A DNA stretch of 34,343 nt from a virus: IMG/VR virus record IMGVR_UViG_3300025141_000380, positions 1-34,343 of that record. One strand, given 5' to 3'. The notes under the pieces were generated by a model that was given only the letters and a program-made list of their open reading frames with translations, was not told where the DNA came from and searched no databases. Positions 1-34,343 of this stretch are shown in pieces. Made by a program: the position numbers and the translations under genes. Within the stretch, counting starts at the first letter, position 1, and every line of letters begins with the position of its first letter.

Positions 1-139
1 GAGTTGACTGCGACTTCAGCGACGATTGTGAACTTTGGGGCGGTTTCTGAAGATCACGTTGGGATGTTCTTGGGTGCTGTGCAGGACGCTGGAGTGGGTG
101 CGTACAGCGGCGACCCTCTCAACGGCGGAACGTACCTCG
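1..139. repeat. Terminal overlap, left copy
   Basis: Bases 1-139 match 34205-34343 except for T/G at 9 versus 34213 and A/G at 13 versus 34217, leaving 126 identical bases (14-139). The match lies inside one reading frame that is continuous across it. A circularly permuted or circular assembly explains this better than a physical terminal repeat. Confidence 0.9.
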
Positions 140-1827
140 ACAAGTTCACGCAAATCATTGCCGTCGATGTTCCCACGAAAACCTACACGATCAGTGCCCC
201 CGCTAAGGTGTCCACGGTTATTGGCGCTAACAGCAATATCGAGGCGCATTCGTTTGTGATGACAGCGTCACAGGGGCAGGTAGACGACTTGGGTGCGGCG
301 AACGCTTTCCAGAACGACATCTACTTCTCGAACTCGCCTCAGAACCCGCTGTCGGTGGCTAAGCAGATCTTCACAGTGGACGCCGCGAGCGCCTCCAATA
401 CAGCGGAGTCCTTGTCGGCTGTGGCTTCACAGAACACGAGCCGGTACTTCGACATCTTCTCGACAGGAAACGAGTCGGTGGCGTCAATACTTTTCAAAGA
501 ACGCACCCCGAAGTACGGCGCACCGAGCGGAGATGCTGCCGAGTGTGAGCTTTACGGGTTTGCTCAAGACGCCAACAGCACCGGGTTCTCACCCGACCTT
601 CCCACGATCGTGCCAGAGCCCTTTGTTCTGGGAACCGGCTTTACCTTCGAGACAAACCTTTATCCAAACCGCGTTTACTACAGCAAGCAGTCCCAGCCCG
701 AGGCGGTCCCCAGGACAAACTACTTCGACGTGGGGTCAAGCTCATTCCCTATCCAAAGAATGATACGAACGCGAGAGTCGCTGTTTATCCTCAAAGAGGA
801 CGGCGTGTTCAGGCTCACAGCGACGAGCCCGTTCGACCAAAGACTCGACCTTGTAGACCCAACCTACTCGCTCGTTCACCCGGACGCTGCGTGCATGTTT
901 GATAACAGAGTGTTTGCGTGGACCAATCAAGGCGTCGTCCTGATATCGGACAGGGGCATCGCACCTATAAGCGCGAATATCATTCAAAGTGAGCTAGATG
1001 CGGTACAGAACGCGCTGGTGTCCATCACTCCGCTGGGAAAGCCGTTTGCGTTCGCCGACGAAAGCCGCGACCTAGCGTACCTGGGGGTCCCGTCTATTGG
1101 GCTTGGACTCGCGGCCTGCACAGAGATGTTCGTGTTTTGCGGGCGCACACAATCGTGGAGCCGATATACGTTTGATGACCGATACCTTCGTGACGGTGCG
1201 AAACCCATTAGGTCATCAAACGCTTTGCTTGCGGGGTCAACGACAGTTCCACAAAGCTCAGTCTACACCCAGAACTCCTACGCCTATGACGCAGTACACG
1301 CGATTACGGTAACGGTAGCCGTTGCCACCGAGATAACCATAGCCGCAGGGAGCGGTTGGACGCCCGTTGTCGGCGATGTCGTTCAGGTTGGCGTCGTTGC
1401 GGCCATCGTCACTGCCGTCACCAGCGCGGTGCAGTTCACTGTACACGATACGGGCATTGTGGCGGCGGCGGGCACAGCTTACGTCGGCTTCTTGAGTGAG
1501 CTTGAGTTCATCGTCAAGGAAGCTCAGAACCCTGGGCGTCTCAAGCACTGGCGCTATGTGGTTCCCGTCTTTGGTTCGCTCAAGGGTCTCGTCACTTTCG
1601 ACGCCACGTTCAAGACCAACCAAGATGTTACGTCGGCAACGCTGAACGCATCGGTTCCGTATACCGCTACCGTCAACCCACGCACCGTGCGTCTGACTCC
1701 CACGAGGCAACATAGCCGAGCGGCTGAGCTTTACGTTCGCTTTGGCTTTCGCACTGCACTTGCTGACTGGACGCTACAGGGTATGTCTCTCACCTACAAC
1801 GCTGGGTCATCGAGGGTGCAGCGATGA
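1..1827 (+). CDS. Tail stabilisation / tubular tail protein, C-terminal part (continues from the contig end)
   Basis: This is the 3' part of the gene beginning at 33176. Base 1 corresponds to base 34205, so the frame here starts at codon 344 of the joined 951-codon protein, and the apparent TTG start at base 4 is not a real start. The sequence is beta-rich with many Ser/Thr/Val/Ala residues. Around residues 770-840 of the joined protein a Val/Thr/Ala-rich beta domain resembles an Ig-like or small insertion domain. The terminal residues lead into the next gene with a 4-base ATGA overlap. It is a virion tail component by context and by its N-terminal half. At the junction the two copies differ by Thr versus Ala in one codon (base 13 versus 34217). 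Confidence 0.7.
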   Translation, partial: ELTATSATIVNFGAVSEDHVGMFLGAVQDAGVGAYSGDPLNGGTYLDKFTQIIAVDVPTKTYTISAPAKVSTVIGANSNIEAHSFVMTASQGQVDDLGAANAFQNDIYFSNSPQNPLSVAKQIFTVDAASASNTAESLSAVASQNTSRYFDIFSTGNESVASILFKERTPKYGAPSGDAAECELYGFAQDANSTGFSPDLPTIVPEPFVLGTGFTFETNLYPNRVYYSKQSQPEAVPRTNYFDVGSSSFPIQRMIRTRESLFILKEDGVFRLTATSPFDQRLDLVDPTYSLVHPDAACMFDNRVFAWTNQGVVLISDRGIAPISANIIQSELDAVQNALVSITPLGKPFAFADESRDLAYLGVPSIGLGLAACTEMFVFCGRTQSWSRYTFDDRYLRDGAKPIRSSNALLAGSTTVPQSSVYTQNSYAYDAVHAITVTVAVATEITIAAGSGWTPVVGDVVQVGVVAAIVTAVTSAVQFTVHDTGIVAAAGTAYVGFLSELEFIVKEAQNPGRLKHWRYVVPVFGSLKGLVTFDATFKTNQDVTSATLNASVPYTATVNPRTVRLTPTRQHSRAAELYVRFGFRTALADWTLQGMSLTYNAGSSRVQR

Positions 1828-2183
1828 GGATACCCAACCAGATGATGATTGAGGCAGGCGAGGAGCCTGCTCAGTGGGTGGACAGGTTGAACAAGTTTGC
1901 TCAGCAGGTCATCAGTGGCTTTTCCTCGATAAAGGAAAGCCGGAGTTACCGTGACGTGGAGGTGGCCGGTACGGCGGATAGGTTTCCGATCGTTCGCGGG
2001 CTAACTAGGCCGCCTAATGGGGTTGTCCTGGCGCGCATCATCAATCGAGACGAGCCTTTCAAGGCGGTAGCGACTACATCTTTTTACTGGTCTCAAGATC
2101 AGGACACCGTCTACGGACAGCTCGGAGGGCTTGTGACTGGAACCCTATACGAAATTCGATTCCTTATTCTAGGAGGTGAGTGA
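1824..2183 (+). CDS. Small virion-module protein, unknown function
   Basis: A 119-aa protein whose ATG overlaps the stop of the tail stabiliser by 4 bases (ATGA), which implies translational coupling. The N-terminal third is helical and polar (NKFAQQVISGF), and the rest is predicted beta strand. No signal peptide or membrane span is seen. It sits between the tail stabiliser and the ejection-type proteins, so it is probably a tail or virion part. No family was recognised. The next gene starts inside its stop (TGATG). Confidence 0.75.
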   Translation: MRIPNQMMIEAGEEPAQWVDRLNKFAQQVISGFSSIKESRSYRDVEVAGTADRFPIVRGLTRPPNGVVLARIINRDEPFKAVATTSFYWSQDQDTVYGQLGGLVTGTLYEIRFLILGGE

Positions 2184-3163
2184 TGCCGGTGACGAGGCTC
2201 CTTGACAGCGAGGGGAATCCAACCGACCGGGGCATTTCCGTCGATACGGACTCCACCCCCTGGGAACGCGAGGGTCGCGCTCCACAAAGGTCGGATTTCC
2301 CGAAGGAAAAGTACGGCGGCAAGTGGCAGGAGGCATCTCGGGCATACGAGGAGGCTCAAACGCAGTACGCGGCGGGAAGGTTTGAGCGCCTGCAGGGGGG
2401 TGCTCCTACGGTAGACGACCTCTCATACGACCCTGAAACAGAGCGTAGCGATATTATGCTCGGGGAGTCTGCTGCTGGTCAGGCTGCGGCGGACGCTGGT
2501 TCTATCGAGGCGCAGCGTCGAGCACTCGGGCAGATGGAGGAAATCTACCAGCAGGGTGGGTACACCGACGCGGAGCGCGGGCAGATCGAGCAATCCATGA
2601 TGCAAGCTCGGAACCTCGAGCGCGCCGGGACTGAGGCCGCCCGCCAACAGATGGCAGCCCGTGGCATGGTCGGGGCCGGAGCTCAGGTTGGCGCTCAAAT
2701 GGCCGCCCAACAGGGAGCCATGAACCGAGGTCGCGGCGCGGCCACTGACATCGCGGTAGCGGGGCAGCGTCGCGCTCTTGAGGCGTTAGGCGCAGCGGGC
2801 CGCACTGCTGGGCAGATGCGGGGCCAGTCATGGGAGGAGGCTCATGGTCGCGGCTCAGCTATAGACGATTTCCGAGCGAAGGATGTTGACTACCAACGCG
2901 AGCATGAGCAGCGGCGAGCTGAGGCGGAGACAGAGGCTCGAAAGCACCGCACCTCTGCGGAGCAGCAGACGTTTGAGAACAGGTGGGGTTTGACTCGCGA
3001 CGAGGTAGATACGAGGCATAAAGGGCGTGAAATGGAGCAGGCGAACAAGGAGCGAATCGATGCTGTCCGCCAGGGGAAGATAAACGCAGTAACTGGCGCC
3101 ATAGGGGGAGGCCTTGATTTTGCTTCATCGTTTGTTAAACCCGGAGGCGGGGCGGGAGGATGA
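2183..3163 (+). CDS. Candidate internal virion / ejection protein A
   Basis: A 326-aa protein. The ATG at 2183 is chosen over a GTG three bases earlier because AGGAGG lies 6 bases upstream and it forms a TGATG junction with the previous stop. Residues about 90-220 are rich in Ala, Gly, Gln and Met (AAQQGAMNRGRGAA-type), typical of helical internal virion proteins that leave the capsid with the DNA. The C-terminal third is charged and helical, and the protein ends in a Gly-rich tail (KPGGGAGG). It is the first of three consecutive helical virion proteins (326, 890 and 666 aa), matching in place and style the three ejection proteins of P22/T7-type phages. The ejection role is inferred from order and composition, not from a motif. 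Confidence 0.6.
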   Translation: MPVTRLLDSEGNPTDRGISVDTDSTPWEREGRAPQRSDFPKEKYGGKWQEASRAYEEAQTQYAAGRFERLQGGAPTVDDLSYDPETERSDIMLGESAAGQAAADAGSIEAQRRALGQMEEIYQQGGYTDAERGQIEQSMMQARNLERAGTEAARQQMAARGMVGAGAQVGAQMAAQQGAMNRGRGAATDIAVAGQRRALEALGAAGRTAGQMRGQSWEEAHGRGSAIDDFRAKDVDYQREHEQRRAEAETEARKHRTSAEQQTFENRWGLTRDEVDTRHKGREMEQANKERIDAVRQGKINAVTGAIGGGLDFASSFVKPGGGAGG

Positions 3164-3164
3164 C

Positions 3165-5837
3165 GTGAGTGACATTCTAGACGAAGAAGAGGACGGCTTC
3201 CTCGGCCAGTTGCGCGATCGATACGGTGGGCCATCCAGTGAAAGAGCGACCGCCGTTGCTGACGACTACCTTGCTCAAAACAGGGGTTTCTTAGAGGCGC
3301 TTCCGCCTGTTGTCGATGTCCTCCCGGATGATGAACGGCAGCATCCTCCTGTTATTACGCGGCCAGAGCAGTCGCCCATTTCTCCCAACCCGTATTCGCG
3401 TGAAGCGGTTCCGAAGAGAATGGAGTCGCTTGTAGGCAGCGTGCCAGACCCATCGTCGGCACTCCCGACGGCGCCCACTGGCCGGTTCAGGAGTGGCACC
3501 TCTCCGAGCGGGACGGTGGCTAACACAGCGAGATCAGGAGCCCCCGGAGGCCTTGATCCGGCCCGACAGCGCGGCACTGCGCCTGCTGCCCCGGTTCCAC
3601 GGCGCGCACCGCGCACGATCTCCGACTACACCGGACCAGGCGGCGAGGGAGTCGTGCCCCGTGGTGACGAGACGAGCAGGGCCAGACGACCGTACAGCAT
3701 CCCCGAATGGCTACGCCCCGAGGAGCGCGTCACACCAAGTGAGACGAGGGTCTACAGTCCGACCAGAACCGCAATGAGCACGACAGGTGACGACCGGATG
3801 CAGGCGCGCCGCGCGGGTGTTGACGTTGCTTCAAGGCTACCAACACGCCTTCCTCCCTCACGCGACACAGAAGAAGACCAACCCGGTTTTGGTGAGGCCG
3901 AGGGCTCCATGAGCTTCACCCAGGCCGAGACTGACGCCGCAGTCGCTGGAGCCGGTGCCGAGCGCGAGCGACGCAGCGGGCTCACGCTCGAGCAGTTGAT
4001 CGACGAAGCGTCCCAAGGCGCAACTGCGCCAACGGACGCGCCTGCGGACAACGAAGCCCTTGAGCTTGCGTTGAACCGGATAGAAGCTGGCGAATCTGAA
4101 GCGGAGGACGAAGCCGCTGTCGAGTCGGTGGCCGAGGACGAGGCGGAAGAGGCTGCGGAGGCCGAGGGTCGCGAACTCACCGAGCGAGAGCGAAGAGACG
4201 CGGCGGAGGATCGCACGCTCTGGATCCAGAACATTATCCGCTCGGGTGGAAACTTTGCCGCGTTGCTCGTCAACGCCATCGCGGGAGGGAGCCCGGAGAA
4301 TACGCAGCGCCTCACGCAGGCATCCCAGCGCAACCGCGCCATGTTCGCACAGGAGCTGAACGCTGTGCGTCAGTCCAGGCACCGCAGAAACCAGCTAGCA
4401 CAGGAAGGAGAAATCCGCACGCGCCAGGCTGACCAGCGAGACAGGCAGCTCGACATACAGGAACAGGGACAAGAGGCGCGCCTGGACATATCTCGCCAAG
4501 ACCTTGAGATGCGAAGGCTCGTGACCGAAGCCCAAGCTGCCGCGCTCGGACGTGCGAACGAGATGGTCCCAGAAGATGAACTGCGAGGGTGGTGGTCGGC
4601 GCTTAATGCCCAAGGTCGTACCGGCGACCAGTCCCAGGACGACTTCGCCGCACAGCAGTGGACGCGAGGGGAGCTCGCGGCAAACCTCAACGAGTTGGAG
4701 CAGCCCAGGGGTCGCGGCGGAAGGGGCGCCAGGAGCCGACGCCGAGGACCGGGGGGTGCCCCCCCAGGAACGCCCCCAGGGGGAGACAACGTTCCGGTCG
4801 TAGATGGCATTCCCGTAAACGAGTGGAGCGACGAGCGAATACACACATGGAACACTACGATGCGCGACCACCCGTCTAGGATCGCGTTTCTGAACTTTGG
4901 ATACCGTCCTCGCGGCTGGACAACAAATCCAGACGGCACGCCATCCGAGCCAGTGAACCCAGAGGGGCTCGAGCGTGCGCGGCAGCTTGACCCCGACGAG
5001 TCGCGCGGACTAGCCGCTGCGCTGTCGCGCTTCGAGGGAGAAGTGTCGGCGGCCACGCGAACCAACCCGGTCACCGCGCGGAGTACGGGAGTTATGCAAC
5101 GAGCCGGACTGCCACTGGCTGGAAGGGCGCTCAACGAGGGTGGCGCGGTGCTGTACACACCACGCCAAGGGACGGGGATGCCCAACCCAACGTTTAACAA
5201 TATCCAGAACTTGCAAAAGAGAATCACCAACTCCAGGCGGCTTGATCGACTGGAGATGAACGTTCGTCGGGCCATGGCGCAGTACAACCAGGCAATGGCT
5301 AACGGTGCGTCATCCACCGCAGTGTCGCTTGCGACGGCGGCTGGACCAGGCATTGCCGCAGGTGGGCAGCGCGCGATCGCGCGCTACCTCGATGGTGCGG
5401 GACACCTCTCGCAGCCAACGAGAGATGCGGTGGGGGCACTTTTGCGCGCTGAACAGGCGCTTGAGGGAACTACCGCAGTTTTGCGCGAGCTCGACACATG
5501 GGGAGCCGTCACAATGGGCGAGCGCGACGTGGCACAGGAGGTAATCGGCCAAGTTCGCGAGCCTGGATTGCAGGGTGGGTTTGACCCCTCGCAGGTCGAG
5601 AGGTACTACGCGGCAGTTGGGCGAATGAGAGACGAGGTGAGGGAGGGCAACCGGCTAGCGTTCACCCAGACGCCCAACTCATGGGTTCTTGACTTCAGCG
5701 GACTTCCCGGTGGGGAGAGCCACCCAATGAACGGGAGGCAGATGGACCTGGCGAACGTCCGAAGAGCGGTCGAGCAGTACATAAGAAGAAATCCCAACGC
5801 CAACATGAGTGGCCTTAGCATTACGGCGGCGAGGTAG
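3165..5837 (+). CDS. Candidate large internal virion / ejection protein B
   Basis: An 890-aa protein. The GTG at 3165 is preferred because GGGAGGA lies 5 bases upstream; the earlier ATG at 3114 would give a 50-bp overlap and lacks a ribosome site. Residues about 20-250 are low-complexity and Pro/Arg/Ser-rich. About 270-350 is strongly acidic (runs of Glu, Asp and Ala), and about 400-480 is a Gln/Arg-rich coiled coil. A Gly/Arg/Pro hinge lies near 515-550, followed by a more folded C-terminal half. No enzyme motif such as a transglycosylase Glu signature was recognised. It is the middle of the three-gene ejection set, one base after the preceding stop. The 20-bp start context is also found before the gene at 14167 on the other strand. 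Confidence 0.6.
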   Translation: MSDILDEEEDGFLGQLRDRYGGPSSERATAVADDYLAQNRGFLEALPPVVDVLPDDERQHPPVITRPEQSPISPNPYSREAVPKRMESLVGSVPDPSSALPTAPTGRFRSGTSPSGTVANTARSGAPGGLDPARQRGTAPAAPVPRRAPRTISDYTGPGGEGVVPRGDETSRARRPYSIPEWLRPEERVTPSETRVYSPTRTAMSTTGDDRMQARRAGVDVASRLPTRLPPSRDTEEDQPGFGEAEGSMSFTQAETDAAVAGAGAERERRSGLTLEQLIDEASQGATAPTDAPADNEALELALNRIEAGESEAEDEAAVESVAEDEAEEAAEAEGRELTERERRDAAEDRTLWIQNIIRSGGNFAALLVNAIAGGSPENTQRLTQASQRNRAMFAQELNAVRQSRHRRNQLAQEGEIRTRQADQRDRQLDIQEQGQEARLDISRQDLEMRRLVTEAQAAALGRANEMVPEDELRGWWSALNAQGRTGDQSQDDFAAQQWTRGELAANLNELEQPRGRGGRGARSRRRGPGGAPPGTPPGGDNVPVVDGIPVNEWSDERIHTWNTTMRDHPSRIAFLNFGYRPRGWTTNPDGTPSEPVNPEGLERARQLDPDESRGLAAALSRFEGEVSAATRTNPVTARSTGVMQRAGLPLAGRALNEGGAVLYTPRQGTGMPNPTFNNIQNLQKRITNSRRLDRLEMNVRRAMAQYNQAMANGASSTAVSLATAAGPGIAAGGQRAIARYLDGAGHLSQPTRDAVGALLRAEQALEGTTAVLRELDTWGAVTMGERDVAQEVIGQVREPGLQGGFDPSQVERYYAAVGRMRDEVREGNRLAFTQTPNSWVLDFSGLPGGESHPMNGRQMDLANVRRAVEQYIRRNPNANMSGLSITAAR

Positions 5838-5840
5838 GCT

Positions 5841-7841
5841 ATGGACGAAGACGAACTCACCGAAGCACAACGCCAGCGCCTTAGTGAAGACCCGAGCTCT
5901 CGCTACGTCAGCATGGAGGACCAAGAGAGTGCTGGCAGCAGTTGGCTCAGCGACTATGAGGTTCCCGAGTGGCTCCAAACTGCTGGCCGCGTGGCTCAGG
6001 AGTACGGAGAAACCTTCGTCCCTGGCCTCACTCGACGGGCTCAGGCTGCGCTTGAGAGTACAATCAGCGGCGAGAGCGACGTACAGGCCAGGCGCAGGAT
6101 TGCTGGAGATGTTCAGCAGGGACGTGAGGAGCGGCCTGGGGCAACGCGCGCTGGGCAAGCACTCGGCCTTGCTGCCGCAGTGGCTGTCCCCGCTGCTGCA
6201 CCTTTGCGTGGTGCAACGACGGCTGCTCGAGGTATTCGCGCAGTGGGCAGCAGGCTCACCAACCCGCTTGGAAACCTGGGGATGGGCGCCGGCAGTGCGG
6301 TTGGTCGCAGCGTCGCGGGGCAGGCTGCTCGTCAGGGTGGCCTACTGGGTGCGCGCAGTGGACTTGAGGGAGGGCTGGCCGGTCTCGGAACCGCAACCGG
6401 CGAGAGTTTTGGTGAGCAGTATCTGGAGGGCGCCGAGATGGGCGCGTACTCTGCTTTGTTCGGTGGGCTACTCGGTGGTGCCGCTGGGCGCAGCGCGGCC
6501 CTTCGAGCCGCACGGGGCGAGGCTGTCACGGAACTTGAGCGGGTTGTTACCCGAGAACATCACCGCCAAAACCGCGTCGCTGCTGCTGAGCTCCGCGCAA
6601 TGGGCGCAAGCCCTGGGGAAATACGCGAGCTTCAGAGCGCGTTACGTTCGGCGGACGCTGAAGCCATCATGCCTGGGCATAACCGCCTGGTCTACACGGC
6701 AGGCCTTCTTCGTGATGCGGACGTTTTTGAACACTCGGGGCGAACTGTTGCTTCTTTGAGGAGGCGCTTGCGTGAGTTGGCGCAGGGCGCGGGGCGCAGG
6801 GCCGACGAGGAAGTCCAGGCTCTTGACGCGGCGCAGAGGAGCGCGCTGGACCAGGGTGCGGCAGACTTGGTTGGTGCCAACCCGCAGTCGCGCGCTTACT
6901 GGCAACGTGTTTACGATGACTACTCTGCTGCTGGGGTGTCCAACTCTGCCCGTGATGCGTACTCTAATCTCGCTCAAGACTTTGCGAGCGTAAACCAGGG
7001 CGGCGATGTCGTCTCAAACATTGGCAACTACAGAGATCTGCGTGCCATGATGACGCGTCTCGGTGACCAGTCAGACTTTCTCAACTCAAGCCCGAGCGAC
7101 ACTGCTCGCGCAGCCCGACACTTGTGGGGGGCTCTGCGGACTCGCGAGGCCGATTTGCTTCAGAGCGCGCTGGGCCGCGATGTTGGGACCGAGATCAACG
7201 CGCTTCGCGCGCAGCAGGGTGCGTTCCTCACGTCCCAAAGGTTTGGCATATCGCAGCCGGCCAGTGTTGTTTCTCAGCTTAACCAAAACCGGTTTACTCT
7301 ACTGGGTCTCGGGGGGAGTACAATGGCTGCCGTCGCTGGGCAGACGGGGCTTCTGGCTGGCGCTGCTCTGCTCACTTACGGCAACCACCTTTTCGGGCAG
7401 CGCCTCGCTGCATGGGGGCACCGGGGCGCGGCTGGCGTTGGGCGCCGAATGGAGGGACTCTCGCGAGAGGCGCGTGACGCGTTTCAGGAGCTCGCCACAA
7501 ACCATCCGCGCATGTTCGGTCTGATGGCCCGCCAACTGGAGCAGGAGCCCGAGACGCCGGGTGAGAGGCTCGAGCAAAATATCCAGGCTGCTCAGCAGGG
7601 TGTAACTTGGCTAGCTACGTTGCGTGAGACGGATCCCGCGTTAGCCGACACGTTCGAGGCCGCAGCCCGAGCTCAGCTCGCAATGGAACACGAGGGCGGG
7701 CTTGTGTCTGACGAGGAGTTCGATCGCTACATAAGGACCGGGGAGACCCCCGACCAGTCCGAGGGCCAGCAGGAGCTCGGTGACCAACCAGCGGGCAACA
7801 TATCCAATGAAGAGTTTGATAGACTGATGGAGGGCTACTAG
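5841..7841 (+). CDS. Candidate internal virion / DNA-ejection protein C
   Basis: A 666-aa protein. It has an acidic N-terminus, then a long Ala/Gly-rich section (about residues 105-225) with small-residue helices that could insert in a membrane. Helical charged segments follow, with another Gly/Ala hydrophobic patch near 480-530 and an acidic C-terminus carrying two SDEEFDR/SNEEFDR-like motifs 40-50 residues apart. Glycine-zipper-like hydrophobic stretches are common in P22 gp16/gp20 and related proteins that form a channel through the host envelope. The ATG lies 3 bases after the previous stop, with a weak AGG upstream. The role is inferred from composition and position, and no catalytic motif is visible. 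Confidence 0.6.
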   Translation: MDEDELTEAQRQRLSEDPSSRYVSMEDQESAGSSWLSDYEVPEWLQTAGRVAQEYGETFVPGLTRRAQAALESTISGESDVQARRRIAGDVQQGREERPGATRAGQALGLAAAVAVPAAAPLRGATTAARGIRAVGSRLTNPLGNLGMGAGSAVGRSVAGQAARQGGLLGARSGLEGGLAGLGTATGESFGEQYLEGAEMGAYSALFGGLLGGAAGRSAALRAARGEAVTELERVVTREHHRQNRVAAAELRAMGASPGEIRELQSALRSADAEAIMPGHNRLVYTAGLLRDADVFEHSGRTVASLRRRLRELAQGAGRRADEEVQALDAAQRSALDQGAADLVGANPQSRAYWQRVYDDYSAAGVSNSARDAYSNLAQDFASVNQGGDVVSNIGNYRDLRAMMTRLGDQSDFLNSSPSDTARAARHLWGALRTREADLLQSALGRDVGTEINALRAQQGAFLTSQRFGISQPASVVSQLNQNRFTLLGLGGSTMAAVAGQTGLLAGAALLTYGNHLFGQRLAAWGHRGAAGVGRRMEGLSREARDAFQELATNHPRMFGLMARQLEQEPETPGERLEQNIQAAQQGVTWLATLRETDPALADTFEAAARAQLAMEHEGGLVSDEEFDRYIRTGETPDQSEGQQELGDQPAGNISNEEFDRLMEGY

Positions 7842-7867
7842 CCCCGGAAACAGCGTAAGGGAATACA

Positions 7868-8221
7868 ATGAGCATGATCGACGAACTCAGTATGATTCAG
7901 GCGCCAAGCGACAACCGGGTTGCCCCGAGCGCTGGGCAGTTGCTTGCCAACACGGGCACCACCGAGGCTCACAACGCTACGGCCCTGCGCGTCGGAGCAA
8001 TGGCTACGTTGCAGGCAGGCTCTGAGGCTATCCGCATCAGCTTCCGTACCGCTGCGGGTGGGGCGGCGCAGGTTGCGCTTACCTCCATGAGACTTGCCGC
8101 CGGCACTTCTATTAGTTGGCTCTGCACGCCATACGACAAGCATGTGTACGTGGAGGCCGCCGACGCAGCCTCCGCCTACGAAGCTTGGGTATGGTCGAGC
8201 AGCTTCGGCGGAGAGAAGTAG
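7868..8221 (+). CDS. Small virion protein upstream of the fibre, unknown function
   Basis: A 117-aa protein, predicted mainly beta with a short polar N-terminus. AAGGGA lies 7 bases before the ATG at 7868. It has no membrane segment or known motif. The Ala/Thr-rich repeats of small residues and its place directly before the LamG fibre gene (1 base between stop and next ATG) suggest a small fibre adaptor or decoration protein. That is inference only. Confidence 0.65.
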   Translation: MSMIDELSMIQAPSDNRVAPSAGQLLANTGTTEAHNATALRVGAMATLQAGSEAIRISFRTAAGGAAQVALTSMRLAAGTSISWLCTPYDKHVYVEAADAASAYEAWVWSSSFGGEK

Positions 8222-8222
8222 G

Positions 8223-9104
8223 ATGCCGAGGCGCCAGTGGGGCAGCTCTGGCTGGGGCTTCGCACTGCGACCGGGTACGTCTGGGCAGGCAATCAGCCCA
8301 CCGCCGCCTGGGGGTGGACCTGCGCCGACGTTTGACCCGTCCACGATCAGCGGCATGGTGTACTGGTTTGACCCGTCTGACGCGAGCACGGTGACCCTCT
8401 CCGGCGGGGACATCAATGTCATTCAGGACAAGGGCGGCAACTGGGCACTGTACGCGGGAGGGGTCGCCTCGCGCATGCCGACCGTCGAGACGATCAACGG
8501 CCTGAACGCCGCCCGATACCACGTCTGGCCGGACGCCGACTATCTCCGGCTTTGCGATGCTGGGCTCACCGCCTACCAGACCTACAACGCTGTATACGGC
8601 GGGAGCCAAAGCTGGACCCAATTCGTCGTGATTCAAGTGGTGGGAGCGGGGGGCGTTAGCGGAAACACGTGGCAAAATGCCGGGGTCATGGATGAGGGGG
8701 GCTACAATGGATTTTATGTCAAGGGTGGCACCCCGCAGTATTACCGCTGTTATTATTACGCGAACTCCAGCGTCCCCGTGACTCAATATGACACATACGT
8801 CGAGTTCACGGAGGCGGCTGGACCAGGCGTTGCGATGCAGCTCATGATGAAGTTCACAGACCCTGGATTTCCCAACGTGGGCACGCTGTACGCCAGCCGC
8901 GACGGCGGCGCGTATTCTTCCCAAACCGGCGGTGTCCTTTATCGGGACATCTATAATATAAACCAGGGCGTCGGCTACGGTTTCGGGTCCAGCTCGTATC
9001 TGGACGGCAAGGTGGGTGAGACGCTTGCCTACGACCGCGAGCTGACGGCGGGAGAGGTAACGTCCGTAACAGACTACCTAAAGACGAAGTGGGGACTGCC
9101 ATGA
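8223..9104 (+). CDS. LamG/concanavalin-A-like tail fibre or receptor-binding protein
   Basis: A 293-aa protein. The ATG at 8223 follows the previous stop by one base; a longer reading of the frame would overlap the upstream gene by over 120 bases. Residues 1-25 are basic and Trp/Gly-containing, about 25-38 is a PPPPGGGP linker, and the rest is a jelly-roll lectin-like domain. It opens with a YWFDPSDASTV motif and closes with LDGKVGETLAYDRELTAGE and a YLKTKWGLP end, the usual signature of LamG/ConA-like modules. The core is Tyr-rich, as in carbohydrate-binding faces. It is likely the host-recognition protein. The small protein that follows overlaps it by 4 bases and may be a partner or assembly factor. 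Confidence 0.7.
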   Translation: MPRRQWGSSGWGFALRPGTSGQAISPPPPGGGPAPTFDPSTISGMVYWFDPSDASTVTLSGGDINVIQDKGGNWALYAGGVASRMPTVETINGLNAARYHVWPDADYLRLCDAGLTAYQTYNAVYGGSQSWTQFVVIQVVGAGGVSGNTWQNAGVMDEGGYNGFYVKGGTPQYYRCYYYANSSVPVTQYDTYVEFTEAAGPGVAMQLMMKFTDPGFPNVGTLYASRDGGAYSSQTGGVLYRDIYNINQGVGYGFGSSSYLDGKVGETLAYDRELTAGEVTSVTDYLKTKWGLP

Positions 9105-9385
9105 GCTGGACAGGATATGCGGCCTTTGTTGATATTGGCGACTTCGATGCGTGGCATGCGTCAGTAAAGAGCGCGCTGGGCTATCCCATTCAAAACGTCA
9201 ACTCCAGAACAGGCGAGCCCGTGCCTGGCGTGCTAACCACAGAGTATACGGAGCCCATCACGCATCCTTCTGACAGCCGTGTTATCTGCACCTTCTCACC
9301 CGCCTCCCAATACTCTGGCGCGACCATTACGCCACAGGAGGCGCTTGCTCAGGGCTTCTTCCCGGACCCACCACCGCCTGGATGA
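9101..9385 (+). CDS. Small protein coupled to the fibre gene, unknown function
   Basis: A 94-aa protein. The ATG at 9101 overlaps the fibre stop (ATGA). It starts with a Trp/Tyr-containing stretch, has a predicted beta/alpha middle and ends in a PDPPPPG tail that echoes the PPPPGGGP linker of the preceding fibre protein. No domain was recognised. Placement suggests a fibre chaperone or small receptor-binding partner. Confidence 0.65.
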   Translation: MSWTGYAAFVDIGDFDAWHASVKSALGYPIQNVNSRTGEPVPGVLTTEYTEPITHPSDSRVICTFSPASQYSGATITPQEALAQGFFPDPPPPG

Positions 9386-9388
9386 TAG

Positions 9389-9754
9389 ATGCCTCTCGAC
9401 CTAGACGACGACTGCTCGACTATCAGGACGGACCCATTCCGCGCGCTGACCTTCAAGATCTTGGCAGCCGGGGCGGTCCCCCTCATTGGCGCAGCGATCG
9501 CCATCTATGTACAAAGCTCTCTGCACGCAGCAGAGATTGACCGCATCCAGGTGGACGTAGCGGAGCACGCCGCTGCACCAGTACACCAGGAGGCCGAGCG
9601 CGGGCTAGCGGAACTGCGCGGCGAGATAGCGGGACTGCGAGCCGACCTTCAGGCAAACGAGAGAGTGAACCAAGCGAAGCTCGAAAGCATCGCGGAACGA
9701 CTTGGGCGCATTGAAAGCAGTGTGACCCGAAGGAGGAGGACCAATGGAGATTAG
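9389..9754 (+). CDS. Membrane-anchored coiled-coil protein of the lysis cassette (i-spanin- or holin-accessory-like)
   Basis: A 121-aa protein. A short acidic N-terminus is followed by one hydrophobic span at about residues 23-45 (ILAAGAVPLIGAAIAIYV) and a long charged helix (about 50-110) ending in a basic RRRR patch. One membrane span plus a periplasmic coiled coil is the plan of inner-membrane spanins and of XhlA-type accessory proteins. The following genes are a two-span holin candidate and a lipoprotein, which supports a lysis role. The start has only a weak ribosome site in the short space after the previous stop. Confidence 0.55.
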   Translation: MPLDLDDDCSTIRTDPFRALTFKILAAGAVPLIGAAIAIYVQSSLHAAEIDRIQVDVAEHAAAPVHQEAERGLAELRGEIAGLRADLQANERVNQAKLESIAERLGRIESSVTRRRRTNGD

Positions 9755-9926
9755 TTGGCAAGGAGTCGTAGTAGCAGTGGCAGGGTTTGGGGCCGCTGCG
9801 GGCGTGTACATATGGGGAGGCGACGGTGGGGACACGATCGCCACTGCCATCGTCACGGGAATCCTGGGACTACTCATCCCTCACCCGGTGAGGCGTACCG
9901 CCAAAGAAGAAGCGGAAGAGGAATGA
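9744..9926 (+). CDS. Putative holin
   Basis: A 60-aa protein with two hydrophobic segments, about residues 7-25 (GVVVAVAGFGAAAGVYIWG) and 32-46, separated by a short polar GDGGD turn and followed by a basic and then acidic tail (RRTAKEEAEEE). This matches small two-span holins. AGGAGGAGG lies just upstream inside the preceding gene, an unusually strong ribosome site, and the gene overlaps both neighbours (11 bases before, 4 after). Membrane permeabilisation is inferred from topology and context. Confidence 0.6.
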   Translation: MEISWQGVVVAVAGFGAAAGVYIWGGDGGDTIATAIVTGILGLLIPHPVRRTAKEEAEEE

Positions 9927-10366
9927 GAACGGCCCTGTTCCTGCTCATCCTCCCGCTGCTCATCCTGGGGTGTCAACCACCGCAGGCCGCGCAGACGGCA
10001 CTTACCACCTGTGCCCATGCGCTGGTGGCTGTCGATGACGTTGTGGCCCCCGCCTACGCATCTGACCATGCCGGTGCGCTGGAGGATTCAGAGACTCAGG
10101 AGGAGTACGACGCTGCGATGCAGACGTGGAACAGTGTCGAGGAGGGTATGCGTGTCACGAGACAGGCCCTCCTTAGCGCCCAGGACGCCCTCAATGCCTG
10201 GCAAGCGTCTGCAACCGAGGCGACGTTCCGCGCATCCCTTCCGGCGCTCTTAGGGGCTCTGAGGGGATTGCTGGACCTTCTCATGGTAGCCCAGGTAGAT
10301 GTACCAACCGAGCTTCACGAGGCTCTTGGCCTGGTGACAGCGTTTCTGGAGGTGGAAGATGGCTGA
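9923..10366 (+). CDS. Phage lipoprotein in the lysis cassette (possible o-spanin)
   Basis: A 147-aa protein. Residues 1-17 form a lipoprotein signal with a lipobox-like LILGC (Cys17 as the acylated residue) followed by a QPPQ stretch. The mature part is helical and Ala/Leu-rich without further clear spans apart from a hydrophobic LLGALRGLLDLLMVAQV region. The ATG overlaps the holin stop (ATGA). A lipoprotein beside a single-span coiled-coil protein is the usual two-component spanin arrangement, but this one is long and helical for an o-spanin, so the role is uncertain. It implies an outer-membrane host. Confidence 0.6.
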   Translation: MRTALFLLILPLLILGCQPPQAAQTALTTCAHALVAVDDVVAPAYASDHAGALEDSETQEEYDAAMQTWNSVEEGMRVTRQALLSAQDALNAWQASATEATFRASLPALLGALRGLLDLLMVAQVDVPTELHEALGLVTAFLEVEDG

Positions 10367-10559
10367 TGGATGGGGAATCGTAGAGGGGATTCTGAAGGTG
10401 GCGTCTGCTTTGGTGGGCGCTATTCGACGTGGCGACCAGGAGACTGTGGACAGGGTGCTGCCGGATGAGCTGAAGATCTCTCTCCAGCGCGCCATCGCAG
10501 AAGCTGAAGCCGCTGAAAAGTTTGGGGACACTAAGCCCCGAGACACCGATGCGGTTTAG
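10359..10559 (+). CDS. Small lysis-region protein, unknown function
   Basis: A 66-aa protein. The ATG sits inside the end of the lipoprotein gene, with GGAGGTGG just upstream. Residues 5-22 form an amphipathic helix (GIVEGILKVASALVGAIRR) that could lie on or cross a membrane, followed by a charged helix. Similar small proteins occur between holins and endolysins, but no family was recognised. The endolysin start overlaps its end by 11 bases. Confidence 0.55.
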   Translation: MADGWGIVEGILKVASALVGAIRRGDQETVDRVLPDELKISLQRAIAEAEAAEKFGDTKPRDTDAV

Positions 10560-11460
10560 GTATGGCGACAAAGGCGAGGATGTGCAGCGAATGCAGCAGA
10601 CTCTTGTCGATTGGGGGTATGAGTTGCGATACGGGGCGGATGGTCACCTTGGCGATGAGACCTGGCTGGCTTTGCAGACGTTCTCTCGCGCTGAACTCAA
10701 CGCCTGGGCACCGGAGGTTCCAGAAGGAACTGTCTCCGCTCTCCTTCAAGACGTACCGGTTCCTGCGCCTGACCCTGGACCGGTGCCGGACCCAGAGTCG
10801 GTTGTCGAAGTAATCGACCTGCGCTCTGAGCAGTCAGACCCGGCGCCCAAGAGCAAGGTCTCCGGCGGTCGCACGGTGCTGCGGGCGCCCCGCAACGTGA
10901 CCGGCATCGTTCTGCATCAGACAGCCACCAACTACGGGGTGAGCGAGCACCAGGTCAGGGCCGCCGGAGGAGACGCGGACCTCGCCCTACAGCGCAGGGC
11001 TCTCAATGTGGCTTGCCACGCGATGGCCTTCCGCAAAGGGTGGGTGGTTCTTGCCAACGACCTTCGAGCTTACAGCTACCATGCCAACTCGCTGTGCGCT
11101 GTGGGGCTAGGTTTGGAGGTCGAGGGATCTTACCCCGGACTCCTCAATGCCCCGACAGCCACCACCTGGGGAGGAGGCCCCACCGAGCTGACGCAGGAGA
11201 CAATCGAGGCTGCAAGAGAGGGCATCCGCACCCTTACGGAGAAGGGGCGCGCTATGGGTATGCCAATTGAATACCTGTGGGCTCATCGTCAATCGGCTGG
11301 GCGCAGCCGCAGGTCAGACCCAGGAGAAGGACTGTGGCGCGCCGTGGTGCTTGACTATGCCGTGCCCGTGCTCGGTCTCAAGACACAGCCCAGGAGGACC
11401 TTCGGCGACGGGCTGCCCATCCCTCTAGAGTGGGACCCCGACGGCAAGGGCAGCTACTGA
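10549..11460 (+). CDS. Endolysin: N-acetylmuramoyl-L-alanine amidase with peptidoglycan-binding domain
   Basis: A 303-aa protein. Residues about 4-65 form a PG_binding_1-type helical domain (GDKGEDVQRMQQTL, DGHLGDETW). Residues 68-105 are a Pro/Asp-rich linker, and about 112-275 an Amidase_2 (AmpD/T7 lysozyme-type) domain. Probable zinc ligands are His123 (GIVLHQTATN), His246 (WAHRQSAGR) and Asp257 (SDPGEGLW); the spacing of the last two resembles AmpD. It would cut the amide bond between MurNAc and L-Ala during host lysis. No signal peptide is present, so export through the upstream holin is expected. The ATG at 10549 is chosen because the PG-binding domain starts right there; the longer frame overlaps the previous gene further. 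Confidence 0.9.
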   Translation: MRFRYGDKGEDVQRMQQTLVDWGYELRYGADGHLGDETWLALQTFSRAELNAWAPEVPEGTVSALLQDVPVPAPDPGPVPDPESVVEVIDLRSEQSDPAPKSKVSGGRTVLRAPRNVTGIVLHQTATNYGVSEHQVRAAGGDADLALQRRALNVACHAMAFRKGWVVLANDLRAYSYHANSLCAVGLGLEVEGSYPGLLNAPTATTWGGGPTELTQETIEAAREGIRTLTEKGRAMGMPIEYLWAHRQSAGRSRRSDPGEGLWRAVVLDYAVPVLGLKTQPRRTFGDGLPIPLEWDPDGKGSY

Positions 11461-11675
11461 TGCCCGTTCGTGTTGCCAAGAGCGGGGACAAGTTCCGCGT
11501 AGTGGAAGCAGACACTGGCGCAGTAGCGACCAACGCAGCCGGAACCGCCGTGGATGGTGGAGGCCACACCTCCAAAGGCAAGGCGTCTGCTCAGGCGAGA
11601 GCAGTGAACGCCAGCCTGGAGGGAAAGAAGCGCGGCTTGGACCGAATCAGAAACTCCGCCAGAAGCGGTTCCTAG
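11460..11675 (+). CDS. Small basic late protein, unknown function
   Basis: A 71-aa protein starting in a TGATG junction with the endolysin stop. It has a beta-like N-terminus (MPVRVAKSGDKFRVV) and then a Gly/Lys/Ala-rich helix with a SKGKASAQARAVNASL pattern common in very small phage proteins at the end of lysis or packaging modules. It is basic, with no membrane span. It is the last rightward gene, and its final 29 bases overlap the end of the convergent leftward gene at 11647. Confidence 0.6.
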   Translation: MPVRVAKSGDKFRVVEADTGAVATNAAGTAVDGGGHTSKGKASAQARAVNASLEGKKRGLDRIRNSARSGS

Positions 11676-12165
11676 GGCGGAAGTTGCACCGGATGGAAGT
11701 CCAGTCAGACGGCGCCCCATCTTGCACTGAGCCGAAGTGATTCGCTCCAGGGCATGGGTTCTCTGTCTCCCCCCGGCTCCACTCCTGAACGAACGCCTTC
11801 ACCCTCTGCCACTTGGGGAGCAGGCTTTCCCACGGCCATGCCCGAGGCATTCCCCTGGGCCGCTCGTCCCCGTCGAGGTTGGTGACCCAAGGGCGGCGCC
11901 CCACGCGCAGAGGCGCGCTGTACTGCCACACCAACCGAGCGAAGCTCATGTACCTGCCAGCCACACGCATCTGGTGGAAGCGGCGAGAGTATACCCACGC
12001 GATCGCAGCGCACTCTCCGGTATCCGCAGAGTCAAACCCAGCCTCGGCCACACACGATCGAGCAAGGTTCAGGGCCGCAGTGTCAGTCCATTCATCAGTT
12101 GGGATCGGCGGCTGCGCCAGAGCCATCGATGGAGCCAAAGACAAGATCAAAATCATCCGCACCAT
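11647..12165 (-). CDS. Secreted lysozyme/SleB-like protein
   Basis: A 172-aa protein with a cleavable signal (MVRMILILSLAPSMALA, then QPP). The mature part resembles a phage family with a lysozyme-like fold: helix with AEAGFDSADTGECAAIAW, later NPCPGANHFGS, and a C-terminal RPRNRFWR. Four cysteines are present, two of which could pair in the periplasm. The ATG at 12165 has GGAG six bases upstream. It lies 71 bases inside the end of the exonuclease gene and is the last gene of the leftward recombination operon, not part of the rightward lysis cassette. The murein-hydrolase role is a weak inference; a periplasmic protein acting on entry or superinfection is possible. Confidence 0.5.
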   Translation of the reverse strand: MVRMILILSLAPSMALAQPPIPTDEWTDTAALNLARSCVAEAGFDSADTGECAAIAWVYSRRFHQMRVAGRYMSFARLVWQYSAPLRVGRRPWVTNLDGDERPRGMPRAWPWESLLPKWQRVKAFVQEWSRGETENPCPGANHFGSVQDGAPSDWTSIRCNFRPRNRFWRSF

Positions 12166-12949
12166 TGACAACTCCCGTGTTCAGTTCCGCCATAGTTTTC
12201 TCAGGTGGATGTAACGTAATAGCATCCTGCTCGATAAGCGGCCAGATATCGTCAGCAAAACAGCGCGCGAGCTCCCGGAGCCCACGGTGCATGATGCGGG
12301 TGCCCGCCTCGACGTAGTCGTCGTCGAGCCACACCACCTGACAGCGGTGTGGGAACCTCTTCTCTGACACAATGAGGGGGTGCTTTGTGTCGTGATGCCC
12401 CGAGGCGGCACGAACAAAGGCGGCCTGAACGTGGTACTTGAAGTCCTCCACGCTGTACTTGAAGCGACTCAGATTTTCGCACGTCTTCAGGTCTGGGGCG
12501 CACCGAGTCTTCTCGCACCACCAGTCGGGGCGCGCTTGAATGCCGGGGAGCCCCTCGTACTTCTCTCGGAACACCACCTGCTCCTCCGATCGCTCGATAA
12601 GCGACCACGCGCTGGGATGTTTGCGGATGTTGTCGATCCCGTAGGTGAAGAACGAGCGGTCAGCAGGGCTGACGATGAGCTTCCCGCTGTTCTCCTCCTT
12701 GAACGCAATGCCAGCCTTCGTGTTCAGCTTGAGACCGTCAGGGACGAACGCGAGCTCTACCCGCCCGCAGAGCGCGTCTTCAAAATCAGACCCGCGCCTC
12801 ATGGACGGGGTTTGCTTCATCTTGTAGACGCGGTCCACATACAGGAGCTTGTACGCGTAGTACCCCTGCGTGATCGCCGTCTTGAACTTGGAAGAGCTGA
12901 CGTCGTCCCGAGCGTGGTACTCCTCCATCGTGTCCGTCTCGACTCTCAT
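12095..12949 (-). CDS. RecE-like PDDEXK 5'-3' exonuclease
   Basis: A 284-aa protein. It carries the ordered motifs of the RecE/DUF3799 nuclease group: GSDFEDAL at 53-60 (Glu57), RPDWW at 140-144 (Asp142), PDLKT at 152-156 (Asp153 and Lys155, the D-x-K metal site), then KYHVQAAF at 171-178. Such enzymes resect double-stranded ends to give 3' overhangs for an annealing protein. The annealing candidate and a small SSB-like protein are encoded immediately upstream in the same operon. The ATG overlaps the preceding stop by 4 bases (ATGA). The acidic C-terminus (GADDFDLVFGS) overlaps the start of the secreted protein gene. Confidence 0.8.
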   Translation of the reverse strand: MRVETDTMEEYHARDDVSSSKFKTAITQGYYAYKLLYVDRVYKMKQTPSMRRGSDFEDALCGRVELAFVPDGLKLNTKAGIAFKEENSGKLIVSPADRSFFTYGIDNIRKHPSAWSLIERSEEQVVFREKYEGLPGIQARPDWWCEKTRCAPDLKTCENLSRFKYSVEDFKYHVQAAFVRAASGHHDTKHPLIVSEKRFPHRCQVVWLDDDYVEAGTRIMHRGLRELARCFADDIWPLIEQDAITLHPPEKTMAELNTGVVNGADDFDLVFGSIDGSGAAADPN

Positions 12950-13332
12950 ATGCCAGCAAGCTCGTTGACGAAGTCGTCGTCGAAATCGGCGTCGGAAATA
13001 CCTTCAGGCTTGGGCTCATGCACTCTCTGCTCCTCCATCCAGTTCAAGTAGATGTTGACGTAGTGCGCCCCGTCTTTGCCGGTGGTGATTATGTTATCCA
13101 AAACGAACGCAGCCAGACCGTTCCCGCCGTCCGCTGCGTCGATGACGCGGTCGAGCACCTCGCGTGAAACCGGCAAGATGCCCGCGAGGTCCTTATCTAT
13201 CCGAAGACCGGGCCTCGTCTCACCGTCGTTTATCCAAGCCGCGCCCAGCGTCTGCACCTGGCCCGTCTCCTTGTTCTTTGCAGTCATCCTAATGTCTGGC
13301 CTGCGCGCCTTCCCTCTATTCTCAAAAGACAT
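12946..13332 (-). CDS. Small single-strand-binding-like protein of the recombination operon
   Basis: A 128-aa protein. The ATG at 13332 is chosen because the product then starts MSFENRG and overlaps the previous gene by only 11 bases; the longer frame adds 25 residues that are out-of-frame coding sequence of the annealing gene. The body is basic, then beta-rich, with aromatic residues (AAWINDGETRPG, AHYVNIYLNW). The C-terminus is very acidic (ISDADFDDDFVNELAGI), like the acidic tails of phage SSB proteins that recruit partners. The position between annealing protein and exonuclease supports ssDNA binding. The function is inferred; no family was firmly recognised. Confidence 0.6.
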   Translation of the reverse strand: MSFENRGKARRPDIRMTAKNKETGQVQTLGAAWINDGETRPGLRIDKDLAGILPVSREVLDRVIDAADGGNGLAAFVLDNIITTGKDGAHYVNIYLNWMEEQRVHEPKPEGISDADFDDDFVNELAGI

Positions 13333-14167
13333 CAAACACCACCTCTGGCTCTTCGCCGTTGATTTGACTGGGAGCAGCATGGAGGTTCCCGTGACTGCGC
13401 CAGTCATCCATTGATGCCCTGGTCACCCAGAGCTTTACTTCCTTTGGCCCCGCACCCCACCGTGAGACGCAGCGAACAATCCGCTTCAGCAACTCCATCT
13501 TCATTTCGCCGGGAAGCTCGCGCACGCGAGGCCCTCGGTCGAATGCCCAGTGCGCCACCGCTCCCAGGGTTCTCATCTGCGCTAGCTCGTCAATGAGCGT
13601 CGCGGCTTCCTCGACCTGGCCTGGGGAGCGCGAGTCCTCGGGCGTCGGCTCTTGGTATCCATCGCCGTCACCCTCCTCAAAAGGGACACCCTTCATCTCG
13701 GCCACAGACTCAACCTCGGTCTCGTCCATCAGGCCACCGAGACCAGTCATCGAAAGAGTGACGCGCCTCTTCGCCTTGGTCACCGCCTTGAGAATCGCGT
13801 TGCCCCTGTTCTCACCGACGAGCCCCTTTATCTGGGCGAAGCCCACGTCGCTGTCGCTGCGCCCACGCTTGTCAGTCGCCACTACGGTGACAAGCCACAG
13901 GCCACCGTCCTCGCGCTGGTCAGTGATCTCAATCGAGATGCCGTGGATGTTGCGGAGCTGCTCGGCACAACTCTTGTTCGCGTACAACCTGAGCTGCCCA
14001 CTGAGCTTCAGATAGCGGAATGGCTGAAGCATTGGCTGTAGCCCCGTCGCCTCGCACAGCCTCACATAGTATTCGTTTCGCTGCCGAGCAGACAGTCTGC
14101 TTAGGTCACCTTCGGCCAGGATCGAACTGATGGCGTCCGCCTTTATGGTCTGCGTAATCTCGCTCAC
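13322..14167 (-). CDS. RecT/Rad52-type ssDNA-annealing recombinase candidate
   Basis: A 281-aa protein. The GTG at 14167 is preferred: GGGAGGA lies 5 bases upstream and it overlaps the 49-aa gene in GTGA. The first 170 residues match a widespread phage pattern: LSARQRNEYYVRLCEATGL, then PFRYLKLSGQLRLYA, then CAEQLRNIHGISIE, a GRSDSDVG turn, and KAVTKAKRRVTLSMTGLG, ending with DETEVESV. I associate this with phage annealing proteins encoded near RecE-like nucleases. A variable acidic linker and a helical C-terminal domain follow. It would coat resected 3' ends and pair them with homologous DNA in recombination-dependent replication. Confidence 0.65.
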   Translation of the reverse strand: MSEITQTIKADAISSILAEGDLSRLSARQRNEYYVRLCEATGLQPMLQPFRYLKLSGQLRLYANKSCAEQLRNIHGISIEITDQREDGGLWLVTVVATDKRGRSDSDVGFAQIKGLVGENRGNAILKAVTKAKRRVTLSMTGLGGLMDETEVESVAEMKGVPFEEGDGDGYQEPTPEDSRSPGQVEEAATLIDELAQMRTLGAVAHWAFDRGPRVRELPGEMKMELLKRIVRCVSRWGAGPKEVKLWVTRASMDDWRSHGNLHAAPSQINGEEPEVVFDVF

Positions 14168-14313
14168 GTCATCCTCCCGCCCGCCGCTTCGTACAGCCGG
14201 CTCATCAAGTGATCGATCATATCGTCCGCCTGTGTCACTGGGCGGCGCTTGTCGGCCACCCACCGCTCACAGCAGGCAATGAGGAGTAAAATCTCCGGTC
14301 TTGAGAGCGTCAT
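14164..14313 (-). CDS. 49-aa protein upstream of the annealing gene
   Basis: A short gene read directly from the sequence. ATG at 14313, stop TGA at 14166-14164, product beginning MTLSRPEILLLIACCERW. The GGGAAGA leader seen before many leftward genes lies at 14317-14323, and the stop overlaps the GTG of the annealing gene (GTGA), so it looks like a genuine coupled gene. It is helical with a Cys pair. Function unknown. Confidence 0.6.
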   Translation of the reverse strand: MTLSRPEILLLIACCERWVADKRRPVTQADDMIDHLMSRLYEAAGGRMT

Positions 14314-14464
14314 ATGTCTTCCCTTCTCGGTGCGCCTTTGCAATCGTGCTCACCACATGGTCGGCCTGCCCCAGGCGGAGACTTCTTTTGCTCCGCTCGA
14401 GCCGACCGATTAGATCGTTCAGTACCCGTACCACGCTAATCTGCTCAAGTCTAGACATTTTCAT
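14267..14464 (-). CDS. First gene of the leftward recombination operon, unknown
   Basis: A 65-aa basic helical protein (VVRVLNDLIGRLERSKRSL near residues 11-29). Its ATG at 14464 has no good ribosome site; a second ATG lies two codons in. It overlaps the following 49-aa gene by 47 bases, which is unusual, so either the start or the gene itself could be wrong. It lies only 46 bases from the divergent regulator gene. A small DNA-binding or regulatory role is possible but unsupported. Confidence 0.45.
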   Translation of the reverse strand: MKMSRLEQISVVRVLNDLIGRLERSKRSLRLGQADHVVSTIAKAHREGKTYDALKTGDFTPHCLL

Positions 14465-14510
14465 TGTACTCTGATCGCCATTGGGTTAGATAGATGGGAG
14501 GAGGAAAGCT
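14465..14510. promoter_or_regulatory. 46-bp divergent intergenic space
   Basis: This is the only non-coding DNA between the leftward recombination operon and the rightward regulator/replication operon. It holds the strong GGGAGGAGGAAAG ribosome site of the regulator. No clear -10/-35 pair or palindrome is visible, so promoters probably extend into the flanking genes. The regulator encoded next door is the natural candidate to bind here. Confidence 0.4.
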
Positions 14511-14783
14511 ATGACGTTAAGTTCAGAAGAGTGGAGAACCCTGATTGCTGCGCGGATAAGGGATGCTCGCCGCGATTCCGGGTTCAGTCAAAATACACTA
14601 GCGGTCGCTTTGGGTCTACACCCGATGACCGTTTCAAAGTGGGAGCGGTGCCTGGTGACCCCGTCGATCGAATCTTTCGTGGACGTGGAGCGCGTGCTCG
14701 GGGTTCGGAAAGAGTGGCTGCTAACCGGCGAGGGGAGCATGAAGAAAGGGGACGGCAATGAAACAACTCAGCTTGCTGGATGA
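14511..14783 (+). CDS. XRE/Cro-family transcriptional regulator
   Basis: A 90-aa single-domain protein. Residues about 10-65 form the lambda-repressor-like helix-turn-helix: IRDARRDSGFSQNTLAVALG, then HPMTVSKWERCLVTPSIES, and EWLLTGEG as the fifth-helix end. There is no peptidase or oligomerisation domain, so it is Cro-like, or a repressor not cleaved by RecA. It is preceded by GGGAGGAGGAAAG and overlaps the next gene by 26 bases. It opens the replication operon and faces the recombination operon, so it likely controls one or both. The palindromes at 23938-24183 are another possible target. Confidence 0.85.
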   Translation: MTLSSEEWRTLIAARIRDARRDSGFSQNTLAVALGLHPMTVSKWERCLVTPSIESFVDVERVLGVRKEWLLTGEGSMKKGDGNETTQLAG

Positions 14784-15261
14784 GCCGGAGCCGGGGCTGG
14801 CGGTATCGCTTGAGTACTGCTCTCCGTCACTGCACTCAGCGAGACAGGCGGTCAAGGCAGGACGAGAGAGGGGCGTCGTGTGCCCCTGCTGCGACCAACT
14901 GGTCAAGGTATACAAGCGCCGCATCAATCTCCAGATGGCGAGAGCTGCTCTCTGGATGTCAAGGACACCCCCAGGACAGTTTGTGGACATGACCAAAGCT
15001 CCAGCCAGCATTGTCCGCAACCGAGAGTACAGCCGGCTGGCCCTCTGGGAGCTCGCCGAGGCTGAGCGCGGGAGAAACCACGCAGGGGCAAAGAAGGGCC
15101 GGTGGCGCCTGACAAAGGGTGGGCGCCTGTTCGTGGACAACGTGCTTCGCGTGCCCGAGTACATCCTGGTGCTCAACGGGAAGGTCATCGATGTTTCACG
15201 GGAAACAACGCACATAGGTCGCGTCAAAGGGTTTCACTTCATGGAGACCTGGGATGTCTAA
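14758..15261 (+). CDS. Zinc-knuckle / winged-helix-like phage protein
   Basis: A 167-aa protein. A CPCC motif near residues 42-45 suggests a small zinc site. It is followed by VKVYKRRINLQMARAALW, then REYSRLALWELAEAE and WRLTKGGRLFVDN, a pattern shared with small phage proteins that look like winged-helix DNA binders. It lies between the XRE regulator and the initiator-like gene, with overlaps of 26 and 8 bases, so co-translation is likely. AAGGGG lies upstream of the ATG. A role in regulation or replication start is inferred from neighbours. Confidence 0.6.
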   Translation: MKQLSLLDEPEPGLAVSLEYCSPSLHSARQAVKAGRERGVVCPCCDQLVKVYKRRINLQMARAALWMSRTPPGQFVDMTKAPASIVRNREYSRLALWELAEAERGRNHAGAKKGRWRLTKGGRLFVDNVLRVPEYILVLNGKVIDVSRETTHIGRVKGFHFMETWDV

Positions 15262-16087
15262 GCCGCGCTACGCCAAGCTCATGGGGGACGCATGGCGCAA
15301 CCCCAAGCTCGCGTGCCTGGGTAACCAGGCGTTCAGACTCTACATCAACTGCATCTCGTACTGCGCCGACAACCTAACCGATGGCGTTGTCCCAGCCCAC
15401 GTCATGCCCGCGCTTGTGCCGGGAGCTGTGCCGACGGCACTGCCGGTGGAAGAGCTAGCGGTAAAGCACGGGCTACTGCTAGAGGTCGATGGAGGGTATC
15501 AAGTGTGCAACTTTCTGGAGCATAACGTGTCCCGCAAGGACATTGAAAAGCATAGCCAGATGCAGCGAGAGAAAGCCAACAAGCGCTGGAAAGATAAGGA
15601 GAAAAAGGAAGAGAAGCCCAAGGTCCCACCTGCCAAGTATGCCGACGGCAATGCCGCCGGCAATGCCAAGTATAAGTATAAGAACAACCATAAGAATAAT
15701 TCATCACATGTATGGGTGGTGAAGATTATCAGCGAGATGTATAACGGCATCTTCGGTACTGACTGGTTCGGCTACGCGCAGTACCATACGGAGCTGATGC
15801 AGTTTGCTGAATGGGCTGGGCAGCACGCCGACCCATCGTCCGCAGTGCGGATGGCATGCGAGGGGTGGTCAAAGGACCCCTATGTAATCAAACAAAACTA
15901 CGGCCCTCTGCCTCTCTTGTGGAGGAAGGCGCCGCAGTACTACCTCGCCGGGGTTGGCGGGGATGAGGCGTCGAAGAAGGCGAAGCTCGAAGAGCTATCG
16001 CGCCAAGAGGACCGAGCGTACAAGGAGGGAAACAGTGCAGAAAGCAAGCGACTACAGGAAGCTATCGCCAGGCTTCAATCGGGCTGA
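15254..16087 (+). CDS. Phage replication initiator-like protein
   Basis: A 277-aa protein. Residues 1-100 resemble the winged-helix N-terminal domain of phage replisome organisers (NQAFRLYINCISYCADN, then EELAVKHGLLLEVDGGYQV). Residues about 105-150 form a Lys-rich low-complexity linker. The C-terminal part is helical with aromatic residues (YNGIFGTDWFGYAQYHTEL) and could bind a host helicase or loader. The modular plan and the operon position are those of lambda O-type initiators. The linker coding region holds short repeats and an AT-rich patch. The ATG overlaps the previous gene by 8 bases. No polymerase or helicase gene accompanies it. Confidence 0.6.
   Translation: MSKPRYAKLMGDAWRNPKLACLGNQAFRLYINCISYCADNLTDGVVPAHVMPALVPGAVPTALPVEELAVKHGLLLEVDGGYQVCNFLEHNVSRKDIEKHSQMQREKANKRWKDKEKKEEKPKVPPAKYADGNAAGNAKYKYKNNHKNNSSHVWVVKIISEMYNGIFGTDWFGYAQYHTELMQFAEWAGQHADPSSAVRMACEGWSKDPYVIKQNYGPLPLLWRKAPQYYLAGVGGDEASKKAKLEELSRQEDRAYKEGNSAESKRLQEAIARLQSG
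15632..15714. other. Candidate replication origin inside the initiator gene
   Basis: Two copies of GCCAAGTAT (15632-15640, 15665-15673) flank two copies of the near-palindrome GGCAATGCC (15647-15655, 15659-15667). Next comes a patch of about 25% GC (15668-15714) with AAGTATAAGTATAAG. The surrounding genome is near 60% GC. Iterons followed by an AT-rich stretch within the initiator gene is the lambda ori plan. Part of the signal could simply reflect Lys/Asn/Tyr codons of a linker. Confidence 0.4.
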
Positions 16088-16559
16088 GGCTATTGCCGCG
16101 CTGGTACAGCCGGGCGGCGACAAGAAGAAGAATCTCATCGCCAGGGTGCGGTTCGCCATAGGCATGATGGAGACGCTGAGTGACTTCACCAGGATGCGAA
16201 GCCCGTCATGGCCTGCCATGATTCGCAATGAGCAGGAGGTGCGCGATGCCTTCGACCCTCCGAAGGACGACATGAAGAAGCGGGTGCGTGGGTACTGGGG
16301 TCGGCATCGGCTCGATGTTACTCGATGCGAAGGGGAGAACGAGGGCAGGCTGGGCACCTTGTGCTGGGCTCGCGATATCTTCATTGCGACCGGGGACGGG
16401 GCCAGCGTGTCTCTGCTCGCCACTCTCGATCGTCACCTTCGGGCCGAGTTCAACGTGGCTCCATCAGAGATACCCTCCGACATGCTGGAGCGGGTGAAGT
16501 GGTGTCGAGCTAAGACGCGCGACTACTCGGCCCTGCCTCGTGGACTGAGGACGTTGTGA
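16035..16559 (+). CDS. Replication-operon protein of unknown function
   Basis: A 174-aa protein. The GTG at 16035 is chosen because AAGGAGG lies 5 bases upstream; upstream of it the frame is the shadow of the initiator gene. It overlaps that gene by 53 bases. The product is basic and helical (QKASDYRKLSPGFNRAEAI at the N-terminus, KKRVRGYWGRHRLDVTR in the middle). It has no recognised ATPase or nuclease motif. Position between initiator and resolvase suggests a replication or recombination accessory protein. Confidence 0.65.
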   Translation: MQKASDYRKLSPGFNRAEAIAALVQPGGDKKKNLIARVRFAIGMMETLSDFTRMRSPSWPAMIRNEQEVRDAFDPPKDDMKKRVRGYWGRHRLDVTRCEGENEGRLGTLCWARDIFIATGDGASVSLLATLDRHLRAEFNVAPSEIPSDMLERVKWCRAKTRDYSALPRGLRTL

Positions 16560-16903
16560 GCGGTCGTGGCAGTCGCATCAAGGGTGCGGTCGGCGAGCGC
16601 AAGACGGCGCACGAGCTCAACGACCGGTGCCCCATGGAAGTCAAGCGAGGGATTGGTCAGACGCGAGCCGGCGACGAGGTGCCCGACGTGGATGGCATCG
16701 ACTGTCTCTGGGTGGAGGTGAAGACGCAGAAGCGCGGCAACCCTCGGGCTGCGCTGAAGCAGGCGCAGGAGGCGTCGGCCTCTCACCCTGGACGGATCCC
16801 CATCGCCGTCATCAGGGACACGCGCAAGGAACCATTCATGGTGATGGGGTGGGCAGACTTCCTCGACCTCTGGCAAGAGTATTGGGAGGTCAAGAACCTA
16901 TAG
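16556..16903 (+). CDS. Holliday-junction-resolvase-like PDDEXK nuclease
   Basis: A 115-aa protein starting with GTG in a GTGA overlap. The motif order matches small archaeal-Hjc/phage resolvase-type nucleases: VGERKTAHEL (Glu14), VPDVDGID (Asp46), VEVKTQ (Glu54 and Lys56). It would cut branched DNA during recombination or before packaging. A general PDDEXK endonuclease is the alternative. It closes the rightward replication operon, and its stop lies in the palindrome CTATAG, which also supplies the stop of the convergent gene. Confidence 0.75.
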   Translation: MSGRGSRIKGAVGERKTAHELNDRCPMEVKRGIGQTRAGDEVPDVDGIDCLWVEVKTQKRGNPRAALKQAQEASASHPGRIPIAVIRDTRKEPFMVMGWADFLDLWQEYWEVKNL

Positions 16904-17803
16904 GATACGCAGCGTGTTCCTGAACGGTAGGCTCTCGTCGCCAACCATGCACTCCTCAATCTTTCGTGTGTGAATAGCCACGAGTTCCCCGTCGTGGGGG
17001 AACCGCTTGCCACGGTCGGCGAGCTTCGCCATGAGGGAACCCGTCATCGTCTGCCTGGAGTAAAGCTCGTACCCCCTCTCGAGCAGCGACGAGATCCTCG
17101 CGCCGTCCTCCGCGCCGACGTAACGCACGCGCACGCGGTCATGTCCCTTACGCTTGTGCCGGTACTCAAGCTTCACCCCGACACCACGGTTGCCACCTTC
17201 GCTACGCGCCGGCCTCTTGCGTAAGGTGTAGTAGGGCTGCGGCTTGATACCGAGGCCCCGGTACTTCTTGGTGGAGTGACGGTCGGAGAAGGTGGGGTTG
17301 CATCTCTCGTGCAGCGACACCGTAGTGGCGAGCAGGCCTGTGTACACCCTGGCAGCAGCGTGAGGCCCAGCAAAGAATCCACACTCTCCCATCACTTGGG
17401 CATCATACGCCGCAGCCACGCCAAGAATGCCATCGCAAGATTGCTGCCAAAGCTCGTGAGCAAGCCCAGCCTTCCGCGAGTACACGATGCCGCAGAGGAA
17501 GTGCTTGCGAGGGCCAAAGCTGGCGTACTTGGAAGGGCTCTCGAACAAAATAACAACGGTGTCGAGACCAGGGTCAGGCAGGGGCGCGTCAACTATCACG
17601 TCAACGTCAGCGGCAGGCTCCTTGCCAGCCTCATGCGTGAAGACATCTGAGCCCGCGAGCTCCGCTAGTTCCCAGAGCCTGCGCGGGTTGGTCACCGAGA
17701 ACACGGTAGCCTGGCGAAGGTCAACGCCTCGCAGCCTGTACTCATCCCAGACAGCGAAAGAGGCGACCAAGTATCTGCACCATTTACTTGCTGCGGTTTT
17801 CAT
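16898..17803 (-). CDS. Last gene of the leftward accessory block, unknown function
   Basis: A 301-aa protein. The ATG at 17803 has GGAGG six bases upstream. The N-terminal half has alpha/beta character (VDVIVDAPLPDPGLDTVVILFES near residues 72-94, then GPRKHFLCGIVYSRK). The C-terminal half is basic (PYYTLRKRPARSEG, KLEYRHKRKGHDRVRVRYVG). No signal, span or known catalytic motif was recognised. It overlaps the preceding gene by 20 bases. Confidence 0.7.
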   Translation of the reverse strand: MKTAASKWCRYLVASFAVWDEYRLRGVDLRQATVFSVTNPRRLWELAELAGSDVFTHEAGKEPAADVDVIVDAPLPDPGLDTVVILFESPSKYASFGPRKHFLCGIVYSRKAGLAHELWQQSCDGILGVAAAYDAQVMGECGFFAGPHAAARVYTGLLATTVSLHERCNPTFSDRHSTKKYRGLGIKPQPYYTLRKRPARSEGGNRGVGVKLEYRHKRKGHDRVRVRYVGAEDGARISSLLERGYELYSRQTMTGSLMAKLADRGKRFPHDGELVAIHTRKIEECMVGDESLPFRNTLRIL

Positions 17804-18056
17804 TGTGCCTCCGAATGATTCTCCTGGCGATGTTCCGCGCGTGCTGGTAGCTAAGCGCGCGGAACGGAACGCGCTCATCGCCAACGCGAACGTAGCACTC
17901 ACGCGTCCACCGCCCTGACTTGCCCACCCAGATAGACGCAGTCCTGTCGCCGTTCGCTACCCAAGTAAAGCCGGCGGGGTCGTCGCGGTCGGCTAGATGT
18001 GACACGAAGCACACCGCTATAGCGAGCCCCGCGATGATGGAGACCAGGACTTTCAT
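17784..18056 (-). CDS. Small membrane-anchored or exported protein, unknown
   Basis: A 90-aa protein. Residues 1-20 form a hydrophobic signal or anchor (MKVLVSIIAGLAIAVCFVS), followed by a short acidic turn and a compact domain with two Cys-free beta segments and a basic C-terminal helix (NIARRIIRRHNENRSK). Starts in a TGATG junction with GGGGGA upstream. Function unknown; perhaps acts at the inner membrane. Confidence 0.65.
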   Translation of the reverse strand: MKVLVSIIAGLAIAVCFVSHLADRDDPAGFTWVANGDRTASIWVGKSGRWTRECYVRVGDERVPFRALSYQHARNIARRIIRRHNENRSK

Positions 18057-18325
18057 CAGTTGTCCCCCATCCAGATGAGGTAGGTGTCGTCACCCACCAC
18101 CGGCAACACGTCGAGTGCTGCCTCTTCGGCTTGCATCCAGGCCACCGCCAGGTACTCACTTGGCTCACCGACGACGTGGTCAAGACCACGGTCTGAGTTA
18201 GCGCACCGCTCGTGATGAAAGAACACGACGTAGGGGTGACCGAATGGAGCCAGCGAACCAGCAGCAACGCTCAACGCGTGCTGGTTCAATGCCTCCGAGT
18301 TGTCTGAGTTGACTAGTGCGAGCAT
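18056..18325 (-). CDS. Small protein, unknown function
   Basis: An 89-aa acidic protein with GAGGG five bases before the ATG at 18325. It overlaps the preceding gene by 13 bases. Contains HPYVVFFHHERC and EYLAVAWMQAEEAALD stretches, predicted mixed alpha/beta, and no recognised motif. Part of the tightly packed leftward block. Confidence 0.65.
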   Translation of the reverse strand: MLALVNSDNSEALNQHALSVAAGSLAPFGHPYVVFFHHERCANSDRGLDHVVGEPSEYLAVAWMQAEEAALDVLPVVGDDTYLIWMGDN

Positions 18326-18633
18326 GTGGCCCTCAGAATAGCTTCCTCGTGGTAGTCCGTATCGTCGAAGTCATCGACCTCAACGTCACGGTCACGGCAC
18401 TCCTCAAGCACTTGCTGCTCGAGCTTCTCAAGGATGGCCGGCGCAATCAACTCCAAGATGTTGTCACCACCAATGCGGACATCCCTCGGACACTGCGATG
18501 GCTGCGGCGACACCAGCCTAACATCATAGATGATAAGCTCCTCTGGTTGGGCAGGCTGGAAGCGAGTCGCCAACTCGTGCTCGGTGTACTCGTACTCAAC
18601 CTCAAACTCGAATCCGTCTTGTTCAACTTTCAT
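18313..18633 (-). CDS. Small acidic protein, unknown function
   Basis: A 106-aa, strongly acidic protein (EFEVEYEYTEHELATRF at the N-terminus, EECRDRDVEVDDFDDTDYHEE near the end). High acidity in a small early phage protein can indicate a DNA mimic that inhibits host nucleases, but nothing specific supports that here. The GGGAAGA leader lies at 18636-18642, two bases before the ATG. It overlaps the methyltransferase gene by 11 bases. Confidence 0.65.
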   Translation of the reverse strand: MKVEQDGFEFEVEYEYTEHELATRFQPAQPEELIIYDVRLVSPQPSQCPRDVRIGGDNILELIAPAILEKLEQQVLEECRDRDVEVDDFDDTDYHEEAILRATCSH

Positions 18634-19477
18634 TATCTTCCCTCTCTTCTATAGACGCGCAAGCGTCATGGTTTCTGACAAGTCTCATTGCTTCCCTGAT
18701 GTATGTACCAATCACCTGTGACACCTGGGGCACCACTGCGTTGCCTAGTCCTCGCAGTCGGTCCATCCGATGGGGAACCCCATCATCCACTCCACGAACC
18801 GTGGGGCCAGCGGACCAGGCATGTGACGAGCAACCACCGTAGCCAGGCCGTCCCCCGCCTTGGCGCTCAGTCGCGCCTTGTTGTAGTTGCCCTTCACCGT
18901 AGGCGTGGGGAGCCGGCCCGCCTTCGCCAAGGTCCAGAGCGAGGGTGTGCCCGCGCTCGGACGCGTCGAGTTGATACCGTTCTGAGAGGTGCCGTATCTT
19001 GACGCGGTCGGGGTGGGCAACGATGAAGACCCGCCGACGCTGATGCGGCGCCCCCACCTCAGCGGCTGCAAGCCGTAGTGGCACCGACTCGTAGTGCAGT
19101 TCTGCAAGCTGCCGCCGCACAGTGGGCACCCACTTGCGCCATCCGTGGTGGACGTTTTCGATGACGACCCACGACGGTCGCTTGACTTCGATGATTCGCT
19201 TGTACTCATACCACAGTCCACTCTTCTCTCCTGACAACCCCGCGCGCTTGCCGGCGGGGCTTAGGTTCTGGCAGGGGAACCCGCCACATATGATGTCCGC
19301 GTCCGGCGGACGGAGCCCCACTACATCCTCGAAGCAGGGCACGTTAGGCCAGTGCTTAGCCAGCACACGCCGTGCGTATGGCGAGCTCTCGCACTGCCAC
19401 ACAGTGTGGCCTAGACCCGCGCGTTCGAGACCCATCTCTAGGCCACCGATGCCACTGAATAGGCTACCTATCCTCAC
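18623..19477 (-). CDS. C5-cytosine DNA methyltransferase (orphan)
   Basis: A 284-aa protein. The GTG at 19477 has GGAGGA six bases upstream and puts motif I at the very N-terminus; the upstream part of the frame lacks similarity. Motif I is RIGSLFSGIGGLEMGLERAG (2-21), motif IV GGFPCQNLSPAG (65-76) with catalytic Cys69, motif VI ENV (107-109), motif VIII QRRRVFIV (146-153), and motif X RGLGNAVVPQV (242-252). The target-recognition part (about 155-240) is short and Gly-rich. No restriction enzyme is encoded nearby, so it probably protects phage DNA from host restriction or marks it. It starts in a 4-base overlap with the zinc-ribbon gene. Confidence 0.93.
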   Translation of the reverse strand: MRIGSLFSGIGGLEMGLERAGLGHTVWQCESSPYARRVLAKHWPNVPCFEDVVGLRPPDADIICGGFPCQNLSPAGKRAGLSGEKSGLWYEYKRIIEVKRPSWVVIENVHHGWRKWVPTVRRQLAELHYESVPLRLAAAEVGAPHQRRRVFIVAHPDRVKIRHLSERYQLDASERGHTLALDLGEGGPAPHAYGEGQLQQGATERQGGGRPGYGGCSSHAWSAGPTVRGVDDGVPHRMDRLRGLGNAVVPQVSQVIGTYIREAMRLVRNHDACASIEEREDNES

Positions 19478-19740
19478 GACTCGTCCTCCGTCGAGGGCGC
19501 TACCAGCTTGACAGAATCCAACAGAGCCCCCGCGCTCTCGAATCTCCACCCGCATGGGCACACCACCTCACGACTCGACCAGTCGGGCAGCCGGATGATT
19601 TCCTTGCATCCCTGGCACACCCAAGCGCCCGCCCCCTGCCCAAGGCACAGGCGCGCGGTCCTGCCGCATGGGCACGTCACATCCGCCACGGTGCCCGCAA
19701 CAGGCTCTATGCTGGTAGGGTTTTGGTACTCCTCACTCAT
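19474..19740 (-). CDS. Zinc-ribbon-like small protein
   Basis: An 88-aa protein with CPCG near residues 23-26, CQGC near 42-45 and CPCG near 61-64. Paired knuckles of this spacing suggest one or two zinc sites and nucleic-acid or protein binding. GGAGGG lies before the ATG. It overlaps both neighbours by 4 bases and directly precedes the methyltransferase, so it may be translated with it. Partner unknown. Confidence 0.65.
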   Translation of the reverse strand: MSEEYQNPTSIEPVAGTVADVTCPCGRTARLCLGQGAGAWVCQGCKEIIRLPDWSSREVVCPCGWRFESAGALLDSVKLVAPSTEDES

Positions 19741-20282
19741 GACTTGCCCTCCGCTGTGAACCCCACAAGGTTACCATCCTCGTCTAATATTTCCCCGTCC
19801 CCGCCAACGCGCCGCGCCGGCTGTCGTCTCTTTGACTTGAACTGTCGCCAGATGAACTGGTCGAGACCAGCGCACACAGCTTGGCGTATGTCATTGAGGT
19901 TACCCACGGTGACATCGCCGCATAGGATATCATCGTTGGTAGTTGCCGAATCGTACTCTCCGAAGATGACATCCTCCCAGAAGTCTGGCTCCGCCAGGCG
20001 CGCGAATGCGTGCGCCCTCCACTCGACCGGATGCCACACCCGGACAGCATGCCGCGAGTTGACAAACATCGCCCAGTAGTGGTCACCCGGCACCGGCTCC
20101 AGGTCGAGGAAGCCGACCCCAACAGCGCTGTGTGGTGAGCGGTGCGCTATCCTGATGACCGCTGCCACCTGGTGTGGCTCGTATGCTTCGCCGTCTGCTA
20201 GGCACACCCAGACGCCGCCGTCTGGCTTGTCTCTGCGTACCTCTGAGAATCGGTCGAGTGCTCTGCTTTGCTCGGGTGTCAT
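19737..20282 (-). CDS. Unknown protein of the leftward block
   Basis: A 181-aa protein. The ATG at 20282 follows GGGGGAAAG, a variant of the leader seen before other genes here. The longer frame would run through the neighbouring gene. Trp-rich central part (VPGDHYWAMFVNS, HPVEWRAHAF), an acidic patch, then a basic KSKRRQPARR stretch. No recognised motif. It overlaps the genes on both sides by 4 bases. Confidence 0.65.
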   Translation of the reverse strand: MTPEQSRALDRFSEVRRDKPDGGVWVCLADGEAYEPHQVAAVIRIAHRSPHSAVGVGFLDLEPVPGDHYWAMFVNSRHAVRVWHPVEWRAHAFARLAEPDFWEDVIFGEYDSATTNDDILCGDVTVGNLNDIRQAVCAGLDQFIWRQFKSKRRQPARRVGGDGEILDEDGNLVGFTAEGKS

Positions 20283-20515
20283 CTTTCCCCCTTTGGTATT
20301 CCAGTGTCTACGATTGCCGCCTCGGCTGGCTTGAACGTGACGCACCACTCGGCGCAGCACTCATCACATGTATAGGTGTAGGTGTACACGTCGCAAATAA
20401 CATGCTTGCCCTCGACCTCGTCCAAGACCTCGTCGCACCGGGAAGTGTCGTGTGATTTGCACACCGGGCAGATGGATGGGCGCATCCACCACTTAGGCTT
20501 GACAAGGATACTCAT
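20279..20515 (-). CDS. Small zinc-finger protein
   Basis: A 78-aa protein. CPVC near residues 16-19 and CDECC near 50-54 frame a Tyr/Thr-rich beta segment (VYTYTYTCD), as in zinc ribbons. GAGGT precedes the ATG, which overlaps the upstream stop (ATGA). Function unknown; nucleic-acid binding is plausible. Confidence 0.65.
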   Translation of the reverse strand: MSILVKPKWWMRPSICPVCKSHDTSRCDEVLDEVEGKHVICDVYTYTYTCDECCAEWCVTFKPAEAAIVDTGIPKGER

Positions 20516-20859
20516 CGGTTTACCTCGTCCACAGATACCTCGACGCGTAGGCTGGGCGAGGTCTCATCGATGCACGCGCGGTACTGCACTGCGCTTAGGT
20601 ACTGCGCCGCCCGCTCTTTCTTGAACAGCTCGCGACCATTCACGCGTCTGATAGTGACCGCTCCGCTTGGCGCATGGAACACCATGCCGCGACCCTCGGC
20701 GAAGAACACCTTGACCCTGTCCTTCAGTCGGCGCACCTCGTCCGCGAGTTCTTTCTGTGCCTGGTAGAGCACAATCAGACGCTCAGTTACCTGTGTGACT
20801 ACGGGGTCATGCTTGAACCCCGGCGCATGCTGCGCTGCTGCTGCTTGCTTCTTACTCAT
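20512..20859 (-). CDS. Helical protein resembling nuclease-associated small phage proteins
   Basis: A 115-aa protein. The ATG at 20859 is two bases from the GGGAAGA leader (20862-20868). Residues about 20-55 form a coiled coil (LIVLYQAQKELADEVRRLKDR). Then comes a small beta domain with SGAVTIRRVNGRELFKK and a C-terminal LRVEVS strand. This helix plus beta plan recalls small proteins next to YqaJ-type nucleases in other phages, but the match is loose. Function unknown. Confidence 0.65.
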   Translation of the reverse strand: MSKKQAAAAQHAPGFKHDPVVTQVTERLIVLYQAQKELADEVRRLKDRVKVFFAEGRGMVFHAPSGAVTIRRVNGRELFKKERAAQYLSAVQYRACIDETSPSLRVEVSVDEVNR

Positions 20860-21130
20860 TGTCTTCCCCCCACCACTCAGATGACACTGGCGACCCAGTC
20901 CAAAAACCCAGCGGGCCGCCGCCGCCAAACAGGCTGCCGCCATCATTGCCTTCGTCGTCACAGCTAGCGTAAACATATCCGCCGCTGCTAAGTTCAATTA
21001 CTATTGGCCTCTGTGACCAGCCCATTGCCGCCGCGTCTTCCTCACTTAGATAGCTGACGCGTACAATACGCATTCCCACCAAGTGACCAGCAGCCACGGC
21101 CAGCGGGCTCTTCCGCTTGTCTTTGCTCAT
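20852..21130 (-). CDS. Small conserved-looking phage protein, unknown
   Basis: A 92-aa protein. A basic N-terminus is followed by VGMRIVRVSYLSEEDAAAMGW and RPIVIELSSGGYVYASCDDEGNDGGSLFG, a pattern seen in small phage proteins of unknown role. Gly-rich acidic C-terminus ending EWWGEDNE. The GGGAAGA leader is at 21133-21139. Overlaps the next gene by 8 bases. Confidence 0.65.
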   Translation of the reverse strand: MSKDKRKSPLAVAAGHLVGMRIVRVSYLSEEDAAAMGWSQRPIVIELSSGGYVYASCDDEGNDGGSLFGGGGPLGFWTGSPVSSEWWGEDNE

Positions 21131-21144
21131 TGTCTTCCCTTCGG

Positions 21145-21471
21145 TTAGATGTTCCTCACCGCGTCAAGCGCGAGCACCATGGTCTCGTATGACTTCGCGT
21201 AGGATGCGCCCGAGCCCATTGATGTGTGAATCTCAACCCTGCCCATGGCGCGTGCTGTCCGCACCACTGCGCCTCTCTTTCGCCACACGCATCCACGCAC
21301 CCTCTTGGTGTCCTTGTAGATGGTCACGTTGTACGCCAGCACAAAGCTACGCGTGCCTTTCTTGACTTCGCGGCTGAAGTAGTAGACGCGTATGCGCCCA
21401 GCGGCAGTGCGCATATCCTCGACGGATACCGTGTCGCCGTTTATCTTTCGGCGGTCAAACTTTCTACTCAT
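21145..21471 (-). CDS. Small basic protein, unknown
   Basis: A 108-aa, strongly basic, beta-rich protein (RKFDRRKINGDTVSVEDM; GRIRVYYFSREVKKGTRSF). The GGGAAGA leader is at 21474-21480. It overlaps the preceding 54-aa gene by 8 bases. It may bind nucleic acid by charge, but no motif is recognised. Confidence 0.65.
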   Translation of the reverse strand: MSRKFDRRKINGDTVSVEDMRTAAGRIRVYYFSREVKKGTRSFVLAYNVTIYKDTKRVRGCVWRKRGAVVRTARAMGRVEIHTSMGSGASYAKSYETMVLALDAVRNI

Positions 21472-21628
21472 CGTCTTCCCTCCCCTCGGGTGCCACTAGG
21501 TCAAGAGACTCCAGCAGAAACCGCAGATTCTCGTACGCGACGCGCGCGTCTTCCGGTGTAATGCGACCGCTCTCCAAGAGAGGCGCAAGCCTATCGGCAA
21601 ACTCTTTCAATCGTTCATACTTGGTCAT
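21464..21628 (-). CDS. 54-aa helical protein
   Basis: A short gene read directly from the sequence: ATG at 21628, stop TAG at 21466-21464, product beginning MTKYERLKEFADRLAPLLES and ending in an acidic GREDDE. The GGGAAGA leader is one base before the ATG (21630-21636). It is amphipathic and helical throughout. It fills what would otherwise be a gap between two leftward genes, which supports it. Function unknown. Confidence 0.65.
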   Translation of the reverse strand: MTKYERLKEFADRLAPLLESGRITPEDARVAYENLRFLLESLDLVAPEGREDDE

Positions 21629-21638
21629 ATCTTCCCTT

Positions 21639-22475
21639 TCATGCGTATCTGGTTTGGTTCCCTACCCTGTAGAGACCTTGCCCTTCGCAATCGACCACGA
21701 ATCCGCTGTCATCATGGCGCGCCTTGCCCTTAGCTTTCAGCCCGACCACACACCCAGGCTCATCAGTAAATCTGATGTCACTCGTGTCTCCGTCTAGGAC
21801 TTTGTATCCCTGCCATGTATCAGGTAAGTCTTTGCGGAACACGACGGCCACGTTCCATCCATGGGCGAGCGCCTCTAAGGCGCGCTCGTGGTTGTCTTCC
21901 GCGTAACTAAATGTGATGTGGTAGTTCGGCAACTCATCTACGCGTGGTCGTTCAGACGGGGTCCACTTGGTGTAATCGTAGAACTGCAACTCTGGAAAGC
22001 GCGCGAATATTGACGCGTACCAGGTACCATCTGCACCATGAAACCCGATGTTCTCCCAGCGGATATCGCTTGTTCCGTTTAGCCTGACAGCAGGTATCAA
22101 GTCACGTCGTCTCGTGTTCCGCTGAAACGCTCGCAACTCTTTCTCTAGTTGCAGCATGTAGCGCGAGCGGTCTCGGAAATATGCTTCGGTCTTTCGTATG
22201 CGTGCCACTTGCGTGCATGTCATGCCGCCTCGTCCAGCAGTATTCAGGCATACCTTGACGCATCCAGCACTGGCCTTAGGGCACACGTTCCGACCGGACA
22301 AGGTGTGTGGTGCCAGATAGGTAATGAACGTCGATACGCCATACTTCAGACCCTTTACAGTCTTGGCGGACCTATCGATATTCCCCAACGTCGTGGGCCA
22401 ATCGTGCTTGTCCAGGATGTCGCGAGCTCTCGCTTTGCGCGCAGCTCTGCTCTCGAGCTTTATCAGCATCGTCAT
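21639..22475 (-). CDS. DUF7227/Gp88-like phage protein with cysteine cluster
   Basis: A 278-aa protein. It matches a phage family of unknown function that I associate with DUF7227/Gp88. Residues 33-62 carry GLKYGVSTFITYLAPHTLSG, then CPKASAGCVKVCLNTAGRGG with Cys65, Cys72 and Cys76 (Cys87 follows), then ARIRKTEAYF and AVRLNGTSDIRWENIGF. The three-cysteine pattern could hold a metal or iron-sulfur cluster, but no enzymatic role is established. The C-terminal part has a second domain with DGDTSDIRF and a small CVVGLKAKGKARHD motif. The GGGAAGA leader (22478-22484) and a repeated intergenic element lie upstream. It is the largest protein in the leftward block besides the last gene and the methyltransferase. 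Confidence 0.75.
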   Translation of the reverse strand: MTMLIKLESRAARKARARDILDKHDWPTTLGNIDRSAKTVKGLKYGVSTFITYLAPHTLSGRNVCPKASAGCVKVCLNTAGRGGMTCTQVARIRKTEAYFRDRSRYMLQLEKELRAFQRNTRRRDLIPAVRLNGTSDIRWENIGFHGADGTWYASIFARFPELQFYDYTKWTPSERPRVDELPNYHITFSYAEDNHERALEALAHGWNVAVVFRKDLPDTWQGYKVLDGDTSDIRFTDEPGCVVGLKAKGKARHDDSGFVVDCEGQGLYRVGNQTRYA

Positions 22476-22493
22476 TGTCTTCCCTTTCTGTGG

Positions 22494-22547
22494 TTGATTC
22501 TCCGATTGGACTGCGTGACCTATGCCGCGTCAGTCCTACTGACAATC
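22494..22547 (-). promoter_or_regulatory. Intergenic element copy A, upstream of the DUF7227-like gene
   Basis: A 54-bp segment sharing TTGATTCTCC, GATTGGAC and further scattered bases with copy B at 23283-23337 (plus-strand reading). It contains the inverted repeat GGACTG (22508-22513) and CAGTCC (22531-22536), bracketed by GATTG and CAATC. A promoter, processing or attenuation site for the downstream leftward gene is plausible. No clear -10/-35 pair is seen. Confidence 0.45.
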
Positions 22548-22550
22548 ATC

Positions 22551-22853
22551 CTATAGTGTATCGAGTGCTATCCTTACGAGCCAATCAGTGGCCCACGTCA
22601 ACGCCTCACGGTGTGTCATGTCTCCCTTCTTACGCTTGACCCAAGTCTGATATGGGCTGTCCGTTGACTGGATGCGTACGGTCCAAGGCTTGTCAGCAAA
22701 ACGCTCATCCTGCGTGAGGACAACGTCCTTCTCCACGTCTGAGCATCCGTCGTCGTCGCCGAGCTGCCCGGATGAACCGAGCCACGCTATCTCGTAGCTG
22801 TTCTTCGCCGTCTGACGCCACTCAAGTGACGTAAGCACATGCATCTTCTTCAT
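22551..22853 (-). CDS. Small protein, unknown function
   Basis: A 100-aa protein with a SLEWRQTAKNSYEIAWLGSSG N-terminal part, an acidic GDDDGCSDVEKD stretch and a Trp-rich C-terminal helix (REALTWATDWLVRI). The GGGAAGA leader is one base before the ATG (22855-22861). No domain recognised. Intergenic element A follows its stop. Confidence 0.65.
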   Translation of the reverse strand: MKKMHVLTSLEWRQTAKNSYEIAWLGSSGQLGDDDGCSDVEKDVVLTQDERFADKPWTVRIQSTDSPYQTWVKRKKGDMTHREALTWATDWLVRIALDTL

Positions 22854-22864
22854 GTCTTCCCTTT

Positions 22865-23098
22865 CTAGAGTCCAAACTCACGTCGAGCATCAGCTATCAT
22901 GACGCGCATCTCTTCTTCGTGAGCATCAATGGCATACGCCAAAGCATCTTCGTCTGTGTTCATCATCGCGCCGCATCGGTAACCGTGCTTGCCTAGTCGG
23001 TAGAGCGAACGCCCTTGTCCGATGTCGGCGACACCATACTTGCCGCACTCCGATACATTCTCGCATTGTCCCTTAGAGGGAACCTTTTCTTCGTCCAT
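22865..23098 (-). CDS. Small cysteine-containing protein, unknown
   Basis: A 77-aa protein. The ATG at 23098 is preferred; the GGGAAGA leader lies at 23102-23108. Three cysteines at about 12, 18 and 42 and a compact Gly/Tyr-rich middle suggest a possible metal site, followed by an acidic helix (AYAIDAHEEEMRVMIAD). Function unknown. Confidence 0.6.
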   Translation of the reverse strand: MDEEKVPSKGQCENVSECGKYGVADIGQGRSLYRLGKHGYRCGAMMNTDEDALAYAIDAHEEEMRVMIADARREFGL

Positions 23099-23111
23099 GT
23101 GTCTTCCCCTT

Positions 23112-23282
23112 CTAGAAATCGTTCCTCGTCTCAAAGCACAGAGTGCTCCATCGTTCGTTAATTACCTGGCACTTGTACCAGCCGCCCTTAGTGGCGAGAG
23201 CGTAGGCTAATGCGTAGGGCAAGCCCGTCCGCTCGACGTAAACGCTGCTGTAGGCGCTACTCCAGTATCGTATCCTGTACAT
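23112..23282 (-). CDS. 56-aa aromatic-rich protein
   Basis: A 56-aa protein. The ATG at 23282 follows GGGAGAATCAA, and element B lies directly upstream. Tyr-rich N-terminus (MYRIRYWSSAYSSVYVER), then an Ala/Leu/Tyr helix and a short C-terminal strand. The longer frame would extend into element B and is not favoured. Function unknown. Confidence 0.6.
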   Translation of the reverse strand: MYRIRYWSSAYSSVYVERTGLPYALAYALATKGGWYKCQVINERWSTLCFETRNDF

Positions 23283-23337
23283 TTGATTCTCCCGATTGGA
23301 CCATGCGACATGTCGCCGCATAGCCCTACGGACTATC
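23283..23337 (-). promoter_or_regulatory. Intergenic element copy B, upstream of the 56-aa gene
   Basis: A second, diverged copy of the element at 22494-22547. It contains the perfect 12-bp palindrome GCGACATGTCGC (23305-23316) between the shared TTGATTCTCC/GATTGGAC part and a GTAGG/GAC part. Position before a leftward gene suggests a regulatory or RNA-processing element. Confidence 0.45.
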
Positions 23338-23349
23338 AAACTCCTCTCG

Positions 23350-23511
23350 TTAGTAGTTCAGCCAGTCGAGCACTTTCTGTGCATCGTAGACCGCTTGGTC
23401 GCCGACCTCGTCAAGGAAGTCGGACCAGTCTCCATCGTGGACGACCTCGACCTCGTGTCGAGCCCGTTCCTTGGTTATGACCACGCCCTCAGCGCTTTCG
23501 TAGTACGTCAC
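23350..23511 (-). CDS. 53-aa acidic protein
   Basis: A short gene read directly from the sequence: GTG at 23511, stop TAA at 23352-23350, product beginning MTYYESAEGVVITKERARHE and containing DGDWSDFLDEVGD and a final helix DAQKVLDWLNY. Its GTG overlaps the preceding stop (GTGA). Similar short YYExAEGVxIxxxRA proteins occur in other phages, with unknown role. Confidence 0.65.
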   Translation of the reverse strand: MTYYESAEGVVITKERARHEVEVVHDGDWSDFLDEVGDQAVYDAQKVLDWLNY

Positions 23512-23690
23512 TTGCAACAACTCCCGTTCAGAGACGCTATGGCTAGTGTCGTACCTCGGGTATCGCCGACCTTGCGACAGTACTCAAGCACGGCGACAGC
23601 TCGCTTGCGCTCTTCAGGAGTGACGGCGCATCTTAGGATGCAGAAGCACTCGCGGTGGGCATTCTCGGTGCCCGATGTGGTGTGTGGCAT
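23508..23690 (-). CDS. First gene of the leftward accessory block, unknown
   Basis: A 60-aa protein. The ATG at 23690 has CGGAGG four bases upstream; a longer start at 23747 is possible but lacks a ribosome site. It contains HRECFCILRCAVTPEERKRAV and ends NGSCCK, so it is Cys-rich, and the basic helix could bind nucleic acid. It faces the long regulatory gap and should be the first protein made from the leftward promoter. Confidence 0.6.
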   Translation of the reverse strand: MPHTTSGTENAHRECFCILRCAVTPEERKRAVAVLEYCRKVGDTRGTTLAIASLNGSCCK

Positions 23691-23825
23691 GGTGCCTCCG
23701 ATGTGGTGTGAGTGACTCCCGATGTGTGAGAGTTGATTGAGTGACATTGCAGCACTCGTGCCAAGTATGATTGCACACGGCTTAGGCCGTAGTAGTGTAG
23801 GAAACCCGCACGCGAGGAGAGCTCG

Positions 23826-23986
23826 GGTAAGTGACCGTAATGACAGGGGTTATTGGGGGTTGATAAGCGTGCCTGTTCTGTGGTAGTTTCGAGGGTGCTG
23901 AGGGGGGGATTTGGCCGGCCCGCCTCCCTCCCCCGGAGTGAACTCTTGTTCACGGGAAGCAGGGGGCAATCGGCGGTAAGTGACCG
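23826..23986. repeat. Pair of 12-bp direct repeats GGTAAGTGACCG
   Basis: Exact copies at 23826-23837 and 23975-23986, 149 bases apart, on either side of the first GTGAAC palindrome. The core GGTAAGTGACC is an imperfect palindrome, so it may be a second kind of protein site in the same control region. Confidence 0.55.
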
Positions 23987-24183
23987 GAAATGCTGGAGGA
24001 AGTTGCATCTCGAGCAGCGTTCACAGTCGGTGTAACCCTCGGTTCACGAACCAGCCTGGTTTGGGGGTGTGAACTGGTGGCTACACCACACCGATAGTGT
24101 GAACTGTGGTTTACGATGGGGGGTCTCGCGTGCTTGTGTGAACTAGCGTTTACTCGAGCGTCGATGTGTGAACCAGCGTTCAC
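23938..24183. repeat. Array of GTGAAC-N4-GTTYAC palindromes (operators or iterons)
   Basis: Perfect or near-perfect 16-bp sites lie at 23938-23953 (GTGAACTCTTGTTCAC), 24099-24114, 24138-24153 and 24168-24183 (GTGAACCAGCGTTCAC). Weaker copies lie at 24009-24024, 24032-24047 and 24069-24084. Starts are spaced 71, 23, 37, 30, 39 and 30 bases, so the last four are roughly whole helical turns apart. Such rows bind a dimeric protein cooperatively: a repressor, an initiator or a partition factor. Confidence 0.75.
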
Positions 24184-24333
24184 AGCAGGGGTCTCGACGG
24201 AGAGCTTGATGGCACCCACCCCCCACCACCCCGGAGCCCGGTCCCCCTTTTTATTGGCCCCCCTCGTTCATGAGGTCCTCAAACGGGTAAGCACTGCTCG
24301 CTAATAGACCGGCGTACAGTTACATGATACTAC

Positions 24334-24900
24334 ATGACTATGTCTGACGTGCCTTGGACCGACCCTAAGTTTGATTTAACTGAAGAGAACCGTGTGAAGT
24401 TGGAGCGTGCTCTTCAGCGTGCCCACAGGCGAGCTCCTGGCCGTTCTCAAGCTGACCTACACGAGCATGGTACGGTGAGCGAGGGCGTTGAGTACGGACG
24501 CCCTGTGCCTCCTACTGCTCGAGAGGACTGGCATGCCCAACAGCGTGAGCAGGCTTTGGCTGAGCAGGCGGGGCATGACCAGGAACTCGGGCGCACGGGA
24601 GAGTTCGACAGCACGGGGGTGGTGACTCAGCCATCGGGATTCGGCATGGCCCCCGATAGACCCAACCGGGTTCGCTCGGAGTGGCACGAGCAGCAGCGAC
24701 AGCGGGCGTTGGTCAACCAGGGTGTGGGCGACCAGGCTCCCGGCAACTCCCAATCAATCCTCCACAGCGTCGAGGAGCAGCACAGGCGTCCCGTTCCCCG
24801 CGACGCCTGGCACGAGAATCAGCGCCGTCTTGCGGAGGCCGAGGCTGAAACACTCGCTGAGCAGGAGGCACTGCGCCGAATGGCGGAGGGCGGCAGGTGA
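24334..24900 (+). CDS. Repeat-containing protein upstream of the terminase, unknown function
   Basis: A 188-aa polar, helical protein. It contains three copies of a WHxQQR-type unit: EDWHAQQREQALAEQ near residue 66, SEWHEQQRQRALVNQ near 115, and a shorter DAWHENQRRLAEAEA near 155. The first and last are preceded by RPVP. No Shine-Dalgarno sequence precedes the ATG, so translation may be leaderless or use the second ATG at 24340. It is the first gene of the late operon, directly before TerS. A DNA-packaging or virion role is possible, but no family was recognised. Confidence 0.65.
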   Translation: MTMSDVPWTDPKFDLTEENRVKLERALQRAHRRAPGRSQADLHEHGTVSEGVEYGRPVPPTAREDWHAQQREQALAEQAGHDQELGRTGEFDSTGVVTQPSGFGMAPDRPNRVRSEWHEQQRQRALVNQGVGDQAPGNSQSILHSVEEQHRRPVPRDAWHENQRRLAEAEAETLAEQEALRRMAEGGR

Positions 24901-24915
24901 ATGGAGGTCGTCTAT

Positions 24916-25362
24916 ATGCTTTTAACTGAGACGCTGGCCGACCAGTTGATCTCTCTCGTTCGGAGAGGGAACTTCCTTCAGGTGGCCTGTAGAGCATGTG
25001 GAATACCGCCATCAACACTGCATAAGTGGCTAGAAAGGGGTCACCAGGGCGATGAACCATACAGAGGTCTCGCCACACGACTGAATGCAGCCCAGGCAGA
25101 GGCCGAAATAGACCTCGTAGAGAGCCTGAATAAGGCCGCCGCGCGAGACTGGAAAGCGGCGGCATGGAAGCTGGAAAGAAAATACCCCGACAGGTACGGG
25201 CCTAGACTAGAGGCTCGCATAGAATCACAGGTGACAGATGAGCGAGTCGCAACACTCACAGCCGCACAAGCCAGAAATAGACTCAAGCTCCTCCAAGGAG
25301 GGCCGAGGGCGACCTTCGAGACGGAGGGGAGGGAAACCGTCCCGGAGCCGGGAACCTCTTGA
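24916..25362 (+). CDS. terS: Terminase small subunit
   Basis: A 148-aa protein. The ATG at 24916 is chosen because GGAGGT lies 7 bases before it; an in-frame ATG at 24901 is the alternative. Residues about 15-45 form a homeodomain-like helix-turn-helix (LQVACRACGIPPSTLHKWLERG). Residues 60-100 carry AEAEIDLVESLNKAA and WKAAAWKLERKYPDRYG, a typical small-terminase oligomerisation and core pattern. It should bind the packaging site and load the large subunit, which lies four genes downstream. The C-terminal 41 residues overlap the next gene in another frame. Confidence 0.8.
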   Translation: MLLTETLADQLISLVRRGNFLQVACRACGIPPSTLHKWLERGHQGDEPYRGLATRLNAAQAEAEIDLVESLNKAAARDWKAAAWKLERKYPDRYGPRLEARIESQVTDERVATLTAAQARNRLKLLQGGPRATFETEGRETVPEPGTS

Positions 25363-25546
25363 GCACGTCTACGGCTTCCACCTTCGTCGTGAGCCTGGGG
25401 GCTATTCTGTTTACTACACCAAGGCGCCTTTGGTAGAGGTAGAGCGTCACAGTATTCGTACAGACAGGCCGGACGCTATGTGGCTTGTCGTGGACAAACT
25501 GGTTAGAGAGCTGGAGAGGATGGGATCAGGCCATGGCTACAAGTAA
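25238..25546 (+). CDS. Small protein overlapping the TerS end, unknown
   Basis: A 102-aa protein. AGGTGA lies three bases before the ATG. The first 42 residues, which overlap the TerS coding region by 125 bases, are low-complexity and Ser/Arg/Lys-rich (SSSSKEGRGRPSRRRGG). The non-overlapping part is a compact domain (HVYGFHLRREPGGYSVYYTK, DAMWLVVDKLVREL). The long overlap is unusual, but no later start exists in frame. Function unknown. Confidence 0.55.
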   Translation: MSESQHSQPHKPEIDSSSSKEGRGRPSRRRGGKPSRSREPLEHVYGFHLRREPGGYSVYYTKAPLVEVERHSIRTDRPDAMWLVVDKLVRELERMGSGHGYK

Positions 25547-25787
25547 GAAAACCACCAAGAAAAAGGCACCGGCAAAGAAGGCCGAGCCGAAGAAGGCCGA
25601 GCCGAAGAAAGCCGCGCCCAAAGCACCGGCCATTCTCGCAATGCCTGACTACTCCGGGATGGCGAGGCACATCATCTGTGAGCAGGGGTGGTCAAACTCC
25701 CCCGCGCCGGATGCCGTTGCAACGCTGTCTAACTACCTGTCAGCCGCGTACCGACACGGCGAACTTGCTGGTCGCGGCAACGGGTGA
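25533..25787 (+). CDS. Histone-H1-like Lys/Ala/Pro-rich small protein
   Basis: An 84-aa protein. Residues 1-36 are Lys-rich with KKAEP repeats, like the tails of H1-type proteins that bind DNA nonspecifically. The rest (MPDYSGMARHIICEQGWSNS onwards) is a small helical domain. Only a distant purine-rich ribosome site precedes the ATG at 25533. It overlaps the previous gene by 14 bases. DNA condensation or help in packaging is plausible, and a low-complexity linker is the other view. Confidence 0.6.
   Translation: MATSKKTTKKKAPAKKAEPKKAEPKKAAPKAPAILAMPDYSGMARHIICEQGWSNSPAPDAVATLSNYLSAAYRHGELAGRGNG
25575..25619 (+). repeat. 15-bp tandem repeat encoding KKAEP
   Basis: Exact units at 25575-25589 and 25590-25604 (AAGAAGGCCGAGCCG), with a third unit diverged by three substitutions at 25605-25619. 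It is in frame, so copy changes would lengthen or shorten the basic tail without a frameshift. Confidence 0.8.
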
Positions 25788-26008
25788 CCTGGCCGATTGT
25801 GGCCCTGGTGATAGGTGTGCTCGCCATCGCAGCGGCGAGAGACATACTCGTGCGCTCACAAAAGGCATTGGCCCAGACGGAGACGGACGAGCGCGTCGAG
25901 GCCATTGAGAAGCGTCTGGCGCAAATCACCGCCGACATCTCTAACATTGATGCCTCCGTTCGGGACCAAAACACACGGCTCACGCTTTCCCGGCGGCGGA
26001 GTGGCTGA
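25784..26008 (+). CDS. Small membrane protein with coiled coil
   Basis: A 74-aa protein starting with GTG in a GTGA overlap. Residues about 3-20 are a hydrophobic span (WPIVALVIGVLAIAAA), followed by a charged coiled coil (ETDERVEAIEKRLAQITADISNI) and a basic end. It lies just before TerL (TGATG junction). The plan resembles spanin/XhlA-like accessory proteins, but here it sits in the packaging module. Role unknown. Confidence 0.6.
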   Translation: MTWPIVALVIGVLAIAAARDILVRSQKALAQTETDERVEAIEKRLAQITADISNIDASVRDQNTRLTLSRRRSG

Positions 26009-27417
26009 TGTCCATCTCGGAGGAGGAACAACTCAAGGCCCACCTGTGGGAGCTCGGAGACCTTTCCTACCTTCTGCATGAGGGACAAGAGTTCATCAGG
26101 GATAAGTTCTACGAGAGCAGCGGGAGACGCTTCATCGTCAACTGCTCCAGGCGCTACGGTAAAAGCTACCTGGCCTGCGTCATTGCGCTAGAGCACGCAC
26201 TTAGGCACCCCGCCTCGCAGATACGGATCGCAGCACCCACAGCCAAGATGGTTCGCGGCATCATTGAGCCGCACATGAGGAATCTGCTCCTTGACGCGCC
26301 GCGCACCGTAAAACCAAAACACCTCAAGAACGTGGGCAACTGGACGTTCCCCAACAGCTCACAGATACACGTCGCTGGCTGCGACGCTGGCAACGCAGAG
26401 CGACACCGTGGAACAGAGATGCACCTCGGCATTATCGAAGAGGCTGGCTTCGTCGATGACCTGGAGTACGTCTGCCAAGACATCTTTCTCCCGCAAACCA
26501 TCACTACGGATGGACGCATCGTCATGCTGTCTACACCACCGCGCACACCGGCACACCCGTTTGTCATGTACTGCTCCAACGCAGAGGCGACAGGTAACTA
26601 CGTCCACAAAACAATCTACGATGCTCCACACATCAACGACCGGCAGAGGGAAGAATACTGCACCGAGTCGGGTGGTGAGCACTCCACAACGTGGCGCCGC
26701 GAGTACATGGCGGAGTTCGTCGTGGATGAAAGCCGCGCGATTGTACCCGAGTTCAGTGATAATGAGAAGAATATTGTGGGTACTGTGGACAGGCCGGACC
26801 ATTTTGAGTTTTACACGGCTGCTGACCTGGGTTTCCGAGATTTGACCTTTGTTGTCTTTGCTTACTACCACTTCCCTAACGACATGATGGTCATCGAGGA
26901 TGAGCTCGTGCTCGAGCGCGCCAACAGTGGGATTATCGCGTCTGAAATAAAGAAGAAAGAGGCTGCGCTGTACGGGGATCAAGAGCCGTCAATGAGAGTG
27001 GTGGATGCAGACCGAATCGTGCTCGCCGACCTGTCCAGCATTCACAAGATGAGGCTCACGCCGGCCCGCCGCGACGACCGCGATGCGGCCATTAACGCGC
27101 TTAGACTGGCGATCACGTCTAAGAAGTTGCTGATTCACCCTCGATGCACGGCTCTCAGGGCGCATTTGCGCCACGGAGTGTGGAATAAGGCCCGGACCAC
27201 CTTCGCGCGGAGTGGCGAGTTTGGGCATTTCGACGGCGTTGCGGCGGCGTGTTACTTGCTTAGGCACGCCATGCGGGGCAAGAATCCTTTCCCAATACGC
27301 GCACCAGGTGTAACGGGTGACAACCATTTCGTTCCCAAGAGGGCGGCGAACGGCGACAGTAACGCAGAGGTAATTGAGATCTTCAAGCCTCGGCACAGGA
27401 AGACGTGGAGACGATAA
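26008..27417 (+). CDS. terL: Terminase large subunit
   Basis: A 469-aa packaging ATPase-nuclease. The Walker A-like motif CSRRYGKS is at 46-53 and Walker B with catalytic Glu is LGIIEEA at 140-146. The coupling motif IVMLSTP is at 171-177. The C-terminal RNase-H-like nuclease has candidate metal Asp at 273 (AADLGFRD), 333 (VVDAD) and 409 (GHFDG). Length and motif order fit phage TerL proteins. It starts in a TGATG junction with GGAG upstream, and its stop TAA overlaps the portal ATG. With TerS it would cut and pump DNA through the portal. Confidence 0.9.
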   Translation: MSISEEEQLKAHLWELGDLSYLLHEGQEFIRDKFYESSGRRFIVNCSRRYGKSYLACVIALEHALRHPASQIRIAAPTAKMVRGIIEPHMRNLLLDAPRTVKPKHLKNVGNWTFPNSSQIHVAGCDAGNAERHRGTEMHLGIIEEAGFVDDLEYVCQDIFLPQTITTDGRIVMLSTPPRTPAHPFVMYCSNAEATGNYVHKTIYDAPHINDRQREEYCTESGGEHSTTWRREYMAEFVVDESRAIVPEFSDNEKNIVGTVDRPDHFEFYTAADLGFRDLTFVVFAYYHFPNDMMVIEDELVLERANSGIIASEIKKKEAALYGDQEPSMRVVDADRIVLADLSSIHKMRLTPARRDDRDAAINALRLAITSKKLLIHPRCTALRAHLRHGVWNKARTTFARSGEFGHFDGVAAACYLLRHAMRGKNPFPIRAPGVTGDNHFVPKRAANGDSNAEVIEIFKPRHRKTWRR

Positions 27418-29507
27418 TGCCTATCAGTGGACGTGTACCGGGCAACAAAGAGTACTGGGCTGCGAAGCCTAAAGACGAGTTCGCAAGCGAACTCACCGAC
27501 GCAATCATGCGCTACTACAGTCAGATGGACGCCACCGGGCGCACCGACGTGTGGCGGAGATCCGTCCGCACCTACTATGGCCTCGACGCCGAAGGGAGCT
27601 GGCGCAACTCAAGCGCCATTACCTACGGAGGTGAACAGGGTGAACTCGTCATGCTGCGCGTCAATCACTACAGAAACCTCATCCAGCACATGCTGACGAT
27701 GACTACCGCAAGCAGGCCGTCGTTCTCCGCGCGAGCTATGAACGATGACCAGAGGTCGCTAGTGCAGGCGCGCGTCGCCGAGGGTCTCATCGACTACTAC
27801 CTGGACGAGTACGACCTAGAAGATGAGTCGGTTCGCGCTGTCGAGTACGCGCTCGTTTTCGGAGAAGGCTGGCTTGCACTCACCTGGGACACCGAAAAAG
27901 GGGACCAGTACGGTGTCGAAGAAGTGCAAGTGATCGGCGACGACGGCATGGAAGTCTACGACGAGATGGGCGAGCCCGTCATGCGTGAGCGCATTGTATA
28001 CAGCGGAGATATCTCTAGCTATGTGAGCGGCCCCATGGACGTAGTGCGTGACATCGCACGTCGCGACCAAGACCATGACTGGCTGTGTCAGCGGATGATG
28101 GTCAACCGATACGACCTCATGGAGCGTTACCCCAAGCACGCCGAAGACATCGAGAACCTTCAAGCGAAACCCGCAGACACCGAGTCGGTCCTCTTCGACT
28201 ACATCAACAGCTACGCAACGACCACGAGCAGTGACATCATTCCCGTCTACTACTTCTATCATAAGGTGACCGATGCCCTGCCGGAGGGGAGATTTGCTAT
28301 CCTTGCCGGAGATAGCCTGCTCCACGACGGCCCAATGCCGTACAGCAATATCCCCATCTACCCCCTCGTTCCTTCGATGCAGTTCAACACAAGCTCGGGC
28401 TACTCAGGAAACTGGGACTTGCTCGCGCTCTCCCAGGCCATGGACAGCCTAATGACGACTGCCATGACAAACCATGAGGCGTTTGGTGTGCAGAACGTGC
28501 TCGTGCCTTACGGCTCTGACATCGAGGTCAACGACTTGTCCGGTGGGCTGCGAATGGTACAGTTCAACGCAGCAGCCGGGGAACCGAAACCGCTGGAACT
28601 GCTGAGCATCAGCCAGCACACCTACAAGCTGATGGACTCCATCACGGGAATGATGGAGACGCTAAGTGGCGTAAACTCGGTCGCTCGAGGCAACCCCGAG
28701 AAGAACTTGGAGTCTGGTGCTGCGTTGGCCTTGGTTCACTCAATGGCGATCCAGTACAACAATGGTTTGCAGCGCGCCTACGGGCGCATGATGGAGAAGA
28801 CCGTCACCGGGCTCATTCGCATGCTGCAAAGGTACGCATCTACCCCGAGGCTTGCGGAGGTGCTCGGGGCAAACGAGCGCCCCAATCTCATGGAGTTTAC
28901 GGGCGACGACATCGCGGCAGTGCGAAGGATAAAGGTTGACCTTTCTAGCCCACTGCTCCGCACCGCCGCTGGGCGCGTTCAGTTGGCCGATCGCCTCCTT
29001 GAGCGACAAGCCATCACCGCACAGCAGTACATGGACGTTGTCGCGACCGGGAGACTGAGCCCGATCTTGGATGGTCCACGCGCCGAGCTCTCCCTCATCA
29101 AGAGTGAAAACGAGATCCTTAACTCAGGCGGCGAGGTCCGCGCCACACCACTCGATAACCACCGCCTTCACATACAAGAGCACAAGGTCATCCTCGCTGA
29201 CCCGGCAACGAGATTCAACGACGAGCTCATGCGTGTCATCCTGGGACACATCAAGGAACACGTTGAGATGGCGCAAGAACATCCGGCAATGATGGTACTC
29301 ACCGGACAGGAGCCCCTCCCTGGCGGGCCACCTCCTGGGCCACCGGAGGGAGGGATGCCACCGGGCGCTGAGCCAGGGATGGGAGAGCCGGGAGAGGTTC
29401 CAGGCATGGAGGGTGGACGAGCCCTGGGTGAGAGCCCGGAACTGCCGCAGATGCCACAAAACCCGCTCAATGGCGGGCGATATAACCCACAGGGAGGAAT
29501 GGCATGA
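27417..29507 (+). CDS. Portal protein
   Basis: A 696-aa protein, near the size of P22-type portals. The ATG at 27417 forms a TAATG junction with TerL; a GTG four codons earlier is also open. The N-terminal half contains RVNHYRNLIQHMLTMTTASRP and FSARAMNDDQRS, usual in this portal type. The centre carries long helices (SISQHTYKLMDSITGMMETLSGVNS). The last 70 residues are Pro/Gly/Met-rich low complexity. It forms the dodecameric ring at one vertex, docking TerL and the adaptor. Its identity rests on pattern and its place between TerL and scaffold. Confidence 0.8.
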   Translation: MPISGRVPGNKEYWAAKPKDEFASELTDAIMRYYSQMDATGRTDVWRRSVRTYYGLDAEGSWRNSSAITYGGEQGELVMLRVNHYRNLIQHMLTMTTASRPSFSARAMNDDQRSLVQARVAEGLIDYYLDEYDLEDESVRAVEYALVFGEGWLALTWDTEKGDQYGVEEVQVIGDDGMEVYDEMGEPVMRERIVYSGDISSYVSGPMDVVRDIARRDQDHDWLCQRMMVNRYDLMERYPKHAEDIENLQAKPADTESVLFDYINSYATTTSSDIIPVYYFYHKVTDALPEGRFAILAGDSLLHDGPMPYSNIPIYPLVPSMQFNTSSGYSGNWDLLALSQAMDSLMTTAMTNHEAFGVQNVLVPYGSDIEVNDLSGGLRMVQFNAAAGEPKPLELLSISQHTYKLMDSITGMMETLSGVNSVARGNPEKNLESGAALALVHSMAIQYNNGLQRAYGRMMEKTVTGLIRMLQRYASTPRLAEVLGANERPNLMEFTGDDIAAVRRIKVDLSSPLLRTAAGRVQLADRLLERQAITAQQYMDVVATGRLSPILDGPRAELSLIKSENEILNSGGEVRATPLDNHRLHIQEHKVILADPATRFNDELMRVILGHIKEHVEMAQEHPAMMVLTGQEPLPGGPPPGPPEGGMPPGAEPGMGEPGEVPGMEGGRALGESPELPQMPQNPLNGGRYNPQGGMA

Positions 29508-30457
29508 CAGAGGGAGCAGAAGCACCAAGCGAAGGCGTGGTAACCGAGGCCGCGCCAGTAGACGCGGGGGTCACCGAGGGGGGCGGCGAGCCAGACCTCA
29601 TGCAGGGACCGATAGACCTCAGCCAGATGGGAGAGCGACTGGTCGAGGTGACCGTGGACGGCGAAACAGTCACAATGCCGCTCTCGGAGGTGGTCGCCAA
29701 CACACAGCGCGCCAAGGCATCGCATAAGCGGTTCATTGAAGCGTCGCAGGCCAGAAAAGACGTAGAGCGCAAAGAGCAGGACGTTAATAGGTTCATTGAG
29801 GAACTGCGAGGCGAGAACCCCGAAGAACTCCTGAGAACCCTAGGCATCGACACGCAGGCCATGGTGCAGCGTGAATACAAAAAGCTCATCAAGTGGGAGT
29901 CCATGACTCCCGAAGAGCAGATGCAGGCTGAAATACAGAATGAGCGCAGCAAGCTCAAGAGGGAAAAAGACGACTGGAGCCGCCAACAGATGACGGCAAA
30001 AGAGAAGCGACAGGCGGCCCAAGTCGAGGCCCAAGCCTCCCACTACCAAGAAAAGTACACACGGGACTTCACCGAAGCCCTGGGAACGGTAGGCATACCC
30101 GCCGAGAGCTCAGCCTACCCGCAGATGCTTCAGTATATGGCCCAGGTGGCGTCCGAAGCACTTGATGCTGGAGTCGAGCTGAAGCCAGCAGATCTCGCAC
30201 ACATGGTCAAGGAAGAGTACAACGGCATCATCAAAGGATTCCTCGGGAACATGAAACCCGAGAACCTGCACAGCTTTCTAGGGGAAGATGTAGGGAAGAA
30301 GTTTCGCCAGTACGACATCGACCGCGTGAAGGGGAAGCTGAGCGCGCGTGAAGGCAACCCGCAGCCATCAAGGCGCCGCCCGAAGAAGCAGGACAAGAAG
30401 GCGTACAACATGGACGAGATGCGCGCGTTGTTTAAGTCGAGACGCATGAAGGGTTGA
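29504..30457 (+). CDS. Scaffold-like capsid assembly protein
   Basis: A 317-aa acidic and helical protein. The N-terminus is disordered and Glu/Ala/Gly-rich. Residues about 75-105 and 135-180 are charged coiled coils (ARKDVERKEQDVNRFIEELRGE, NERSKLKREKDDWSRQQ), and the C-terminus is basic (PSRRRPKKQDKK, FKSRRMKG), which is how scaffolding proteins hold the capsid protein. The ATG overlaps the portal stop (ATGA) with GGGAGG upstream. It lies between portal and capsid genes, as expected. Confidence 0.75.
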   Translation: MTEGAEAPSEGVVTEAAPVDAGVTEGGGEPDLMQGPIDLSQMGERLVEVTVDGETVTMPLSEVVANTQRAKASHKRFIEASQARKDVERKEQDVNRFIEELRGENPEELLRTLGIDTQAMVQREYKKLIKWESMTPEEQMQAEIQNERSKLKREKDDWSRQQMTAKEKRQAAQVEAQASHYQEKYTRDFTEALGTVGIPAESSAYPQMLQYMAQVASEALDAGVELKPADLAHMVKEEYNGIIKGFLGNMKPENLHSFLGEDVGKKFRQYDIDRVKGKLSAREGNPQPSRRRPKKQDKKAYNMDEMRALFKSRRMKG

Positions 30458-30593
30458 CTTTTGTTGGCTTTTTAGTTCAACATGTGCATGTCGGAGTTCT
30501 AGACCCGCAAGCGTTACTGCTACCCGAATGGATGCGAAGGCGTGTGACGGCATCGATGAGGTCCCGAAAACCTAATCATTTTCAGGAGTTATC
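30458..30593 (+). promoter_or_regulatory. Gap upstream of the capsid gene
   Basis: 136 bp without a gene, unusual in this tightly packed operon. It holds TTGACT near the scaffold stop and a T-rich patch (CTTTTTAG), bracketed by GTTGA and TCAAC, and the capsid ribosome site TTCAGGAGTT. A separate capsid promoter or RNA-processing leader is possible, but no -10 box is convincing. Confidence 0.35.
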
Positions 30594-31943
30594 ATGGCTA
30601 CAGCAGTTACAACCTCGCAATTGGACGGCTTTTTCAAGCGCGTCTACGGCGACGATTTAGAGGCGCTCGTTCCCGAGTTCGCCATCGTCGCAAAGAAGAT
30701 TCCCTTTCAGAAGGCAGATAAGATTGGGGATAGCTTCCGCTTTCCCTGCAAGCTGACTCGTTCCCAGGGTTACACCTGGAACGGTACGGCGGCGGGCGCC
30801 GGTTCGGCGTTTGCGCTCAACGAGCCCATTAGCCTTGTCACTCGCGAAGCGAACGTGACCGGCTCGGAGTTCGTTCTTCGTGAGCGTTTGAGCTACGGCG
30901 TTGTCTCCCGCTCCGGCGGCAAGGAGGAGTCTTTCGGCCCCGCCTTGGACGAGGTTGTGCTCGACATGACGGAGTCGGCGGCTTTCCAGCGTGAGATGGC
31001 TCTTTTGTACGGTGGTTCAAACACCGGCATTGGCGCGTTCCTTGGCGCTGGCTGGGCTCCTGCTCCTCCTGCGAGCGGCGTCATTACCCTTAGCGCTCAT
31101 TCTTGGGCGGGTGGTCTTTGGGCTCAGATGGAGGGCGCGGAGATCGACATCTACGAGGATCCGGGCGGTATCGGCGTAGCAACGGGTCTCGTGAATACAA
31201 ATGGCGCAGTGACGATCACGGCGATTGATCCCGACACGCGGCAGGTCTCGATTACCTGTAATGTTGTGGCGGACCTTGCTTTGATCACTGCGGCGGTTGG
31301 GGCGGCTGAATGTTTCATCTACCCGCGTGGGGCTTACGGCCTGGTTGGTCCTGGTGCTGTCCCGACGGGCGGTAACTGGTTCAACGGTCTTGATGCTATC
31401 ATCAGCAACGCTGGCACCTTGTTTGGGATCAACGCTGCGACCTACAACCTGTGGCGCGGCAACGTCTACAACAACGGTGGCTTTCCGCTGAGTGCGGCGG
31501 GTCTTCAGCAGGCGATGAGTCGGGCTGCGGTTCGTGGGTTGATGGAGGACGTTACCGTCCTTGTCAGCACCTACACCTGGACTGACCTTCTGAACACCAC
31601 GCTTGGTAACAACCGTTACTACAATGACAAGAACCCCGACAGTGAGTTCACGTCCGGCAGCAAGAGCATCAAGTTCTTCGGCGTCAACGGTGTGATGGAG
31701 ATCGTTCCTCACCCGATGGTAAAGGCTGGGGACACTTTCATCGTTCCGATGAAGCGTTGCTTGCGTATTGGTTCGACGGACATCACGTTCCGTTTGCCTG
31801 ATGCTGGTCCCGATCGATTCGTTCGTCAGTTGTCGGACGCAGCAGGTTTCGAGATTCGGAACTATTTCGACCAGGGCTTGATTGTCACTCACCCGGCTCG
31901 GTGTGTGAAGATCACGAACATCGTCCCGACTTCTGGTCCGTAG
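30594..31943 (+). CDS. Major capsid protein
   Basis: A 449-aa protein. AGGAG precedes the ATG. The N-terminus has TSQLDGFFKRVYGDDLEALVP and FQKADKIGDSFRFPCKL, a capsid-protein pattern of large podovirus-type HK97 folds. A Val/Thr/Ala domain (about 155-240) may be a surface insertion. The codons use more T-ending Leu, Val and Ala triplets than nearby genes, as expected for the most abundant protein. A 136-bp gap before it has no visible gene and could hold its own promoter. A strong hairpin follows the stop. Confidence 0.85.
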   Translation: MATAVTTSQLDGFFKRVYGDDLEALVPEFAIVAKKIPFQKADKIGDSFRFPCKLTRSQGYTWNGTAAGAGSAFALNEPISLVTREANVTGSEFVLRERLSYGVVSRSGGKEESFGPALDEVVLDMTESAAFQREMALLYGGSNTGIGAFLGAGWAPAPPASGVITLSAHSWAGGLWAQMEGAEIDIYEDPGGIGVATGLVNTNGAVTITAIDPDTRQVSITCNVVADLALITAAVGAAECFIYPRGAYGLVGPGAVPTGGNWFNGLDAIISNAGTLFGINAATYNLWRGNVYNNGGFPLSAAGLQQAMSRAAVRGLMEDVTVLVSTYTWTDLLNTTLGNNRYYNDKNPDSEFTSGSKSIKFFGVNGVMEIVPHPMVKAGDTFIVPMKRCLRIGSTDITFRLPDAGPDRFVRQLSDAAGFEIRNYFDQGLIVTHPARCVKITNIVPTSGP

Positions 31944-31955
31944 TTTAGAGCGTTG

Positions 31956-32006
31956 GGGCGTCGCGTTTTCAGTCTTCCCTGTACGCGGCGCCCTGGCGGT
32001 CTTTTT
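31956..32006 (+). terminator. Hairpin with T-run after the capsid gene
   Basis: GGGCGTCGCG (31956-31965) can pair over ten bases (one G-U) with CGCGGCGCCC (31984-31993), with an 18-base loop. CTTTTT follows eight bases later (32001-32006). An alternative small stem CGCC-CT-GGCG lies closer to the T-run. It may be a leaky terminator or an mRNA-end stabiliser that keeps capsid output above that of the genes behind it. Confidence 0.5.
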
Positions 32007-32023
32007 ATTGATTGGAGGCTCTG

Positions 32024-32242
32024 GTGGATAAAGCGAAATCACATGCCCTTAAGCGCCTGGTAAAGGCGGCTCGGCGAGCTCGTTTGCGCGATCACGCCGA
32101 CGAGGAGAACGGGCCTCCTGGCCTCACCATCATTCTTGGAATGGGTCGCCCCGAGGGCGAGCTTGAGGATGACATGGACCTCGCCGAGGACGCAGAAGAC
32201 GTAGTAGAGGACGAAGAAGACGAAGAAGACGAGGACGAATAA
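32024..32242 (+). CDS. Small charged protein between capsid and adaptor
   Basis: A 72-aa protein. The GTG at 32024 has GGAGG five bases upstream. The N-terminal half is basic (HALKRLVKAARRARLR), and the C-terminal 25 residues are almost all Asp and Glu. Such two-faced proteins could be decoration, scaffold-like or DNA-contact factors; no family recognised. One base separates its stop from the next gene's ATG. Confidence 0.65.
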   Translation: MDKAKSHALKRLVKAARRARLRDHADEENGPPGLTIILGMGRPEGELEDDMDLAEDAEDVVEDEEDEEDEDE

Positions 32243-33175
32243 ATGCCGTACCGCTCCGACGACCTAGTAAGCGCCGTTCGGATGCGGTGTCAGTTGCCTA
32301 CGGCAGCTAACGACGGCAAGTTTACGGACTTGAATATTCTTGAGCTAGCTTATGAAGAGCTACTCACCTACGTCTTACCTGAAATTCGCAAGGCGCGCGG
32401 GAACTACTACGTCCGGTCTCTGGACCACGCAGTAGCTTCCGGCGTCAGCGACTATAGCATTCCGTCTCGCGCGCAGGGTGCATCGCTCCGCGATGTGACG
32501 TACATCGACCCCAACGGCAACGGCTGGAGCATCCCCGAGATACCTCTTGAGGACTCGGACTACTACAAGTCGAGCGGGTCTGCGTGGTGGAGCACTGCTT
32601 ACGCTTACACCATCGAGGGCAACAAGGTGCGTCTTCGCCCCGAGCCTACTCGGGAGGGTACGCTCAGGCTAAGGTACTACGAGCGTCCCGGTCGCCTGGT
32701 GCCTGTGTCGGAGGCGATGAAGGTGGCCGGCTTCGGGCCGAACCCCAACCAAGTTCAGGGCGATGTCCCGGCATCGTGGACGAACGCCAACATCTTTGAT
32801 TCGCTTTCCGCCGACCCCACATTCGACACGTTCGGCATGGACGCGACTGCCGCAGTCGTGACTGCTGGCGTGGGGGGGTCGATTGACTTCACGGACCCCT
32901 ACCCATCCGAGCTTGCGGTCGGCGATTACATCGCCCTGGCCACCGAATCGCCAGTCGTTCAGCTCACGGTTGAGCTTCAGCCAGTGCTGACGAGCGCGAC
33001 TGTTGTTCGTGTGCTTGAGGCTCTTGGAGACTTACAGGGAGTGGGCGTGGCTCAGGCGAAGATGGAGCGGCAGATGAGTCAGGCCGTAGCTCACATCCAG
33101 CCCCGCAACGACGGGGAGCAGCCTCGCATCATCAACCGGCGCGGCCCGCTGAGGTTTAGCAGGCGGTGGCAGTAG
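32243..33175 (+). CDS. Head-tail adaptor (P22 gp4 / T7 gp11-like)
   Basis: A 310-aa protein. The N-terminus (SDDLVSAVRMRCQLP, then LNILELAYEELLTYVLPEIRKARGNYYV) and the middle part (YSIPSRAQGASLRDV, NKVRLRPEPTREGTLRLRYYERPGRL) match adaptor proteins that form the ring under the portal. A Thr/Val-rich beta insertion (about 185-250) precedes the C-terminal helix (AQAKMERQMSQAVAHI). It stands directly before the tail stabiliser, as in P22-like phages. The call is by pattern and order. Confidence 0.75.
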   Translation: MPYRSDDLVSAVRMRCQLPTAANDGKFTDLNILELAYEELLTYVLPEIRKARGNYYVRSLDHAVASGVSDYSIPSRAQGASLRDVTYIDPNGNGWSIPEIPLEDSDYYKSSGSAWWSTAYAYTIEGNKVRLRPEPTREGTLRLRYYERPGRLVPVSEAMKVAGFGPNPNQVQGDVPASWTNANIFDSLSADPTFDTFGMDATAAVVTAGVGGSIDFTDPYPSELAVGDYIALATESPVVQLTVELQPVLTSATVVRVLEALGDLQGVGVAQAKMERQMSQAVAHIQPRNDGEQPRIINRRGPLRFSRRWQ

Positions 33176-34343
33176 ATGGCACAAGAGCTGACACTGCTTC
33201 CGGCGGGCTGGATACCAGACCCAAACCCGCACTCCGCAGCGCCTCCCGGTGCGGCGACTGTCGCTGACAATGTAGTCATCGAGCGACGGGGCATCGTTCA
33301 GCCTCGGCCTGGATTTCCCATCTCGGCATCGTGGACGGTTGGCGGAGTGGGGACGTACATCATCCCGTTTGAGGGTGACGAGTACATGTGGGAAACGGTC
33401 GGCCTTATCTACGGTTGCGTTTTCCTAATTCGGGTAAGCGACGGATCATCGGTTTACAAGCACTCCAGCACCGGGGCGGGCAATAACCTGTCTGTGTCGG
33501 TGGGCTCTTCGGCTAGCGCCGAGACGCGTGGCAACCTTTACTTCACCACGTCAGATGGCCTTCGCCGCATCGAGAACCCGGCAGGCGTCGGCGGTATCGA
33601 GGCAGATCTTTCGGGCGTTCCCGCCGGGCTTACGCCGCTCACCACACTGAAGGCCGCTCCGGGCCATTGGTTCAAGGTTGACTCGCAGGTTGCGTACCGG
33701 GTGGTGTTCCAGAAGACGATTGGCGGCATACCGATGTACGGCGCTCCATCTGGGCACACGACCGTAACAAACCCTGCGCTGGGGGCTGTTGGCGTGGTTG
33801 AGCTGGATATCCCCATTCCTCTGTCTACCACCGGGGCAAGGGGTGGGCTGGGGGTCATAGCCGGGGACCGCATGTTGGTTTATAGGACCACGTCTACGGA
33901 CGCCGCGACGACGCCTCCCGGCGACGAGATGCAGCTTATGGCCGACGTTGAGGTGACCGGCGCTGACATTGCGGCTGGTCGCAGGGTGGTAGTCGATTAC
34001 ATCGAGAACCTCAACTTGGGTGCCTTTCTATACACGAACAGCACTATAGACGGCATCCTTCAGGAGAACTCGCGTCCCCCCGTATCGTCGGAGGTCGTGA
34101 GTTACGCGAGCAGTCTTTACTTTGGAAACTGTGCGGTCAACGCCCAGCAGACGATTGACATCGTCGAGCCCTCAACCATGTCGTCGGTGGTCCTGACCAG
34201 CGCCGAGTTGACGGCGGCTTCAGCGACGATTGTGAACTTTGGGGCGGTTTCTGAAGATCACGTTGGGATGTTCTTGGGTGCTGTGCAGGACGCTGGAGTG
34301 GGTGCGTACAGCGGCGACCCTCTCAACGGCGGAACGTACCTCG
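33176..34343 (+). CDS. Tail stabilisation / tubular tail protein, N-terminal part (runs off the contig end)
   Basis: This is the 5' part of a gene that is open to the last base and continues in the same frame at base 1 through the terminal overlap. The joined product is about 951 aa. The ATG follows the adaptor stop directly (TAGATG). The N-terminus has the pattern of P22 gp10-type tail accessory proteins, with a NVVIERRGIVQPRPGF-like stretch near residues 32-48, followed by beta-rich sequence without membrane segments. Such proteins sit below the portal and adaptor ring and close the DNA channel of short-tailed phages. The position just after the adaptor fits that role. A T7 gp12-like tubular protein is the main alternative. 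The family call is from memory of sequence patterns, and the structural role is inferred. Confidence 0.7.
   Translation, partial: MAQELTLLPAGWIPDPNPHSAAPPGAATVADNVVIERRGIVQPRPGFPISASWTVGGVGTYIIPFEGDEYMWETVGLIYGCVFLIRVSDGSSVYKHSSTGAGNNLSVSVGSSASAETRGNLYFTTSDGLRRIENPAGVGGIEADLSGVPAGLTPLTTLKAAPGHWFKVDSQVAYRVVFQKTIGGIPMYGAPSGHTTVTNPALGAVGVVELDIPIPLSTTGARGGLGVIAGDRMLVYRTTSTDAATTPPGDEMQLMADVEVTGADIAAGRRVVVDYIENLNLGAFLYTNSTIDGILQENSRPPVSSEVVSYASSLYFGNCAVNAQQTIDIVEPSTMSSVVLTSAELTAASATIVNFGAVSEDHVGMFLGAVQDAGVGAYSGDPLNGGTYL
34205..34343. repeat. Terminal overlap, right copy
   Basis: This is the right copy of the 139-bp overlap with the window start. Collapsing the copies gives a 34,204-bp closed molecule and restores a single 951-codon tail gene. 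The two mismatches sit in the outer 13 bases of the left end, where assembly errors or strain variants are most likely. Confidence 0.9.

Follow-up and report, generated by a model that had tools for sequence, protein, structure and literature searches.

A cluster of GTGAACN4GTTYAC dyads next to a conserved block at the head of the late operon of an uncultured phage: probable binding sites for a DNA-binding protein

Results

The present analysis concerned one entire IMG/VR virus record (34,343 bases; hereafter the window) and revealed a cluster of 16-bp dyads in the non-coding spacer that separates its leftward accessory genes from its rightward virion operon. The most economical reading of these data, to which we give a probability of about one half on the basis of sequence comparisons, is that the cluster is a set of lineage-specific operator-like dyads, located upstream of a late promoter or leader and intended for a dimeric sequence-specific DNA-binding protein. 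This reading is supported by a clustering far beyond that of shuffled sequences and by the location of all strict matches in one single non-coding spacer between divergent operons.

The record behaves as a closed circle. Since its last and first ORFs cross the record ends, as in the collinear viral contig L008, it can be considered as effectively circular; no terminal repeat was found at its ends (positions 1 and 34343). No similar DNA was found for the window in the phage collection. The features discussed below are listed in Table 1. The first rightward ORF contains three similar [ED]WH.[QN]Q-type stretches, gave nothing significant in Pfam, PHROGs or NCBIfam, and is absent from the related contigs L006 and L007.

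Table 1. Location of the genes, palindromic sites and conserved elements of the window.
Feature	Coordinates	Strand or direction	Remarks
Recombination-type genes	12.1-14.46 kb	leftward	
XRE (14511), 14758 product and initiator (15254) genes	14.5-16.9 kb	rightward	
XRE (HTH_3) regulator gene	14511-14783	+	recognition helix GLHPMTVSKWER
Replication initiator gene (phrog_3926/phrog_2447)	15254-16087	+	contains CGGCAATGCCGCCGGCAATGCCAA beside an AT-rich stretch; weak ori candidate
Accessory genes, including C5 methyltransferase	16.9-23.7 kb	leftward	
C5 methyltransferase gene	18623-19561	leftward	
Non-coding spacer (about 640 bp)	23691-24333		between leftward block (start codon near 23690) and first rightward ORF (24334)
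Dyad site 1	23938-23953		GTGAACTCTTGTTCAC; 0 mismatches
Half-site	24009-24024		CTCGAGCAGCGTTCAC; right half GTTCAC alone kept; Watson-Crick in 2/6 arm pairs
Weak dyad	24032-24047		GTAACCCTCGGTTCAC; 2 mismatches; inverted relative to 24069
Weak dyad	24069-24084		GTGAACTGGTGGCTAC; 3 mismatches
Dyad	24099-24114		GTGAACTGTGGTTTAC; 1 mismatch; right half GTTTAC
Dyad	24138-24153		GTGAACTAGCGTTTAC; 1 mismatch; right half GTTTAC
Dyad	24168-24183		GTGAACCAGCGTTCAC; 0 mismatches
Conserved block, probable late promoter or leader	24212-24333	+	adjoins the cluster on its right, at the start of the rightward operon
First rightward ORF (188 aa)	24334-24900	+	
Virion genes	from 24334, past the record end, to about 11.7 kb	rightward	
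TerS gene	24901-25362	+	
TerL gene	starts at 26008	rightward	virion block
Portal gene	starts at 27405	rightward	virion block
Major head gene	starts at 30594	rightward	virion block

In the 34,343 bases, GTGAACN4GTTYAC is matched with no more than one mismatch at four places only, all of them inside 23938-24183 (mismatches of the sites being counted against GTGAACNNNNGTTCAC), and every match of the whole record to GTGAACNNNNGTTYAC with at most one mismatch also falls in the cluster. A first reading made from the sequence alone (the sequence-only reading) had announced seven 16-bp palindromes in these 246 bp; besides the four strong copies, two weaker ones were retained between them, while the one at 24009 proved to be a half-site only. 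The null model consisted of 300 dinucleotide shuffles of the complete record; it predicts 0.003, 0.11 and 1.4 matches at 0, 1 and 2 mismatches, compared to the 2, 4 and 6 observed. The maximum number of matches in 246 bp at up to 1, 2 and 3 mismatches is 4, 5 and 6 (shuffle maxima of 1, 2 and 4), and this clustering was reached by none of the 300 shuffles. The density check against shuffled sequence suggested earlier thus came out in favour of the cluster, with no strict copy elsewhere in the record. At the three-mismatch level, the record contains 14 matches compared to 14.6 by chance; therefore, isolated weak matches elsewhere in the record are meaningless. The sequence-only reading was right in proposing that the main divergent region, beside the late operon, contains a cluster resembling binding sites: as in a phage operator cluster, several copies of one dyad are grouped beyond chance in a control region, and they lie in non-coding DNA.

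The centres of successive sites are separated by 71, 23, 37, 30, 39 and 30 bp, i.e. 6.76, 2.19, 3.52, 2.86, 3.71 and 2.86 turns at 10.5 bp per turn. Since the helical phase is not constant, the sites are not on one helical face, and the idea that the last three spacings approach whole helical turns does not hold. All six dyads retain the outermost GT and AC, and the inner bases vary. LexA-type boxes are expected to have a GAACN4GTTC core; they were set aside because the dyads keep the outer GT/AC more strictly than the inner bases and the host of the phage is not known.

Searches with TerL identified three close viral contigs (L006, L007 and L008, 85-92% identical) and L051, which belongs to a gammaproteobacterial MAG and whose TerL is 85% identical to that of the window. 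L058 is the left part of the MAG contig of L051 and carries the XRE, 14758 and initiator genes in the order of the window; L058 and L051 together make up the whole 21.9-kb MAG contig. Four distant contigs were also found with TerL, and a scan of them for near matches gave one single site, in L034, and nothing more. For ORF 24334 and for the initiator, single-sequence searches of viral contigs detected no relatives, and an alignment-based search gave one distant match for the initiator and four for the 14758 product.

The palindrome, even with up to 2 mismatches, is absent from the five loci (four phages) L006, L007, L008, L051 and L058. Lack of conservation of the palindromes beside conserved flanking genes, which the sequence-only reading would have held against itself, is therefore what these relatives present; yet they carry other repeat-rich DNA at the position of the cluster. 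To the left of the conserved block, each lineage carries different short repeats, and the sequences do not align convincingly. Repeated 7-mer pairs at the cluster position amount to 46 in the window, 86 in L051, 83 in L007 and 61 in L006, in each case more than in every one of 200 shuffles (maxima of 61, 43 and 36 for L051, L007 and L006, respectively), and six control segments have no such excess; L008 was left out of this verdict, its composition being too simple to judge. The repeats of L007/L051 and of L006 are heterogeneous and are not copies of one dyad. Judging from these loci, the position of the cluster is conserved among relatives though the sites are not.

The right border of the cluster is common to these phages. 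The core of the conserved block (GTTCATNANNNCNNCAAACNNNTAAGCAC, 24266-24294) has perfect pattern matches in L006, L007, L008 and L051, thus in five phages with the window. Alignments of the block of the window with those of L008, L006 and L051 gave scores of 154, 54 and 37, against shuffle maxima of 30, 30 and 26, all 300 shuffles being beaten in the three cases. The gene that follows the block differs among the five phages: the 188-aa ORF, TerS or, in L051, two other genes encoding a 169-aa protein and a C5 methyltransferase that stand between the block and TerS. Because of these intervening genes, the block belongs to the operon head and not to TerS, and the simplest reading is that it is probably a late promoter or leader. 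A scan of 23500-24500 gave no sigma70-like promoter, and the putative link between the cluster and transcription therefore comes from the conserved block. The two additional genes of L051 (5725-6929) are at the head of its late operon, the methyltransferase gene of the window being in the leftward block instead. By eye, the 169-aa protein resembles Mom-like modification proteins; it has no NCBIfam match.

A promoter-like block located at the left border of the spacer is strongly common to L006 and L051. The same block was sought in the window, also with a profile test, and was not significant (scores of 22 and 24, the shuffles reaching 32 and 29). Other blocks of this promoter-like type (reverse strand, about AAAAAAACTTCCAAGG...GTCTAAC) are located in front of leftward genes of L006 (200-260, 670-720 and 905-960) and L051 (5120-5180). 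The leftward block of L051 encodes an ECF-type sigma factor (4136-4615, minus strand; TIGR02937, E 7.6e-22), and positions 1-160 of L006 resemble by eye the start of a similar gene. The promoter-like blocks of L006 and L051 may be promoters of this sigma factor; the searched ORFs of the window gave no match to the ECF-type family.

Discussion

The palindromes of the cluster are most likely docking sites for a DNA-binding protein. If they are operators, the dyads, which separate the leftward accessory genes from the rightward virion operon and directly precede the conserved putative late promoter or leader block, would be filled in an order set by their quality: the two full-strength end dyads and the two near-perfect ones would be loaded first, and the degenerate middle copies would follow, helped by a higher local concentration. 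Once occupied, the sites would repress or gate the late operon, and possibly the leftward one too. The binder is probably not the XRE regulator, and would rather be a lineage-specific or fast-evolving protein of phage or host, since the relatives have other repeats at the same position; the leftward ORFs that were searched yielded no further helix-turn-helix gene. The invariance of the outer GT and AC, the conservation of the block whatever gene follows it, and the excess of repeats at the same place in L006, L007 and L051 also speak for operators. Points against them are the location of the dyads on different helical faces, the heterogeneity of the repeats in L007/L051 and L006, and the occurrence of the same palindrome as a repeat within initiator genes of other phages, which would rather suggest a role in replication.

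Several known systems resemble this cluster in part. Like the lambdoid OR/OL, it groups dyads of graded quality in a region flanked by divergent transcription units, but the repressor-type gene of the window is 9.4 kb off and has its own divergent promoter region, and its helix is unchanged in a relative devoid of the motif. Like the lambda-type ori, whose iterons are inside the initiator gene O, it includes several near-identical palindromic sites in a short stretch; however, the sites of the window are non-coding, have no AT-rich flank and lie about 8 kb from an initiator gene of another type. The stoperators of cluster A mycobacteriophages are repeated phage sites bound by a phage DNA-binding protein (PMC6550527), as is predicted for the dyads of the window, but they are asymmetric and spread along the genome (PMC9283540), whereas those of the window are palindromic and confined to one spacer.

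The sequence-only reading had named three possible roles for the sites: operators of the XRE regulator encoded at 14511, iterons of the initiator encoded at 15254 or a partition-like site. Palindromic operators are usual for the XRE family, and this protein is the sole helix-turn-helix regulator recognised in the record. However, the XRE protein of L058, 78% identical to that of the window, has a recognition helix that is the same letter for letter, its surroundings included (LAVALGLHPMTVSKWER), yet no site with at most 2 mismatches exists in L058 or L051, i.e. in the whole 21.9-kb contig, and the best site in the promoter region of the XRE gene of the window (14300-14560) has 4 mismatches. 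Operators of this regulator would be expected at its own promoter and would follow its recognition helix across relatives, and neither was observed. As the same helix should need the same sites, XRE was rejected as probable owner of the dyads, a role that we regard as very unlikely. Iterons, with the spacer as origin, are doubtful, although GTGAACN4GTTYAC is a recurrent initiator-type repeat, which speaks in favour of this idea. Indeed, a search for two close copies in 2.9 million viral contigs retrieved 21 stretches, 10 of which have the sites inside an initiator-like gene (about six gene families), where they encode its linker. Four of these proteins (L017, L020, L021 and L027) match replication-initiation PHROGs; the L013- and L014-type proteins with in-gene palindromes have weak helix-turn-helix matches only. 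Judging from its sequence, the ORF that follows the L014-type gene is DnaB-like. Eight copies of the palindrome were also noticed in intergenic DNA of two large, closely similar viral contigs (L019:10602-10792 and L028:285-475). In-gene iterons next to an AT-rich stretch correspond to the known lambda arrangement (PMC7466680). Furthermore, the initiators of the window and L058 are only 61% identical, which would allow a change of specificity in step with that of the array. Against iterons, the initiator of the window is not detectably related to the palindrome-bearing ones (hhalign probability of 0.1) and matches other PHROGs, its gene, about 8 kb from the cluster, has no array (the best match inside has 3 mismatches, which is chance level), and the DNA around the cluster (23901-24200) has 35-44% A+T in 100-bp windows, with no AT-rich flank. 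The palindrome recurs in unrelated phage initiator-like genes, but at the cluster itself the usual marks of an origin, i.e. sites in or beside the initiator gene and an adjacent AT-rich unwinding element, were both lacking. In addition, the initiator gene contains its own doubled GGCAATGCC followed by a stretch with 67% A+T (15640-15720), identical in L058, which is a possible and more usual place for an origin; the run of identical codons at this repeat indicates weak conservation (p 0.16). An AlphaFold2 model of the initiator was too poor for use (mean pLDDT 41.8).

The inverted repeats could also function through their folding alone, either in RNA, as antitermination or decoy hairpins, or in DNA able to form hairpins, a reading that we consider unlikely. 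On both strands, folding is better than that of shuffles for the regions of the window, L051, L007 and L006 (z from -1.7 to -5.7); for that of L008, this is so on the plus strand only (-2.5, compared to -0.8 on the minus strand), 22 control folds having z between -1.1 and +1.5. Furthermore, despite their C-to-T changes, the sites at 24099 and 24138 retain a G-U pair on the plus strand. However, paired positions are not spared by the changes between L051 and L007 (94.5% identical), changed pairs are rarely preserved and compensatory changes number 0-3, depending on the strand and the reference structure. Hairpin covariation between these two loci is unsupported, with no sign of selection on pairing itself. 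Moreover, there is no Rfam match, and the minimum-energy plus-strand fold of the window is mostly long-range, unlike a succession of such hairpins. A role in terminase recognition (as a pac/cosB-like site) or in partition deserves hardly any credit. Repeat arrays are typical of such sites and the cluster is close upstream of TerS, but the helix-turn-helix of TerS is largely kept in four phages whose DNA at this position is altogether different, whereas pac/cosB sites should be kept wherever the DNA-binding domain of TerS is; a TerS packaging site is therefore unlikely, and the conserved block would be a better terminase site than the cluster. The partition-like site found no support, as none of the searched ORFs matches ParA or ParB, whose genes should accompany a parS-like site.

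The spacer could possibly be a hypervariable cis-module, a view that we advance tentatively. Its place and right border would be constant while the repeated sites inside would be replaced wholesale: a fast-evolving protein (immunity-type regulator or initiator) and its sites would change specificity together, XRE, TerS and the late block staying put. If the sites do turn over as a block amid a stable neighbourhood, these phages would offer a natural series for the co-change of phage sites and protein specificity. The recurrence of GTGAACN4GTTCAC in phage initiator-like genes also implies that such arrays should not be filed as repressor operators per se. Finally, if the dyads are an operator set, the cluster would mark the probable switch of an uncultured marine phage group, of which the obvious XRE candidate would not be the owner.
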